DNA of 64,000 nucleotides from contig NZ_BLXX01000001.1 of NCBI RefSeq assembly GCF_014193515.1, forward strand, positions 558,001 through 622,000, written 5' to 3'. Position numbers and translations under genes: made by a program. Shown here piece by piece: positions 1 to 64,000 of the stretch; within the stretch, counting starts at the first letter, position 1, and every line of letters starts with the position of its first letter. Under the pieces are notes generated by a model. That model was not told where the DNA came from, did not search any database, and was given only the letters and a program-made list of their open reading frames with translations. The DNA is from Geomonas silvestris. GTDB lineage: Bacteria > Desulfobacterota > Desulfuromonadia > Geobacterales > Geobacteraceae.

Positions 1-463
1 CGTAGCGGTTCAGCTTCAGCGTGGTCAGCGCGATGACCGCGAAGTAGAGCAGGTCCCCCGCGATGGCGAAGGCCCACCCCGCCAGGAAGCCGTGCCCGGC
101 CGCCAAAGCCGTGCTGCGCCCGGTCATCGGGTCCACCCCGAAGGAGACCAGGACCAGGGCGAGCGGACCGCTACTCGTGCCGGTCAACTGGGTCGCGCTG
201 CGGGCGTTGGCGGCCTTGAGGGCCGCGGCGAAGCGGGACAGGGGGCGGATCCTGCCGAAGATGAGGGCGAAAAGCCGCAAGACGGGCTCGAAGGCGAGCG
301 CCAGGACCAGGTCGGAGACCAGGTAGGTCGCGGCGGTGACCGGCCAGGCCACCCCGCTATCGCGGGCCACAAGCACCCCCGCGGGGATCCCCCCGCCCAC
401 CGGAAGCAGGAACAGCTTGAATATCTCTACGAGCTTTGCGTTGTGCAGGTCGAAACCGGTCAT
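1..463 (-). CDS. Partial integral membrane protein of unknown family
   Basis: Only the N-terminal 154 residues are in the window; the gene runs off the left edge. The reading frame starts at an ATG at 463. The translated part alternates hydrophobic stretches (about residues 12-30, 38-66, 95-110 and 125-150) with short Arg/Lys-rich loops, so it is a multi-pass inner-membrane protein. I do not recognise the family and see no catalytic motif. No strong Shine-Dalgarno sequence precedes the ATG, and an in-frame GTG lies further upstream, so the start is uncertain. The gene is divergent from the histidine kinase at 637. Confidence 0.6.
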   Translation of the reverse strand, partial: MTGFDLHNAKLVEIFKLFLLPVGGGIPAGVLVARDSGVAWPVTAATYLVSDLVLALAFEPVLRLFALIFGRIRPLSRFAAALKAANARSATQLTGTSSGPLALVLVSFGVDPMTGRSTALAAGHGFLAGWAFAIAGDLLYFAVIALTTLKLNRY

Positions 464-636
464 GAACTCATTTTTTCCGGAAGAGGTGATTGAACAGCCG
501 GGCGCAGCCCATGCTAACACAGTAACCATCCCCTTGTAAGGGAATACCCTGGTGCAGCAAAAATTCCTTCCCTTCCCCGCCCGTCATCAGTATAATTCTT
601 ACACTCACCGACGCGTCGCACCTACAAGGCTGACCG

Positions 637-2487
<1,851 letters not shown>

Positions 2488-2524
2488 CGTTGCAGGCCTT
2501 CCGCCCGCCGAAACCCGGCCGCAA

Positions 2525-2560
2525 AAAAGGCTGGACCCCGTCATGAGGTCCGGCCTTTTC
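2525..2560 (+). terminator. Rho-independent terminator of the hybrid kinase
   Basis: An 11-bp stem (2527-2537 with 2547-2557, one G-T pair) encloses a 9-base loop and is followed by TTTTCC. A-rich sequence precedes it, so it may also serve the minus-strand gene at 2634. Confidence 0.75.
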
Positions 2561-2633
2561 CTTGTCCAAGTTCCAGGCAAGCCGCGGCGGGCGCCGGGGT
2601 CGCAGCCGGCGCGCCGCGCGGTCAGCGCGCTTC

Positions 2634-2876
2634 TCACATGGCGGGCTGCTGTTCCTGCCGGATCAAGGCGGCGATGGTTTCCAGGGCTTCGAGCGCCGAG
2701 CGGGCACCCTGCTCCCACCCCGCCACGATCTGGGCGATCGTCTGGAACAACCCGGTGCCGGCTTCCGCATCGTCCTCGGCATCGTGGCTCAGGCAGGCGA
2801 TCACCTCGAGAACCCGTTGCGGCTCGCGCCCCCTCGCCTCGTAATCGGCCACTATCCGTTCCACCTGCTCGATCAT
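2634..2876 (-). CDS. Small acidic helical protein of unknown function
   Basis: An 80-residue product that begins at an ATG preceded by AAAGGAC at good spacing. A longer in-frame extension exists, but its translation is Arg/Pro-rich and looks non-coding, so the short start is preferred. The protein is acidic and mostly helical, with two amphipathic stretches (about 1-15 and 40-75) and no transmembrane segment or recognised domain. It is probably cytosolic. I do not recognise the family. It is convergent with the hybrid kinase and shares its terminator region. Confidence 0.6.
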   Translation of the reverse strand: MIEQVERIVADYEARGREPQRVLEVIACLSHDAEDDAEAGTGLFQTIAQIVAGWEQGARSALEALETIAALIRQEQQPAM

Positions 2877-2974
2877 CTCATCCGTCCTTTGGGGTCTCCC
2901 CCGTGGGGCAGCCTCTCGCGGCGCCGCCCGTCGCACCGTGAGCCACCCGCCGCGTTTTTCCTGCCGTTGCCTTG

Positions 2975-3049
2975 TTACGCCGAAACCAGTGCCGCCAAAA
3001 GCACGGCGGCGAGGACCCCCAGGATCGTGGCGATAATTTTCTTCATCAT
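2975..3049 (-). CDS. Candidate 24-residue hydrophobic membrane peptide
   Basis: A short frame (starting MMKKIIATILG, ending LVSA) has a Lys-Lys N-terminus followed by a continuous 18-residue hydrophobic helix. A Shine-Dalgarno AGGAAGG lies 7 bases before the tandem ATG codons. Length and composition match single-helix small membrane proteins, or a signal peptide cut short by a stop codon. It lies upstream of, and in the same direction as, the gene at 2634, 98 bases away, so the two may be co-transcribed. No family is recognised; expression is inferred only from the ribosome-binding site. Confidence 0.4.
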   Translation of the reverse strand: MMKKIIATILGVLAAVLLAALVSA

Positions 3050-3308
3050 AAGGTACCTTCCTGTTCACCTAACGCTGAATGTGTATCTGCACAGCCAGTG
3101 CCACCAAGAAAGATCCCGTCGTTTCTGGCATTGCGCCATGCGCCAGGAAGAGTCCTGCCGCAATTCGGCAACGCTCTGCCTCGTTTGCGGTATCGCCTGT
3201 GCCAGATGGGTGCGCCGCGTTGCGGGAGGAGCATGCATGCGAAGCGATGAGGATCAATCGGTGCCGGGCGTTTTCCCCGGAGCATAAACAGTCCGGTAAA
3301 CCCGGATG

Positions 3309-4259
3309 CTACTGCAGCACGTACCCCATCGGCTGCAGCACCTCGGGGAGCTGCTCCTCGCCCAGGGCCGCCCGCAGGTCCCGCTCGATGGTGCGGCACA
3401 TCGAGGCGAGGGCGAGGTTGTTGGGACGCACGCCGAAGGGGTCCTCGATCTCGTCCCCCAGCGCATCGAGGCCGAAGAAGGTGAAGGAGACGATCCCGAC
3501 CACGAGCGGGGTCATGAAGCCGATGGAATCCACCAGGCCGAAGGGGAGCAGGAAGCAGTAAAGGTACGCGGTCCGGTGCAGCAGCAGGTTGTAGGTGAAC
3601 GGGATCGGGGTGTTGTTGATCCGCTCGCACCCGGCGACCACGGTCGCCAGCATGGTCAGGTTCTGGTCGATGCCGGCTGCGAAGTAGTCGTAGAGCTGCT
3701 TGTTCTCGATGCAGCTGCGCAGGTCCTGGGCCATGCACTGCAGGAGGTACTGGGGGCGGTTGTGCGAGGCAAGCAGCTGGGCCACTTCCTCCTCAGGCAG
3801 GTACTGGCGGATCTCCTCGGAGGGATCGGTCCCCCTCAGGTGGTGCCTAAGGGCGTGGCTGAAGGCGATCAGCCGGTACACCATGGTGATGCGCCGGTCC
3901 TCGGGATCGTAGGGGGGCCACTCGCTCGATCCGGCGCGGTCCGAAGAGATGAAGGTGAGGATCTGGCGCGTCGTGCTGCGGCACACCACGATGAGCTCGC
4001 CCCACAGTTTGCGCCCCTCCCAGTAGCGGTCGTAACTGGTGGAGTTTCGAAACCCGAGGAAGATGGCGAGCGCCAGCCCGATCAGGGTGAAGGGGATCGG
4101 CGTCATGGTGATCTTGAGGCCGAAGAGCGTCCCGTCGGTGACGGTGCCGATGACGGCGAGCAAGACCGTAATGCACAACGGCCAGACGATGCGCGGCAGC
4201 ACCGACCCCCTGATCACGAAAAATAGCCTGAGCCCGCTGGGGCGCTCCCTGACGATCAT
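3309..4259 (-). CDS. Bestrophin-family (UPF0187) ion channel protein
   Basis: A 316-residue protein of the usual length for bacterial bestrophin-like proteins, which form pentameric chloride or cation channels in the inner membrane. Family hallmarks are the early GSVLPRIVWPL membrane segment, the FLGFRNSTSYDRYWEGR motif after the second helix, and a C-terminal region with paired membrane segments (about 210-260) followed by DEIEDPFG, which matches the acidic cluster before the C-terminal tail. The ion transported cannot be inferred. It is transcribed alone; its upstream region contains the structured element at 4544-4725. Confidence 0.88.
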   Translation of the reverse strand: MIVRERPSGLRLFFVIRGSVLPRIVWPLCITVLLAVIGTVTDGTLFGLKITMTPIPFTLIGLALAIFLGFRNSTSYDRYWEGRKLWGELIVVCRSTTRQILTFISSDRAGSSEWPPYDPEDRRITMVYRLIAFSHALRHHLRGTDPSEEIRQYLPEEEVAQLLASHNRPQYLLQCMAQDLRSCIENKQLYDYFAAGIDQNLTMLATVVAGCERINNTPIPFTYNLLLHRTAYLYCFLLPFGLVDSIGFMTPLVVGIVSFTFFGLDALGDEIEDPFGVRPNNLALASMCRTIERDLRAALGEEQLPEVLQPMGYVLQ

Positions 4260-4725
4260 GAACCTCGGTCTCCGGTTGTGGTTTTAGGTGGCGATCCGGG
4301 GCTAAAAGCCTGCCTTGTCCGGCAGATGGCGGGAACTCCCGCGCCGGTCCCGGACCGATGAGTGGCGATGATACAGGAAGCCTTTTTCCGGTGCAAAGGT
4401 GTATACCTGTATACTTTTGGGTTTTCGGCGAAGCTCGCCGTCGGTGGGGGGGCCCGGTGCCGGGCAAGAGGAAAATGTGTGAAAAGGCACAGGAAAACAT
4501 GAGGAACGACCCGAATCTTTGAGGGCCAAAACGGGCTGTCACATTAAACGAGGCGTACCGCCATAGTCCGGAGCTCGGTAGCTGCCGTCCCGGGCCTACC
4601 GGGTGAAGCGTGGAGAAGGGAGACAGCGGGGATGCGCCTTCGTATCAGCAGGAAGCCAAGCTGCACCATTGGCGAGCCTCTACTTCCCCCCCCTGAGGAT
4701 CCGATTACAGTAATGCCCCCTTTGC
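4260..4725 (-). other. Intergenic region with a GC-rich, highly self-complementary element
   Basis: A 466-bp gap. Positions 4544-4725 are dense in short inverted repeats: GAGGC near 4550 can pair with GCCTC near 4690, CCCGG and GGTAG/CTACC pairs lie at 4580-4610, and CAGCAGGAAGC with GCTTGGC lies near 4650. It resembles a mobile-element end or a structured RNA, but I could not match it to a known riboswitch or intron consensus. On the minus strand it would lie in the leader of the bestrophin gene. The stretch 4260-4540 shows nothing definite. Confidence 0.3.
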
Positions 4726-4941
4726 TCAAATAACCGACGTAATCTCGACGATATCGCCGGCAAAGCGGACTAGCGTCCCGTCGGCCCGTATGCTGCGCTG
4801 GTCCACCCGCTCGACGCTCTCTGCCAGCACCTCGATCGATTCGCAGTTCGCCTCGTCCAGTTGGCTCGCGAAATAGATCGTAAAGAGCGTCTTGTGCTCC
4901 ACCTGGTCCCAATCGTGGTGCGTCTTCACCTCATCCGCCAT
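4726..4941 (-). CDS. Conserved-looking small hypothetical protein
   Basis: A 71-residue soluble, acidic protein preceded by a strong GGGGAGGGG Shine-Dalgarno 3 bases upstream of the ATG. The sequence has mixed beta-strand-like stretches (HKTLFTIYFAS, GTLVRFAGDIVEI) and no membrane segment, and begins with a His-Asp-Trp stretch. No family is recognised. It is divergent from katG, sharing a 339-bp upstream region, but nothing shows a functional link. Confidence 0.65.
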   Translation of the reverse strand: MADEVKTHHDWDQVEHKTLFTIYFASQLDEANCESIEVLAESVERVDQRSIRADGTLVRFAGDIVEITSVI

Positions 4942-5079
4942 CTACCCCTCCCCCGTTCGCCCGGCGCTCCCGCTCGTCCATCCGCCTTGCAGTGGGCGCT
5001 GCCCCCAGCCGAACCGGCCTCAGGCTTTCCGCAGTTCTCCCTTGTGCTCCGTATCTCCGCGGCATTCCTGCACGCCTAG

Positions 5080-7470
<2,391 letters not shown>

Positions 7471-7503
7471 AAGGAAGCGGGTCTAACGTCCGGTAAAAAA
7501 GAA

Positions 7504-7541
7504 AAGCGGCGCTTCAGAACACTCTGAAGCGCCGCTTCTTG
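7504..7541 (+). terminator. Strong terminator of katG
   Basis: A perfect 15-bp stem (7504-7518 with 7523-7537) with a 4-base ACAC loop is followed by CTTGTT. The A-rich bases before it allow function on the minus strand too. Confidence 0.85.
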
Positions 7542-7612
7542 TTATACGACCTGGGGGAATCTCTTTCCCATTCTCCATCTGCCACGAACCAGAAGCTCCC
7601 GGCTCCTGGTCC

Positions 7613-8041
7613 CTAGCCCCTGCCGTCAAACGAGATGCTCCCGTCCAGGAAGGCGAAGTGGGCGGCGTAGTGCTGGTCCGACTTGAGGATGTGGTTTTGC
7701 AGCCAGGTCCTCAAAAAGCTGGCGATCTCGAGGGTGAGGACGAAGCCGTCCCCCTCCACGCGCCGCTTCAACTCCAGCGCCTTCTCGGTGAACTTCTCGT
7801 GCTCCTGCTTGTGGGCGTTGAAACCCGGGTAGAGGAAGCGGCGCATGTAGCGCTCCTCCGTCTCGAAGTGGATGGCGGCGTAATCCACCATCGAGATGAT
7901 GATCTCCTTCTGCAGATCGCGTCCGCGGTTGGCCTGCAGCGCGTTGTGCAGCGTGTTGATCATCTTGACCAGGTTCTTGTGCTGATCGTCGAGTTCCTTA
8001 ACCTTGACGCTGAAAGAATCCTGCCATTCCAAATACTCCAT
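7613..8041 (-). CDS. Bacteriohemerythrin
   Basis: A 142-residue single-domain hemerythrin, the usual size. The seven di-iron ligands are all visible: His21 (DDQH), His58 and Glu62 (HFETEE), His77 and His81 (HKQEH), His117 (LQNH) and Asp122. Such proteins reversibly bind oxygen at a non-haem di-iron site in the cytosol and are common in micro-aerotolerant metal reducers, where they may store or scavenge oxygen. The gene lies just after katG in the opposite direction, so oxygen-related genes cluster here. An upstream receiver-domain gene on the same strand may be co-transcribed, 111 bp away. Confidence 0.95.
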
Positions 8042-8152
8042 TCAATTTCCTCCAAATCAACCGCAACCTGTGCTGCGGATTTCTTCAGGTCCCCTCCGGT
8101 GGAACAGCTCTGCTCGATATGCGAGAACCCACTCCGCCGCGGGTCCCGTTTT

Positions 8153-8569
8153 TCAGTTGTCCACACTGCTGGCCGGGCGTCGTACCGACACCAGCGCCTC
8201 TTCGACAGTCGCGATGAAATCCTTGAGTACAATCGGCGTCCCCGGCACCTGGCACAGATTGAGTTTCTGCACCTCCGGGTGCGGCAGGCGCCGTTTGGCG
8301 GCAACCTCCCCCGAGATGAAGATCACCGGCTGTTCCGGTTGCAAGCGGGCGTGGCCGAGCAGGCGCCTGCCGCAGGTGGTCGGCAGGAGCAAATCGCAGA
8401 TCACGATCTCGTAGCGGTGGGTGCTGAAAAGCCGTTCCGCATCTGCGGGATTCGAAGCGACCTGGCAAACGATATCGGGAAAAGAGCGTTCAATGGTCTT
8501 TTGGAAGATTTCCAAGGCATCCTCGTCGGTTTCGACCAACAGGACACGAACGTTATCGGCATTTGTCAT
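8153..8569 (-). CDS. Stand-alone response regulator receiver domain
   Basis: A 138-residue CheY-like receiver without an output domain. The phospho-acceptor is Asp59 in VICDLLLP. The acidic pocket reads ETDED instead of the common DD pair, the switch residue Ser is present in FISGE, and the near-invariant Lys before Pro in the last loop is absent (VPGTP). The missing Lys suggests altered or absent phosphorylation switching. It is upstream of and co-directional with the hemerythrin gene, with which it may be co-expressed. Confidence 0.85.
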   Translation of the reverse strand: MTNADNVRVLLVETDEDALEIFQKTIERSFPDIVCQVASNPADAERLFSTHRYEIVICDLLLPTTCGRRLLGHARLQPEQPVIFISGEVAAKRRLPHPEVQKLNLCQVPGTPIVLKDFIATVEEALVSVRRPASSVDN

Positions 8570-8937
8570 CGGCTCATCTCACGTGCAAAAGGTAATCTGG
8601 CGGTCACTCGGCTGGGAAAGCGGGGGGAGTGCTGCGAAGTCGTCCGCACTATAGCAGACCGCGCGCAGAAATGGGGTTACAATTTATTACAGTATCTGAG
8701 GGAGCTTCTTACTCTCTTTGAGTTTTTATTCCTACATTTACTTGCTCTCTCTGCCACACCTGACACTTCTTTCTTTTTCGTTAACGTAAACAATAACAGT
8801 ATGCCGGACAGGAAGTCCTGCTAACTCGGACCGGTTACGTTGGGAAAGCTCAAATCTTACCTCTTCTTGCCTTTCATATTGTTTCCACAATTGTCGAGTA
8901 TTTACCGGTGCAGAGCGTTTACCAGACGGAGGACGAG
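8570..8937. other. AT-rich divergent intergenic region
   Basis: A 368-bp gap between divergent genes. It is clearly more AT-rich than the flanks (8680-8800), as expected for promoters in both directions, but I cannot assign a convincing -35/-10 pair. No ORF with a ribosome-binding site is seen. Confidence 0.4.
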
Positions 8938-9213
8938 ATGAAACCAGTACGTTTATCGCTAGTTGCCCTGTTCCTGCTTTGTAGTGCCAGAATCGGTTTT
9001 GCGGCAGAGGTGTCCGTGGAGAGCATCCAGGCGCAGCGTCCGAACCTCGCCAATGCCTATCGACTGAGCCTCAAGGCGCACGAAAAGGTCGTAGCGGCCG
9101 AGAAGGCCGACCAGTGGGACGCGGAAGGTCATGCCGAGAGGGCAAAAGCGTTACTGGAGCAGGCAAGTGAAGAGCTGAGGCAGGCAGCCCGCGCCGGCAA
9201 AAACGCCAGGTAG
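8938..9213 (+). CDS. Small exported helical protein
   Basis: A 91-residue protein starting at the ATG that follows ACGGAGGACGAG. It has a classic signal peptide (MKPVRLSLVALFLLCSA, cleavage probably after FAA near residue 22). The mature part is one long charged helix rich in Ala, Glu and Lys (residues 25-91) with a repeated A-x-x-A-x-x pattern, so it is probably a periplasmic coiled-coil or spacer-like protein. No family is recognised. It stands alone, followed by a REP-like repeat region. Confidence 0.7.
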   Translation: MKPVRLSLVALFLLCSARIGFAAEVSVESIQAQRPNLANAYRLSLKAHEKVVAAEKADQWDAEGHAERAKALLEQASEELRQAARAGKNAR

Positions 9214-9613
9214 CGGGCTGTTTCGGGGCAGCGGTACCCACAAGGGAAATCCCCCCTGTCCCCCCTTCGCAAAGGGTGGGACGCGGGTGCACCGGCAGGC
9301 GGCGGGCAGCTACCTTTTTGAGGCTTCCCGAAATTGTTGGATGGACCTTTTTCAAGTGGGGGGAAAGGTGAGCCTCAGCGCTACCCTTTTCTCAAAGGGT
9401 CATCGATAAGTTTGCGAGATGCGCCATCCAAGATCACCTGCCCGATCTTCAGCTGCCAGAAGCGCTCGCACGTCCCCCCTTTGCGAAGGGGGGACAGGGG
9501 GGATTTGCCTCTAGAACCATCCGATAAACCCGGAATAACCCAATAAAAAAGCGGCACTCCCTCACCGGAGAAACCGCCGACGCAACGCAGCGAACCTTCG
9601 AGGACACCCAACC
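9214..9613. repeat. Intergenic pair of inverted GC-run repeats
   Basis: Two nearly identical 38-bp copies face each other at 9245-9283 and 9471-9509 (core CCCCCCTGTCCCCCCTTCGC). They would form a long hairpin enclosing about 190 bp. Related copies lie at 13750-13797 and 57752-57792, so this is a dispersed repeat family. The next gene starts at 9614; no other gene is seen here. Confidence 0.75.
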
Positions 9614-9964
9614 ATGACTATCGTTCAGCTGTTGGACAAACTGCCGAAATGGTTTCTTATCGGGGTCCTGCTCCTGGTAATAGCTGTTCTTGGCTACCTC
9701 GATTACCTGGTCGCCGATTACTCCATGCTGATCTTCTACGCGGTCCCCGTCGCCGTCAGCGGTTGGTTTGCCGAAGACTTAGGCGTAGTATTCACAGCAC
9801 TTGCCTCCGGTCTGGCGCGCGGCATCTCCGACTACTTCACCTACAGCAACAAAACCCTTGGCTATTCGAACAGCGTCGAGGACACCCTCTTTCTGCTGAT
9901 CGCCGGCCTGCTCATTTCCAACGTGAGGAGGATCCTCGAAGAGGAGAAACGGGAGTCGAGGTAA
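9614..9964 (+). CDS. Small three-helix membrane protein, sensor-domain-like
   Basis: A 116-residue protein with hydrophobic segments at about 14-34, 36-54 and 90-105 and an Arg/Glu-rich cytosolic tail. The YLDYLVADYSMLIFYAVPVA stretch resembles the membrane sensory domain found at the N-terminus of many delta-proteobacterial histidine kinases and diguanylate cyclases, but here no output domain follows. It could be a lone membrane sensor or a truncated kinase; the coding frame ends cleanly. It converges with the gene at 9972, leaving only 7 bp. Confidence 0.65.
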   Translation: MTIVQLLDKLPKWFLIGVLLLVIAVLGYLDYLVADYSMLIFYAVPVAVSGWFAEDLGVVFTALASGLARGISDYFTYSNKTLGYSNSVEDTLFLLIAGLLISNVRRILEEEKRESR

Positions 9965-9971
9965 CTTCCCG

Positions 9972-10730
9972 TCAGTGCCTGGTCGGCGGCGCGGTCTCCA
10001 GGAGCGCGAGCCATTCCCTGCGCTGCGGGTTGGCGAGGCGCCGTATCAGGGTCTTGGTGAACCTGAGCCGCGCCAGCATGGCCCAAGCCGAGCGTCGGTC
10101 GCCGCTTGCCCGGGCCTCGCAGTAGCGCTCCGTCTCCGTCTCGATGTAGTCGGTAAGCGATTCGTCGAAGGTTTTCACATCCTCCAGCGTCCTGAGCTTC
10201 TTCGAGATATCCCTGATGAGGTAGACGGGCGCCAGCGCCATGAGTTGACGGATGTCGTTATCCCCCCCCGCCTCTGCCTCGAGCCTTTGGATGGTGCCGT
10301 TGTACTCTCCAAGGAAGCATTGCAGTTCCCGGGCGACCAGGTCCCGGTAATCCGACAGGCATTCTTTTCTTTCATTGGCAAAGAGCTGCATGCGCCGGGT
10401 GTCGGCAATCCTGCGGCTGGCCATTTGCAGAAAGCGTATCCGGCCCAACCTCACCAACGCCGATTCGTAGTTCCCTGCCTCCCTGGCCTCCCGGTATTCG
10501 AGAAGCGTCACATCGAGGTAGCGGCGCAGCACCGGCTCCACCCAGTCCCAGTTGTCCGTGCGTTCCAACATGGTGCTGCCGATGAACTCGCAGATCGCCA
10601 CCTGGGCCGAGAGATACCGGTGCCGCTTGCTCTCCGGGTCCATATCGACCTTGTCCCAGCGGTTCGCCAGCTCCGAGGCAAGGGTACTGATCTCGTTCCC
10701 CACCCGTATCCTGATCTTGGCACTATCCAT
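9972..10730 (-). CDS. Hypothetical charged helical protein
   Basis: A 252-residue cytosolic-looking protein, rich in Arg, Glu and Leu and predicted to be almost all helix. Two regions (about 75-125 and 205-245) share a similar pattern of E-AR-A-G-xx-SA-xxL-R-L-RF, suggesting an internal duplication. No signal peptide, membrane segment or catalytic motif is seen and no family is recognised. It is followed downstream by the membrane protein at 9614 in the opposite direction and preceded by a lipoprotein gene on the same strand, 46 bp away, so the two may be an operon. Confidence 0.65.
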   Translation of the reverse strand: MDSAKIRIRVGNEISTLASELANRWDKVDMDPESKRHRYLSAQVAICEFIGSTMLERTDNWDWVEPVLRRYLDVTLLEYREAREAGNYESALVRLGRIRFLQMASRRIADTRRMQLFANERKECLSDYRDLVARELQCFLGEYNGTIQRLEAEAGGDNDIRQLMALAPVYLIRDISKKLRTLEDVKTFDESLTDYIETETERYCEARASGDRRSAWAMLARLRFTKTLIRRLANPQRREWLALLETAPPTRH

Positions 10731-10776
10731 GACACCCTCCGGCTTCCCCTGCTAAAGGGAAGATCCCCCTGCCCCC

Positions 10777-11280
10777 TCAGCGCGCCTTCTCCAACTCCAT
10801 GTCGAGCCGCTTCATCTTTTCTATATTGCCGTTCAGCTCCTCGACCTCGGCGCTCAGGGAGTCGTTGGTGGCCTTGAGCTCCCGGTTCTCGCGCGAGAGT
10901 TCGTCCGCTATCTCGATAAGTTCCAGGATGGGCGCGGCCTCCGCGCTCCAGGGGCTCGCCGGGTACTCCCTCTTCAGACGGGTCAAAAGCTGGCGCCCCC
11001 TTTTCGAGACGACCGTCTCGCGGCTGGGCTTCAAGGCGAGGAGCGCGCGCCGAAAGAGCACCTGGTCCGCGGTTGCCGTCCCGGTTTTACCCGCAGGGGC
11101 CTTCTTGACCGCCTTGGGCGGCCCGGCCGGCTCTCCCTGCGCAGGTTGTTTCAGCTCCGCTGGCTGAGATTTCTTCTCAGGCTCGCGGTGCGCACCCCGC
11201 CCCTGCCACCATCCGTTGACCGAGGCGCATCCCGCGCAGAGCGCCAACACCGACAGTGTCAGGAACCGTCGCACAAACAT
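10777..11280 (-). CDS. Lipoprotein with C-terminal coiled coil
   Basis: A 167-residue protein starting MFVRRFLTLSVLALCAGC. The hydrophobic leader followed by AGC at residue 18 is a lipobox-like signal, although position -3 is Cys, so lipidation is probable rather than certain. A Pro/Lys-rich linker (30-70) leads to a globular part (about 75-120) and a heptad-patterned coiled coil (about 120-167, ELSRENRELKATNDSLSAEV). It resembles QseG-type lipoproteins in layout, but no sensor kinase is adjacent. It probably shares a transcript with the gene at 9972. Confidence 0.7.
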   Translation of the reverse strand: MFVRRFLTLSVLALCAGCASVNGWWQGRGAHREPEKKSQPAELKQPAQGEPAGPPKAVKKAPAGKTGTATADQVLFRRALLALKPSRETVVSKRGRQLLTRLKREYPASPWSAEAAPILELIEIADELSRENRELKATNDSLSAEVEELNGNIEKMKRLDMELEKAR

Positions 11281-11416
11281 TACCCTTCCCCGCAGATCTC
11301 GATACGTTGCCAACGCCCCCCCTCTTTCACGCCCAGGTCCACGTCCGCCCCTGGAGTAAAATGAAAAACAGATATAGATTAGACCACACCAACAAACCTG
11401 CAACCTTAAAAGAGCA

Positions 11417-11653
11417 TGACCATAGAGGACACAGAGGCACACAGAGGAAAAAACTTAAACCATAAACGCTAACCACAGAGTACCACGGGGGGAAAAACGA
11501 GAGGTACACCGAGGAAAAAACCGACCTCTGTAGTTTTCCCCGGTTTCGCCTTCCTCGTTTTCCCCTCCGTGCACCTCTGTGGTAAAGATTGTGTCTGAGG
11601 TTCTCCCCGCCTCTCGTTTTTCCCCTGTGTGCCTCTGTGCGCCTCTGTGGTAA
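11417..11653. repeat. Inverted arms of short CACAGAGG-type tandem repeats
   Basis: The left arm (11421-11520) contains degenerate CACAGAGG/CACCGAGG units; the right arm (11520-11653) carries the complement (CCTCTGTG/CCTCGTTT). Together they could fold into a long imperfect hairpin filling the gap 11281-11721. Similar layouts occur at five other intergenic sites in the window. Confidence 0.7.
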
Positions 11654-11721
11654 TAGCTTTTTGGTGTTATAGTCTACTTTTCCCTCACACCCTACCTTTT
11701 GACCCAGAAAGGAGCACAAAG

Positions 11722-12699
11722 ATGAAAGCTTTTGTCTATCAGAAGGCCCATCCTCTCAACGAGTTCGCACTGAATCAGCAGGACCTCCCCGATCCGAAAC
11801 CCGGCCCGCTCGATCTCCTGGTGCGGGTAAAAGCCTTTTCCTGCAACCCCGTCGACTACAAGATCCGCCAAAGCCGCCATGCGGAGGACGCCCCGGTGAT
11901 CCTTGGCTGGGATGCCGCAGGCGTCGTCGAGGCGGTCGGTAGCGAGGTGCGCGACTTCAGCGTCGGCGACGAGGTCTACTATGCCGGCGACCTGAACCGC
12001 CCGGGAAGCTACGCGGAACTCCAAACGGTCGACCATCGACTCGCGGCACAAAAACCTGCGCTGCTCGATTTTGCCGACGCGGCCGCACTCCCGCTGACGG
12101 CACTGACGGCCTACGAGGCGCTTCTCGAACGCGGCGTCCACTACACCGGGGCCACCAAGGCGCTCATCATCGGCGGTGCGGGCGGCGTCGGCTCCATCGC
12201 GATCCAGTTGTTGAAAGCGGAAACCCAGGCGACCGTCATCGCCACGGCAACCCGGCCCGAGACCATCGCCTGGGTGAAAAAGATGGGAGCCGACCGCGTC
12301 ATCGGGCGCGACCTCAAGGAAGGACTCCCCGGCGGAGGCCCCGGGCTCGACGTCATCTTCAGCACCACGCACACCGCCGACTACCTCGCGGTGCTCCCCG
12401 AACTGCTCCGCCCGTTCGGTCACCTCATGGTCATCGACGATCCGGCAACCCTCGACATCGTCCCCTTCAAGTGGAAAGCGCTCTCGGTGCACTGGGAGTT
12501 CATGTTCAGCAAGTCGGTGTTCGGCTACCACCTGGAAACCCAGGGCGACATCCTGCGCAAAGTGGCCGCCATGGTCGACACCGGCAGGGTGAAATCCACG
12601 CGCAGCAAGACCTTGACCGCCAACGAAGACAACCTGCGCAGCGCGCACCAGGCCCTGGAACAGGGGAGCGCCGTCGGCAAAATCGTCATGCAATGGTAG
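11722..12699 (+). CDS. Zinc-type alcohol dehydrogenase-family / quinone oxidoreductase-like protein
   Basis: A 325-residue medium-chain dehydrogenase/reductase starting at an ATG 7 bases after AAAGGAG. The N-terminal GroES-like domain contains NPVDYKIR, typical of the zinc-free quinone-reductase-like branch, and lacks the catalytic-zinc Cys/His set. The Rossmann part has the dinucleotide motif GGAGGVGSIAIQLLK (about residues 152-166). It probably reduces quinones or alpha,beta-unsaturated carbonyls with NAD(P)H in the cytosol. The layout matches the adh_fam_1 (TIGR02817) group; the substrate is unknown. The acid phosphatase follows 50 bp downstream on the same strand. Confidence 0.88.
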   Translation: MKAFVYQKAHPLNEFALNQQDLPDPKPGPLDLLVRVKAFSCNPVDYKIRQSRHAEDAPVILGWDAAGVVEAVGSEVRDFSVGDEVYYAGDLNRPGSYAELQTVDHRLAAQKPALLDFADAAALPLTALTAYEALLERGVHYTGATKALIIGGAGGVGSIAIQLLKAETQATVIATATRPETIAWVKKMGADRVIGRDLKEGLPGGGPGLDVIFSTTHTADYLAVLPELLRPFGHLMVIDDPATLDIVPFKWKALSVHWEFMFSKSVFGYHLETQGDILRKVAAMVDTGRVKSTRSKTLTANEDNLRSAHQALEQGSAVGKIVMQW

Positions 12700-12749
12700 T
12701 CGCCGCGCGGCCGATTTTCAGCGCCGGCAACGTACTAGGAGAAGCAAAG

Positions 12750-13544
12750 ATGAGCAAGACCCTGTTGGCCCTCTCGCTGATTGCGATCGTTTCCTTCACC
12801 CCGGCCTTTGCCGCAGGCCCTCCCGACGTCACCGTGGGGTACATTCAGCAGGGGATGGTCCCGCTGCCCGACAGCAGGCTGCTGCTTCCCGCTCCTCCCG
12901 GCAAAGACTCCGCCACCCTGACCGCAGACGAAGCAGTGAGTCTCAACGCCATGCCGCTTAAAGGCGGCAAGCGTTGGGAGTTGGCCATCCGCGATGCGGA
13001 CCTGAGTTTCCCCGCTGCTGCCGACACCTTTTCCTGCGCCTTGAACGTCCCGGTAAGCGAAAAACAGACCCCGCACCTCTACACGCTCTTGCACAGGTCC
13101 CTTGCCGACGCCGCCAATGCGAACGACGCCGCCAAGGCGCAGTACAACCGCCCCCGTCCTTTCCTGGTCAACCACCAGCCCATGTGCACTCCCGACATCG
13201 AGCGGTTCCTTAAAGGGAGCGGATCCTATCCATCCGGCCACTCCGCCATCGGATGGGCCTGGGCCCTGATCCTTAGCGAGGTCGCGCCCCAGCGCAGCGA
13301 TGTCATCCTGCGGCGCGGACTTGCCTTCGGAGAGAGCCGTATCGTCTGCAACGTGCACTGGCAAAGCGACGTAGCCCAAGGCCGCATCATGGGAGCCAGC
13401 GTAGTTGCGCGGCTGCACGCAAACGATGAATTCCAAAAAGACCTGGCGCTGGCGAGAAAAGAGGTGGAAGAGTTGGTTAAAAAGGGGATGGCGCCGGACT
13501 CGGCAGCATGCACCGCCGAAGCCGAAACCCTGAGATTGTGGTGA
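12750..13544 (+). CDS. Class A (PAP2-type) non-specific acid phosphatase, secreted
   Basis: A 264-residue periplasmic phosphatase. A signal peptide covers about residues 1-22 (cleavage near AFAAG). The three PAP2 motifs are intact: K129-x6-R136-P137, P161-S-G-H164 and S196-R-x5-H203-x3-D207; the GSGSYPSGHS context is that of class A bacterial acid phosphatases (PhoN/PhoC type). These enzymes hydrolyse phosphomonoesters through a phosphohistidine intermediate. AGGAGAAGCAAAG precedes the ATG. A strong hairpin terminator lies downstream at 13637. Confidence 0.92.
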   Translation: MSKTLLALSLIAIVSFTPAFAAGPPDVTVGYIQQGMVPLPDSRLLLPAPPGKDSATLTADEAVSLNAMPLKGGKRWELAIRDADLSFPAAADTFSCALNVPVSEKQTPHLYTLLHRSLADAANANDAAKAQYNRPRPFLVNHQPMCTPDIERFLKGSGSYPSGHSAIGWAWALILSEVAPQRSDVILRRGLAFGESRIVCNVHWQSDVAQGRIMGASVVARLHANDEFQKDLALARKEVEELVKKGMAPDSAACTAEAETLRLW

Positions 13545-13636
13545 ACGGAGGTGTACAGCAGAGGGGTGAAGACGGGCCGCTTAGGTAGGAGACGTAGGTT
13601 AGCCACCAGGTAAGACCGGTCAAACCGTAAAATGCC

Positions 13637-13670
13637 AAGGGGGCAGGCGCCATGTGTGCCTGCCCCCTCA
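13637..13670 (+). terminator. Hairpin terminator after the acid phosphatase
   Basis: AGGGGGCAGGC pairs with GCCTGCCCCCT around a short loop centred on CATG. The T-run is weak (CATTGTTGG), so it may act as a bidirectional stem between the convergent genes. Confidence 0.6.
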
Positions 13671-13749
13671 TTGTTGGTCGCGTTGCTATTTGGTGGCGCT
13701 GCTAGATGCCGAAAGCCTGCACTCAGTTGCCACGAAGCGCTGCAACGCC

Positions 13750-13797
13750 CCTACGTCCCCCCCGTTGAAAAAGGGAGGGACAGGGGGAATCGCCTCT
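13750..13797. repeat. Dispersed GC-run repeat copy
   Basis: A copy of the same family as 9245 and 9471 (CCCCCTGTCCC core, minus strand), with a self-complementary centre CCCCCCCGTTGAAAAAGGGAGGG. It lies between the phosphatase and the DoxX gene. Confidence 0.65.
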
Positions 13798-13801
13798 GTA
13801 G

Positions 13802-14293
13802 TCAGAAAATATCCTGATGGTGTCGCGAGTCAAGACTCAAAGGTCCCGATCCGAACTGGGTAATAAGCAGCGCCCCACCCAGCATAGCCAGGTTCTTCAT
13901 AAACATGACCATCTGGGTCTGCGCCATCACCGGATCGTCCACCTTCCAGAACGCGTGCATCATCAGCGTGACCGGCACCAGGAACAGCACCAGGAGCCAG
14001 CCGCCGATCCTCGCATGGTACCCGAAGAGTACGCTCAGGGCTCCGACGAAGGCGATGATGCCGGACAGCGGCACCAGGAGCGAGGCAAGCGGTACTCCCT
14101 GCGCTACGGCATAATCGATGGTCCCGCTGCTGAAGTGACGCGGTGCCGAGAATAGGAAGATGGCGGAGAAAAATACCCGCCCGAAGAGTACTACAGCTTC
14201 CGTCACGTGTGTCTGGTGATGCTCATGCACCCCCTTCTCGTCCAGGTGGAGCATGTGAATCATGTCGTGATACATATTGCCGACGGTATTCAT
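13802..14293 (-). CDS. DoxX family membrane protein
   Basis: A 163-residue inner-membrane protein with four hydrophobic segments (about 34-52, 68-88, 92-112, 128-148) and the DoxX pattern of GRVFFSAIFLFSA at the first helix. The His-rich N-terminus (residues 9-29) is longer than usual for the family. DoxX/SURF4 proteins are linked to thiol redox or oxidative-stress functions, but the activity of this one is not known. It is transcribed alone. Confidence 0.8.
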   Translation of the reverse strand: MNTVGNMYHDMIHMLHLDEKGVHEHHQTHVTEAVVLFGRVFFSAIFLFSAPRHFSSGTIDYAVAQGVPLASLLVPLSGIIAFVGALSVLFGYHARIGGWLLVLFLVPVTLMMHAFWKVDDPVMAQTQMVMFMKNLAMLGGALLITQFGSGPLSLDSRHHQDIF

Positions 14294-14500
14294 GGCTAAC
14301 CTCCCTCTCCTCTTCTGCCCGCCCTCTTCGTTTCGAAGATGCGGGGGTTCATACTCGAGGTGGTCGCGCCATACGGACCACCTCGCCCTGTCAGAGGTAA
14401 ACGGTCCTTTTCTTCTCAGGCCGTGCTAAGTGCCGCACCAGCCGAACATATATCCGAATTATAGGATACTCCTTTTCGCAAGCAATTGACATCCCCCCCG

Positions 14501-14941
14501 TTACAACTTGGCGTCGAAACTCTGGATCCAGAAGGCCGAGCCTTCGATGTCGTCGACTCCGTTGTAGCGGTAGATAAATGTCAGGTGCGAGCCGGGCTGC
14601 GGACGCACGGGGAGCAGGATATCGAAGCTCCCCTGGTCGCCCAGGTTCAGGACGCTGGGGGCGATCAACGCTCCGTCGCTGGCAGCCACCTTGCCGTCCG
14701 GTCCCACCACCGACACCCAGACCGTGAGCCCCTCGGCAAAGAGCCAGCGCGTGCTGCGGATCACCCCGGAAACGAGGACGCCGTCGTCGGAGACCTTGGT
14801 TTCCCAGGCGAGTTTCATGTCGAACTGGCTGTACTGCTGCGGCAGCGTAGTAAACGGATCTTTCGCAGTCGGTGCAGTAGTTGCGCAGCCAGCGGCAAAG
14901 ACGACGACTGACAGAAGAACGGCTGCTACTGTCTGTTTCAT
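14501..14941 (-). CDS. Lipoprotein of unknown function
   Basis: A 146-residue protein with a clear lipobox (VVFAAGC, Cys19) after a short leader. The start is the ATG preceded by CGGAGGG. The mature part is beta-rich with a fibronectin/Ig-like pattern (residues 45-140, for example FIYRYNGVDD) and no catalytic motif. Its likely location is the outer membrane, periplasmic face. The family is not recognised. Confidence 0.75.
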   Translation of the reverse strand: MKQTVAAVLLSVVVFAAGCATTAPTAKDPFTTLPQQYSQFDMKLAWETKVSDDGVLVSGVIRSTRWLFAEGLTVWVSVVGPDGKVAASDGALIAPSVLNLGDQGSFDILLPVRPQPGSHLTFIYRYNGVDDIEGSAFWIQSFDAKL

Positions 14942-15040
14942 AGTGAATCCCTCCGGTAAATTACCAGAGCATTGTACATGATCTGCGCTGGTCATCTAGA
15001 AAAAATTCCGCTGATATTCCGCAACCAGTATGGATAGATG

Positions 15041-15076
15041 CTTTGTAGGGGCGAATGATTATTCGCCCCTACAAAG
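15041..15076. repeat. Perfect 16-bp-stem hairpin repeat
   Basis: CTTTGTAGGGGCGAAT and ATTCGCCCCTACAAAG are exact complements around a GATT loop. This looks like a mobile REP/MITE-like hairpin; it lies 20 bp beyond the broken antiporter gene and may mark the deletion junction or act as a terminator. Confidence 0.75.
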
Positions 15077-15095
15077 TAGATCGGCATAGATGGTT

Positions 15096-15185
15096 CTATG
15101 GACCAGTTATAGATTCTCGGTAGCCAAAGACAAGCGCCGCGCTCAGCCCGCCGGTGACGGTCATGACCAGGTTGAGGTCATGCAT
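15096..15185 (-). pseudogene. N-terminal remnant of a YbaL/KefB-type cation:proton antiporter
   Basis: The first 22 codons read MHDLNLVMTVTGGLSAALVF, which matches the start of YbaL/KefB-type monovalent cation:proton antiporters. After GY the match ends (RESITGP) and a TAG stops the frame at 29 residues. The ATG overlaps the stop region of secF (ATGCATGA), the usual layout of translationally coupled neighbours, so secF and an intact antiporter were probably once an operon. The remaining gene, about 500-650 codons in intact relatives, is missing, and a hairpin repeat lies just beyond the break. Confidence 0.6.
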
Positions 15186-16116
15186 CTATCCCGTTCACCT
15201 CCCTCTGCTGGGTGGTGCGCTTCCCCATGCGGGTCTCCAGCTCCGCGACGATCGGCGCGGCGATGAAGATCGAGGAGTAGGTGGCGATGACCACCCCGGT
15301 GACCAGGGCCAGGGCGAAGTCGTGGATCACCTCGCCGCCGAACAGCAAAAGCGAAATGGCCGCCAGGAAGGTGGTGAGGGAGGTGATCACCGTGCGCGGC
15401 AGCACCTCGTTGATGCTGCGGTTGAAGACCTCCGCAAGCGGCTGGTCATGCGTGCGCTGCATGCTCTCCCTGATCCGGTCGAACACCACCACCGTGTCGG
15501 TGAGCGAGTAGCCGGCGATGGTCAGGACGGCAGTCACGAACAGGAGGTTTACCTCCTTGTCGAGCACGAAGAAGAGCGCGACCATGGCCAGGACGTCGTG
15601 CAGCGTGGCGACGATGGCGCCGATGCCGAACTTGCCGTCGAAGCGCCAGGCGATGTAGGCGACGATCCCCAGCATCGCGAACCCCACCGCCTTCAGCGTG
15701 TCCCCTTTCAGCTTGTCCCCGATGGCGGGTCCAATCTCATTGGAGCTCTCCACCACGAAGGCGTTCTGCGGGAACTCCTTCTGGAACGCCCCCGTGATCT
15801 GTTCGGCGAGGTTGCCGCTTTCGTGCCGCGCCTTCCCTACCTTGATGAGCAGCCGGTTTCCGTCGGCGATCTCCTGCAGCTGGGCCTCGGGGATGCCGCT
15901 GCGCCCCAGAAGCGCCCGCGCCTGGTCCAGCGGAACGGGCGCCTGGAAGCTTAATTGTACCGAGGTCCCGCCGGAGAAGTCGATTCCCATGTTGGCGGCG
16001 TTCCTGGCGATCTGGACGACGCCGATTAAACCTATGATGGTTATGATAGCAGAGATGAGGAAACTGATCTTCCTCTTTCCGATGAAGTCAATCGCTGTGT
16101 TTTTGAGAAGTTCCAC
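15178..16116 (-). CDS. secF: Protein translocase subunit SecF
   Basis: A 312-residue protein starting at a GTG with AAAGGAG 8 bases upstream. It has six predicted membrane helices, a first periplasmic domain after GIDFSGGTSVQLSF (the conserved SecF start of the P1 domain), and the later AYSLTDTVVVFDRIRE region typical of SecF. SecF pairs with SecD to pull preproteins across the inner membrane using proton-motive force. No secD or yajC is adjacent, unlike the usual order, so this is either a second copy or a gene separated from its partner. It overlaps the antiporter remnant at its 3' end. Confidence 0.92.
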   Translation of the reverse strand: MELLKNTAIDFIGKRKISFLISAIITIIGLIGVVQIARNAANMGIDFSGGTSVQLSFQAPVPLDQARALLGRSGIPEAQLQEIADGNRLLIKVGKARHESGNLAEQITGAFQKEFPQNAFVVESSNEIGPAIGDKLKGDTLKAVGFAMLGIVAYIAWRFDGKFGIGAIVATLHDVLAMVALFFVLDKEVNLLFVTAVLTIAGYSLTDTVVVFDRIRESMQRTHDQPLAEVFNRSINEVLPRTVITSLTTFLAAISLLLFGGEVIHDFALALVTGVVIATYSSIFIAAPIVAELETRMGKRTTQQREVNGIDA

Positions 16117-16346
16117 AATGAGTCTCCTTTGGGGCACGGGCGCACGAGACCCGGCCCGGTGCACCGACATTAGCCGGGAGAAGGGGGATTAAGGGAGCTC
16201 GGCCGGCAGCGCTGCGCATGCCGAAGAGCAGATCACAGCGCGAGCTGGACCGTCACTCTCGGTAAGGACCATAGAGCGTTGCCTCGGCGGCAGGAACAGC
16301 GAAGAGTTGCAGCGCCGGACCAAGCAGGATGTGGGAGTCGGGTCGG

Positions 16347-16697
16347 TTAGGCTGGCGGTGCGCGCGCCGGGAGAGACGCGAGGGAGATGGAACGGAAAGA
16401 GTCGTTGCGGAGACCGGCGCCGCGGACCAGCAGGAACCGGGAGTCGGCGCACGGCGGCGCGACGGGAATCAGGAACGAGGTGGAGGCTTTACCGAGTTTG
16501 AAGTGGGCGGATTTATGGGAGGTCTTGAAGACTGCCGCGCTTTCGGCATGTTTGGCAACCAGCGAGGGCCCGGAGGTTAAATCCGACGCACCGCTCCAAG
16601 CGGGAAGGTTTATCCCCTGCGCGACGAAAAAGACCGTCAGCGCCACGATCAGTGGCAGCAGGAAACTCCTGGATTTGAAATGGCGGGAATGATGCAT
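16347..16697 (-). CDS. Small exported or anchored hypothetical protein
   Basis: A 116-residue frame with a basic N-terminus and one hydrophobic stretch (SFLLPLIVALTVFFVAQG, residues 11-28), preceded by GGGTGGGAG 4 bases before the ATG. The remainder is polar, Ser/Ala/Pro-rich and ends RAPPA. It could be a signal peptide or a membrane anchor. The family is unrecognised, and the C-terminal third looks low-complexity, so the call is tentative. It sits between secF and the repeat array. No gene is seen in 16117-16346. Confidence 0.45.
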   Translation of the reverse strand: MHHSRHFKSRSFLLPLIVALTVFFVAQGINLPAWSGASDLTSGPSLVAKHAESAAVFKTSHKSAHFKLGKASTSFLIPVAPPCADSRFLLVRGAGLRNDSFRSISLASLPARAPPA

Positions 16698-16859
16698 CGT
16701 GCTCCCACCCTATACGATTTCTTCCGGGAGGGCAAGCTTCCGCCGCGGGCGACCCCACTGAGGAGCGCGGAGTTTCCCCGACTGGCTCAGGAACCGGCAG
16801 ATCTTTGGGTGGTATTACCACGTTTCGAAGGCGAATCGGATCGGGCCGGTACGGAAGAA

Positions 16860-17870
16860 GCCATCTTTCCTGGAGCAGTGAACACATTTCAGCAAAAGTT
16901 GTCACCTTTTGGTGAATATAAACAACTTTCCTCAAAATCTGCTAACTTTCTGCGAGACGTCAATAGCTTTTGGGCAAAACGTATCACCATTCACTGGAAT
17001 GGTGGCATCTTCTCCGAAGAAGTAGCAACTTTTTCAAACAAATTACAACTTTCCAGCAGAAAGTGACGACGTCCGCCCAGAAGTGGCAACTTTTCATCAG
17101 GATGTGACTACTTTCCCTCAGAAGTTGCAACACTCTCTCAAAAGTTGGAAACTTTCCTGCAGAAGTTGGAACTTTCCCTGCGGAAGTGGCAACTTTCCCT
17201 GCAGAAGTTGCAACTTTCCCTGCAGAAGTTGCAACTTTCCTGCAGAAGTTGAAACTTTCCTGCAGAAGTTGGAACTTTCCCGCAGAAGTTGCAACTTTCC
17301 CTGCAGAAGTTGGAACTTTCCCGCAGAAGTTGAAACTTTCCCTGCAGAAGTTGCAACTTTCCTGCAGAAGTTGGAACTTTCCCGCAGAAGTTGGAACTCT
17401 CCCTGCAGAAGTGGCAACTTTTCTGCAGAAGTTGGAACTTTCCCTGCGGAAGTTGAAACTTTCCTGCAGAAGTTGGAACTTTCCCGCAGAAGTTGCAACT
17501 TTCCCTGCAGAAGTTGGAACTTTCCCGCAGAAGTTGCAACTTTCCCTGCAGAAGTTGGAACTTTCCTGCAGAAGTTGGAACTTTCCTGCAGAAGTTGGAA
17601 CTTTCCTGCAGAAGTTGGAACTTTCCCTGCAGAAGTTGGAACATTCCTTGAGAAGTGACAACTTTCCGCAAGCTGTGGTTACTTTGCATGAACGATGGCA
17701 TGGATACGCCAGAAAGGTGATGCCTTTTCCGCAACAGTGACACCTCGGCAAAAAAGTGGATCTTTTAGAAAGAAGATGAAAATGTTCGGCGGGACATTGA
17801 TCTTTCTTTTGGAGAAAAGTCTTCTTTTCGGTGGGAGGTGAACTTGGGTGGGAGGTGGCATTCTTACGTG
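16860..17870. repeat. Array of about 45-50 palindromic 20/21-bp repeats
   Basis: The core (17142-17660) contains about 26 nearly identical units of the form AAGTTGGAACTTTCC(C)TGCAG, each 20 or 21 bp. Variants at the centre (TTGCAACTT, TTGGAACTT, TTGAAACTT) keep the AAGTT...AACTT dyad; the C form is a perfect palindrome. The same 20-22-bp phase continues outwards into progressively degenerate units on both sides (16860-17141 and 17660-17870). The unit has no stop codon in any of the six frames, so several long open frames run through it on both strands. Because 20- and 21-bp units alternate irregularly, no protein repeat register is maintained, so I treat it as non-coding. It lies downstream of the fibronectin III gene. 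Confidence 0.9.
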
Positions 17871-17959
17871 ACCATGAGTCGGTCAACCAAGCGAGGCGTC
17901 TTGACGATCTAGGGGAGAACCTCTCCCCCCAAATCGAGGAGAGAGGTTCGAATAGCTAA

Positions 17960-18634
17960 TCACAGAATCCGGAGGGTTACGATCTGGGACCAGGGGCTGT
18001 AATGGCCGCCGCCGTAGCAACGGACCCTGAAATGGTAGACCTCCCCAGGCTTCAAACCTGAGATTTCGAGGTTACGACAACTGTCGCCTTGCACACCATC
18101 GATCCAGGAGTTTTCATCGGTCGGGTTATCCTGGCAGTACTGGACGTAGTACATCGAGGCGTAAGCATCCCTTCCGATATTTATGAAGACTGTGCCGGAG
18201 TGCAGATCGCTGCGTGTGACTCGTACCTTGGTCGGCATCTTGACCGAACCTGCCCCGCTTGCCCTGACCTGCTTCTTCTCTTTCTTCTCTTCGAGGGGCA
18301 GATTCTCCCTGATGGAAGTTCTGTTCTCCACGACCGACTTAATCACCACCCAGTTGACGGTGGCCTCCACCAATACATCGGCCTGGGGGCGGAAAGTCTC
18401 TAACTCGGCCATCCTGAATTTGTCGCCGCCTTCTGCTGCCAGCGACAGGTTGATCATATGCTTCCCTTCCGCGCTGATTCTAACCCCATTGGCGAGCGGT
18501 GGCGGGATCGCGTCACCTTTGTGGTCCTCGTGCGACTCCAGGGACTCGCCGAAGCGCACCATCCAGTAACCGTAATCCAGGTTGGTGAGCAACCGCCAGG
18601 TTGGCTCGATCTTATCAAACAGCTTATTCACCAT
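17960..18634 (-). CDS. Fibronectin type III domain protein
   Basis: A 224-residue protein starting at the ATG 6 bases after AAGGAGG. Residues 1-110 form an unrecognised domain (LLTNLDYGYWMVRFGESLES). A Lys/Glu-rich hinge (about 112-125) leads to a fibronectin type III domain (about 140-224) with the expected LEISGLKPGEVYHFRVRCY strand pair and final SPWSQIVTLRIL. No signal peptide is visible, so it may be cytosolic or exported by another route. Function is unknown; FN3 domains usually bind proteins or polysaccharides. The repeat array lies immediately downstream. Confidence 0.8.
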   Translation of the reverse strand: MVNKLFDKIEPTWRLLTNLDYGYWMVRFGESLESHEDHKGDAIPPPLANGVRISAEGKHMINLSLAAEGGDKFRMAELETFRPQADVLVEATVNWVVIKSVVENRTSIRENLPLEEKKEKKQVRASGAGSVKMPTKVRVTRSDLHSGTVFINIGRDAYASMYYVQYCQDNPTDENSWIDGVQGDSCRNLEISGLKPGEVYHFRVRCYGGGHYSPWSQIVTLRIL

Positions 18635-18946
18635 GTTTTCCTCCTTCCCTGCGAGGCTCAGCACCTGGCAGGAGACTTAGTTAACTGGATCTAATTTATA
18701 AACGACCGGCTTCAGCTTGTAAAGGGGGGAGATGAAAAAAAATTTACAAACCCGACACCCCTGCCACTTTCCATCCCTTGCCCACCTTCGAATGTTGAAC
18801 CTGCCTAGGCGGAAGCGCCGACGGTTGCACAGAATGCCGTTGGTGCCGCTCGACACCCATGAGATAATTTTCCTTTTAAATGTGAGGCCTTTTGACCGAA
18901 ATGTGTTGTATACTACGAATCCCTATTCCACCTTCAGAGGCAGCGC
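18635..18946. other. Divergent intergenic region
   Basis: A 312-bp gap between the FN3 gene and the gene at 18947. It includes an A-rich stretch (18732-18750) and a TATACT hexamer at 18909-18914 that could be a -10 box, but no matching -35 at correct spacing. Nothing else is recognised. Confidence 0.35.
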
Positions 18947-19543
18947 ATGTCCAGAACTGATTACCTCGCCCTTTATGAGTACACCATCGACAATCAGGAC
19001 CAGATTGCCAAGGTCAGTACCAATTGGGATTCCTTCGAAACGGCCGCTCAGGATTCCGGCAGGTTCCTGTCGGCCGGCATCATCGGCCTGCCGGTCTGGG
19101 ATTTTATTGATGGTGCTGAAACGAGCCTTTTATACAAGGTTATTTTCAACAGAATAAGAAAGCACAACTCCTCGATCGTGATTCCCTACCGATGCGACTC
19201 ACCGACGGTAAGACGCACCCTGGAACTCCACCTCTCAGCCAGACTCAATGGCAGTATCGATTTTTACAGCTACTTATTACAAGAGGAGTGCCGGGATACG
19301 GTCGATTTATTCGATCCGAGCTTTGATCGGAGTAACGAGCATATCCGGGTGTGCAGCATATGCAAAAGGGTTGCGCTGTCGGACCATCATTGGGTTGAGG
19401 TTGAGGCCGCTATCGCTCATCTGGGCCTGTTCACCACCGTCAAGATGCCACAGATCACCCATGGCCTTTGTCCAGAATGTTATGCTATGGCCATGGCCGA
19501 ATTGGACTCATCATCTCCTCCCCCCCGAGTAACAACTCGGTAG
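18947..19543 (+). CDS. Hypothetical protein with kinase-tail-type zinc motif
   Basis: A 198-residue soluble protein. The C-terminal part (about 132-180) reads VCSICKRVALSDHHW, then a helix, then ITHGLCPECY: two Cys pairs with the W-x-VE spacing of the short metal-binding tail found at the end of many delta-proteobacterial PAS/histidine-kinase and receiver proteins. Here no kinase or receiver domain is present. The N-terminal 130 residues look PAS-like (mixed alpha/beta, LPVWDFIDG as in PAS cores), though this is weak. AGAGG precedes the ATG. It is probably a small sensory or adaptor protein. Confidence 0.7.
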   Translation: MSRTDYLALYEYTIDNQDQIAKVSTNWDSFETAAQDSGRFLSAGIIGLPVWDFIDGAETSLLYKVIFNRIRKHNSSIVIPYRCDSPTVRRTLELHLSARLNGSIDFYSYLLQEECRDTVDLFDPSFDRSNEHIRVCSICKRVALSDHHWVEVEAAIAHLGLFTTVKMPQITHGLCPECYAMAMAELDSSSPPPRVTTR

Positions 19544-19652
19544 CCCTCCCCTATTCTTTCCACAAAGCCATCACTGCCCAATAGGCCCGCCCATCTTCGA
19601 GCCTGCCCTAAGCTCTCTGGCAGATACTGAGTGCGATGGTAGTATTGCTTGC

Positions 19653-20366
19653 ATGAGCAAGAAAACCGTACTCATAGCCGAAGACGATGACACCACCGCC
19701 TCGTTGATCGCAGCCTACCTGGAACGGGACAATTTTGCAGCGGTGATCGCAGCGGACGGCGAGGCGGCCCTGCGCGAGTTCCAGACGCACGCCCCCCTAT
19801 TGGTGATCCTGGATATCATGCTCCCCGGAATCGATGGCTGGGACATCTGCCGAACCATCCGCAAGAGCTCGGACGTTCCCATCATCATGCTCACGGCACG
19901 TATCGAGGAGATCGACCGGGTGGCGGGGCTCGCGATGGGGGCCGACGACTACGTGGTGAAGCCTTTCAGCATCAGGGAACTCGTGGAAAGGGTGAAGGCC
20001 ATCCTGCGCCGGACCCGGCCGGCATCCCCGCTCCCCGTCCCGGAGGTGCTCAGTTGCGGCACCCTCAAGCTCGATCCCGTCAGGCGCACGGTAACACTGG
20101 ACGGAGAGCCGCTCTCGCTCACCGCGCTCGAATACTCCCTCCTCAACACCTTCATGGCAGCGCCGGGTCGGGCCTTTTCCCGGGCCGAACTCCTCGATAC
20201 CTGCTACCAGGGGGACATCGAGGTGGTCGACCGGGTGATCGACGTCCACATCAGCAAGCTGCGCCAGAAAATAGAAAAGACCCCGTCCGCCCCGCGCTAC
20301 ATCCACACCATAAGGGGGTTCGGGTACCGGTTCGGCGACGGCAGTGATGTCGAGGGGGCAGGATGA
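19653..20366 (+). CDS. OmpR-family response regulator (BaeR/CpxR-like)
   Basis: A 237-residue DNA-binding response regulator. The receiver domain has the acidic pocket EDDD, phospho-acceptor Asp54 (VILDIMLPG), the TAR switch and the Lys-Pro pair (VVKPFS). The C-terminal winged helix (about 135-232) ends in the IHTIRGFGYRF signature. It overlaps the histidine kinase gene by ATGA, so the pair is translationally coupled. The linked msrBA gene suggests control of envelope oxidative repair, but the regulon is inferred from position only. Confidence 0.95.
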   Translation: MSKKTVLIAEDDDTTASLIAAYLERDNFAAVIAADGEAALREFQTHAPLLVILDIMLPGIDGWDICRTIRKSSDVPIIMLTARIEEIDRVAGLAMGADDYVVKPFSIRELVERVKAILRRTRPASPLPVPEVLSCGTLKLDPVRRTVTLDGEPLSLTALEYSLLNTFMAAPGRAFSRAELLDTCYQGDIEVVDRVIDVHISKLRQKIEKTPSAPRYIHTIRGFGYRFGDGSDVEGAG

Positions 20367-21454
20367 AACGGAAACTTCTCTGGAAACTCCTCCTCGGCAA
20401 CATCATCCCCGTCATCGCGGTCATCGTCTTGTTGGTCTGGCTGTTCGTCGACCGGTTGGCAGCCGACTACTTCGCATCGCTCATGAAGCAGTACCACATC
20501 GATCCCATCGACTCCCACCGGATGTTCCTGACGGCGATCCACCGCTACCTGATCAGCGCCTCGCTCGTAGCCCTCGCGCTTGCCTTCATCCTTAACTACC
20601 TCATGACCCGCAAGCTTTTGCGCCCGCTCTTCCAGATGACCGCCATCACGCGCCAGATCGCCAACGGCAACTACACGGAGCGGGCGGATGTCGTCACCTG
20701 CGACGAAGTCGGCGAACTGGCCCAGTCGTTCAACCAGATGGCGGAGAGCCTGGAGAAGCTGGAGAAGTTGCGCCGGAACATGGTCGCAGACATGGCGCAC
20801 GAACTGAGGACCCCCCTCACCAACCTGCGCGGCTGCCTGGAGGCCCTGGCGGACGGGGTGGTACCGGTCTCGCGGGAGACCTTCGCCACCCTGGAAAAGG
20901 AGACGCTGCGCCTGGTCCGCCTGGTGGAAGACCTCCAGCAGCTGGCGCGCGCCGACGCGGCCAAGGCGTTTTTGCACCGGGAGACCTTGTCCCTGCACGA
21001 ACAGTTGCACCAGATCGTGGAGCTCTACCGGTTCAACCTCCAGGAGAAGGGGGTGCAGGTTACCTGGCAGCTGGAGCCCGGAACCGAGACGGTCTACGCA
21101 GACCGTGACAAGCTGTTGCAGGCGATCCGCAACCTGGTGGACAACGCCTGGAAGTACTCGCGCCCCCAGGGGACCCTGGTGATCTCGACCAGGCTGACCG
21201 CGGAGGGGGTCAAGACAGAGTTGGCCAACCAGGGAGAGGGAATCGACCAGGCGAACCTCCCCTTCATTTTCGAGCGTTTTTTCCGTGCCGAACGCTCCCG
21301 GTCGCGCCAGGTCGGCGGCGCCGGGATCGGGCTCGCCATCGTGAAGGAGCTGATCGAAGCACACGGCGGCCAGCTCGGGGCAGAGAGCGACCAGGAGTGG
21401 ACCCGCGTCTGGTTCACCCTGCCGAGCCGTGCCCCCTCTTTACCAAAACTTTAA
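20363..21454 (+). CDS. Sensor histidine kinase (BaeS-like)
   Basis: A 363-residue inner-membrane kinase. Two membrane helices (about 10-30 and 65-88) bracket a short 35-residue periplasmic loop, much shorter than in classical BaeS. A HAMP domain (about 88-140), the H-box DMAHELRTPL with His146, and a HATPase_c domain with N, G1 (GEGI) and G2 (GAGIGLAIV) boxes follow. It phosphorylates the regulator encoded immediately upstream. The small periplasmic loop suggests sensing within the membrane or through a partner protein. Confidence 0.95.
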   Translation: MKRKLLWKLLLGNIIPVIAVIVLLVWLFVDRLAADYFASLMKQYHIDPIDSHRMFLTAIHRYLISASLVALALAFILNYLMTRKLLRPLFQMTAITRQIANGNYTERADVVTCDEVGELAQSFNQMAESLEKLEKLRRNMVADMAHELRTPLTNLRGCLEALADGVVPVSRETFATLEKETLRLVRLVEDLQQLARADAAKAFLHRETLSLHEQLHQIVELYRFNLQEKGVQVTWQLEPGTETVYADRDKLLQAIRNLVDNAWKYSRPQGTLVISTRLTAEGVKTELANQGEGIDQANLPFIFERFFRAERSRSRQVGGAGIGLAIVKELIEAHGGQLGAESDQEWTRVWFTLPSRAPSLPKL

Positions 21455-21534
21455 GGTAACAAAATAATCCCTTCACACATCCTTGCTACCATGCACACAT
21501 GAGGCAGGCAAAACGTGGAAAGGGGGATTTTCAC

Positions 21535-22590
21535 ATGATCAGCGGTCGTTTTAGTTATCTACTAGTAGTCGTGGTAGTGGTTCTCGCGGCCACGGCCGTG
21601 TTGGCAATGAGGTACCAGGGATCTCAGGGCACCCAGCAGGCAGGAAAGGAGACCGGCATGACACGGAAATATTCGGAGGAAGATTTGAAGAAACGACTGA
21701 CTCCGCTTCAGTACAGCGTGACCCAGAAGGAAGGTACCGAGCCCCCCTTTAACAACGAATTCTGGAACGAGCATCGCGACGGGCTCTACGTCGACGTCGT
21801 AAGCGGTGAGCCGCTCTTCTCGTCGAAAGACAAGTTCGATTCCGGCACCGGCTGGCCCAGCTTCACCAGACCGGTCGAGGGGGCGAGCCTTCTCGAGAAG
21901 CGGGATCTCGGTTTTGGTTCCATCCGGACCGAGGTGCGTTCCAAAGAGGCGGATTCGCACCTGGGGCATGTCTTCGAAGACGGTCCCCGGGACAAGGGAG
22001 GGCTGCGCTACTGCATCAACTCCGCGGCCCTGCGTTTCGTCCCCGTGGATGACCTGGAAAAGTCCGGCTATGGCAAGTACCTGCCGCTTTTCGGCAGACC
22101 TGCCCCGGCAGCTCCGGCCAAGCAGGTGGCAACCCTGGCAGGGGGGTGCTTCTGGGGGATGCAGGACCTTTTGCGCCGGCAGCCCGGGGTACTTACGACC
22201 GAAGTCGGTTATACCGGGGGTGAGGTAGCGAACGCGACCTACCAAAACCACGCGGGGCATGCCGAGGCGGTGCGCATCGAGTTCGACCCGACCAAGACCA
22301 GCTACGAGGCGCTCTTGCGCTTCTTCTTCCGGATGCACGACCCGACAACCTTTAACCGCCAGGGAAACGATGTCGGCTCCAGCTACCGCAGCGCCATCTT
22401 TTACCACGACGAAGAGCAGAAGCGGGTTGCCGAGCGGGTAAAGGCAGAGGTAAATGCCAGCGGCAAATGGCCCAAGCCGGTAGTCACCGAGATCACCGCA
22501 GCGGGTCCCTGGTGGCGGGCCGAGGACTACCACCAGGACTACCTGGTGAAAAATCCGGGAGGGTACACCTGCCATTGGGTGAGGGAGTAA
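21535..22590 (+). CDS. msrAB: Membrane-anchored MsrB-MsrA methionine sulfoxide reductase fusion
   Basis: A 351-residue fusion. A hydrophobic N-terminus (residues 7-24) acts as signal or anchor, placing the enzyme in the periplasm. MsrB (about 40-170) has the catalytic Cys160 in [12 protein letters not shown] and lacks the two zinc CxxC pairs, the zinc-free form. MsrA (about 195-345) has GCFWG with Cys205. The order MsrB then MsrA is the reverse of the PilB/MsrAB layout. Together they reduce both R- and S-methionine sulfoxides. The start was chosen for AAAGGGGG upstream. It follows the two-component operon by 80 bp on the same strand. Confidence 0.93.
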
Positions 22591-22687
22591 GGATCAACAT
22601 ACCTCCTGAAGCCAAAGCGGCATGGAGTCAGAGTTCCACGCTACGCAATGTGAACTGTGGAGCTCTGCCCCCATGATTTCCTACACA

Positions 22688-22716
22688 AAACGGGGCGGCC
22701 ATTTGGCCGCCCCGTT
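22688..22716. terminator. Bidirectional terminator between msrBA and the cytochrome operon
   Basis: A perfect 12-13-bp stem (AACGGGGCGGCC / GGCCGCCCCGTT) with an ATTT loop is flanked by A-run and T-rich sequence on both sides, serving the two convergent units. Confidence 0.8.
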
Positions 22717-22765
22717 TGTTCTTCCACTAATCTGCAACATCCCTCAACAGGCAACCGCCGCCCCT

Positions 22766-25700
22766 TTAGGGGAGGTTGAGCTGCCAGGTGACGGTGGCTC
22801 CCGGAGAAACTTCCGCCGCAGTGAACACCCGGAAGTCGGCGCCCGTACCGCCTCCTTCGTAATCGGGATACTCCCATTCGACGTGCATGACGTAGCCCAC
22901 ACCTGACGGGACGACGAATTGCGCCCAGGTATGATGTTCATCGGAAGACCATCCGCCGTCAGCGATGGTTGTCGTATCGCTTGCATCCATCAACCAGAAA
23001 TGCGTGTAGGGGTGGTTGGCAGAGGAATTGTTGTCTCCTACCAGTGTCGTCGTCCCTCCTCCGGTAGCCGTTGGTACCACGGTGAAGGTCACCGATTTCG
23101 TGGCTTCCTGGTTGCCGGCTGCATCGATCGCATACCAGGAAATCGTGTGCGATGCGCTTCCGGAAGTTGGGGCGGCAACAGCGACCAAGGTGCCCTGGGT
23201 AAACGAAGCCGCCCCGTCGAGTTTGTACCAGGTACTTGCCACACCGGAGCCACTGTCTGTTGCGCTGAGGGTAAAGGTTTGGTTCCCCGTATAGGTGGTC
23301 CCTGCCTGGGCGCTGTTTGTCGTGACCGGCGCTACGGTATCGATACGGAACGAGTTTGAAACGTGGGGTGTCTCAGAGTTGTTGGCGTTGTCCACCGAGT
23401 AGTAGCTAAAGGTGTGCAGGCCATCGGTAATGGTAAAGGAGGTCCCTGCGGTGAAGGCGCCCGCATCCAGCCTGTAGTAGGTAGTTTTGACACCGGAACC
23501 GGCATCGCTAGCGGTAAGGGTCACGGTTTGACCGGTCTTGTAGATGGCATTTGCCGCCGGGTTGAAGCTCGATGTGGTAACCGGCGGAGTAGCATCGGCC
23601 AGTGCCTGGACGGTGAAGGTAACCGACTTGGTCGCTTCCTGGTTGCCTGCGGCGTCGGTTGAGTACCAGGAGATCGTGTGCGATGCGCTACCCGAGGATG
23701 GTGCGGCCACAACGACAGAGGTGCCGGAGGTGAAAGCGCCAGCGTCCAGCTTGTACATGGTGCCGGCTACGCCTGAACCGCCGGTATCCGAAGCAGAAAG
23801 GGTGAAGGTCTGGGTGCCGGCGTAGCTGGTTCCAGCCACAGCACTGTTTGTCGTCACCGGTGCAACGGTATCGATTCTGAATTGATTGGAGACGCGGACG
23901 GTTTCGGCGTTGTTGGCATTATCCACCGAGTAGTAGCTGAAGGTATGGAGACCATCACCGGAGATGGTGAAGGAGGTACCTGCGCTGAAGGCCCCCGAAT
24001 CGATCTTGTAGTAGGTAGCCTTGACTCCGGAGCCGCCGCTGTTGTCTACGGCAAAGAGAGTTACCGCCTGGCTCGCCTTGAGACTTGCCCCAGCAGCCGG
24101 GTTGAAGCTCGAGGTCGTTGTGGGTGCGGTGGTGTCGGGTAACGGAACGGCTGATACGGTAAAGGTGACAGTATGCACGGCCTCGATATTCATGGCGTGG
24201 TCGGCTGAGTAGAACTGGAGCGTATGAATTTTAGATCCCGAAGTCGGTGCTTGGACAAAAACATCTGCCGAAGCTGCCACTTCGATCCATTTGCGGCCAT
24301 CGAGCATATAGCGGGTGTAAGAAAGACCGGAACTCCCTTGATCGATCGCCATCAGGTGGATAGTGGCTGCTCCTGTATAGGTACTTAGTGTGTCCGAGAT
24401 CGTTACCGGAGCAAGATCATCTCCGACTGCTGCGGCCGTCATGTCCGGGGTGTGGCAGCGTGCACAGTTGTCGCCAGGTCCCGGGTATCCGCCGCTGGTG
24501 TCGTGACATCTGTCACAACTGGAAGAAGAACCGTTGTAGATTCCATTGTGATTGCCGGTCATCTTTGTATGAATTGCCGGGTGGCACGACCCTGCCGAAC
24601 AGGTCTTGTTCCATGCACCGGCAAAGGAATTCCTCGGGGGGTTGGTTCCTCCATGGCACAAGGAACATCTGCCGCCATGTTGCTGGACAAGACTCTCGTA
24701 GTGACACAGTGCGCAATTTTCAGTGATGCTTAACGGAGTGATATCGTGGTTACTGTCGGCGGTGAACATCACGATATCTCCGGCGCCCAGAACTGCCTTG
24801 TGGTCGGGCATTTTCGCAGTAAACGACCCTTTGGCATCCCCATGGGTGTGGCAATTGTTGCAGACCCTTGGGTCGTTGCTGGCGTGGTCGGCGATGCTGT
24901 TCGGAAGGGCATGGCAGCCCTGGCAGACACCGTTGCCGTCGGCATTCTTGTATTCCCTGCGTGCTCCGGTATAGCGATAGAATATCTGGCTGGGCGCACC
25001 GTTATCGGTCACATTTCTCCTGATCAGGTTGATGTTTGTCCCTTTGGTATTGTTCGGGTCGTTCGGATCGTACTCCACGTGGGCAGCATGGCAGTCAAGG
25101 CACTGGATGTTCTGGCCCCCGGCGTTGTGGTTGAATTTGCCGGCATGGCAGTTGGTGCAGATATTGAGGGCATCAGCCGTTCCGGAAGCCACGTTTTCGC
25201 CGCGGGGGTTGGTGCGTAACAGGTTGCCGTCGCCGAGTTTGCCGTTGCTGTCGGCCACCGGCGGGTTGGCGCTTTGCGAGGTGGCGTTGTGAACGGAGTG
25301 GCAGGTGCTGCAGAGCACCACACCACTGGATGCGGACAACCTGGCACCGAGATCGGAGCCCGGATTGCTGGGGTTGGCATTGACCGGGGGGGCGTTATAC
25401 CCGGCCGAGTTGGCCGCCACGGCATCAGCATAGCTAACGTTCACCGGGTGGCTCGCCGGGTACCTGGTCGGATCGACGCGATGGCTCTTTACGTCGCGGG
25501 ACCGGTGGCAATCAAGACAGAGTTGATCACTCCCATTGGCGATGCGCCGGTATTTATCGTTGCTGTCGTCGTGGGGGTTATGGCAGAGCACGCAGGCCAG
25601 CTCGCTGCCGGTGTAGTTCTGTACCAGTGTCAACGCACCGGTGGTGGGTGCTTGGGCCCCGGCGGACGGCGCAACAACATTCCCGGTCCATTTGTGCGAG

Positions 25701-25930
25701 GTCTGCTGTGCAGCGCTGTTCGTGCCGGTAGAGAAATCATTATGGCAGGAAAGGCAGTTGCTGTTAAAAACCGAGCCGTTCGAAGGCACGTCCTCGTTAT
25801 GACAGCTTGTGCAGGAGGCATTCGCTACTTTGGTCGGGTCTGCATGGGGGCCGTCCATGGCCCATGCGTTAAAGGGCGTGACGAGGGCAAGCACGGCGAA
25901 GCCGAGGATTATGGAAAACAGTTTTTTCAT
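22766..25930 (-). CDS. Secreted multihaem c-type cytochrome with Ig-like (OmpL47-type) repeats
   Basis: A 1054-residue exported protein; the ATG has AAGGAG 7 bases upstream and a signal peptide covers about 1-24. The N-terminal half (to about residue 500) contains 13 CxxCH motifs and one CxxxxCH, so up to 14 c-type haems, with extra His residues for axial ligation. The C-terminal half contains about five similar beta domains of roughly 80-95 residues (patterns TTSSFNPAA, GLHTFSYYSVDNANN, SHTISWYSTDAAGNQEATKSVTFTV), like OmpL47-type repeats of surface proteins, then a final unrecognised beta domain. It probably conducts electrons at or beyond the outer membrane and uses the repeats for attachment or reach. 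It is the last gene of a three-gene operon. Confidence 0.93.
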   Translation of the reverse strand: MKKLFSIILGFAVLALVTPFNAWAMDGPHADPTKVANASCTSCHNEDVPSNGSVFNSNCLSCHNDFSTGTNSAAQQTSHKWTGNVVAPSAGAQAPTTGALTLVQNYTGSELACVLCHNPHDDSNDKYRRIANGSDQLCLDCHRSRDVKSHRVDPTRYPASHPVNVSYADAVAANSAGYNAPPVNANPSNPGSDLGARLSASSGVVLCSTCHSVHNATSQSANPPVADSNGKLGDGNLLRTNPRGENVASGTADALNICTNCHAGKFNHNAGGQNIQCLDCHAAHVEYDPNDPNNTKGTNINLIRRNVTDNGAPSQIFYRYTGARREYKNADGNGVCQGCHALPNSIADHASNDPRVCNNCHTHGDAKGSFTAKMPDHKAVLGAGDIVMFTADSNHDITPLSITENCALCHYESLVQQHGGRCSLCHGGTNPPRNSFAGAWNKTCSAGSCHPAIHTKMTGNHNGIYNGSSSSCDRCHDTSGGYPGPGDNCARCHTPDMTAAAVGDDLAPVTISDTLSTYTGAATIHLMAIDQGSSGLSYTRYMLDGRKWIEVAASADVFVQAPTSGSKIHTLQFYSADHAMNIEAVHTVTFTVSAVPLPDTTAPTTTSSFNPAAGASLKASQAVTLFAVDNSGGSGVKATYYKIDSGAFSAGTSFTISGDGLHTFSYYSVDNANNAETVRVSNQFRIDTVAPVTTNSAVAGTSYAGTQTFTLSASDTGGSGVAGTMYKLDAGAFTSGTSVVVAAPSSGSASHTISWYSTDAAGNQEATKSVTFTVQALADATPPVTTSSFNPAANAIYKTGQTVTLTASDAGSGVKTTYYRLDAGAFTAGTSFTITDGLHTFSYYSVDNANNSETPHVSNSFRIDTVAPVTTNSAQAGTTYTGNQTFTLSATDSGSGVASTWYKLDGAASFTQGTLVAVAAPTSGSASHTISWYAIDAAGNQEATKSVTFTVVPTATGGGTTTLVGDNNSSANHPYTHFWLMDASDTTTIADGGWSSDEHHTWAQFVVPSGVGYVMHVEWEYPDYEGGGTGADFRVFTAAEVSPGATVTWQLNLP

Positions 25931-25992
25931 GGCGGGGCTCCTTGAGCTGCAACGTAACACTGCAGGTAAGTACGTTTCCTTCCGGCGCGTTA

Positions 25993-26694
25993 TCAGTGGC
26001 AGCCGAAACACTTGGAGGTGAACTTGGCTACAACGTCAAGCGTGCCGTTTGCGTGCTGGCTCGGAGCCGTCAAATAGTTTGAGACGATGGTTTTGCCGTC
26101 CGGTCCCACATTCGATTTTGCATCGGGATGGCAGAGCTCGCAGTTGTTACCACCCGGAATCGTATTATTGGTATGCGTGCCGCTGTGCCACACATTCTTC
26201 GAATAGGGAGGTATTTTGTGGCAACTGTTGCAGTTGGTATTGGGGCTATCCTGCCACTGGGCTGTGGCACTGCTCATGCCGCCGTAGTTGTAATCAATGG
26301 GGACAAGTTCGTCAGCACCCCAGTCATAGACGTAGTAGGTGTACGTGCCAGCCGGAATGCTGTGACACGCGATGTTCGAGCAGGTGGCGGCGGTGTTGGT
26401 TTTGGGAAAGGTCCAACTGCCCGATTTGGCGAAGACCGGGGCAGGACCGCCAGGATAAAACGCTCCCATCGAGCTGTCCCTGAAAAAAGATTTCGGTGCG
26501 TTGAATGAGAAGTTCAGATTGTGGCAGGTGGTGCAGTCTTTCATGTATGCCTGGTGCTTGAGATGAATGGAGTCGGGACAGAGCTGGTTGTTCTTGGAGT
26601 CATAACAATAGGTGTTCGCACCGCTGGCCACGGTACTGAACAGGGCCACGGTGAGTAACGCCAGGCTGAGTGCCATAGTAAGCAGACGGTTCAT
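25993..26694 (-). CDS. Secreted pentahaem cytochrome of the CxxxxCH/CxxCH type
   Basis: A 233-residue exported cytochrome with a signal peptide (1-25) and AAGGAG before the ATG. It has four CxxCH sites and one CxxxxCH (CSNIACH), the last CxxCH being the C-terminal four residues region. This matches the Geobacter CxxxxCH...CxxCH domain family (TIGR01904 type). Likely a periplasmic or extracellular electron carrier. Its ATG overlaps the stop of the upstream gene (ATGA), and the large cytochrome follows 62 bp downstream, so the three are one operon. Confidence 0.9.
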   Translation of the reverse strand: MNRLLTMALSLALLTVALFSTVASGANTYCYDSKNNQLCPDSIHLKHQAYMKDCTTCHNLNFSFNAPKSFFRDSSMGAFYPGGPAPVFAKSGSWTFPKTNTAATCSNIACHSIPAGTYTYYVYDWGADELVPIDYNYGGMSSATAQWQDSPNTNCNSCHKIPPYSKNVWHSGTHTNNTIPGGNNCELCHPDAKSNVGPDGKTIVSNYLTAPSQHANGTLDVVAKFTSKCFGCH

Positions 26695-27044
26695 TTGGAG
26701 ACTCCTTGAGAGTTAGAAGTACTGGTACCATTGCTGTCGGTGGTCTTTTTATCTTTCGCCTTCTTGTAGTGCTTAAGTTCGTAGGTGTCGACCGATGCAT
26801 CGTGTGGAACCCACTCTTGGCCGTTGTAGATATATTCGCGGTTATCAGAAGTGTTGAAATAAACCTGCATGATTTTAGGGTTGTTCGGTTCATGGGGTAA
26901 CCGCTGTACTTCTTTGGCCACAGCAAAAGCAGGTGGGAAGGAGAATAAACAGACCAACAGCAGTGCAATAATGAGTACTACGTTGTTGTTAACAAGTTGC
27001 CGCAGGTGGGTATTCCGGAACTCCATCAATTTTAGTGATCTCAT
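26691..27044 (-). CDS. Small anchored/exported protein, first gene of the cytochrome operon
   Basis: A 117-residue protein starting at the ATG after AAGGAGG. A hydrophobic segment (about 20-40, VVLIIALLLVCLFSFPPAFA) forms a signal peptide or anchor. The mature part is short and polar with YIYNGQEW and a Lys/Thr/Ser-rich tail. There is no haem motif and no known family. Translational coupling to the pentahaem cytochrome suggests a role in its maturation or assembly, which is inferred from position only. Confidence 0.7.
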   Translation of the reverse strand: MRSLKLMEFRNTHLRQLVNNNVVLIIALLLVCLFSFPPAFAVAKEVQRLPHEPNNPKIMQVYFNTSDNREYIYNGQEWVPHDASVDTYELKHYKKAKDKKTTDSNGTSTSNSQGVSK

Positions 27045-27123
27045 GAACTGAAGCCTCCTTATTCTAAAAATGGCAATACATACTGGCAATGATCTTGATC
27101 CGAGGTGAGATAACTGTCCGTGT

Positions 27124-27474
27124 TTAGGCAGGTGAGGCTTTGTTGGGAAAGTAGTCCCTATTCAGACTGTCAGGTTGCCGCAGTGGAGCTGGTATTTGCG
27201 ATTTAGAAGCTATGAGGATCGGCTCTATGAGGTTGGCAACCGCTATCGGCAGGACATGATAATCAGGCGTCTGAATACCCGGATTATCGGATAGTTCCGT
27301 TTTTTCAGGTATGTCGGTGTGGATTTGATGGATTGGATCAGCAGAGTCGTACCAGGAATTGGCGAAATTAGGATGTGACAAGGTGATACTAAACAGCAAG
27401 TCCAGTATGAGGAGCGGTAAAAAGAGAATTATTCGATAGTGGGAATAGAAATGGTGCAAGGGAGTTCCCTTCAT
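27124..27474 (-). CDS. Possible small membrane-anchored protein upstream of the cytochrome operon
   Basis: A 116-residue frame with one hydrophobic segment (residues 14-32) followed by a polar, Pro/Ser/Asp-rich region. No good Shine-Dalgarno precedes the ATG and no family is recognised. It is 79 bp upstream of the operon and on the same strand, so it could be a leader gene, or a chance frame. Confidence 0.35.
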   Translation of the reverse strand: MKGTPLHHFYSHYRIILFLPLLILDLLFSITLSHPNFANSWYDSADPIHQIHTDIPEKTELSDNPGIQTPDYHVLPIAVANLIEPILIASKSQIPAPLRQPDSLNRDYFPNKASPA

Positions 27475-28065
27475 TCATTTCATCCGGCAGCCAGGCTGTC
27501 AGGTTCAGGGTCCTTGGGGTCTGGGCTATGTGTAAAGTCCCCTGACATGGTTGCCTATTTCAGTTTGCACAGCAATAAAAGGGCAACACTGAGGTACGTG
27601 CTTGAGAACCTAGGTTTCATCTGCTTCAGTAGGGTATAACCTTACTATCTATAAGCAGTGCTCTTTCTTCTTCATATAACGGTAAGATTGCACATTGAAT
27701 AGAAACCGTTGCAGCTAATCAGCACGGACCATGCCGGGCGGTAACCTGCTGAAACATGCGGATTGTAGCGGAGGTGACAGGTGGCGCGGCAGCCAGACAT
27801 GTAAAAGGTTTCGACAAAAGTGTCGGGATTCACAACAGGAAAGGGCCCGCCCCTTGCCCGGAGAGTGGCCAGAGCATTACGAGCAGATAAAAAAAACCGA
27901 ACATCTGCAGTGCGAAGGGTTGGATCGTGACGGTTGCCCCAAGTGGGACACGCATTGTGAATTAACGTCGACTTTGGGGAGATGTGCGGCGAAGACGGCG
28001 TCATCCTCGCGGGCCGTCCAAAAACTTCCCTTGACTTTAGTTCGCACACGAACTATCCTCCCTCC
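27475..28065. other. Intergenic region with an orphan PEP-CTERM-box-like element
   Basis: A 591-bp gap. At about 27798-27826 on the plus strand, TGTAAAAGGTTTCGACAAAA followed by GTGTCGGG matches the element upstream of the PEP-CTERM gene at 30538 (there on the minus strand). No PEP-CTERM gene lies downstream. A weak sigma-54-like sequence is present near 27946 but has GT instead of GC at -12. The MarR promoter lies at its right end. Confidence 0.45.
28031..28059 (+). promoter_or_regulatory. MarR gene promoter with palindromic operator
   Basis: TTGACT (28031-28036) and TATCCT (28054-28059) are separated by 17 bp. The spacer contains the perfect palindrome TAGTTCG-CACA-CGAACTA (28038-28055). 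The predicted start site falls at or next to the ATG at 28066, implying a leaderless mRNA, consistent with the absence of a Shine-Dalgarno sequence. An identical palindrome lies upstream of the next gene. Confidence 0.8.
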
Positions 28066-28503
28066 ATGTTCAAACGCACCCCGAGCCCCATCATCGCCCA
28101 GATCGCCAAGATCCGCGAGTCCGCCAACCTTTTGCTCGAGAAGGAGCTCTTGGCGCGCGACCTGAAAGGCATCGTGCCGGCTCACGGCCTGGTGTTCTGC
28201 TTTCTTTTCCGCCAGGACGAACCCATCCCCATCAAGGCCCTGGTCCAGGAGTCCGGCCGGGTCAAATCGACGGTGACGGGCATGGTCAATACGCTGGAGA
28301 AGCACGGCTACCTGTACAAGATAGAGTGCCCGGACGATGCACGCTCGACGCTCATCGGGCTTACCGAAAAAGGCAAGGCGATCCAACAGGACTTCGAAGA
28401 CGTCTCGGAAACTCTCGAGAACAAGGTCTTCGGCTCGATGCCCCCCGAAGACCGGCAGCGCCTTCTGGAACTGCTCGCGGTGATCGAGAAGAACCTCGAC
28501 TAA
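28066..28503 (+). CDS. MarR-family transcriptional regulator
   Basis: A 145-residue winged-helix regulator. Helices 3-4 (IPIKALVQESGRVKSTVTGMVNTLEKHGY, about 47-75) form the recognition region and DDARSTLIGLTEKGKAI (about 81-97) is the wing with the family's D-x-R signature. N- and C-terminal helices give the dimer interface. It most likely represses its own promoter and the downstream reductase gene through the shared TAGTTCG palindrome. Signal unknown; Cys residues are present but not in a recognised redox pair. It appears to be translated from a leaderless transcript. Confidence 0.92.
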   Translation: MFKRTPSPIIAQIAKIRESANLLLEKELLARDLKGIVPAHGLVFCFLFRQDEPIPIKALVQESGRVKSTVTGMVNTLEKHGYLYKIECPDDARSTLIGLTEKGKAIQQDFEDVSETLENKVFGSMPPEDRQRLLELLAVIEKNLD

Positions 28504-28521
28504 TATTTTCGCACGCCCATA

Positions 28522-28539
28522 TAGTTCGCCTACGAACTA
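28522..28539 (+). promoter_or_regulatory. Second MarR operator, upstream of the NmrA-like reductase
   Basis: TAGTTCG-CCTA-CGAACTA repeats the palindrome arms found at 28038 exactly, with a different 4-bp centre. A possible -10 TATAGT (28520-28525) overlaps it and a poor -35 TCGACT lies at 28496. It sits between the MarR stop codon and the reductase start. Confidence 0.75.
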
Positions 28540-28590
28540 CTTGGACATTTGGCACTAAACCTCAACACCGTTCACAAAAGGGAGATCGTC

Positions 28591-29442
28591 ATGATTGTCA
28601 TTACGGGTGCAACCGGCCAACTGGGCCGCCTGGTTATCGCATCGCTTCTGAAGAAAGTTCCGGCAGACCGGATCGTTGCCGCCGTCAGGAATCCGGAGAA
28701 GGCCAAGGACCTTGCGGCACGGGGTGTCCAGGTGCGCCAAGCCGACTACACCGAGCCCGAGAGCTGGGAAAAAGTCCTGGCAGGGGCCAAGAAGCTGCTG
28801 CTGATCTCCTCGAACGAGATCGGCCAGCGCGAAGCCCAGCACAAGACGGTGATCGACGCGGCGCAAAAGGCCGGCATCGAGCTGCTCGTCTACACGAGCC
28901 TCCTCAGAGCGGACAGCACACCCTTGGCCTTGGGCGGGGAGCACCTGGCAACCGAGCAGTATCTGAAGAATTCGGGGGTTCCCTTCGCGGTACTGCGTAA
29001 CGGCTGGTACACCGAGAACTACCTGGCGAGCGTTCCTGCAGCCCTGCAGCACGGTGCGTTCATCGGCAGTGTCGGTGAGGGGAGGATCTCCTCGGCGGCC
29101 CGCGCCGACTACGCCGAAGCTGCCGCGGTCGTTTTGACCGCAGCGGACCAGGCGGGGAAGATCTACGAGTTGGCAGGCGACGAGTCCTACTCCCTTGCCG
29201 AATTCGCCGCCGAACTGAGCCGGCAGACCGGAAGGCAGATCCCGTACGTCAACCTGCCCGAGGCGGAGTACAAAGGGGCCCTCTTGGGCGCCGGCCTCCC
29301 CGAGGCGTTCGCCGAGCTCCTGGCCAACTCCGACGCCGGCGCTGCACGGGGCGGTCTCTACAGCGAGGACCGTTCCTTAAGCACCTTGATCGGTCGCGAA
29401 ACCACCACGCTCGCAACCATGCTCAAGTACACGCTGCATTAG
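28591..29442 (+). CDS. NmrA/QorB-like NAD(P)H-dependent oxidoreductase
   Basis: A 283-residue atypical short-chain dehydrogenase/NmrA-like protein. The N-terminal Rossmann motif is GATGQLGR (residues 6-13); the YTSLLRA and ENYLASVPA segments match QorB (YtfG)-type NAD(P)H:quinone oxidoreductases. It probably reduces quinones or senses NADP(H) in the cytosol. AAAGGGAG precedes the ATG. The MarR-type regulator upstream and its second operator suggest induction by electrophiles or quinones, as in other MarR/reductase pairs. Confidence 0.88.
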   Translation: MIVITGATGQLGRLVIASLLKKVPADRIVAAVRNPEKAKDLAARGVQVRQADYTEPESWEKVLAGAKKLLLISSNEIGQREAQHKTVIDAAQKAGIELLVYTSLLRADSTPLALGGEHLATEQYLKNSGVPFAVLRNGWYTENYLASVPAALQHGAFIGSVGEGRISSAARADYAEAAAVVLTAADQAGKIYELAGDESYSLAEFAAELSRQTGRQIPYVNLPEAEYKGALLGAGLPEAFAELLANSDAGAARGGLYSEDRSLSTLIGRETTTLATMLKYTLH

Positions 29443-29604
29443 CCCACTAGGCTCGTAAGTGCCTAACATGGCACTGGTGTTAGCCAGGGACGTGGGCGGG
29501 AAGGGCAACGTAGAGAGCAGGTCTCCCCTGCCCTTCCGCCCTACCCGCACGATACGGCGAACCTTTAATGTGCTACCTGGATGAATAAATAGAGCAGTTG
29601 AAAA

Positions 29605-29642
29605 AAAAAACGGGGATGACGTCATTGTCATCCCCGTTTTGT
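29605..29642. terminator. Bidirectional terminator
   Basis: AAAACGGGGATGAC (29607-29620) pairs with GTCATCCCCGTTTT (29627-29640) around GTCATT, with a ten-A run upstream and T-run downstream, separating the reductase from the PEP-CTERM genes. Confidence 0.8.
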
Positions 29643-29660
29643 GTAAAGGGAACCGACAGG

Positions 29661-29879
29661 TTACTTGCGCTGCTTCCTTCTCCAAAGGGCCAAGCCCCCC
29701 AGACCCGCGCCGAGCAGGATGAAGGTCGACGGTTCGGGAACCGCCGGCGGCTCATACGTGGTGCCAATCCCATCGAGGAAAGCAAAGCCACCATGGCATC
29801 CACCGACCGGACTCCACGCTGCGTGATGTGGTGAGGATGTCTGGGTACCAGGCCCGAGAAAGGCGCGCCATACCTTCAC
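29661..29879 (-). pseudogene. C-terminal fragment of a PEP-CTERM protein
   Basis: The last 26 residues read VPEPSTFILLGAGLGGLALW then RRKQRK, a complete PEP-CTERM sorting signal (motif, hydrophobic helix, basic tail). The preceding 45 residues contain no signal peptide and no recognisable domain, so the N-terminal part of the gene is missing. Such signals are processed by exosortase at the inner membrane. It lies downstream of an intact PEP-CTERM gene on the same strand and is probably a relic of a duplicated copy. Confidence 0.7.
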
Positions 29880-29908
29880 GATACGACGAGCATCTAATGT
29901 GTCAAGGC

Positions 29909-30538
29909 TTAATAGGTAGTGTGTCCCCGGGGAAAACCCCGCCTCCGGATAAAGATGAGGCCAACAAGGCCAGTGCCAAGGAGGAATAAAGTCGAGGGCT
30001 CAGGTACGGCGGGTGGGTCTGTCGTGATTTCCAATGACCAAGAACCTGATTGAGCCCACCCCATATATCCATCTCCATGCTCGCCACGGCAAGATACATA
30101 ATCGAAGTTGCTTGATGACCAAATGGTATAGTTAGAACCGAACTGTATATTCCAATTTATTGGTAGCCCGGATATTGGGTCGAGGGTTATGCTCCACCCC
30201 CAGGGGCCCCTTCCAACACTATCTCTAGGGTCGGTCTCGTACCTGAGTGCCCCCCCTCTAATGGAAAAAAAGTGCACGTCAGACTGGATTTGGTTGTAGT
30301 TAAGGGAACTCGGCAGAGGCGCTTCGGATCTAATTTCGATTGTGATAGAATCTGATGTGTTAATCCAATCATCGCCCCACGGCTCACCATACCACTTGAT
30401 TTCAGCGAAGTTCCCTCCCTTGTAGCTATAGTCATAGTTATATTGCAAGGCAGATGAAGTAGTTGGATGTATTGCCAGCATGAGAAGGATAAGCGTAAAG
30501 GCCTTTGCGAGGAGATTAAAAAATGCGTCCATTCTCAT
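29909..30538 (-). CDS. PEP-CTERM sorting domain protein
   Basis: A 209-residue secreted protein with a signal peptide (1-30) and AGGAGG before the ATG. The middle part is a beta-rich, Trp/Tyr/Ser-rich domain of unknown fold. The C-terminus has VPEPSTLFLLGTGLVGLIFI followed by RRR, the PEP-CTERM signal recognised by exosortase, but with an unusually long tail (GFPRGHTTY) after the basic cluster. Proteins of this type accompany extracellular polysaccharide in environmental bacteria. A sigma-54 promoter and PEP-CTERM box lie upstream. No exosortase gene is in the window. Confidence 0.88.
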   Translation of the reverse strand: MRMDAFFNLLAKAFTLILLMLAIHPTTSSALQYNYDYSYKGGNFAEIKWYGEPWGDDWINTSDSITIEIRSEAPLPSSLNYNQIQSDVHFFSIRGGALRYETDPRDSVGRGPWGWSITLDPISGLPINWNIQFGSNYTIWSSSNFDYVSCRGEHGDGYMGWAQSGSWSLEITTDPPAVPEPSTLFLLGTGLVGLIFIRRRGFPRGHTTY

Positions 30539-30612
30539 TTATTTCCTCCTATGATACCCGTCAGAAGTTCTTGGGCTATTACGGAGAACCCCCGTAAAAC
30601 TCATTCGAGTTC

Positions 30613-30628
30613 TGCAAAATACGCACCA
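30613..30628 (-). promoter_or_regulatory. Sigma-54 promoter of the PEP-CTERM gene
   Basis: On the minus strand TGGTGCGTATTTTGCA has GG and GC exactly 10 bp apart and matches TGGCACGNNNNTTGCW except at two positions. It lies about 75 bp upstream of the start codon. Confidence 0.7.
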
Positions 30629-30703
30629 GAGACTAAATTGTGGGTATAGCGTGAAGAAGGCACAAAAAGTATGAAAACTGATTAAATTACGTAAACTAAA
30701 TCG

Positions 30704-30728
30704 ACACCTTTGTCGGGAAAATTTACAG
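30704..30728 (-). promoter_or_regulatory. PEP-CTERM box (candidate PrsR enhancer site)
   Basis: The minus strand reads TGTAAATTTTCCCGACA followed by AAGGTGTCG, containing the dyad CGACA-n4-TGTCG. It is about 80 bp upstream of the sigma-54 promoter, the right place for an enhancer bound by a PrsR-type regulator. The element name follows the known PEP-CTERM-box response regulator family; the assignment here is by pattern and position. Confidence 0.55.
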
Positions 30729-31203
30729 GTTGGGTTGGCCGTCCCACACTTCTAAGGTTCAGCAATTGTCTCATTGAGGTATTGAGGGCCGAGAACCTTT
30801 ACGTATTTCAACCCTGACGCCGGTCTTGGATAGAAAATGCAGAAATAGGATCAAAATCGTGAACAAAACCCGCTGACACCACCGTTTAACGGCAGCGGCG
30901 CTCGTTCGTGCGGCACAACGTGGACAGGCAATTGCAGTTACCAGTCCCCTAAACCGGGATAAGTGATCTAGCACAACCTGAAGCGACCCTCAAGGGCGCC
31001 TGTGTCAAGCGAAAGCGACAAGAGGGGAAGTCTGCCTCACTGCAACCGCCAGGGCATCGGGCGCCCTTCCGTTTTCCGCATCCCCCTGCGGGGTGCCCCG
31101 TGACGTATACATCTGACAAGCCACCATTCAGCACCGATCCGCCCTGCCAATTTACAGGACCGCTCGGCAGCCAGTATCCTGCTGTGACTCAAATCAGGAT
31201 AAT

Positions 31204-32985
31204 TTACGGGCTCTTCAGTTCGGTTTTATGCTGATACATCCTCTCGTCGCTGAGCCGTAACGCTTCCGCAATCTGATCATTGGATTCCGCGGTTGCAATG
31301 CCAAAAGCGATGCTCACTTGGCCGGTGATGATCTCAGGACAGCTCATAATCCTCTCGACAGCCTCTGCCGCGACTAACCTGCCCGCACCCGGCAAGAGGA
31401 CCGCAAATTCGTCTCCGCCGATACGCGCGACTATGTCCTCAGCTCGAAATGCTTCCAGGATAATCCGCGCGGCCAACCGAATTAATTCGTCGCCTGCGGC
31501 ATGCCCTTGGGTGTCATTGACTCTTTTAAGCCCATTTACATCCCCCATTACGATACTCAGGGGAAGCATTCTGCCATGGGAAAACCTCTTCAGCTCTTCT
31601 TCGAAAAACGCACGATTATAGAGACTAGTTAGCGTGTCGTGAGTGCTATCGTGGCGCAAATCGAGTTCCAATTCCTTCCGGCTCGTTATGTCGTGCGTTA
31701 TGCCGATAACTCCTATTACCTTTCCATTGTCATTAAAGATGGGTGTTTCAATCTTCTCGACATGCTGGACATTTCCTTGCCGGTCTACATTGGATTCTTC
31801 GAAATAGGTCCGCATACTGCTGGACATGACATTTCTGGTGTCATTCGCATGTTTCGCAGCTCGCTCCGGAGGATATATCTCATGATCGTACTTTCCGACC
31901 AGTTCTTGGGGATGCAGGCCCACCGTACGACTGAACGCTTCGTTTACCGCCACGTACCTTCCTTCCGTATCTTTAAGCCAGGCTATGTTGGGAATATTAT
32001 CAAGTATCGCCTGCTGTTGCCTGACGACCTTGTTGATCTTCTCTTGCACCGACTTGCGTTCGGTGACATCTCGCATAATTGCGATGGAGTGCCAGGTCCC
32101 CTTGATATCCAAAGCCGAGACGGAAAGCTCCACCGGGAATTCCGAGCCGTCCTTCCGAAGTGCTACGACTTCTGTGGTCCGGCCAAGTAACGGTCCGGTA
32201 CCCTGCTTTCTAAAGCTGGAATACCCCTTTTCTGCGATGGGCCTGATGTGATCGGCAAGGAAAAGGGTGTGGAAATTCCCGCCGGTAATCTCGCCGCCAG
32301 GACAGCCAAACATAACTTCTGCCGCGGCATTGGCGAAGGTAACCCTCCCATTGTCATCCAGCATTACAATGGCATCGGCAGCCATCTTCGCCAGCTTGTA
32401 CATCCGATCCTCGCTCTCTCGCAAGGCGATTTCGAGTTGTTTGCGCTCAGTTATATCGATCAGGGCGAGGAGGCAGGTTTGCCCCGAAACGCCCGGCATG
32501 GCCTCGATTTGCAAGACAAGCGGCGGCTCCCCCTTCTGGAGTGTCACTTCGCACGCCTCCTTGGCTTGAGAAGTAAAGATCCTGTTAAAGAAGGCGGTGA
32601 AGTTGTCACGATCAGTTGCAGCAACGAAATGTTCCAGATGCCGTCCGATCAAACGCGAGCGCTCTACCTGTAGCAGCCGTGTGCCCAGAAGGTTTACGGA
32701 AATGATTTTACCGTCACGGTTGAGGGTAAGATACCCGACGGGCGCGAAATCGTAGAGGTCTGTACAGGCTCCCAACGCCGCCTCCAGCTTGACCCGTGCT
32801 TTGCCGAGTTCCTCGTTTTGCAGTTCCAATTCAATTTGGTGAACTTCCAGCTCATGGACGAGCCTCTGGAGCTCTTTGTTGGCGCGGGGGTGCCCTTTTG
32901 ACGCCTTGGCCCGTAATCGCTTTTCTGCGAGTAGGCGAAGGTCGTCAGCTGCATTGAACCGGTACTTGTCTTCGTGGGTAGCCAT
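31204..32985 (-). CDS. PAS-domain diguanylate cyclase
   Basis: A 593-residue soluble signalling protein. An N-terminal coiled coil (about 30-75, HELEVHQIELELQNEEL) is followed by three PAS domains (about 75-190, 195-320, 325-440), each ending in a DITERK-like box, and a GGDEF domain (about 440-593). The catalytic GGDEF is intact at 523-527, and RAED at 514-517, five residues upstream, is a product-inhibition I-site. It should make cyclic di-GMP in response to a signal sensed by the PAS domains. GCAGGAGGG precedes the ATG. It is monocistronic. Confidence 0.95.
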   Translation of the reverse strand: MATHEDKYRFNAADDLRLLAEKRLRAKASKGHPRANKELQRLVHELEVHQIELELQNEELGKARVKLEAALGACTDLYDFAPVGYLTLNRDGKIISVNLLGTRLLQVERSRLIGRHLEHFVAATDRDNFTAFFNRIFTSQAKEACEVTLQKGEPPLVLQIEAMPGVSGQTCLLALIDITERKQLEIALRESEDRMYKLAKMAADAIVMLDDNGRVTFANAAAEVMFGCPGGEITGGNFHTLFLADHIRPIAEKGYSSFRKQGTGPLLGRTTEVVALRKDGSEFPVELSVSALDIKGTWHSIAIMRDVTERKSVQEKINKVVRQQQAILDNIPNIAWLKDTEGRYVAVNEAFSRTVGLHPQELVGKYDHEIYPPERAAKHANDTRNVMSSSMRTYFEESNVDRQGNVQHVEKIETPIFNDNGKVIGVIGITHDITSRKELELDLRHDSTHDTLTSLYNRAFFEEELKRFSHGRMLPLSIVMGDVNGLKRVNDTQGHAAGDELIRLAARIILEAFRAEDIVARIGGDEFAVLLPGAGRLVAAEAVERIMSCPEIITGQVSIAFGIATAESNDQIAEALRLSDERMYQHKTELKSP

Positions 32986-33065
32986 AGTGCCCTCCTGCCC
33001 AAACAGGATATTGCGTCTCTTTTTGGTTCAACCTGGTTCATTGACGGCCTGACGGTCAGGCAACA

Positions 33066-34691
33066 TCAACCACGTCCACGGTTACGACTCAGTGCTTTGA
33101 GAGAAATGATGATTGTGCTGATGATTCCCGCAGTAACCATTACTTCTCCCGTATAATGATGCCACATCCCGACGTCCCTCGGAGCCGTAATCATAAGGCC
33201 TCCGGTGACGAGAATAGCCGATGTGTTAAGGACAACGGGAAGACGACCGAGATAGCGGGTGGCGCGGCCTCCAAGATTTTCCATAACAGGTGCGTGCACA
33301 CGTCCAAGGTTGCCCTCTGCAAGACGTCGCAAGATACGTCTTGTATCACCTGGAGCATCTATCATCAAACGTTCCAGGTCGAGTACAACCCTGCCGGTCT
33401 TTTCCTTGACCTCATCAAGTGAGAAGCGCTGCGCGGTGAGGCGTGAAATCTGCTCGTGAAACGCTCCAATGTAATCAAAATTCGGATCGAGTTGGCGGAT
33501 CATTGACTCCATGATAACGAAGGCTCTAGTCAAATGAAAAAAATCGGCCGGGTTATGGACCCTGTGTCGGCAGCCGGCGCGCAGTAGCAAGGCAAAGGCA
33601 TCCCCGATGGAAACGTCCGAGAGAGTGCTCCGGTGAATTTCATAGAGCACCGCCTTGATATCCAGCGTGAGGGCAGCACGGTTGACACTCTCGCTTGCCA
33701 TTGCCAGCCCGAGATAGGCGTCTGTGGCTTGACGCGCATCACCCTTCACGACAGCGGCAAGCAGATCGGTCAGCGATTCGCGCATCTGTTCGTCAAGTTC
33801 GCCAATCATACCAAAATCAAGAATCGAGAGCTTACCATCGATATGGACCCGTACATTGCCGGGATGTGGGTCGGCATGGAATAATCCATTTTCGAAGATC
33901 GTTTGCAGCATGACTCTCACTAAGGTATTGATTAATCTTGAAGTTGTCTCTGGATGCCGCTTTACGTAAAAATCTATCCGTTCGCAATCACAAAAATCGA
34001 GCGTGAGCATTGTTTTGCCTGAACACCCTGCCACAACATCAGGGATCCAAAGATTGGGAATTTCCGCCACTGCGGTGCGGACGAGCCTAATGGAATCGGC
34101 CTCGCGACTGAAATCGGTTTCACTGTTCAAGCTGTTGGCAAATTCTCGAATCAAAACCGGCAGGTCTAAGGCACGAAGGTGAGGGAAAAGGGTCTCACCC
34201 ACTTTGACCAGATACGTGAGTGCCGCGATATCAGTGGAAATGATCTTCTCAAGACCTGGTCGTTGAATCTTAACGGCAACGTGCCGCCCGTCCAGCAGGG
34301 TCGCCTCGTGCACCTGGGCGATAGTTGCGGCCGCCAGCGGTGTTTCACTAAAAGATGCGAATACCTCAGTTAGTGCGATCCCCAGTTCAGTCTCAATGGT
34401 CATACGCACCGTATCTATCCCCATTGCCGGTAACTGGTCATGCAACTGCTCCAACTCATCAATGTAGGCATCCGACAGCAGGTCTCGGCGCATCGCTAGC
34501 ACCTGTCCTAGCTTGAGAAAGGTGAGCCCCAACTCCTCAAATGTTTCACGCACCTCGTTAGGTGGTGGCCAATGGTTCTTGCCCCGCAGGGCTCTCAGGA
34601 ATTTATGTTTGATTAACACCCGAAGGATTTGCATCAGCCTGGGCGCGGCGTGCAACAACCTGCTCTTTTCCAGTTGGATCATTGCTGGCAT
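33066..34691 (-). CDS. UbiB/ABC1-family atypical kinase
   Basis: A 541-residue protein of the UbiB family, which supports quinone biosynthesis through an ATPase or atypical kinase fold. The family-defining K60-L-G-Q63 motif, the Ala-rich nucleotide loop (AAATIAQVHEA), HADPHPGN and LDFGM are all present. Two C-terminal hydrophobic segments (about 490-535) anchor it in the inner membrane. The ATG at 34691 has GGGAGG 6 bases upstream; a GTG two codons earlier is a weaker option. No ubiquinone or menaquinone genes are adjacent. Confidence 0.92.
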   Translation of the reverse strand: MPAMIQLEKSRLLHAAPRLMQILRVLIKHKFLRALRGKNHWPPPNEVRETFEELGLTFLKLGQVLAMRRDLLSDAYIDELEQLHDQLPAMGIDTVRMTIETELGIALTEVFASFSETPLAAATIAQVHEATLLDGRHVAVKIQRPGLEKIISTDIAALTYLVKVGETLFPHLRALDLPVLIREFANSLNSETDFSREADSIRLVRTAVAEIPNLWIPDVVAGCSGKTMLTLDFCDCERIDFYVKRHPETTSRLINTLVRVMLQTIFENGLFHADPHPGNVRVHIDGKLSILDFGMIGELDEQMRESLTDLLAAVVKGDARQATDAYLGLAMASESVNRAALTLDIKAVLYEIHRSTLSDVSIGDAFALLLRAGCRHRVHNPADFFHLTRAFVIMESMIRQLDPNFDYIGAFHEQISRLTAQRFSLDEVKEKTGRVVLDLERLMIDAPGDTRRILRRLAEGNLGRVHAPVMENLGGRATRYLGRLPVVLNTSAILVTGGLMITAPRDVGMWHHYTGEVMVTAGIISTIIISLKALSRNRGRG

Positions 34692-34755
34692 ACGCACCCT
34701 CCCTACTGTAGGTGTGAAATTTGTGCCTGTCCGGCACGCCGGCCAGGTGGCCCGA

Positions 34756-35052
34756 CTATGAGTACGATATTAAACAGGCACAGGGTAACAACGATTGCAA
34801 GGAAGTTAGTACCTTAGTCAGATCGGATAATCTGTAAGGCTTTGGTAACGACAAACAAAATCCGAAACTAATGTGGTTGGCTATGACCGGGTCATCCGAG
34901 TAACCGCTCGATACAATCAATCTAGCAAAAGGGTCTATCTCAATTAGCTGCTGGGCTGCGTCTTTTCCGTCCATTTCCGACTGAGGCAAAACGCGACGAG
35001 GATAGTGTGACCAGTGACCGAGCGTCGGTGCAGTGTGTTTGTCCTGTGACAA
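34756..35052 (-). pseudogene. C-terminal receiver-domain remnant of a hybrid histidine kinase
   Basis: The frame contains EMDGKDAAQQLIEIDPFARL, IVSSGYSDDPVIANH and LPKPYRLSDLTKVL, matching the second half of the receiver domain at the end of delta-proteobacterial hybrid kinases (the SSGYS switch and the K-P pair are intact). The phospho-acceptor Asp half and the kinase itself are absent, and the upstream part is unrelated sequence. It is a 3' gene relic. The remaining gap (35053-35388) is AT-rich and shows nothing. Confidence 0.65.
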
Positions 35053-35384
35053 TAGTTAGCGACAGACATACGATTCACCTCACCTAAAAAATAAACACTA
35101 ATTAATTATTTACTTGGGCTTAAATACAGTTTAATTGCTATCTGACCACCACTTTTAACATGGATAATACGTCGGCAAGCTTAATTGGTCTTACGTATTG
35201 CTAACGCCACATGTCCGGCGTATGGACTTTTGTCAGCACGCATTTTAAACCATAAGAATAATGTTATAAATGAGTGTCTGTCCGTATATCGTTAAGAATT
35301 TAGCGAAGTGATTATCGGGTTTTCAGGAAGGAGCTACCGGGAATTTGTCCTGTAGCTGGGGAGAGCGCTCAACAGGGCAAAATG

Positions 35385-35430
35385 CCGGGGGCCCTAAGGG
35401 GGACGCCCCTGTAATACTGTAATTCCCGGG
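35385..35430. repeat. Left REP end of the RAYT element
   Basis: GGGGGCCCTAAGGGGGACGC followed by CCCTGTAATACTGTAATTCC is the inverted counterpart of the copies at 36512-36558 and 36714-36750. Confidence 0.75.
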
Positions 35431-35476
35431 ATCGCTGGAGTTGCGAAAAGAGGGGCCCTGTGGCACCATTTCCCCC

Positions 35477-36481
35477 ATGCCACGTCAATCCCGCATAGAC
35501 GCGCCAGGCGCTCTGCATCACATCATCTGTAGAGGGATCGAGCGAAAACAAATATTCCTCGATGATCAGGACCGGGATGATTTTCTTGAGCGTCTCGGCC
35601 AGCTTCTTCTCATGACCCACACCCGATGCTTTGCCTGGGCCCTAATTCCGAATCACTTTCATCTTCTTCTACGCACAGGTACCACCCCCATTGCCACAGT
35701 AATGGAGCGATTACTCACCGGATATGCCATCCATTTCAACCACCGGCATGACCGTCACGGCCACCTCTTTCAAAACCGCTACAAGTCGATCTTTTGCCAG
35801 ACCGAACCGTACCTGCTGGAACTGGTTCGCTATATCCACCTGAATCCATTTCGTGCTGGGCTGGTGAACACGCTAACGGACCTGGAGACTTATCGCTATT
35901 CCGGCCACCGCGCCCTCCTTGGCAAGTGCACTACGTCCTGGCAAGAAATAATGGAAGTATTGGCGAGGTTCACGGAAGACCTAGGACTGGCTCAGCAGCG
36001 GTATGTCGCATACGTGGCAGATGGCCTGATGTTAGGCAATCGACCAGACCTGATAGGCGGAGGGCTCCTGCGCAGCGCAGGTGGCTGGGAACAGGTCAGA
36101 TTGGCGAGCAAATACGGCGAACATTTGAAAAGTGATGAGCGGATTCTCGGAGACAGTGACTTCGTCGAACAGGTACTAGGGCTTGCAAGCGAGCAGTTGG
36201 AAAAGACCGAACGTCTGCGCAGCAAAGGAATGAATATTGATACTTTGGCGCAAAAGGTGGCTGAAGTTCTGGGAATCAAGGTCGACGAGATTTGGAGAGG
36301 AGGGAAGAAACCAGTTACTGTTATGGGCAGAAGCCTTTTGTGTCATTGGGCCACATCTGAACTCGGAATGACAGCTGAAGCTGTAAGCAAATCAGTTGGC
36401 ATAACGGCAGCGGCGGTCGTTCGTGCGGCACAACGTGGCCAGGCACTCGCGGCTTCCAGAAAACTTTATCTTGACCAGTAA
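35477..36481 (+). CDS. REP-associated tyrosine transposase (RAYT, Y1_Tnp)
   Basis: A 334-residue single-stranded-DNA transposase of the IS200/IS605-like Y1 group. The HUH motif is H-F-H in IPNHFHLLLRTG, and the nucleophilic Tyr is in GHLFQNRYKS. The C-terminal extension (about 240-334) carries a helix-turn-helix-like region (SELGMTAEAVSKSVGITAAA). RAYTs excise and copy REP hairpins, which flank this gene in inverted orientation. The start at 35477 follows the conserved MPRQSRIDAPGALHHII beginning of the family; no clear ribosome-binding site is seen. Confidence 0.93.
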   Translation: MPRQSRIDAPGALHHIICRGIERKQIFLDDQDRDDFLERLGQLLLMTHTRCFAWALIPNHFHLLLRTGTTPIATVMERLLTGYAIHFNHRHDRHGHLFQNRYKSIFCQTEPYLLELVRYIHLNPFRAGLVNTLTDLETYRYSGHRALLGKCTTSWQEIMEVLARFTEDLGLAQQRYVAYVADGLMLGNRPDLIGGGLLRSAGGWEQVRLASKYGEHLKSDERILGDSDFVEQVLGLASEQLEKTERLRSKGMNIDTLAQKVAEVLGIKVDEIWRGGKKPVTVMGRSLLCHWATSELGMTAEAVSKSVGITAAAVVRAAQRGQALAASRKLYLDQ

Positions 36482-36752
36482 GACACCGCCAACAGCAAGA
36501 ACTGAATTAAACAAGAATTACAGGATTACAGGGGCGTCCCCCTCGGAAGGCCCCGGGCCCCCATCTGAACTCGGAATGACGGCGGAAGCAGTAAGCAAAT
36601 CAGTTGGCATAACGGCAGCGGCGGTCGTTCGTGCGGCACAACGTGGCCAGGCACTCGCGGTTGCCAGAAAACTTTATCTTGACCAGTAAGACACCGCCAA
36701 CAGCAAGAACAGAATTACAGGATTACAGGGGCGTCCCCCTCAGTGGCCCTAT
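36482..36752. repeat. Duplicated transposase tail with REP sequences
   Basis: Positions 36560-36720 repeat the last about 120 bp of the transposase gene and the following spacer (36357-36530) almost exactly. Each copy ends with the REP sequence GATTACAGGGGCGTCCCCCT (36523 and 36721). The open frame 36423-36689 is a product of this duplication and not a gene. Confidence 0.85.
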
Positions 36753-36857
36753 ATCGTACAGCCTAACCTTGTTGGTATACCGAATGGCCTTCCTGACGAG
36801 GTAAACCTGCTTGACCGGCGGGAAAAACTCGATATCTTCTTCGGTTGGCTCAACCAT
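36723..36857 (-). pseudogene. Possible transposase fragment interrupted by a REP copy
   Basis: A 44-codon frame beginning MVEPTEEDIEFFPPVKQVYL resembles a stretch of ISAs1-like transposases (weak match from memory) and runs into the REP sequence, which provides the last five codons and stop. This suggests the REP/RAYT element inserted into an older gene. No gene is recognised in 36858-37049. Confidence 0.3.
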
Positions 36858-37049
36858 TTCCTCACACCTCAGGATACCTTTCTATGGTCGGGGTGTTACA
36901 GCAACTTCGGCACAGGCCTCTTGTCCTATTGTTAACGGGTTTACACTTGTATGGTTCGAAACGCAAGTTGAATTACCGCATAGAAACACCGACTCGGACC
37001 GCGATTTCCCCTTGACTTGCCTTGATTGTCATTTGATAACTTCCAATTC

Positions 37050-37318
37050 ATGGCAACCTGCGTGCAGACAAAACTATCCCCGATGCCCATCCGAGTTGCA
37101 CTGGTGATCGAATCCGGCAGACTCAAACCCGTCTGGTTTGAGGAGATCGGCAGGTCAAGCTGTGACCGAATCTTCGTCAAGCAGATCTGCTCGATCTGGC
37201 CGCACCATGAAGGGGCCGGAAAAATCATTAACTTCGCGGTGACGGGGCAAGCAGTTACGTGTTGGCGCTCAATACCAAAGAGTTCACATGGGAGCTGGGG
37301 TGTGTGGAGGCGGGGTAA
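37050..37318 (+). pseudogene. Frameshifted small hypothetical gene
   Basis: The frame from the ATG at 37050 (or 37083, MPIRVALVIESGRLKPVWF) reads sensibly to NFAVT near 37240. A different frame then continues as DGASSYVLALNTKEFTWEL to a TAA at 37316. Joining the two gives a coherent roughly 80-90 residue protein of a type that accompanies mobile DNA in these genomes (VWFDxxGR...HFAVTDGxxxYxL...W pattern). A small deletion near 37240 most likely broke it. Confidence 0.55.
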
Positions 37319-37321
37319 CCT

Positions 37322-38068
37322 TCAGGGGGCTAGGTCTGGGCTGCACCTGAGATCAAGAACCCGTGGTATGTGAGGTTCTAGCCACAGAAGGCGGTCAAAG
37401 GTGTGGGTGTAAGTGTGCGTTCGTGCAGCGTCGGTAAGCTCGGCTGGTGCTCCTTTTTCGAATGCATCGTTCACAATGACCAACCAGAATTCATCGCAGA
37501 GCTTTCTTGCTGCAACTGCCTTAGGCAGTTTTCGATTGATTTCCAACTGGACATGATCAGGGCTGATGGGAGCGACCCAACCAGAGGAGGTTGCATACCA
37601 AAGCCGATCCGTGCCATCTACGCTGCCATTTACCCGGACATCAATTATCTCTGGTGGTAGCTCCATGCTGCTGCTGAGGTAGACGTTTTGAGCTTGAAGG
37701 ACTCTCGGCACCGAGGCAGCAAGTACGGAGTTTGCAAGCTGGCCAGCGATGCGAGCTACATCCTTATTCCTTAGCTGGTAATGGTCGTTGAAGTAGACCG
37801 AAACGTATAGTGCTGGACCACCGGCCTCGGCATGAAACTCCTCAGCTTTTTTGGTGATGTACTTTCGAAGGCTTTGGAGCTGTTGCTGGGGCTGTTCGCT
37901 CGGATCAGGAGGGTAAAAGAACGATGTCAGTTCGATTCCCAGATTTCCATCGTCGGTTCGAAAAAGAAAGTCAGGTGGCTCCGGCTCGAACGGCTCGACT
38001 GCCGGAATAGCGGACAGGCATTTTCGGAGTTGGGAAAGGCAATATCGTTCTCGGTCTTTATCTGGCAC
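37322..38068 (-). CDS. Hypothetical protein with possible PD-(D/E)XK-like core
   Basis: A 248-residue soluble protein starting at a GTG 5 bases after AGGAG. Near the N-terminus the sequence PPDFLFRTDDGNLGIELTSF has the spacing of the P-D...(D/E)-x-K nuclease core, with Thr in place of the Lys, so this may be an inactive or divergent nuclease, or chance. Two Trp-rich segments lie in the C-terminal third. No family is recognised. The HNH gene lies 38 bp upstream on the same strand, so the two may be co-transcribed. Confidence 0.6.
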   Translation of the reverse strand: MPDKDRERYCLSQLRKCLSAIPAVEPFEPEPPDFLFRTDDGNLGIELTSFFYPPDPSEQPQQQLQSLRKYITKKAEEFHAEAGGPALYVSVYFNDHYQLRNKDVARIAGQLANSVLAASVPRVLQAQNVYLSSSMELPPEIIDVRVNGSVDGTDRLWYATSSGWVAPISPDHVQLEINRKLPKAVAARKLCDEFWLVIVNDAFEKGAPAELTDAARTHTYTHTFDRLLWLEPHIPRVLDLRCSPDLAP

Positions 38069-38106
38069 AATGTCTCCTACTCGCACCGTAGTTGTTATTC
38101 GCGTTC

Positions 38107-38814
38107 TCAGAAACAGTGCATATCGATCCAGTCCCGTTGTTCCCGGACAACCGGAAGATCACCCATATAGAGATTGAATAGCATTCGCCAAGTACTAGCC
38201 CTTGGTTCGTCGTACAGTTCGTGGTTCATCTGGTATCGAACTGAACGGAGATCTTTGCCGACAAGTTGGATGGTCTGGTCCCTATATATCGTTTCATCAG
38301 ACTTGGCAACGACCTTCTGGCACCTTGCTCCATCTTCCAAAAAATCTACTGGCTGTTCGCTGCCAGTTTGAATAATGGGAATCTTCGGGGGAAAGAAAAG
38401 GTCCAAAGTAAAGCCGGTCTGCTTAGTCATTGATGTATTTGTGAAGCTGATGAGCAGCCAATAGGTATGGAGGTCCCCGTCGCTTGAAGGATCTCGCTTG
38501 TAGCTGATCTCAAGTCCACAACCGATTGGTTCCTCTGGGGTTTTGGGGCAATGATCCCACCATTGATCCCGGTGCAGTCTCAGCTCGCTTGGTGAGTATT
38601 TTGTACCCATGGGGTGTCTGGGATTATAGTGACCTGCTTCAGCATGGCACCGGAGACACAAAGCGATGGAGTTCTCCAAGACATTGGCTCCGCCATCTGC
38701 TTCTTGATTGATATGGTGAACATTGGCACTCCGGCCAGCAAATTCATGGCAGACGCAACACCGTCGGTGTGATTTAACCAGAGATTCTTCACGTACACTA
38801 TTTGGAAATGGCAT
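38107..38814 (-). CDS. HNH endonuclease domain protein
   Basis: A 235-residue protein. The N-terminal HNH core is complete: CCVCHEF zinc pair, central NVHHINQEADGG, ALCLRCHAEAGHY with the second Cys pair and final His (about residues 15-70). The C-terminal 150 residues form an unrecognised beta-rich domain (DLHTYWLLISFTN, RSVRYQMNHELYDEP) probably for target recognition. The start is the ATG preceded by AGAGG. It is likely part of a defence or restriction system in this accessory region. Confidence 0.85.
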   Translation of the reverse strand: MPFPNSVREESLVKSHRRCCVCHEFAGRSANVHHINQEADGGANVLENSIALCLRCHAEAGHYNPRHPMGTKYSPSELRLHRDQWWDHCPKTPEEPIGCGLEISYKRDPSSDGDLHTYWLLISFTNTSMTKQTGFTLDLFFPPKIPIIQTGSEQPVDFLEDGARCQKVVAKSDETIYRDQTIQLVGKDLRSVRYQMNHELYDEPRASTWRMLFNLYMGDLPVVREQRDWIDMHCF

Positions 38815-38865
38815 TGCGATCAGACCTCTAATTCTGTTTCTTTCCCTTGGCAGGAATGCCGTCAA

Positions 38866-39460
38866 CTATGCTCGAAGCTGAGGAAATCGACCGAGGCGGT
38901 CAGCGCCATTGATCTCCGGGGTAAAGTTCACTCCCCGAATGATGGGATCTGGGATGTGCCGGGGGGATTTCGGGTCCCGAGCGATCCGTTGCGCTATAGT
39001 CACCAACAGGTTCTCAGCGTTTATTCCGGCAGCCTTGGTGAAGTTGAACGTCCCAGAGTCTCTACTTCTTGGGATATAGGCGTATACCACGACCGGTACC
39101 ACGTCCCAGATCAGCGAATCCGATCTCATTTCGTTGCACCGCGATTGCCGCAAGATGTGAACACCAACCTCTGATGCTCTGGGTGCCTCTTCTGATCTCC
39201 ATCAGTGCACCAACACTGTGCATTGGGACTGAGCCATTGTGTCGCGCCCCAAGTGGCACTCCGTCTCGATGAGACGATACATGGGAGATCACGGCTTGGT
39301 AGTCCTCTCGACTGAACGATTGGGTGGTTAGCTTGCACTTAATATGAATCGTCCCCTCCGAACCAGCACACCACTTAAAATCTTGAGCGACAGGTTGACC
39401 ATCTTTGACCAGCTTGCTTAGGGTAGTACATGGTATCCACTCCAGTAGTTGATCTGGCAT
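38866..39460 (-). pseudogene. Frameshifted hypothetical gene
   Basis: The frame from the ATG at 39460 (GGAGG 6 bases upstream) codes 95 sensible residues (EWIPCTTLSKLVKDGQPVAQ onward), then runs into Arg/Gly-rich residues and a stop near 39062. A second frame that takes over near 39125 continues SDSLIWDVVPVVVYAYIPRS to 38866 with good coding character. Joined, they give about 195 residues with no recognised domain. Either a true frameshift mutation or a sequencing error explains this. Confidence 0.55.
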
Positions 39461-39497
39461 TAGAGACCTCCTTGGCGCACCTGAAAAGAATCACCGA

Positions 39498-40367
39498 TCA
39501 TGTGACGAATCTGTTTGTGAGAATTACGGGTGGACTCACAGCGAGATCGACTCGACCTTTTTCATCAAACGAGATCCCCTCGTTCAGAAGCTGGTTTCGC
39601 TGCTGATCAGTTCCGTCGGGCAGTTCGGCGAACTTACCATCGGCACCCACCACACGGTTCGTCAGCATCTTGTAACCATGGTTACGTGCACCGACCAGCA
39701 GCGAGCGCACCGGTTGATTCCTATTCGGTACTCCATACGCCCACATGCTAACTTCGGAGTATGTCGTTACACTGCCGGAAGGCACCTGCCGTTGCAGAAC
39801 ACCTACAAGGTCTTTCCAGTTCACCATTTCTCCCTGAGGACACTCTGAGGTCTCTTTGAGGTGCAACTCAACCTGCTTGAATGCATTAGACAAGTCCTCA
39901 AGATCGGACAGGAACATAAGAGGAATGAACCCTTCTGGATCAGAAAATTGTTTTCCGTTCTGGTCTGTCGGATAGCGGTATCGTTGGTCGAGAGTCTTGT
40001 GATGGCGGTCAACAATTTCGGGGAAATGCTGGCCCGGTGATCCGACCGCTTCAATACCGAAAGGCACTACGAAACGAAACCGAGGGGCCGGGAGGACTTT
40101 TTCGTACATTGAAACGAGTTTGGCGAGATGGTGGGTCTTGGGTGGCTGACTATTCGTTGCTAGGGAAATTGCTCCTTTGAGAAACAGCTCAACGGCATGA
40201 CGGCAAAGGTGAAGAATCACCCGAGTGCTATCGTATCGCGGTGAATATGCGTCTTGGAGTAACGCGTCGCACAGGACCCTACTGCCTTCGAGGAAACCAT
40301 GCGCTAAGGAGAAGTACCGTTCAGCGATTGACAGTCCTTGAATCTCAGATGAATGCAACATTTCCAT
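39498..40367 (-). CDS. HEPN-like / alkyltransferase-like (ATL) fusion protein
   Basis: A 289-residue two-domain protein. Residues 15-95 are helical with CRHAVELFLKGAI and a following HHLAKL, the pattern of HEPN-like domains. Residues 187-276 match the DNA-binding domain of O6-alkylguanine transferases: VPSGSVTTYSEVSMWAYGVP, then NRVV, then LNEGISFDEKGRVDL. The usual active-site PCHR (or PWHR in ATL proteins) is replaced by MLTNR at 234-238, so it cannot transfer alkyl groups and may only bind modified DNA. The combination suggests a sensor of altered DNA linked to a HEPN effector or scaffold. Neighbours are an HNH gene and a DUF2726 gene. Confidence 0.7.
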   Translation of the reverse strand: MEMLHSSEIQGLSIAERYFSLAHGFLEGSRVLCDALLQDAYSPRYDSTRVILHLCRHAVELFLKGAISLATNSQPPKTHHLAKLVSMYEKVLPAPRFRFVVPFGIEAVGSPGQHFPEIVDRHHKTLDQRYRYPTDQNGKQFSDPEGFIPLMFLSDLEDLSNAFKQVELHLKETSECPQGEMVNWKDLVGVLQRQVPSGSVTTYSEVSMWAYGVPNRNQPVRSLLVGARNHGYKMLTNRVVGADGKFAELPDGTDQQRNQLLNEGISFDEKGRVDLAVSPPVILTNRFVT

Positions 40368-40418
40368 TGCATCTACCTCTCACATAATTTTGTTGGCTCA
40401 GGACAAACGTGCAGGATT

Positions 40419-41159
40419 TCACCCTTCCGATATGGCCACCGCCTGACGACACTTCGGGAATGTCGAACATGCCCAGAAGAACTTACCAGCATGTGGCCCA
40501 CTCTTGGCTTGCCGCTTGACCATGGTCGCACCACATTTTTCGCACATCGGCATCTGAGTGGCTTCTGACTGCGCGACTGCCAGTGTCGGTTTCGCCTCGC
40601 TGATTGACGCCGGTTGCGATGGAGCAGATTCCTGATTTTTGGGTTGCGTGGTTGTGGGTGCGTTCGCGGCCAACTTAAACGTCTCGACCAGCTTGTCCCT
40701 TACCTCCTGAATCTGGTATCCCTTCTTTGCGGAGAATCGAGCAATCGGAATCCCCGCACGGTTCAAGGCATGATCAACAAAGACATCCCTCTCGGCTCGA
40801 TCTTCCCGTCCATGGGACTGGTCATCCAGTTCCACCACTCCGAGGACAGCAAGGTCGGTGGCAGAACATACCACAAAGTCAACGTGCTTCTGGTTCACCT
40901 TGTTCAAGGCGCTGGCACGCCTACTGTTGGACAACCCCTTCGCCGGTTTGACGAGATCGCCGAGACGGACCTTTCCAAAGACCCGGTAGTTGTTGGCCAG
41001 AGCCTGTTCGAGCACCCCGAGGAATGACCGCTCGGCTGGAGAGAATAAGGTTTCCCTGCTGTCAAAGGGAAGCGAGCCGTTTTTTGGCGCTTTGGCTTTT
41101 AACGCTGCCATCAATCCCGCGAGGAGGATAAGGATAACAAAAATTACGACAAGGTTCAC
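40419..41159 (-). CDS. DUF2726 protein with C-terminal topoisomerase-type zinc ribbon
   Basis: A 246-residue protein with an N-terminal membrane helix (about 4-21), a DUF2726 domain (about 40-155; HVDFVVCSATDLAVLGVVEL is the restriction-endonuclease-like core of that family), a Pro/Thr-rich linker, and a zinc ribbon with CEKCGATMVKRQ...FWACSTFPKC at the end, as in type IA topoisomerase tails. The likely role is DNA binding or cleavage at the membrane. The GTG at 41159 has GGAG 8 bases upstream; a GTG three codons earlier is possible. Confidence 0.8.
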   Translation of the reverse strand: MNLVVIFVILILLAGLMAALKAKAPKNGSLPFDSRETLFSPAERSFLGVLEQALANNYRVFGKVRLGDLVKPAKGLSNSRRASALNKVNQKHVDFVVCSATDLAVLGVVELDDQSHGREDRAERDVFVDHALNRAGIPIARFSAKKGYQIQEVRDKLVETFKLAANAPTTTQPKNQESAPSQPASISEAKPTLAVAQSEATQMPMCEKCGATMVKRQAKSGPHAGKFFWACSTFPKCRQAVAISEG

Positions 41160-41391
41160 TTGGGTCACTCCGAATGGAAAAAGTACCGTTAGAAGCTATC
41201 ATAAACGAGTCAAGATTGAAATGGTTTCATAATCATATCGCTATCACCCCCGAGAGAAACCTTGTATGGTATCGCAGTAAATGGATCGTCCTCCCCTTGC
41301 CTAACCCGCTATAATGCAATTGATTTTCCTCAAAGGAAGCTGTACGATCCCCCTACAAATTCCATTTTGTCACCTGCTCACGGGTTCTATA

Positions 41392-41981
41392 ATGGCAGCC
41401 AAAGATCGTTAAGACTTCCACCGCGACAACCACTACGTGCCACGCCTTTATCTCAAAAGCTGGGGGTCATCTTCCAATCAGGTATGGACTTATCGCATAC
41501 TTGCCCCGCACGAAAGGGTCCCTGTGTGGCAAGAACACTCCACAAAGGGGATTGCCTACCATGCCCACCTTTATACCCGCATTGCAGCCGGTCAGGAGAA
41601 CGATGAAATAGAAAGGTGGCTAGATAATGATTTCGAGTCACCGCAGAGGAACCGATCCAGAAGGCGATTTCCGATTCCCGTTTGACGCCGGAGGACTGGA
41701 GTAGATTGATCAGGTTTGTAGCAGCACAAGACGTGCGCACACCATCTCGATTGCTAAAACATCTCAAGCATTGGCAAGAGGCGATGCCAAAGCTATTGGA
41801 GGAAACCCTACAAGAGACGGTTCGTGTGCTTGAGGCTGCAAAAGCACGAGGTGAAAAAGTAACTGCTCCCGCGAAGTCTCTTCCTTACGTCAGTGCATTT
41901 GCTGAGGTCATGAATGCTGGGAGTATGGGGATCTCCGTATTGGACCAGAAGAGCGAGATGGCATCATACGCTGATTATTAA
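41392..41981 (+). pseudogene. DUF4238-like gene with stop codon and frameshift
   Basis: The frame starting MAAKDR at 41392 hits a TAA after six codons, then continues in the same frame as DFHRDNHYVPRLYLKSWG, the conserved start of DUF4238 proteins. A frameshift near 41640-41680 moves the gene to another frame (SRLIRFVAAQDVRTPSRLLK) that ends at 41981. Intact relatives are about 250-350 residues, so the 3' part may also be shortened. Confidence 0.65.
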
Positions 41982-42038
41982 ATTCCCCAGTCAAATCACC
42001 GACCAGATCAGTTCGTTTCATCTCGGAGGGTGGCAGTC

Positions 42039-42128
42039 GTGACCAAAACAGACATCATTTATAAGGTAGCAAACCGTACGGATTTCCCTACGCGTAGCGG
42101 ATCGCACAAAGCACGACTGAAAGCGTAA
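42039..42128 (+). pseudogene. N-terminal fragment of an HU/IHF-like DNA-binding protein
   Basis: A GTG with CGGAGGG 7 bases upstream starts the frame VTKTDIIYKVANRTDFPTRS, which resembles the first helix of HU/IHF proteins (MTKxDLIxKVAERTG). The match stops after about 18 residues and the frame ends at codon 30. Confidence 0.4.
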
Positions 42129-42187
42129 CTGTAGGTACTGACTAGGCTTGAGCATTTCTGACATTATGCGGACTGGAGACGCTTCTC

Positions 42188-43090
42188 ATGGCAAAAAAGG
42201 CTATCCAAAAACGGTCGCTTTATGCCGTCACATACCTCAACCGATCAGTCAAACAGCCGGAAAAGTTAGAGCAGACATCGCCCGTAGGCGAGTTCCACGC
42301 CAGTCTTTCCAGAAGGGAGTTCCCTTATGATGGTGGGGATGACCCCTCTTTCTTCTCAGCCTCTAAATTCGCAGGTCCCATTACATGGGGCGTGTGTCGT
42401 CCAGATGTTCGTGGCAGGCTCAACCCCGGTGATATTGTAGCTTTTTTCTCAGAAGGAAGGGGGGAATATAAATTTGTAGCAGCTTTGGAAGCTGAATGCG
42501 TAATATCCCAGACGGATATATGGGCAGAAACCACAAAAGAGGATGCCGGCCGTGATAAAACGCCAACAATCTTTCGCAAATATTTGAATTTGCTTATAAG
42601 AAAAACAGATCAAGGATGGGAGCACTACGAACCTGCTCTTCATCCTAAAGAATGGCATGACGACTGGGTCAGGAGAATTTGTAAAAAGAATGAGCTGGCT
42701 CGCAATTATCGAGACAGTGTGATTGCGCAGGCTGCACACTCATTGAGTGTTTGCCCTCCTCCGCTTCCGATTGCGGAGAACTACATAGTCTTCTCTAAGA
42801 AAACAAGCATTGTTTCGCGGGATCCACTTACAGTGGCAACCTACTCCCAAGGTGATTCTGCTGAGGTATGGAAGGAAACAAAACAAGAAGCGGCAATATA
42901 CCGGCTCATTTTCCGGGATACCAAGCGAAAACTTATGACCTCGACAAAGCCGAAACGTCACAGGCATTTCCGCCGAGAGCTTGATGACGGGGAGAATTTT
43001 CTCGCTGAAATGAAGAAATTGGTGGAAACCGCCGAGGAAAACAAGCAGGGGATCGTCGCCGGGGCTCCGACAGGAACGACGTATGCGTGA
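42188..43090 (+). CDS. Nmad/EVE-like hypothetical protein
   Basis: A 300-residue soluble protein preceded by GGAGACGCTTCTC and an ATG. The N-terminal 120 residues (FAGPITWGVCRPDVRGRLNP, then GDIVAFFSEG and FVAALEAE) have the fold pattern of PUA-like modified-base readers such as EVE, ASCH and Nmad2, in which a GD-x-x-x-F strand lines the pocket. The C-terminal half is Lys/Arg-rich and unrecognised. In a defence island such proteins read or help to make modified nucleotides. The assignment is by eye and moderate at best. Confidence 0.55.
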   Translation: MAKKAIQKRSLYAVTYLNRSVKQPEKLEQTSPVGEFHASLSRREFPYDGGDDPSFFSASKFAGPITWGVCRPDVRGRLNPGDIVAFFSEGRGEYKFVAALEAECVISQTDIWAETTKEDAGRDKTPTIFRKYLNLLIRKTDQGWEHYEPALHPKEWHDDWVRRICKKNELARNYRDSVIAQAAHSLSVCPPPLPIAENYIVFSKKTSIVSRDPLTVATYSQGDSAEVWKETKQEAAIYRLIFRDTKRKLMTSTKPKRHRHFRRELDDGENFLAEMKKLVETAEENKQGIVAGAPTGTTYA

Positions 43091-43092
43091 TC

Positions 43093-43569
43093 CTACCCTT
43101 GATCCACATCTTTTACATCGGACATCAGTAAGTGCCTAAGCTCCGTCAGTTCATCAAGTGCCTTGCGAAGGATTGACATGATCTCCTCACACTGACCGTT
43201 TCCGAGGAGGATGAAATACAATCGACGCTCCTGCCCTCGGTTTACTGTGACCCTCCCGAAGAAATCGGTCTGTGCTGCATCTGACCTAGCCTTTCTTGAC
43301 AGACGACGGTGTTTGACGGTGTTGGCCAAATCGCCAACAATGCTTAGGTGATTCGACTCGCTGATGTTATTCTCGATCTCTACCTTCCTTGAAGGGTACT
43401 GCGCAACCAGCCAATCCTTCTCGTTCCACAGATATATCAACATGGATTTGAGTTGGTGCTTGAACTCAAGCTCCGAGGTTCGATAGTGACTCCAGTTGGC
43501 AAGCCGATTCCACAGCCCGAGAGCCTCGAACCAGTTGTCGTGCGGGTTTTTCTGATCAATCAATGCCAT
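43093..43569 (-). CDS. Hypothetical protein coupled to the SRAP gene
   Basis: A 158-residue cytosolic protein starting at the ATG 9 bases after GGAGAGG. It is helical, rich in Trp, Arg and Leu (WFEALGLWNRLANWSHY), with no membrane segment. Its start overlaps the last 14 bases of the SRAP gene, so translation is coupled. No family is recognised. HEPN-like spacing (NHLSIVGDLANTVKHRRL, residues 78-95) is possible but weak. Confidence 0.65.
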   Translation of the reverse strand: MALIDQKNPHDNWFEALGLWNRLANWSHYRTSELEFKHQLKSMLIYLWNEKDWLVAQYPSRKVEIENNISESNHLSIVGDLANTVKHRRLSRKARSDAAQTDFFGRVTVNRGQERRLYFILLGNGQCEEIMSILRKALDELTELRHLLMSDVKDVDQG

Positions 43570-44287
43570 AGTGCTTGCCTCTCCGTGATGCCATGTCCCG
43601 TCCAATTTCAAGAGTCGGATCACCACGGAGCGACACCACCAACTCCGCCGAATCGTTCCTGACATTATTAACCATCGACGACACCGGCCACATCTCCATG
43701 AGATCCACCGGATACGGCTTGAACAGATGTACCAGACCAGCAGGATTCGTCGTATTCCGGTCCAGCCACGTCAATAACCCATCACCAGACAGCATGACCG
43801 GCATCCGACCATGTAGTGGCTCAACAAGCCCATTTGCGGCGGTTGTGAGTATGGTGAACGACTCTACGTCCCCTTCCGGCGATTTCCACGTCTCCCACAG
43901 TCCTGCGAACACCATGGGTGATCCGTCCTTGAGCCGGATGTACCATGGCGTCTTCACCTTCCCCTCCGTCAACCATTCGTAAAATCCCGAGCTAGGTACA
44001 ACACAACGCCGATACCGGACAGCCCTCTTGAATGCAGGTTTCTCGGTAACGGTTTCAGATCGAGCATTGATCATTTTACTGCCGATGGATACATCCTGCG
44101 CCCACGACGGGATCAAACCCCATCGGAGGTGGTCGAGGTGGTTCTGGCCGTCTGCATACTGGCGGATGACTGGGACAATCTGGGTCGGGGCAATATTGAA
44201 GCGGGGAGTGGTGACCGGAGCCTCGGCAAGTCCGAAGATCCCGACGAGGAGTTCAGGGGGGATGTCAAAGGTGAATCGTCCGCACAT
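43556..44287 (-). CDS. SRAP (YedK/HMCES-like) abasic-site-binding protein
   Basis: A 243-residue protein of the SOS-response-associated peptidase family. The catalytic Cys2 follows the initiator Met (MCGRF), with Asn31, Arg76 (NARSET), Glu104 (SGFYEW) and His159 (LHGRMPVML) at the expected places. Such proteins form a thiazolidine cross-link with abasic sites in single-stranded DNA. It is at the right edge of the accessory region beside tRNA-Arg; such genes are often carried by mobile DNA. Confidence 0.93.
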   Translation of the reverse strand: MCGRFTFDIPPELLVGIFGLAEAPVTTPRFNIAPTQIVPVIRQYADGQNHLDHLRWGLIPSWAQDVSIGSKMINARSETVTEKPAFKRAVRYRRCVVPSSGFYEWLTEGKVKTPWYIRLKDGSPMVFAGLWETWKSPEGDVESFTILTTAANGLVEPLHGRMPVMLSGDGLLTWLDRNTTNPAGLVHLFKPYPVDLMEMWPVSSMVNNVRNDSAELVVSLRGDPTLEIGRDMASRRGKHYGID

Positions 44288-44474
44288 GTCGATTCGGCTC
44301 CAGACTATGGTGGTGATTTCCAGATGATAGCCGGAAGGTCAGAGCAATGTAAAGCGGACTTGCCTTCGGGAGCATAACGTGAGGATTGGCGGTGGTAGAT
44401 GCACCCTTCCACGAATTCCATCGATCCATCAACGACTGACCCTATATTGACCCTATGGTCCACAAAATACAAAA

Positions 44475-44505
44475 AAGCACTTAGCTAATTCCAGCTAAGT
44501 GCTTG
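44475..44505 (-). terminator. Terminator of tRNA-Arg
   Basis: AAGCACTTAGCT pairs perfectly with AGCTAAGTGCTT around AATTCC; on the minus strand a T6 run follows, just after the tRNA. Confidence 0.85.
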
Positions 44506-44512
44506 ATTCTTT

Positions 44513-44589
44513 TGGCGTCCCCGAGACGATTCGAACGTCCGACCCCTTCCTTAGGAGGGAAGTGCTCTATCCTGCTGAGCTACGGGGAC
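44513..44589 (-). tRNA. tRNA-Arg (anticodon CCT)
   Basis: A 77-nt cloverleaf on the minus strand: acceptor GTCCCCG/CGGGGAC, D-arm GCTC/GAGC, anticodon stem CTTCC/GGAAG with loop CTCCTAA (CCT, reading AGG), T-arm with GTTCGAAT, discriminator G and encoded CCA. It is the right boundary of the accessory region at 35.4-44.4 kb; tRNA 3' ends are common integration sites, but no second copy of the 3' end was found. Confidence 0.95.
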
Positions 44590-44640
44590 AAAACAGACGA
44601 TCTTTATATCCTAACCGCCCGGGTTTTGCAAGAAATTTTC

Positions 44641-45156
44641 TTAAAACTTGAGCAACGAGAAGCATTTACCTTCGGGCAGCTTCTTCTTCCCTTCCAGGAA
44701 CTCGAGCTCGGCCATGAAGCAGCAGTCGACGATCTCTCCGCCTAACTCTTTCACCATGTCGACCACGGCGCCCATGGTCCCACCGGTCGCCAAAAGGTCG
44801 TCGGCAATCAGGATCCGCTCGCCCTTCTTGATGGCGTCGGTGTGGATCTCGAGGGTGTCGGTGCCGTACTCGAGGTCGTAGGTCTTCTTGAAGGTCTCGG
44901 AGGGGAGCTTGCCGGGCTTTCTCACCAGGACGATGCCGGCACCAAGCTTGTACGCGAGGGCGGCGCCGATGATGAAGCCGCGCGCCTCGACGCCTACTAC
45001 CTTGTCGATCTTCTCGCCGATGTAGCGGTGCGACAAGAGGTCGACCATGCGCTGGAAGGATTTGGCATCAGCCAAAAGTGTCGTGATGTCCTTGAAAAGG
45101 ATCCCTTTTTTGGGGAAGTCGGGGATGTTGCGGATGATGCTCTTTAAATCTTCCAT
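44641..45156 (-). CDS. apt: Adenine phosphoribosyltransferase
   Basis: A 171-residue purine-salvage enzyme making AMP from adenine and PRPP in the cytosol. The PRPP-binding loop is [13 protein letters not shown] (residues 115-127) and [11 protein letters not shown] (55-65) is the conserved pyrophosphate-binding loop. The start [19 protein letters not shown] is the family's standard N-terminus; GGAG is 12 bases upstream, a rather long spacing. It is 73 bp downstream of rpoS on the same strand and probably on the same transcript. Confidence 0.96.
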
Positions 45157-45228
45157 GCTCGCCGGTCGCTCCTTTGGTCCTATTGAAATACACATTCAGC
45201 CGTTCATTACAGTTGCCGTACAGCGCCC

Positions 45229-46224
45229 TTACTCTGGGGGGGGTATCGGGCCGACCATGGGCTGCCCCATGATGTCGGTCGCCTCCACGATCTTCCTCAA
45301 CTTCTCCAGGCTCTTCGCCTCGATCTGCCGGATGCGCTCACGGGTCACGCCGAAGCTGCGCCCGATGGTGTCGAGGGTCTGGGGATCCTTGTCGTCCAGG
45401 CCAAAGCGCAGGGTGAGGATCTTCTTCTCGCCGTCGGAGAGGGTCTCGAACCACTTGCTGACCAGCTCGTACTTGTTGAGGTCCTCCAAAAGTACGGCCG
45501 GCGACACGGTGGAGGTGTCCTCGATGGTGTCGATGAGGAAGTAGTCGTTGTTCTCCCCCATGGGGCGCTCGATGGAGTAGGTCTTCTTCAAAAGCACCAT
45601 GAGCCGCCTAACGTAGGTGATGTTCACGTCGAGGGCGTCGGCCACTTCCTTGATGCTCGGCTCGCGGTTCATCTTCTGCACCAACTCGCGGGTCACCCGA
45701 AGCATCTTGTTGATGTCGTCGGAGACGTGAACCGGAAGCCGGATGGTGCGCGACTGGTTCACGAGGGCGCGCTCGATGGACTGGCGGATCCACCAGGTGG
45801 CGTAGGTGGAGAAGCGGCACTCCTTGGAGAGCTTGAAGCGCTCCACCGCCTTGATGAGCCCCATGTTCCCCTCTTCGATGAGGTCCAAGAAGGGGAGCCC
45901 GCGGTTTATGTAGCGCTTGGCTATCTTCACCACGAGGCGCAGGTTGGAGACGATCATCCGGTCCCGGGCCGCCTTGTCGCCCAGGTCTATCTTCGCCGCC
46001 AGTTCCTTCTCCTCATCGGCGGTCAAAAGCTTGGTCTTCTGGATCTCGCGCAGGTAGAGCTTGATGGCGTCGTCGAAGTGCTCCACGACCGCCGCCTTGA
46101 TCTCTTCCTCCTCGACCTCCGGCTCCACCTCTGCCTCGACGTCCTCGAGCTCGAGGGCGTCCGGGTCCTGCTCGGTATCAAGGAAAATCGGGTCTTTCTC
46201 TTCCAACGTTTCTTCGTTTTCCAT
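45229..46224 (-). CDS. rpoS: RNA polymerase sigma factor RpoS
   Basis: A 331-residue sigma-70-family factor with regions 1.2 ([12 protein letters not shown]), 2 ([18 protein letters not shown]), 3 ([12 protein letters not shown]) and 4 ([20 protein letters not shown]). The N-terminus (1-45) is unusually acidic. It directs stationary-phase and stress transcription, including metal-respiring cultures in Geobacter. It lies directly downstream of pcm and surE, an order known as the surE-pcm-nlpD-rpoS cluster in many proteobacteria (nlpD is absent here). Spacing to pcm is 54 bp. Confidence 0.96.
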
Positions 46225-46278
46225 GCAAGACTCCTATCGAAACAACAAGCGGGTTCAGTGGTGGCCAGGTGCCGCCGG

Positions 46279-46926
46279 TCAGGCCTCGTCGCTCCAGCCG
46301 TGCCTGCCGATCAGCTTCACGAAACGGCAATCCTCGGTCTCCTGCCGGGTTACCTGCCCATCCTGGTCCTTGACGACCAGGGTGAGGGTCTGATCCTGGC
46401 GGTCGCCCACCGGGATCACCAGCCGCCCGCCGGGGGCCAGCTGGTCTATCAGGCACTGCGGGACCTGGGGCGATCCCGCGGTGACCAAAATCGCGTCGAA
46501 GGGGCCTTCTTCGGGCCACCCCTCGGTGCCGTCACCGATCTTCAGGTTGACGTTCAAAAGCCTTAAGGAATCGAGCGCGCGGCGCGCCTTCAAAGCCAGG
46601 GGACGGATCCTCTCCACCGTGCAGACCTTGTCGGCCAGCGTGGCAAGTACCGCGGCCTGGTACCCGGAGCCGGTTCCGAGTTCGAGGACCCGTTCGCGGC
46701 CGGTGAGCTTCAGCATCTCCGTCATCTTCGCCACGGTGTAGGGCTGGGAGATGGTCTGTTTCTCGCCGATGGGAAGCGAGCTGTCGCTGTAGGCCTGGGC
46801 GGCCATCGCCTCTTCTACGAAGATGTGCCGCGGTATCGACTGCATGGCGCCCAAAACGCGCTGGTCGGTGATGCCGCGCTTCACCAGCTCGGCAACCATT
46901 CTCTTGCGTGAAACCTCAAAATTCAA
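46279..46926 (-). CDS. pcm: Protein-L-isoaspartate O-methyltransferase
   Basis: A 215-residue SAM-dependent enzyme that repairs isoaspartyl residues in aged proteins. Motif I is [11 protein letters not shown] (80-90), and QTISQP (57-62) is the substrate-binding motif. The start appears to be a TTG codon preceded by GAGGGGGCGG, since no ATG with a ribosome-binding site lies nearby. It is in a tight operon with surE upstream and rpoS downstream. Confidence 0.95.
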
Positions 46927-46990
46927 TTACCGCCCCCTCAATTCCATTAGAGGGGCGAAATATAGCAAATGGCGGGCGCAATGTCCAGCT

Positions 46991-47737
46991 TCAGCGCACT
47001 TCCCACGCCTTCAGGGCGTCGATGGAGGCGTAGTTGGTGAGGTCGATGTGCAGCGGCGTGATGGAGACGTGTCCGCGGCTCACCGCGTGGTAGTCGCTGC
47101 CGGGGATGTCCTCGAAGCTTAGGTCCACGGTGCCGATCCAGTAATAGCTGCGGCCGCGCGGGTCGACCTTGTCGACGATGGTCCCCTTGTAGCTCCTCTT
47201 CCCCTGGTGGGTGATAAGCGGCACCTTCAAAAGTTCCGCCGGCAGGTCCGGGACGTTCACGTTCAAAAAGGTGTCGGGAGGCAACCCTTTTTGCAGGACA
47301 TGTTCCGCGATGCGGGCGGCGCAACCGGCTGCGGCCTCATAGTTGGTACCGGCCTCGCGGGTCACGAGCGACACGGCGATGGCCGGGATCCCCATGAGGG
47401 TCGCCTCGAAGGCGGCGGCCACGGTTCCCGAATAGGTGACGTCATCGCCCACGTTCGCGCCGCGGTTGATTCCAGAAACCACCAGGTCGGGGCGGAAACT
47501 TAGGAGGCTGTGGATGCCTAAGTTGACGCAGTCGGTGGGTGTGCCGTCCACCGAGTAGATGTTGTCGGCGATGCGTGCGGCGCGCAGCGGATGGTGCAGC
47601 GTGAGCGCGTGCCCCACCGCGCTGCGCTCCCTATCCGGTGCGACTACAACCACTTCTGCCATTTCGGCCATGCGTTTGGCCAGAGCGGTAAGTCCCGGAG
47701 CGTGGACCCCGTCGTCGTTGGTAATGAGAACCTTCAC
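46991..47737 (-). CDS. surE: 5'/3'-nucleotidase SurE
   Basis: A 248-residue metal-dependent phosphatase acting on nucleoside monophosphates and polyphosphate. Metal ligands are Asp8, Asp9 (ITNDDG), Ser39 and Asn91 (SGINRGANVGDD). It starts at a GTG following GAGGTG. First gene of the surE-pcm-rpoS-apt run, with 64 bp before pcm. Confidence 0.96.
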   Translation of the reverse strand: MKVLITNDDGVHAPGLTALAKRMAEMAEVVVVAPDRERSAVGHALTLHHPLRAARIADNIYSVDGTPTDCVNLGIHSLLSFRPDLVVSGINRGANVGDDVTYSGTVAAAFEATLMGIPAIAVSLVTREAGTNYEAAAGCAARIAEHVLQKGLPPDTFLNVNVPDLPAELLKVPLITHQGKRSYKGTIVDKVDPRGRSYYWIGTVDLSFEDIPGSDYHAVSRGHVSITPLHIDLTNYASIDALKAWEVR

Positions 47738-48082
47738 CAGACACACCTCGTTACCTGCCCGGGTGTCGGCCGTATATGGGAAAGGTTGCTTGAAGGGTCG
47801 CGGGCGCCTCACCCGTTAAGGCGCTGGCGACGATTCAGGCTGGACCTTTTTCCCATGAGACAACCTTTCGGCCGGGCCAGCGGTTACTTTAACATAATTT
47901 AATTCAGTGGAGCGGTTTTTAACATTAGAGTTGCTGGTACTGGCAGTGGCAGAGGACGTAATGGACGAAAGGGACACATGGGACGAAAGGAGGCAAGGAG
48001 AAAGAGAGCTCGAGTGGGGGGCGATGCGAGAGCCTGTGAACGAAACCTAGCCCCTGCCTCTAGTCGTCCCTAGTCCCTGCCT
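47738..48082. other. Intergenic region without a recognised gene
   Basis: A 345-bp gap. It contains short direct repeats (GGACGAAAGG near 47962 and 47981; CCCTGCCTCTA near 48052 and 48075) and a modest AT-rich stretch (47885-47925) that may hold the surE promoter. No ORF with a ribosome-binding site is seen. Confidence 0.4.
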
Positions 48083-48355
48083 CTAATCCCTGCCTCTCCT
48101 TGCGTAGCTCAGCTTCATCGCTATAAGACCGGTGTAGCAGGCTATGGAGAAGGTGTTCGCCCAGATGAGGGGCCGGTCGCCTATCTGCCAACCGTAAATG
48201 AGCCATAGGAGCATCCCTACATCGAGCATCACGAGCTGCCACATGGAGAGGTCGCGGGCGTGCTTGGTCCGGTAGGTCTTGATCACCTGCGGTATGGCCG
48301 CGGCGCTGGTCAGAAAACCGGCAACGAGCCCGATGTAGGGGGTCAACGCGATCAT
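48083..48355 (-). CDS. SemiSWEET-type (PQ-loop) transporter
   Basis: A 90-residue inner-membrane protein with three helices (about 5-23, 36-57, 63-82) and the PQ motif Pro22-Gln23 in AAAIPQVIKTYRTKHARDLS, the signature of bacterial SemiSWEET sugar transporters, which work as dimers. The ATG overlaps the stop of the upstream trmJ-like gene (ATGA), so the two are coupled. Confidence 0.9.
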   Translation of the reverse strand: MIALTPYIGLVAGFLTSAAAIPQVIKTYRTKHARDLSMWQLVMLDVGMLLWLIYGWQIGDRPLIWANTFSIACYTGLIAMKLSYARRGRD

Positions 48356-49104
48356 GCGCCCTTCTTACCCTTGAACTCGGCACAGGCCCAGTCGATCTGG
48401 CTCAGCATGCCGCGCAGGGAGGCGACCTCGCGCTCGTCGAGTTCGGCTCTCGCGTAGATGCGGCGCATGGTGCGCATCATGTGCTCGGGGTTTTGCGGGT
48501 TCAAGTACCCGATACGCAAGAGGGTCTTCTCCATGTGGGCGTAGAGCGGCTCAAGCGAGGCGGTGCCGGCGACCTCGCGCACGGTCTTTTCCTCGTCTGC
48601 AGCGGGTGCGGACTCTTTGGCCCCTTTCAGGAACTCGTAGCAGAAGATGAGCACGGCCTGGGAGAGGTTCAAGGAACCGTACTCGTCGGCGGTGGGGATG
48701 GTGGACTGCCAGCGGCAGACGGCGACTTCGTCGGTGGTGAGCCCGCTGTCCTCGCGGCCGAAGACGAGACCGAGCCGGCTTTGCGGCGGACAGGCATCGA
48801 AGCGGGAGACGACTTCGTCGGGGGTCCAGATCTCGTTACGGTATTTGCCGTGGCGCCGGGTGGTGGCGACGGTGAACTCGCAGTCGGCGAGGGCGTCTTC
48901 CAGAGAGGTGTAGATCTTCGCCTGTTCGAGGACGTCTTTGGCGGAGACGGCAAACTTCTGGGCTTCGGGGTGATCGACCTGGCAGGGGTTCACGAGCCGG
49001 AGGTCGTAAAGGCCCATGTTCTTCATGGCCCGGCAGACCATGCCGATGTTGCCGGGGCTCTGGGTACCAACGAGGACGACGGAGATTCTTTCTTTGAGAT
49101 CCAT
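48352..49104 (-). CDS. trmJ: tRNA 2'-O-methyltransferase, TrmJ-like (SpoU/TrmH family)
   Basis: A 250-residue SPOUT-class RNA methyltransferase. The N-terminus (VVLVGTQSPGNIGMVCRAMKN) has the TrmJ-type motif 1, GLVFGREDSGLT is motif 2, and SLNLSQAVLIFCYE is motif 3 of the knotted SAM site. TrmJ methylates position 32 of several tRNAs. The C-terminal about 90 residues form a helical extension as in TrmJ. Coupled to the SemiSWEET gene downstream. Confidence 0.9.
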   Translation of the reverse strand: MDLKERISVVLVGTQSPGNIGMVCRAMKNMGLYDLRLVNPCQVDHPEAQKFAVSAKDVLEQAKIYTSLEDALADCEFTVATTRRHGKYRNEIWTPDEVVSRFDACPPQSRLGLVFGREDSGLTTDEVAVCRWQSTIPTADEYGSLNLSQAVLIFCYEFLKGAKESAPAADEEKTVREVAGTASLEPLYAHMEKTLLRIGYLNPQNPEHMMRTMRRIYARAELDEREVASLRGMLSQIDWACAEFKGKKGA

Positions 49105-49151
49105 GCAGCTTCCTTAAATCAGTAATCAAAACAGTAAAAACTAAAAGCATT

Positions 49152-49364
49152 GTTGCCACGGAGGCACGGAGGACACGGAGAAAACCCTAAAATCTGAGGG
49201 AATGACCAAAACCGGAACCGGGAGAAAATCTGAAACTCTGAACCACTGCCAAATCTTGAGGCACAACTTCTCAGCATCTGGTGCGGTCTCTTTCGTTGGC
49301 GCCCAAGGCCGAAACAGTTGAAGGTATCCGCTTTTCCTCAGATTTTCTCCGTGACTCCGTGGCT
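49152..49364. repeat. Inverted arms of CACGGAGG repeats
   Basis: GCCACGGAGGCACGGAGGAC (49155 onward) faces TTTTCTCCGTGACTCCGTGG (49343 onward), enclosing about 150 bp downstream of the DedA gene. Confidence 0.65.
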
Positions 49365-50010
49365 AATCGATGTCGTCTTCGTTTTCCTGGTTCTCTTTCT
49401 CGGCCCTCCAGGCGCGCATCCTTTTCAGGCGGGCCCTCGCGCGGCGGCGGCGCCAGCGGTGGGCGAAGAAGTGGCTCAACCACATGCACCCGGTAAGCCC
49501 GGCAAGCGCCAACAACAGGTAGGGCTCGTAGCGCTCGAGGTCGTCGAAGAAAAGCTCGGCCCCCTTGCCGAACAGGTACCCCGCCAGGGAGAAGACGATC
49601 GCCCAGGATAGCGCGCTCAAAAGGTTCAACACCAAAAAGCGCCGCGCGGAGAGGTTGGTCATCCCCAGGATGATGGGGAGCAGGATCCGGAAGCCGTAGG
49701 TGTAGCGGGAAACGAAGGCGACGAAGGAGCCGTAGCGCTCGATGAGCTTCAACCCCTTGCGGAACTTGCGCGCGATGGTGCTGAAGAGCCGCAACAGGGC
49801 GGGCCCCTTGATGCGCCCTATGTGAAAGTAGAACTGGTCACCCAGGAAGGAGCCGGCAAAGGCCGACAGGATGACGCCGTAGATGCTGAGGTACCCCTGG
49901 AAGGCCAGGAAACCGGCGAAGATCAGGATCGCCTCGCCTTCCAGAAAGGTCCCGACGAAGAGGACCCAGTAGCCATGAACCTGCAGATATTCCCTGAGAA
50001 ACTGCTGCAC
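49363..50010 (-). CDS. DedA-family membrane protein
   Basis: A 215-residue inner-membrane protein of the DedA/VTT group, involved in lipid flipping and envelope homeostasis. The two-half re-entrant pattern is visible: GTFLEGEAILIFAGFLA with conserved Glu and Gly, and SRYTYGFRILLPIILGM with the family's Arg-Pro pairs. The C-terminus (about 185-215) is a long Arg/Lys- then Glu/Asp-rich tail. The start is a GTG with only a weak ribosome-binding site, so the N-terminus is uncertain. Confidence 0.88.
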   Translation of the reverse strand: MQQFLREYLQVHGYWVLFVGTFLEGEAILIFAGFLAFQGYLSIYGVILSAFAGSFLGDQFYFHIGRIKGPALLRLFSTIARKFRKGLKLIERYGSFVAFVSRYTYGFRILLPIILGMTNLSARRFLVLNLLSALSWAIVFSLAGYLFGKGAELFFDDLERYEPYLLLALAGLTGCMWLSHFFAHRWRRRRARARLKRMRAWRAEKENQENEDDID

Positions 50011-50363
50011 TCGAGACCCCGAGGAAAATCAGGTTAAGGTTTTCGTTCGCTGCACTCACAGGTTGAGGTTAGAGAAAAACGGAAACTCTCAGTTTACAAG
50101 GATTCAGAGTATACCAGATCGAGCTACCGGTCCAGCAAACCAAACAAGTCTCACCGCAAAGACGCAAAGACGCAAAGACGCAAAGGACGCGAAGGTAAAC
50201 CGTAAGGCTGAACCTCTAAAAGCAAAGACTTGTCCGGCTACACGGCCTGAACCGCTCACGCCTGAGGCCGAACCAGTTTTCAGGATTTAGTTTAAAAGAC
50301 TTCTTTGCGTTCTTTGCGTCTTTGCGGCGACAAAAGATTCTGGGTTTTGGACCGTTGGACCCG
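50011..50363. repeat. Inverted arms of GCAAAGAC nonamer repeats
   Basis: Four tandem copies of CGCAAAGA(C/G) at 50155-50195 face TTCTTTGCGTTCTTTGCGTC at 50301-50327 across about 110 bp. No gene is seen in this 353-bp gap. Confidence 0.75.
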
Positions 50364-51212
50364 TTATTTTCTATACACCGGCAGGCTCCCCCTCACCTCT
50401 ACCATCGGGGCGTCCTCGAGGAGCTCGGCCGAACCGGGATCGTCCTCGTACTCCTCCTCCCCTACCGCCCACTCGTAAAAACGCTGGGAATCGAGCATGA
50501 CGGGGTCCTTGGGCGAACCGTAGACCCGGTTCTGCATCTCTTCGTCGTAGAGGCCGACGCAGCCGTGGGAGGCGGGCTTGCCGGGAAGGTCGCGGGCGTG
50601 GATCCAGTAGGCCACGTCGTCGGATCCCACGTGGAACCGCATGGCGTTGTCCATCGGGTACTGCGCGGTCTGGTCCTCGGTCTTGTACAGGGAGGAGCAG
50701 TGGGCCAGGTCGCGGGCATCGATCTGAAAAAGACCGATCGGCGTCTCGTGCCCGGCCGCCCCGGTCGCAGCCGGTGCCGAAAGCTTCAGCTTGCCGTGCT
50801 CGTAGCCGGCGATCCACTGCTCGGTGAGGTCGATGAGGATGTACTTCTCGTAGCGCTTGGCCGGCTCGTATTCGGCGGGGAGCGGACAGTAACTGCGGCA
50901 GGCCGCCATGTCGACCGGCACCTTGATGGTCATCCCGGGATAGACGTGACGCCGGTCGATCCGGTTGAAACGCGCCACGTAGACCCAGTCCTTGCCAAAG
51001 AGGGTCTCAAGATCCTCTTCGGGACGGATGAAATGCGGCTTCCAGGCGATTTTGGCGTGGCTTGGATACTCGACGCGGGTGAGGTCTTCGCGGGCCGGAT
51101 CTTTCGGGTTGGGACCGGCCACCGAGGTGCTCTTAGGTTCGTAGACCACGATGAGACCGAAAAGGACGATGACCAACAGGTGGGGCAGCTTGCGTACTAC
51201 CTTTGCTAACAT
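50364..51212 (-). CDS. L,D-transpeptidase (YkuD/ErfK family)
   Basis: A 282-residue exported enzyme that cross-links peptidoglycan or attaches proteins to it. The N-terminal hydrophobic segment (residues 9-24) is a signal-anchor. A LysM-like stretch (RFNRIDRRHVYPGMTIKVP, 81-99) is followed by the YkuD domain (about 120-235) with the catalytic His205, His216 and Cys218 in HARDLPGKPASHGCVGLYD. An acidic tail (250-270) is unusual. The ATG at 51212 follows AAGGGAG; an upstream TTG is possible. Confidence 0.9.
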   Translation of the reverse strand: MLAKVVRKLPHLLVIVLFGLIVVYEPKSTSVAGPNPKDPAREDLTRVEYPSHAKIAWKPHFIRPEEDLETLFGKDWVYVARFNRIDRRHVYPGMTIKVPVDMAACRSYCPLPAEYEPAKRYEKYILIDLTEQWIAGYEHGKLKLSAPAATGAAGHETPIGLFQIDARDLAHCSSLYKTEDQTAQYPMDNAMRFHVGSDDVAYWIHARDLPGKPASHGCVGLYDEEMQNRVYGSPKDPVMLDSQRFYEWAVGEEEYEDDPGSAELLEDAPMVEVRGSLPVYRK

Positions 51213-51297
51213 CTTCGGGGCACTCCCTTGCTTCAAACAGCTAATGGGGCCGTGGGCCCCATTTGACTCCCCTACTTAGCATCATTAGAACGGGGGG

Positions 51298-52242
51298 TCA
51301 AGAAAAAGCATGTGCAGCCAGCACTTGCTCTACCGCGCTGTAGGGGTCGGTGCTCCGCTCGCGTAAGCCGTCGAGGATCTGCTGGTAGCGACCGCTCTCC
51401 CGGATCGCCCCGAAAACGGTGTCGAAGAGCTCGTCGCGCAGGGTGTCGGCGAAGAGCTTCGCGTTTCTCTCCTCGATGAGGCGCTGCAGGTGGCCCGAGT
51501 TCTTCAGGTACTCGCGGTGCGCCTCGAACTCCTCGACGAGTGCCTCGATGCCGACGCCGCGCGCCCCTTCGGTCTTCACCACGTGGGGGAGCCAGGCGCC
51601 CGGCTCGGGGTGCTGCATCTCGAGCATGGTGGTGAGCTCGCGGGCGGTGCGGTCGGCCCCGTCGCGGTCGGCCTTGTTGACCACGAAGACGTCGCCGATT
51701 TCCAGGATCCCGGCCTTGATCGCCTGGATGTCGTCGCCCAGTCCCGGAACCATGACGACCGCCGTGGTGTGCGCGGTGCTCACGATGTCGACCTCGTCCT
51801 GCCCTACCCCGACGGTCTCGACCACGATGACGTCCATCCCCATGGCGTCCATGACGTTCACCACGTCCATGGTGGAGCGGGACATGCCGCCTAGGGCGCC
51901 GCGGGTGGCGAGGCTGCGGATGAAGACGCCGGAATCCTCGGCGTGGCGGTTCATGCGGATTCTATCCCCCAGGATGGCGCCGCCGGTGAAGGGGCTGGTG
52001 GGATCGATGGCGACGACGCCGACCAGGAGGTCCTTTTTCCGGTAGGCCGCCACGATCTGGTCCACCAGGGTCGACTTGCCGGCGCCGGGAGGACCGGTGA
52101 GCCCCAGGATGTAGGCGTTGCCGGTGTGCGGGTAGAGCGCCTTCAGCTCGTTTACCGCGCTCTTCATACGGTCGTCGATGTCGCGCATAAGGCGCGCGGC
52201 GGCACGGATGTCGCCGTCCAGCACGCGTTCGGCAAGTGTCAT
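51298..52242 (-). CDS. meaB: Methylmalonyl-CoA mutase-associated GTPase MeaB
   Basis: A 314-residue G3E-family P-loop GTPase that loads adenosylcobalamin into, and protects, acyl-CoA mutases. The P-loop is GPPGAGKST (50-58); the switch region DPTSPFTGGAILGDRIRM, the VVETVGVGQDE (G3) and VVNKADRDGADRT (G4) motifs are present. Its start overlaps the upstream enoyl-CoA hydratase gene by ATGA. It belongs to a five-gene B12-related cluster. Confidence 0.95.
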   Translation of the reverse strand: MTLAERVLDGDIRAAARLMRDIDDRMKSAVNELKALYPHTGNAYILGLTGPPGAGKSTLVDQIVAAYRKKDLLVGVVAIDPTSPFTGGAILGDRIRMNRHAEDSGVFIRSLATRGALGGMSRSTMDVVNVMDAMGMDVIVVETVGVGQDEVDIVSTAHTTAVVMVPGLGDDIQAIKAGILEIGDVFVVNKADRDGADRTARELTTMLEMQHPEPGAWLPHVVKTEGARGVGIEALVEEFEAHREYLKNSGHLQRLIEERNAKLFADTLRDELFDTVFGAIRESGRYQQILDGLRERSTDPYSAVEQVLAAHAFS

Positions 52243-52982
52243 GCACAGCTCCCGGAATAAGAGGTGGTCTGGTTCACGGTCGCCTGGAAGCCGCGCTCGA
52301 GTGCACAGCCGTTTTTCAGGTCGACCTCTTCTGCGCTGTTCACCAGGCGCTTCAGGGCGGCAAGGGCTGCCGCGGGTTTCTCGGCGATCGCCTCGGCGTA
52401 GGCGCGCACCTCGTCCCAGAAGCGCTCGGCCGACACCACGCGGTTTAGGTACCCCATGGCGAGGCCGTCCTGCGCGGTGTAGGTCTGGGCGGTCATGAAG
52501 ATCTCGAGGGCGCGGTTGCGGCCGATGAGCCTGGGGAGTTTCTGGGTGCCGCAGAAGCCGGTGAGGATCCCCAGGCGCGCGCCGGGGTGGGCGAACTTGA
52601 GGGTATCGGAGGCGATGCGCAGGTCGCAGGCAAGGGAAAGGTCGCAGCCGCCACCCATGGTGATGCCGTTTAAGGCGGCGATGACCGGCTTGTCGCAGTC
52701 TTCCATCATCTCGAAGAGCGCCTGGCCGGCCTCACCGAAGGCGAGCGCGTCCGAGGAGGAGAACTCGAGCATCTCGGCTATGTTGGCGCCGACGGCGAAG
52801 GAATCGCCGGGGTAGCCGGAGACGACGATGACGGCGACCTCGGGGTGCAGGGCCAGGTGGGCGAAGGCGTGGCTCAGCTCGCCCAAGGTCTCGAGGGAGA
52901 GGGTGTTGAAGCGGGAACCGGAGTCGAGCATGAGGTAGCCGACGCGGTTCCCGATGGTTATGGAAAGCTTGGTGTACACCAT
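52239..52982 (-). CDS. Enoyl-CoA hydratase/isomerase family protein
   Basis: A 247-residue crotonase-fold enzyme. The oxyanion-hole segments are VGANIAEML (about 64-72) and GITMGGGCDLSLACDLRIAS (about 106-125), with Gly pairs intact; the usual catalytic Glu positions read as Ile-Leu-Thr (LGILTGFCGTQKL), where hydratases have Glu, so the reaction may be isomerisation or something else. It is coupled to meaB and lies downstream of the B12-binding gene. A second hydratase-like gene lies at 54333. Confidence 0.88.
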   Translation of the reverse strand: MVYTKLSITIGNRVGYLMLDSGSRFNTLSLETLGELSHAFAHLALHPEVAVIVVSGYPGDSFAVGANIAEMLEFSSSDALAFGEAGQALFEMMEDCDKPVIAALNGITMGGGCDLSLACDLRIASDTLKFAHPGARLGILTGFCGTQKLPRLIGRNRALEIFMTAQTYTAQDGLAMGYLNRVVSAERFWDEVRAYAEAIAEKPAAALAALKRLVNSAEEVDLKNGCALERGFQATVNQTTSYSGSCA

Positions 52983-53001
52983 TTGAAAACCTGCACGAAG
53001 A

Positions 53002-53170
53002 AGTTCTAGGTTCTATGTTCTGCGTTCTAGGTGATACGGCAAGAAGCGGTTTGCGTGCATGGTAATCCTGGTACTCAGAACGTTTCTCGGCACTATCCAG
53101 TTTTACCTAAACGTAGAACATAGAACCTAGAACGTTTTTGCCTTTTGCTTAGAACATAGAACGTAGAACC
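53002..53170. repeat. Inverted arms of TAGAAC heptamer repeats
   Basis: TTCTAGGTTCTATGTTCTGC (53004 onward) faces ACGTAGAACATAGAACCTAG (53111 onward) and a third copy at 53149-53170, in the gap between the hydratase and the B12-binding gene. Confidence 0.75.
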
Positions 53171-53182
53171 GATTTTTGGTTG

Positions 53183-53587
53183 TTAGGCCCGGGGATGGAC
53201 GTTGCTGCGGACCCAGTCCACGATCACTTCGGTGGAGGTGCCCGGGGTGAATATCTCGGCTACCCCGGCGGCCTTGAGGCCCGGGATGTCGTCTTCGGGA
53301 ATCACGCCACCGGCCATGAGCATGATGTCCTCGGCACCTTTCTCCTTGAGGGTGCTGTAGACTGCCGGCAACAGGGTGTTGTGGGCACCGGAAAGGATGG
53401 AGAGCGCGATCAGATCGACGTCCTCCTGGATCGACGCGGCTACGATCTGCTCCGGGGTCTGGTGCAGACCGGTGTAGATCACCTCGAATCCGGCGTCGCG
53501 AAAGGCACGGGCGATGATCTTCGCCCCACGGTCATGACCGTCCAATCCCGGCTTCCCCACCAGCACACGCAGTCTTCTCTCAGCCAT
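53183..53587 (-). CDS. B12-binding (small) subunit of an acyl-CoA mutase
   Basis: A 134-residue stand-alone cobalamin-binding domain of the methylmalonyl/isobutyryl-CoA mutase type. The base-off motif D-x-H-x-x-G is present as Asp16-Gly-His18-Asp-Arg-Gly21; SILSGAH and [11 protein letters not shown] are the other cofactor-loop motifs. It needs a separate large catalytic subunit, which is not in the window. It is in the same direction as cobO and both hydratase-like genes. Confidence 0.93.
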
Positions 53588-53652
53588 GGCACTCCCTCCT
53601 GTATCTAATAAGATGTGTCGTTGGAAAACCTAAAGGTGAAAAAACCTGTTCT

Positions 53653-53783
53653 TTGCCCCGGAGGCACGGAGGGCACGGAGGTGACAACGGAAAGCCCACC
53701 GGGATGATCCAAAAGCCTAAAGGGATTTCCTGTTCCCCTTTGCCGTTGAGGTTCTCCGTGTGCTCCGTGTCTCCGTGGCGACC
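53653..53783. repeat. Inverted arms of GCACGGAGG repeats
   Basis: CCCGGAGGCACGGAGGGCAC at 53657 faces TTCTCCGTGTGCTCCGTGTC at 53752 across about 70 bp, in the gap between the mutase subunit and cobO. Confidence 0.65.
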
Positions 53784-53792
53784 TCTCGTCCG

Positions 53793-54323
53793 TTACATCT
53801 CGATCCCGGTGCGCGATTTCACTCCCGCCTTGTAGTAGTGCTTCACCTCGCGCATCTCGGTGACGAGGTCGGCGGCTTCGATGACCTTTTCGTGGGCGTT
53901 TCTCCCGGTGAGAACCAGCTCGACCTGCGCGGGCTTGCCGGCCATCAGCTCCAGCAGATCCTCGACCGGCAAGAGCCCCATGGAGACCGCGCCGTTCACC
54001 TCGTCGAGGATGACCAGGTCGTACTCGCCGCTTTGCAGCTTCCCCTTGGCGAGCTTGAGCGCCTCGGCGGCCAGGTCCTTGTCCTCTTGCGCCGGGTTCT
54101 CCTTGTTGACCCAACCGGGACGGCCGGTCTGGATGATGGTGAGGTATGGCGCCAGTTTCTCGGCGGCCATCTGCTCGCCGTAGGGACCGCCACCCTTCAT
54201 GAACTGGATCATGCAGACTTTCAGTTCGCGACCGACGGCACGGAAGGCAAGACCCAGCGAGGCGGTGGTCTTCCCCTTCCCGTTGCCGGTATACACCTGA
54301 ATGAGACCCTGTTCCAGTTTCAT
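53793..54323 (-). CDS. cobO: Cob(I)yrinic acid a,c-diamide adenosyltransferase
   Basis: A 176-residue CobO/BtuR/CobA-type enzyme that forms adenosylcobalamin from cob(I)alamin and ATP. The P-loop GNGKGKTT (13-20) and the VILDEVNGAVSMGLL Walker-B region are intact. It supplies the coenzyme for the mutase subunit and MeaB encoded nearby. Its start is 9 bp from the stop of the upstream hydratase-like gene, so they are co-transcribed. Confidence 0.95.
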   Translation of the reverse strand: MKLEQGLIQVYTGNGKGKTTASLGLAFRAVGRELKVCMIQFMKGGGPYGEQMAAEKLAPYLTIIQTGRPGWVNKENPAQEDKDLAAEALKLAKGKLQSGEYDLVILDEVNGAVSMGLLPVEDLLELMAGKPAQVELVLTGRNAHEKVIEAADLVTEMREVKHYYKAGVKSRTGIEM

Positions 54324-54332
54324 ACTATTTCC

Positions 54333-55085
54333 TTATCTTCCCTTGAAATTGGCGGGTCGGCGCTCGAGGAAGGACCCCATCCCCTCGCGCTGGTCCAGGG
54401 TGGCGAAGCACAGGGCGAAGGCGTCGCGCTCCATGAGGCAGGCGGTCTTCAGATCGATCCCCTGCCCGGCATCGACGATCTCTTTTGCCATCCGGATGGC
54501 GAGGGTCCCCTGGCGGCAAATCCCGAACAAAAGCTCCTGCGCGCTCGCCAGAAGCTCGGCGTCTTCATAGACGCGGTTTACCAGTCCCATGGCTTGCGCC
54601 TCGTCGGCGCTCACCGCGCGGCCGGTGAAGAAGAGTTCCTTGGCGCGCGCCTTGCCGATGGCGCGGGTCAGGCGCTGGGTGCCGCCGAAACAGGGGATCG
54701 CACCGGAAAGGATGCCGGGAAAGGCGAAGCTGGCCGAGCGGCCGGCCACGATGAAATCGCAGGAAAGGGCGAGTTCGACACCGGGTCCGCACACGGCGCC
54801 GGCGGCTGCGGCGATGACCGGTTTGCCCAGGGCGTCCAGGGCGAACATCACCCGCTGGCCGAGCGCCGAGTAGGCCGCCACTTCCATGGGGGTCGCACCG
54901 CTTGCCTCGGCAGCACCGTCGAGCCCGGTTATCAGGAGACCCGCCACTTCGGGGTCGCTCTTGAGCCCGGTGAAGGCGGAAAACAATAGCTTGAGAAACT
55001 CGCCGTCGAAGCGGCTCCCCTTCAAGGAGAGTGTGGCGATTCCCTCTGCTACCTGGAGATCGATCAGCTCGCTTTTCTTGTACAT
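54333..55085 (-). CDS. Enoyl-CoA hydratase/isomerase family protein
   Basis: A 250-residue crotonase-fold protein, the first gene of the B12-linked cluster, starting at an ATG just after AGGGGGG. Oxyanion-hole segments are present (about 95-115, AGAVCGPGVELALSCDF); the catalytic Glu positions read GAIPCFGGTQRL, again without Glu, so it is not a standard hydratase. A 6-oxo- or cyclohexenoyl-CoA-related activity in aromatic degradation would fit such divergent members, but this is speculation. Confidence 0.85.
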   Translation of the reverse strand: MYKKSELIDLQVAEGIATLSLKGSRFDGEFLKLLFSAFTGLKSDPEVAGLLITGLDGAAEASGATPMEVAAYSALGQRVMFALDALGKPVIAAAAGAVCGPGVELALSCDFIVAGRSASFAFPGILSGAIPCFGGTQRLTRAIGKARAKELFFTGRAVSADEAQAMGLVNRVYEDAELLASAQELLFGICRQGTLAIRMAKEIVDAGQGIDLKTACLMERDAFALCFATLDQREGMGSFLERRPANFKGR

Positions 55086-55212
55086 CGGCCCCCCTAAGAA
55101 ATTTGCAATATAGCAACTGCTAACGGAGCGTGTCAAGGCGAATCGGCAGTAATTAAAACGACGTTTATGGCACATCCCGGAAGGCGAATGTCACAGTAAA
55201 ATTAACTTAGGC

Positions 55213-55241
55213 TTGACACACAGAAATCGTTCTGTTATTTA
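55213..55241 (+). promoter_or_regulatory. Promoter of tRNA-Val
   Basis: A consensus TTGACA (55213-55218) and TATTTA (55236-55241) are 17 bp apart, 12 bp upstream of the tRNA. Confidence 0.85.
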
Positions 55242-55252
55242 CTTGGGGACAT

Positions 55253-55327
55253 GGGCGATTAGCTCAGCGGGAGAGCACTGCCTTCACACGGCAGGGGTCA
55301 CTGGTTCGAACCCAGTATCGCCCACCA
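55253..55327 (+). tRNA. tRNA-Val (anticodon CAC)
   Basis: A 75-nt cloverleaf: acceptor GGGCGAT/ATCGCCC, D-arm GCTC/GAGC, anticodon stem CTGCC/GGCAG with loop TTCACAC (CAC, reading GTG), T-arm with GTTCGAAC, discriminator A and encoded CCA. It has its own promoter and terminator. Confidence 0.95.
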
Positions 55328-55338
55328 TGACAAAAAGA

Positions 55339-55376
55339 CGAAGGGCCAAGTCACTGACTTGGTCCTTTTTTGTTTT
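55339..55376 (+). terminator. Terminator of tRNA-Val
   Basis: AAGGGCCAAGTC pairs with GACTTGGTCCTT around ACT and is followed by a T6 run. A near-identical hairpin (CGAAGGGCCAAGTC...) lies at 57471-57497. Confidence 0.85.
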
Positions 55377-55381
55377 TCCAG

Positions 55382-57349
55382 CTACCCAGATGCCGTACCG
55401 GGCACACTCTCACGTACGACCTCACCTGCTATCTTGTGAAAACGGGAAAGACGATCGGTGATGTGCAAGAAAGCCAGGTCGTCCAGATACCCGAAGTCAC
55501 CCGTCAGGTACCAACCATCCTGCATTACCTCGGCGGTCTTCTCCGGCTTTCCCAGGTAACCGGCCATGACGTTTGGCCCCTTCACCATGATGAGCCCGCA
55601 CTCCCCTTCGGGAAGGGCGCTGCCGCTCTCGGGATCCACGATCTTCACCACGACACCGGGGACCGGCATCCCCACGCTCCCCTCGCGGAACCCGGCCTGC
55701 CGCACACCGTCGATCTCCACGTCGGGAAGGCTCAGGGAGATGACCGGCGACAACTCGGTCGCACCATACCCCTCCAGGGGACGGATAGCGAACTTCTCCT
55801 GGAAGGTATCGGCCAGTTTCGGTTTGAGTTTCTCCGCGCCGGTCATGACCAGCCTGAGGCTCTGGAAATCTTCGGCTGTGGCACGCCTGAGGTACGCCAT
55901 GAGGAAGCGGGGGGTGGCGATAAGCAGGGTGGAGCGCCGCTCCCGCACCAGTTGCGCGATGGCCGCGCCATCCAAGGGATCACGGTGGTAGGCGGCGGAA
56001 AATCCCGAGACCAGGGGAAGCCACAAGGTGCCGGTGAGCCCGAGGGAATGGAAGAAGGGGAGCGCGGAGCAGATGTTGTCGCGCCGGGTGGCCCGGAACA
56101 CCATCCTGAGCGCCTCCAGGTTGGAGAGGATGTTGTGGTGGGTGAGCATCACCCCCTTGGGCTCACCGGTCCTGCCTGAGGAGAAGACGACGGTTGCCAG
56201 GCGGTCTGCGTCGAAACCCGCCGGACGGGCGAAGAAGCGCACCGGGAGCAGCCGTGCGGCCAGGAAGGCGTTACGCTTTTCCGCCGCGGTGAGGGAGGCC
56301 AGCAGATCCTCCACGAAGAGGGAGCCGGGGAACTCCGGCAGGGTGCCGAGCTTCTCCTGGAACTGGCGGGAGGTGATCACGGTCGTGATGCCGCATTGTG
56401 CTAGAGCCGAGCGGATGCCGTCCTGGGAGCCGGTGTAGTTGAGGTTCACCGGTACGCTGCCGTTGAGGGTGAGCGCGATGTTGACCAGCGCCCCGGCAAC
56501 GGTCGGCGGGAGGCAGACGCCGACCATCTTGTGCTCCACGGTCACGGGCTTAAGCTTGCGCGCCAGGGCGAGCGCGCCAACCAGCGCCTTGCCGTAGCTC
56601 AGCTCCCGCCCGCCGCTATCGCTCATGGCGACCCGGTTCCAGTTTTCCCGCGCGGTGCGCGCGAAGAGTTCCCCCAGCGAGCGCCGCGTCTTTTTCCGGG
56701 CATCGAACCAGGCGCAGGAGAGCTCCATGACCGCCCGGCGTACCTCGTGTGCGGAGCAACCGGCCTTGAGCGGCTCGCCGAAAAGCACCGTCACCCGGTA
56801 TGGCATGAGTGACGGGAAGCGCGAGAGGAGTTTTCCGTGGGCATAGGAGAGGATGCTCCCCCAGGCACCGCCGATGTAGACCGGAATGATCGGCATGTCG
56901 GTGCCGCGGACGATGCGCTCGAAGCCCCCCTTGAAACGGTTCAGCATACCGTTGCGGGTGATCTCCCCCTCGGCGAAGATGCAGACCAGGTAACCGTCCT
57001 CTAAGGCCTGGCGCGAGGTGGCGATGAACTCGAGGAGTCCCTTCTTGCCGTCCTTGGCGGAGACCGGGATCACCTGCATGAGCTTGCAGAGCTGCTTCAA
57101 AAGCGGGGTGTCGTAGATCTCGCGCTCCATGACGAACCGGATGCGCCGCTTTTGGGTGGCGATCAGGAGCAGGGCATCGAGCCAGGAGACATGATTGGCA
57201 ACCAAAAGTGCCCCGCCTTTTCGGGGAACCTGCTCTTTGCCGATCATCTCGAGGCGGTAGCAGATCCGCATGGCGGCCCAGGCGAGGAAGCGGAGCAGCA
57301 CGTCGGGACGTACCTTGAGGGTGGCCAGGTGCCCGCCCAGGATGGTCAT
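55382..57349 (-). CDS. aas: Acyltransferase/AMP-dependent acyl ligase fusion, C-terminally truncated
   Basis: A 655-residue two-domain lipid enzyme. The N-terminal PlsC domain (about 1-200) has NHVSWLD with His53 and Asp58 of the HX4D motif; the second part (about 215-640) is an AMP-binding ligase with FSSGRTGEPKGVML. This is the Aas layout (2-acylglycerophosphoethanolamine acyltransferase with acyl-ACP synthetase). The usual C-terminal subdomain that follows LTGDFGYLDDLAFLHITDR is replaced by about 25 residues, so roughly 80-90 residues are missing and ligase activity is doubtful. Its 3' end lies directly against the tRNA-Val terminator, which suggests a rearrangement there. Confidence 0.85.
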   Translation of the reverse strand: MTILGGHLATLKVRPDVLLRFLAWAAMRICYRLEMIGKEQVPRKGGALLVANHVSWLDALLLIATQKRRIRFVMEREIYDTPLLKQLCKLMQVIPVSAKDGKKGLLEFIATSRQALEDGYLVCIFAEGEITRNGMLNRFKGGFERIVRGTDMPIIPVYIGGAWGSILSYAHGKLLSRFPSLMPYRVTVLFGEPLKAGCSAHEVRRAVMELSCAWFDARKKTRRSLGELFARTARENWNRVAMSDSGGRELSYGKALVGALALARKLKPVTVEHKMVGVCLPPTVAGALVNIALTLNGSVPVNLNYTGSQDGIRSALAQCGITTVITSRQFQEKLGTLPEFPGSLFVEDLLASLTAAEKRNAFLAARLLPVRFFARPAGFDADRLATVVFSSGRTGEPKGVMLTHHNILSNLEALRMVFRATRRDNICSALPFFHSLGLTGTLWLPLVSGFSAAYHRDPLDGAAIAQLVRERRSTLLIATPRFLMAYLRRATAEDFQSLRLVMTGAEKLKPKLADTFQEKFAIRPLEGYGATELSPVISLSLPDVEIDGVRQAGFREGSVGMPVPGVVVKIVDPESGSALPEGECGLIMVKGPNVMAGYLGKPEKTAEVMQDGWYLTGDFGYLDDLAFLHITDRLSRFHKIAGEVVRESVPGTASG

Positions 57350-57470
57350 CTTTTAGCTCCTGTGTTCTACTGTTTGTTCATTCTCGGGATCGCAACGGCT
57401 GGGTTCTGTCATAACATGACGCATAGCACTTTGGGAAGCGACAGCAGACATCGGACGCTTGAAACGATAA

Positions 57471-57505
57471 ACGAAGGGCCAAGTCAAAGACTCGGCCCTT
57501 CTTGT
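57471..57505 (+). terminator. Second copy of the tRNA-terminator-like hairpin
   Basis: ACGAAGGGCCAAGTCAAAGACTCGGCCCTTCTTG is a hairpin with the same left arm as the tRNA-Val terminator. With the copy at 55339 it brackets the truncated ligase gene, a possible duplication left by an insertion. Confidence 0.55.
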
Positions 57506-57556
57506 TCTTAAAAGAGATGCCTAAATAAATTTCCTGTTCTGCTCCGGCTCTGCCGG

Positions 57557-57744
57557 CTACTCTCTCATCGGCGCCGGCGCGCCAAGCAGCATACCCTCGG
57601 TACTAAGATCCTCGTCGAGATCGGGCCAGTGGATCCCGTATCCGCCGCCACTGGTTTGCCAGTTCTCTCGCTCTCTGCGGGACGCCCGGGCCAGGCGCGG
57701 ATACCAGACCAGCGGCACCGAGATGCTATGCGTAATTACCAGCA
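57557..57744 (-). pseudogene. C-terminal fragment of a DUF2442 protein
   Basis: The minus-strand frame reads ISVPLVWYPRLARASRRERE, then YGIHWPDLDEDLSTEGMLLG, to a TAG at 57557, matching the last two thirds of DUF2442 proteins. There is no start codon, and a GC-run repeat (57752-57792) takes the place of the missing N-terminal codons, so the repeat probably truncated the gene. Confidence 0.65.
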
Positions 57745-57751
57745 GCAGGAA

Positions 57752-57792
57752 AGGCGAATCCCCCTGTCCCCCCTTTTCCCAAGTGGGGAACC
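57752..57792. repeat. Dispersed GC-run repeat copy
   Basis: GGCGAATCCCCCTGTCCCCC followed by CTTTTCCCAAGTGGGG, the same family as 9245, 9471 and 13750. Confidence 0.65.
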
Positions 57793-57871
57793 TGAGATCA
57801 GCCGCAGCGCTGCGTGGAGAGCTGCTCTGAGTTCCCTCCCAATTCCTAGAACAACCTCAATGCACTACACG

Positions 57872-58753
57872 CTATCCCTGCTCTACCGGGTTCTCCAGCA
57901 CCCCTATCCCCTCGATCTCGATCCTGACGCGGTCGCCCGCTTTTAGAAACCTGGGCGGCTGGAAGCCGATGCCGACGCCGACCGGGGTGCCGGTGGCGAT
58001 GATGTCGCCGGGGTGGAGGCTGATGCCGGCCGAAATGGTCTCGATGAGGGTGGGAATCGAAAAGATGAGTGCGCTCGTGCGGCTGTCCTGACGCAGCTCG
58101 TCGTTCACCCAGCAGCGCACCCGGGTGTCGGTGCCGTCGAACTCGCCGGCGGTTGCGATGCAGGGGCCCATGGGACAGAAGGTGTCGAAGGACTTCCCCA
58201 GGTGCCACTGCTTGTGGCGCTGCTGCCAATCGCGGGCGGTGACGTCGTTCACGATGGTGTAGCCGAAGACGTGCTCCAGCGCCCGCTCTTTCTTGATTCC
58301 CCTCCCCCCCTTGCCGATCACCACGGCGAGCTCCGCCTCGTAATCGATGGACTCGGAGATCCCGGCCGGGATCCTGATGGCCGCGCCGGGCCCGACCACC
58401 GACTCGGGGACCTTAGAGAAGATGATCGGGTACTCCGGGATGTCGTCGCCACCCTTGGCGCTGTTGTCGAAGCCGCTTTTGGCGAACTCGCGGGCATGCT
58501 CGTGGTAGTTCTTGCCGACGCAGAAGATGTTGCGGCGCGGCCTGGGAAGCGGCGCCTCCAGCCTCACCTGGTCAAGAGGGACCGGCGCCTGCTCGGCGGG
58601 TAGCGGCTCTCCGCCCGCCAGGCTTTCAACGAGGGCGAGCGCGCCCAGATCCGCCACGCCCCTCGCGAGGTCGAAGGGGACGACGTGGCTGCCGTCTTCG
58701 GAGATGCGGCCCACCCGGCGCAGGCCTTGAAAGGCGAAGGTGACGATTTTCAC
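57872..58753 (-). CDS. Fumarylacetoacetate hydrolase-family protein
   Basis: A 293-residue enzyme with an N-terminal beta domain and a C-terminal FAH fold. Metal-binding Glu/Asp residues are seen in ESIDYEAELAVVIGKGGRG, and IFCVGKNYHEHARE and NDVTARDWQQRH are family signatures. Members hydrolyse or decarboxylate acylpyruvates or related beta-diketones in aromatic or dicarboxylate degradation; the substrate here is unknown. AGGAGGAAC precedes the ATG. It is divergent in role but co-directional with cstA. Confidence 0.92.
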   Translation of the reverse strand: MKIVTFAFQGLRRVGRISEDGSHVVPFDLARGVADLGALALVESLAGGEPLPAEQAPVPLDQVRLEAPLPRPRRNIFCVGKNYHEHAREFAKSGFDNSAKGGDDIPEYPIIFSKVPESVVGPGAAIRIPAGISESIDYEAELAVVIGKGGRGIKKERALEHVFGYTIVNDVTARDWQQRHKQWHLGKSFDTFCPMGPCIATAGEFDGTDTRVRCWVNDELRQDSRTSALIFSIPTLIETISAGISLHPGDIIATGTPVGVGIGFQPPRFLKAGDRVRIEIEGIGVLENPVEQG

Positions 58754-58787
58754 GGTTGTTCCTCCTGAAGTGGGAATAACAAAAAAA

Positions 58788-58870
58788 CAGGGGCGGTTGC
58801 GGGAGCGACTTCCGGAACCGGCTCTCTTCGCCCCGTTCCGTCTCGTGCACCCCGGCTTCCCGCCCCTGCC
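58788..58870. repeat. Long stem enclosing a GC-rich spacer
   Basis: ACAGGGGCGG (58788) is complementary to CCGCCCCTG (58861), bracketing about 60 bp in the gap between the FAH-family gene and cstA. It could be a terminator for cstA or a mobile hairpin. Confidence 0.45.
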
Positions 58871-58903
58871 AGTTTACCGCAAACCTGTCATACCGTCAAT
58901 CTT

Positions 58904-60721
58904 TTAGCGTACTTCCTCGACGGTCTCCACCACGAGATCGCCATAGCGGTCCTCGACGCGCTCGGTGATCTGCAGCAGCTGCCGCCAGCGCAGGAAGGCG
59001 GCCGCGAAGACCACCGCCATGAGCACCATGAGGACGATGGAGAGCGCCACCAGGAGCAAAAGCCCCTTGGGAAGGAAGTTCTTGGTGACGTTCAGGTAGC
59101 CCGCACTCATGGTAACCGGGATCATGAAGACGCCGGGGACCGCGGTGATCCAGGCATACTTCGCCTTGCCCAGGCGGATCAGCATGGTGGTGCCGACGAT
59201 GAGGGCGCAGGTGGCCAAAAGCTGGTTACTCATGCCGAACAGGGGCCAGATGGTGGTGATGTCGCCGGTGTAGACCAGGTAGCCCCAGGCCGAGGTGAAG
59301 ATGAGGCTCGTGACGATGATGCCGGGGGTCCACTTGTTGTCCAGGAACTTGGGCGAGAGCTTGCCGAGCATCTCCTGCAGGAGGTAACGACCGACGCGGG
59401 TGCCGGCGTCGACGGCGGTCAGGATGAAGACCGCCTCGAACATGATGGCGAAGTGGTACCAGTAGGCCATCATCCCCTTCATGACGGGAATCGTGGAGAA
59501 GATGTAGGCCATGCCGACGGCGAGCGAAACGGCGCCGCCGGGACGCCCCTGCACCTGTTCACCTACCTCGCGGGAGAGTTCGGGGAGGTTCACCGGCACC
59601 ATGTGCAGGGCCTGGAATGCCTTGGGCGCAGCGTTGATGGCGAAGTAGTCGGCCGGCACCAGCACGCAGGCCGCGATGAGCGCCATGATGGCCACGAACC
59701 CTTCGGTGAGCATAGCGCCGTAGCCGACGAAGAGGATGTCCCGCTCGTGGGCCACCATCTTCGGGGTGGTCCCGGTGCCGATGATGGCGTGGAACCCGGA
59801 GAGTGCGCCGCAGGCGATGGTGATGAAGATGAAGGGGAAGACCGCACCCGGGATGATCGGCCCGCCGCCGGCGATGTAGGGGGTAAGCGCCGGCATCTGC
59901 AGCTGCGGATGCACCACCACGATCCCCAAGGCCAGAAGCCCGATGGTGCCGATCTTCAGGTAGGTGGAGAGGTAGTCGCGCGGCACCAAAAGGAACCAGA
60001 CCGGAAGCACCGAGGCGAAGAAGCCGTAGATCGGAATGAAGAGCGCGATCTGCTTCTTGGAGAAGGTGAAGTACGGGGCGATGTCCGGGTTGGCGGCGAT
60101 GTAGGGGCCGGTCGCCAGCGCCAGGAAGAGAAGCACCACGCCGATCAAGCTCCCCCCCTTCACGTCGCCGGGGCGCACCTTCTGCATGTAGAGCCCCATG
60201 ACCATGGCGATCGGGATGGTGCAGAACACCGTGTAGGTACCCCAGGGGCTGTTGAACATGGCGTTCACGACGGCGATGGAGAGGCCTGCCAGGGTGAGGA
60301 TGAGGATGAAGATGATGGCCACCGAGGCGACCTTGCCGGCGACCTTCCCGATTTCCGCTTCGGCGATGAGCGAGAGGCTTTTGCCCTTGTGGCGCACCGA
60401 CGCGAAGAGCACGATGGCGTCGTGCACGGCGCCCGCCATCACGGCGCCCACGATGATCCAGAGCGCACCGGGGAGGAAACCGAACTGGGCTGCCAGCACC
60501 GGCCCCAAAAGCGGCCCGGCCGCCGCGATGGCGGCGAAGTGGTGCCCGAACAAGACGTACTTGTTCGTCTCCACGTAGTCGTGTCCGTCGGCCATGGTGA
60601 CTGCCGGCGTCTGCCGGTCGTCGTTGAGACCCATCACCTTGTCGGCCAGGAAAAGACCATAGTACCTGTAGGCCAGCGCGAACACACACAATGCCACAAA
60701 GATCAACGTCAATGCATTCAT
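58904..60721 (-). CDS. cstA: Carbon starvation protein CstA (peptide/pyruvate transporter)
   Basis: A 605-residue inner-membrane protein with about 16 hydrophobic segments. The N-terminal YRYYGLFLADKVMGL and the GHHFAAIAAAGPLLGPVLAAQFG motif are CstA signatures, as is GFHAIIGTGTTPKM. CstA and its paralogues take up peptides or pyruvate when carbon is scarce. No CstA-regulating kinase is adjacent. It is transcribed alone from an upstream region holding an inverted-repeat pair. Confidence 0.94.
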   Translation of the reverse strand: MNALTLIFVALCVFALAYRYYGLFLADKVMGLNDDRQTPAVTMADGHDYVETNKYVLFGHHFAAIAAAGPLLGPVLAAQFGFLPGALWIIVGAVMAGAVHDAIVLFASVRHKGKSLSLIAEAEIGKVAGKVASVAIIFILILTLAGLSIAVVNAMFNSPWGTYTVFCTIPIAMVMGLYMQKVRPGDVKGGSLIGVVLLFLALATGPYIAANPDIAPYFTFSKKQIALFIPIYGFFASVLPVWFLLVPRDYLSTYLKIGTIGLLALGIVVVHPQLQMPALTPYIAGGGPIIPGAVFPFIFITIACGALSGFHAIIGTGTTPKMVAHERDILFVGYGAMLTEGFVAIMALIAACVLVPADYFAINAAPKAFQALHMVPVNLPELSREVGEQVQGRPGGAVSLAVGMAYIFSTIPVMKGMMAYWYHFAIMFEAVFILTAVDAGTRVGRYLLQEMLGKLSPKFLDNKWTPGIIVTSLIFTSAWGYLVYTGDITTIWPLFGMSNQLLATCALIVGTTMLIRLGKAKYAWITAVPGVFMIPVTMSAGYLNVTKNFLPKGLLLLVALSIVLMVLMAVVFAAAFLRWRQLLQITERVEDRYGDLVVETVEEVR

Positions 60722-60891
60722 CTCTTCCCCCCTGAGAAATTGTCACTGTGACACAAGGGCTATGCCAGCACCGCGGCACCACAGTGTTCAGAAACCCTTC
60801 GCATTATACAATACCAACAAAAACTTGCAAAAAGCTATGCAGTATACAAGGTGAAGAGATGTTTGATGAGCTGAAATAGCTGGAGGGATTC

Positions 60892-60993
60892 TGCCACGAA
60901 GGCACGGAGCACACAGAGAACTTCTCAGACCTGGAGAGCAGAGCAAAGCTCTGCGCTTTGCCGCTTCTGCATGCTTCCGTGCCTCGGTGGCGT
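60892..60993. repeat. Inverted arms of GCACGGAG repeats
   Basis: GCCACGAAGGCACGGAGCAC at 60893 faces GCTTCCGTGCCTCGGTGGCG at 60972 across about 45 bp, in the gap between cstA and the gene at 61010. Confidence 0.65.
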
Positions 60994-61009
60994 AGCTTCC
61001 AGCCAAAGG

Positions 61010-61408
61010 TCACTTGAAGGCTATGACTTCAAGCTTGCCGTAGTCGCCGCGTTGCGCCTTCAGCGCATACCGCTCGATCTCGGTATTGCTGCGTTTTTTT
61101 CCACTGCCGCCCTCCCCCTCCTGTCCGAGCTTGCGCAGCAGCGCGCGCTGGAGCACTAAACCCGCGGCATAAAAGGAGGCATGCAGGAACTTGCGGCGCA
61201 GCAGGCTCCTGAACAGTGCTCCCAAAAGCGCCGCGGTCGGTACCCTGGTCAGGATCTGACGCGCACCCCACCTGAGGTTCAGACGCCGCAGCTTGGAACC
61301 GATGTCCGGCAACTGGTCATCGTAAAAGTTGAGTGGGCGGTCGCTCAAGTCCCCCTGGCCGGAGGCCGGCTGCCGCGTGTCGGTTTCTTGCCGTGCTGTT
61401 TTTCCCAT
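61010..61408 (-). CDS. Hypothetical protein with hydrophobic centre
   Basis: A 132-residue protein starting at the ATG that follows GAGGTGGCAGGT. A polar N-terminus (1-30) is followed by a basic amphipathic region with hydrophobic stretches (about 50-95, TAALLGALFRSLLRRKFLHA) and a Lys/Arg-rich tail. It could attach to membranes or nucleic acid. No family is recognised. It is divergent from the GGDEF-EAL gene. Confidence 0.65.
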   Translation of the reverse strand: MGKTARQETDTRQPASGQGDLSDRPLNFYDDQLPDIGSKLRRLNLRWGARQILTRVPTAALLGALFRSLLRRKFLHASFYAAGLVLQRALLRKLGQEGEGGSGKKRSNTEIERYALKAQRGDYGKLEVIAFK

Positions 61409-61689
61409 ACCTGCCACCTCTTGGCGCGCAGTCGCCGAAAAGCGCCTGCCGCGCAGCGCATTAAGCACCACTAATCAATTATCGATCCGGCGGAGGCCCG
61501 GCGTCAACGTCCTCCTCATGAGCGCTTTCAGTTAATGTTTCGTCCTACCGTGACGATAACGCTCAAAAGGAAAGCTGCTTCGGCGCACCGCGAGCGTCTT
61601 TTGCGGCGAAAACCCTGCGGAATCTACTTGCCAACGGCGTGCAAATGGTGCAAGGCTGTGGTCCGCTGCGCAACCCTTCCGGAGACCTC

Positions 61690-64000
61690 ATGCCGTTTTT
61701 CCGAAATGCCTCCATACGATCGAAACTGCTGGCCATCATGCTGGTGTGCAGCGTTCCGGTCCTTTTTGTCTTCACCTACTTCGTCGTCAACCAATACCTG
61801 GACAAGCGCAAGCAGTCGGAGCGCGAGGTACTCTCGGCGGTGCAGTCCATCGCCTTCGAGCACGTGGCCCAGGTGGAGGGGATCCGCAGCCTGCTGATCG
61901 CCCTGTCGCAGTACCCGGACATCCGCCTGAAGAACGAGGCCGGTTGCGCGCGGATCCTGAACCTGATCCTGGAGAAGAGCCCGACCAGCCTCAACGTCGG
62001 CGTCGCCGATGCCGACGGCAGGGTCATCGCCACCGGGCTCAAGCAACCGCTCCCCATCAAGTACCGCGTCGGCGACCGCAAGTACTTCCGCGATGCGCTG
62101 AGGACCGGCACGTTCACCGCAGGCGAGTACACCGTGAGCCGCGCCGCGCTGAAAAAGCCAACCCCGACCCTGCACTTCGCCCTCCCGGTCGCAGGGCCTA
62201 AGGGGACGCCGGACCTGGTACTCTACGCGGCCTACGACCTGAACAGTTTCGGCAGGATCTTCGACGCCCAGGGACTCCCCCCCGGCGCCATCATCAACCT
62301 GACCGACCACCGGGGGACCGTGCTCTACCGCTATTCGCGCCTGGGGGTAAGCGATCTGGTGGGGACAACGGACCACCCGGACCTGCGCCAGCATATGACC
62401 GGCCGGGCCGAAGAGGGGGTCCTGTCCGGGGTCGGCCTCGATGGCGCCAAGCGGCATTTCGGCTTCAAGCGGCTGCGCCTGAACCCCAACGAGCCCCCCT
62501 ACCTCTACATCCGGGTCTCCATCCCCGAGCAGGTTGCCACCTCCAACACCAGGAAAGCATTCGCGATCTCCCTGGCGCTCTTCGCGATCGCGGCGGTGGT
62601 CACCTACTTCCTGACCCGGGTCATCGCCGGCCACTACATCGTGGGCCCGGTCCGGCGCCTGGTGAGCGCTTCCAGGTCGGTGCAGGAGGGGGATCTCACC
62701 GCCCGCAGCGGCCTCCCCTACTCAAGCGACGAACTGGGACAGCTGGCCCGCTCGTTCGACGACATGGCAGCCTCACTGGACCAACGCATCCGGCAGATCA
62801 GCCGCGCCGAATCCGAGAAGCATCGCCTGGCCTTCTACGACCCCCTCACCGAGCTGCCGAACCGGCGCCTGTTGCGCGACCGGCTGCAGATCGCCATGGT
62901 GCGCAGCCGGCGCCAGAACACCGGCTTCGCCCTGGCCTACCTGGACATCGACAACTTCAAGCACATAAACGACAGCCTCGGGCACCAGGCGGGCGACCAG
63001 CTCCTGAAGATCGTGGCGGCGCGCTACCTGGCCGCGCTGCGCGAGGACGACTTCGTCTGCCGCCTGGGAGGCGACGAGTTCGCCGTGATCCTGCACGACA
63101 TCCAGCAGGAGAGCGCGGCAAGCAGCGTGATCCAGAAGCTGCTGGAGGCGAGTTCCGCCCCGATGGAGATCGAGGGGCGCGAACTGTTGATCACTGCCAG
63201 CATCGGCGTCGCCTTCTATCCCAAAGACGCCGAGGACACCGCAACCCTCGAGAAGGACGCCGACATCGCCCTCTACCACGCGAAGGACGAGGGGAAGAAC
63301 ACCTTCCGGATGTTCTGCGAGGAGCTCACCCGGTCCTCGCGCGAGCGGATCAACCTGATCCACGCCCTGCAGCACGCCCAGGACCGCAACGAACTTTTCC
63401 TGCACTATCAGCCCAAGATCGACAACAGCACCGGCAGGGTGACCGGCGTCGAGGCGCTTTTGCGCTGGAACAGCGCCGACCTGGGGAGCATCCCACCGGA
63501 CCGCTTCATCCCGCTGGCAGAGGAGAGCCGGCTGATCATCCCGATCGGCGAGTGGGTGATCCGGACCGCCTGTAGCCAGCAGGTAGCCTGGAAGCGGGTC
63601 GGCTGCGACCTGTCGATGGCGGTGAACATCTCGGCGGTGCAGCTCAAATCGCCGGGGCTGATTGAGACCATAGCGAGCGCCATCGAGGAGACCGGCATCG
63701 AAGCTGAGCAGCTTGAGCTGGAGCTGACCGAGAGCTGCCTGGTCGACCGCCCCGACGAGGTGATCAAGATCCTGGAGAAACTGCGCGAGCTGCGCTGCAA
63801 CATCGCCATCGACGACTTCGGCACCGGCTACTCCTCGCTGAGCTACCTGAAGAATTTCCCGGTGACGGTACTGAAGATCGACCGCTCGTTCGTGAAAGAC
63901 CTGACCAGCAACTCCAGTGACCGGGCCATCGCGCAGTCGGTGGTGAACCTGGCCAACAACCTGGACATGGTGACGGTGGCCGAGGGGGTGGAGCACCAGC
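61690..64000 (+). CDS. Membrane GGDEF-EAL cyclic di-GMP protein (partial)
   Basis: The first 770 residues are in the window; the gene runs off the right edge. Layout: membrane helix (about 10-33), periplasmic sensor domain resembling dCache (about 35-290), second helix (about 295-320), HAMP (about 320-372), GGDEF domain with an intact GGDEF at 460-464 and EAL domain starting with EALLRW at 588-593. DDFGTGYSSLSYL and the KIDRSFV region of the EAL site are present, so phosphodiesterase activity is likely. CGGAGACCTC precedes the ATG. It controls cyclic di-GMP in response to an extracellular signal. Confidence 0.95.
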   Translation, partial: MPFFRNASIRSKLLAIMLVCSVPVLFVFTYFVVNQYLDKRKQSEREVLSAVQSIAFEHVAQVEGIRSLLIALSQYPDIRLKNEAGCARILNLILEKSPTSLNVGVADADGRVIATGLKQPLPIKYRVGDRKYFRDALRTGTFTAGEYTVSRAALKKPTPTLHFALPVAGPKGTPDLVLYAAYDLNSFGRIFDAQGLPPGAIINLTDHRGTVLYRYSRLGVSDLVGTTDHPDLRQHMTGRAEEGVLSGVGLDGAKRHFGFKRLRLNPNEPPYLYIRVSIPEQVATSNTRKAFAISLALFAIAAVVTYFLTRVIAGHYIVGPVRRLVSASRSVQEGDLTARSGLPYSSDELGQLARSFDDMAASLDQRIRQISRAESEKHRLAFYDPLTELPNRRLLRDRLQIAMVRSRRQNTGFALAYLDIDNFKHINDSLGHQAGDQLLKIVAARYLAALREDDFVCRLGGDEFAVILHDIQQESAASSVIQKLLEASSAPMEIEGRELLITASIGVAFYPKDAEDTATLEKDADIALYHAKDEGKNTFRMFCEELTRSSRERINLIHALQHAQDRNELFLHYQPKIDNSTGRVTGVEALLRWNSADLGSIPPDRFIPLAEESRLIIPIGEWVIRTACSQQVAWKRVGCDLSMAVNISAVQLKSPGLIETIASAIEETGIEAEQLELELTESCLVDRPDEVIKILEKLRELRCNIAIDDFGTGYSSLSYLKNFPVTVLKIDRSFVKDLTSNSSDRAIAQSVVNLANNLDMVTVAEGVEHQ

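Follow-up and report, generated by a model that had tools for sequence, protein, structure and literature searches.

Small protein genes lying beside arrays of short direct repeats are known from several bacterial systems. In type II plasmid partition (e.g., pSK41 and pCW3), the ParR/parC centromere consists of direct repeats next to a gene for a small protein. Families of ParR bind only their cognate parC, repeat sequence and spacing differ between families, and ParR of pSK41 binds 20-bp repeats (PMC9426499). Plasmid iterons bound by Rep proteins are direct repeats of about 20-22 bp spaced by two helical turns beside the gene of the binding protein, and in type III toxin-antitoxin systems (ToxIN) a small protein gene lies next to an array of short tandem repeats. 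Rapidly evolving, independently arising tandem repeats have been described for Borg elements in archaea (PMC9879509), a different host. Closest to the organism studied here, multicopy direct repeats of 6-42 nt were noted in 2010 throughout the intergenic regions of Geobacter bemidjiensis, a probable close relative (PMC2996986), and probably include arrays of the kind described below; in the parts of that account consulted, however, no gene family, helical period or mechanism was named. Searches of openly licensed literature yielded no description of a link between such arrays and a gene family.

The locus studied here lies within a 64,000-nt stretch of the Geomonas silvestris genome (the window) and has two parts, a 1-kb array of 20/21-bp repeats and an uncharacterised protein gene whose 3' end faces it (Table 1). 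Genomes, contigs and loci used for comparison are denoted G, C and L, respectively, G000 being the window's genome. As in ParMRC systems, tandem direct repeats lie beside the gene. However, no ribbon-helix-helix protein was found, as domain searches gave only Fn3 (window gene) and weak unrelated matches, and no actin-like ParM gene recurred. Besides the family itself, the largest recurring cluster of neighbours is response-regulator-like (17 ORFs in 10 of 64 loci), and no cluster accompanies all or most loci. The arrays are also longer than parC, mostly 3' of the gene and present in many copies per chromosome, and the protein family is unrelated to ParR by the searches made. In contrast to iterons, no Rep or winged-helix match was obtained and the loci are chromosomal, with many copies per genome. 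With respect to ToxIN, no toxin domain and no ToxN-like endoribonuclease was found, and the arrays are mostly 3' and often beyond a terminator. The units abut without the unique spacers of a CRISPR array, and no Y1 transposase, as expected for REP/BIME elements with RAYT, was detected in the genes flanking the window array or in the family proteins tested. In addition, no support was found for a defence, phage or plasmid origin.

Table 1. Location of the features at the window locus and of further arrays mentioned in the text.
Position	Strand	Feature	Support
17162..17672	.	homogenised core of the array, 25 units of 20/21 bp, dyad AAGTTGNAACTT	Tandem Repeats Finder, unit search of the genome, unit chain
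16854..17161	.	left decayed units in the same phase (about 15)	extension score 52, null maximum 6
17673..17854	.	right decayed units in the same phase (about 9)	extension score 22, null maximum 10
17855..17959	-	spacer between the gene's stop codon and the array; short hairpin but no T-run terminator in our scan (dG -2.7), unlike most other members	terminator scan
17960..18664	-	array-associated family gene (long form, F2): N-domain of unknown fold, basic linker, C-terminal fibronectin-III domain; GTG at 18664 or ATG at 18634	Pfam fn3 E=1.2e-6, above its cut-off; family comparison; array association
G000:C12:67169-67809 (L022; C12:67249-67789 is 68%-similar to the window array)		second large array in the window's genome, 82-bp higher-order unit (4 x 20.5), without a family gene; ends next to a terminator-like hairpin	
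L183:4300-4707 (G015)		two further degenerate 21-bp and 63-bp arrays following the first at this locus	
L283:4325-5069 (G021:C1:2264325-2265069)		17-copy array of 43 bp (P 21.5), no family gene near	

An earlier note, made from the sequence alone, had described an array of palindromic 20/21-bp repeats decaying from centre to edges, and this observation was confirmed. Tandem Repeats Finder reported 17110-17667 with periods of 41, 61 and 102, i.e., 2, 3 and 5 units of about 20.4 bp, and harmonic analysis gave a mean period of 20.44 bp. A unit chain scored against GAAGTTGNAACTTTCC identified 25 consecutive units (starts 17162-17652) matching at least 13 of 15 positions and spaced 20 or 21 bp. The phase continued into the left (unit scores 7-13) and right (5-11) flanks well beyond the maxima reached in 500 dinucleotide shuffles of the flanks. 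All 23 matches of the unit (up to 1 mismatch) in the 5.1-Mb genome lie in this array. The dyad is real, as the array aligned to its own reverse complement at 70% identity over 467 bp. A graded fall of identity was also observed as a mean over 26 other 21-bp arrays, with 0.84 at the centre, 0.70-0.76 at three quarters of the half-length and about 0.27 outside. The open frames are a by-product, as the note had stated: every frame of 16860-17870 holds 3-8 stops and the period is not a multiple of 3, so that a coding repeat was rejected for the window array. For the 21.0-bp arrays coding is not excluded array by array; 11 of 74 arrays have no open frame over half their length.

The interpretation given in the earlier note was only partly supported. 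The homogenised centre with decayed edges, the non-coding nature, the dyad, length differences between orthologues and the constant two-turn phasing all held, and binding of a dimeric protein remains plausible on sequence alone. However, nothing found supported the suggested role in phase variation. The statement that all sites lie on one face of the helix is exact only for the 21.0-bp arrays; at 20.0-20.6 bp the sites would precess slowly around the helix, as inferred from 10.5 bp per turn. The conserved partner that the note had proposed to look for does exist, but had been missed: it is the adjacent gene, one of a multi-copy family whose other members nearly all have an array of their own.

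To determine how widely such arrays occur, related genomes were searched. Apart from the second array in the window's genome, weaker matches to the window array were present in one relative. A pattern of three AACTT at two-turn spacing hit 17 of 19 genomes of the genus, with 333 matches in total against 62 for the reversed control pattern, and the matches clustered in arrays whose units differ between loci. At one locus with orthologous flanks (79-98% protein identity), five species each carry an array of about 21 bp with diverged units. A collection-wide scan for AACTT arrays returned at least 119 stretches in many phyla, a raw count which says nothing on taxonomic range. All-against-all comparison of the genes flanking 43 arrays revealed one family of about 130 residues facing nine different arrays with its 3' end. 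Iterated profile searches within the fetched loci joined this short form, through the N-terminal domain, to the longer form to which the window gene belongs. The short form occurs in 19 of 19 genomes of the genus (2-6 matches each, some of the weaker being long-form genes). The long form occurs in 19 of 19 (7-14 each), in G006 (20), G038 (2), G036 (1) and, borderline, G033 (1), and in none of the other 25 of 48 family genomes. A search of 395 genomes of the phylum with the long-form alignment, in which at most 7 candidates per genome were scored, returned only the window's own genome and one 40-residue match in the Fn3 range. The open frame of the nearest relative of the window gene (L245, in G020) is about 410-485 codons long, with about 190 extra N-terminal residues that may result from a wrong start.

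To quantify the association, Tandem Repeats Finder with any period up to 120 bp was run on 1.2 kb each side of 83 distinct family genes (30 short form, 53 long form) remaining after identical loci were merged. These were the best matches listed by the searches plus 20 fetched loci and not a random sample; matches to the Fn3 part alone were excluded, and five secreted Fn3 proteins were removed from the profile. An array of at least 90 bp with a period of 20.5 +- 0.75, or a multiple up to 5, was present 3' in 65 of 80 genes with at least 500 nt of flank (L239, L267 and L314 had less), but 5' in only 5 of 82 with enough flank. Of the 15 misses, two have 120 = 6 x 20 bp 3' (L254, L256), six have the array 5' (L228, L230, L328, L330, L333, L335; L328 has a short 5' flank), one has short arrays 3' (L332), and in six none was found (L252, L322, L325, L329, L331, L341), L325 showing only a faint signal. 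Thus, 74 of 80 have an array on either side. In the window's genome, 14 family loci were examined: 10 have an array (9 of them 3', one 5'), 2 have none (L341, L389) and 2 end at a contig edge. In 800 kb taken evenly from two single-contig genomes, 5 of 5 strong family genes had an array (4 at 3', L347 at 5'), although two of the five loci (L277, L292) had already appeared in earlier searches, while one weak partial match (L290) had none. Of 8 arrays flagged there as two-turn, 5 adjoin a family gene and 3 lie in predicted ORFs. Array-like 21- or 84-bp signals at L287, L351 and L356 lie in predicted ORFs and were not counted as intergenic arrays. The association was also observed in two other genera: in G006, 8 of 12 examined genes have an array (9 with a weak one), 4 of them 5', and in G038 1 of 1 examined.

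The fundamental period was measured by harmonic sum and compared for 69 of 74 arrays. All 29 short-form arrays measured fell at 20.92-21.08, i.e., 21.0, although their units are dissimilar between paralogues. The long form ranged from 19.94 to 21.12, in groups such as 20.0 (L253-L256, L258, L271) and 20.5 (L246-L249, L263); the exception was L259, with a spectral period of 25.8, although Tandem Repeats Finder gave 103 = 5 x 20.6. Long-form orthologues agreed (30 pairs of high protein similarity, mean difference 0.037 bp), whereas diverged long-form paralogues did not (0.42-0.44 bp, as for the least similar large class). Mantel tests of protein similarity gave r=-0.40 against period difference and 0.28 against array k-mers (both p=0.002). 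Constancy within the short form is what goes beyond common descent of the array. With columns permuted within the unit, 26 of 45 arrays, only those with integer period being tested, had more self-complementarity than 95% of permutations (mean z 2.18; orthologues among them are not independent), while 19 showed no significant dyad.

As the arrays are tandem units of changing length, a neutral minisatellite was considered, in which slippage and unequal exchange expand any short repeat in non-essential 3' intergenic DNA and the gene is a passenger or merely sits in a tolerant place. Orthologous arrays differ in length, e.g., 341-491 bp in five orthologues and 136-486 bp in another five, which together with the graded decay is what unequal exchange gives. 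Arrays also occur without the gene, and period and unit are inherited together among close orthologues, which common descent alone explains. However, the frequency of the association in the even sample and overall, its presence in G006 and G038, the period of 21.0 across short-form paralogues with dissimilar units and the enrichment of dyads render this reading unlikely. The protein is under purifying selection, with dN/dS of 0.06-0.51 in 55 within-group pairs, although several dS values are above 1 and rough.

Alternatively, the array might be transcribed, its palindromic units folding into a hairpin-rich RNA that acts on the gene's message or sequesters a partner. The window array folds far better than dinucleotide shuffles on both strands (z -6.2 and -7.4), dyads are enriched and most arrays are 3' of the gene. 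However, a repetitive palindromic array folds well for trivial reasons, as these shuffles destroy the periodicity. The stop-to-array distance has a median of 178 nt, and a hairpin with a T-run (dG below -8) lies in between in 42 of 68 loci. A strong one (dG at most -17) was present in 38 of 68, against 3 of 68 beyond the array on the same strand, indicating that many arrays lie outside the gene's transcript, although the window's own locus lacks such a terminator. Moreover, 6 arrays lie 5' of the gene, 19 of 45 arrays lack a significant dyad, and a period of 20-21 bp fits B-DNA (10.0-10.5 bp per turn) and has no obvious RNA reason, an argument which is inferred. In a search for riboswitches and known RNAs in 20 sources, only tRNAs and one c-di-GMP-I riboswitch in L327 were identified. 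An RNA-level role is considered unlikely.

A selfish or mobile module, with the array as the substrate by which the gene-array pair duplicates and inserts, could account for the many paralogous copies at different loci and for presence or absence at the same locus. In G019, secF and the 116-residue gene on one side and three genes on the other (84-97% identity) enclose 7.2 kb with neither gene nor array, where the window has about 3.0 kb with both. However, no transposase, integrase or nuclease domain was found, and close orthologues are conserved across species. Viral contigs and plasmids yielded no relatives, and phages only tail-protein matches (15 records at E<=0.01) that start no earlier than query residue 130, i.e., in the Fn3 part. 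This appears the least likely of the alternatives.

Taken together, we regard the pairing of gene and array as real with high confidence: the locus recurs with paralogous proteins and unrelated unit sequences at many places in these genomes. What comparison has demonstrated is the gene family, its near-constant association with an array of period 20-21 bp, the period shared among orthologues and fixed at 21.0 in the short-form branch, the enrichment of dyads, purifying selection on the protein and length turnover of the array. Binding of the array by its protein and everything that follows from it is inferred, and we consider it, with moderate confidence, the likeliest mechanism. In this view the protein, probably as a dimer through the N-domain (the only part shared by short and long forms), would bind one unit every two helical turns and coat its array as a regular nucleoprotein patch. 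The unit sequence would drift and be re-homogenised within a locus, while the spacing that fits neighbouring protomers would be retained. The fibronectin-III domain, where present, would be a protein-contact module. Such a patch would work like a centromere or anchor site, the nearest working analogy being ParR on parC, although the pair is not a member of that system, having no ribbon-helix-helix protein and no ParM. In favour of this view, the orthologous interval of G019 lacks both gene and array, and arrays without a family gene resemble family arrays of the same genome more than expected. Speaking against this, the domain searches revealed no recognised DNA-binding domain, no solved structure related to the N-domain was found, and a single-sequence model of it was uninformative (mean pLDDT 42.3) and too poor for a fold search. 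In addition, the association is not perfect, 27 of 43 pattern-picked arrays have no family gene within 1 kb, 19 of 45 arrays show no significant dyad, the window's own locus lacks the terminator seen elsewhere, and the period is not conserved among diverged long-form paralogues.

If this explanation is right, a set of bacterial genomes carries a dozen or more copies each of an undescribed gene family, most of them paired with a private array of two-turn repeats in which paralogues share spacing rather than sequence. This would make protein-DNA co-evolution of satellite-like arrays directly testable in a bacterium, provide a set of orthogonal array-binding proteins and explain part of the intergenic repeats reported in 2010. 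A more far-reaching and rather doubtful possibility is a chromosomal system of many mutually orthogonal protein-array pairs in one genome, each paralogue building its own phased nucleoprotein array whose pitch is set by the protein while the DNA letters are free to drift together with it. It would be a natural library of centromere-like or anchoring sites and a bacterial parallel to satellite DNA co-evolving with its binding proteins.

The arrays might instead be bound by another, unlinked host protein, such as a nucleoid protein of HU/IHF kind, while the family protein does something else. Putative IHF/HU sites have been proposed for repeats in G. metallireducens (PMC2700814), gene-free arrays exist, and an AT-rich patch occurs once per unit (z 0.97 +- 0.17). 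It does not occur twice (z -0.02), so that curvature from an A-tract every turn was rejected. However, an unlinked protein does not explain why the arrays accompany this family, nor why the period follows the protein branch, and this possibility is considered improbable. Of 43 arrays picked by the AACTT pattern, 27 have no family gene within 1 kb; of the 25 with both flanks, 9 lie between convergent, 13 between tandem and 3 between divergent genes. For 25 of the 27 (L207, probably the other end of L239's array across a contig break, and L213 were left out), k-mer similarity to family arrays of the same genome, 60 family arrays being used, exceeded label permutations (0.132 against 0.097, p=0.0002), and the best match was in the same genome in 5 of 25 against 1.4 expected. 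These arrays were chosen for AACTT, however, and orthologous loci among them are not independent. The second array of the window's genome is most like the window array (0.38). These results fit a protein acting also in trans, or dispersal of arrays within a genome. Contigs break at or beside arrays at the end of G024:C3 and the start of C21, the starts of G000:C7 and C29 and the ends of G027:C275 and C291, so copy numbers in short-read assemblies are probably unreliable. The same convergent intergenic locus in five species (L023, L192, L198, L204, L210) holds an array of about 21 bp with a different unit each time and no family gene, and the ORF neighbouring the gene-free array at L283 resembles, by appearance only, a superoxide dismutase.
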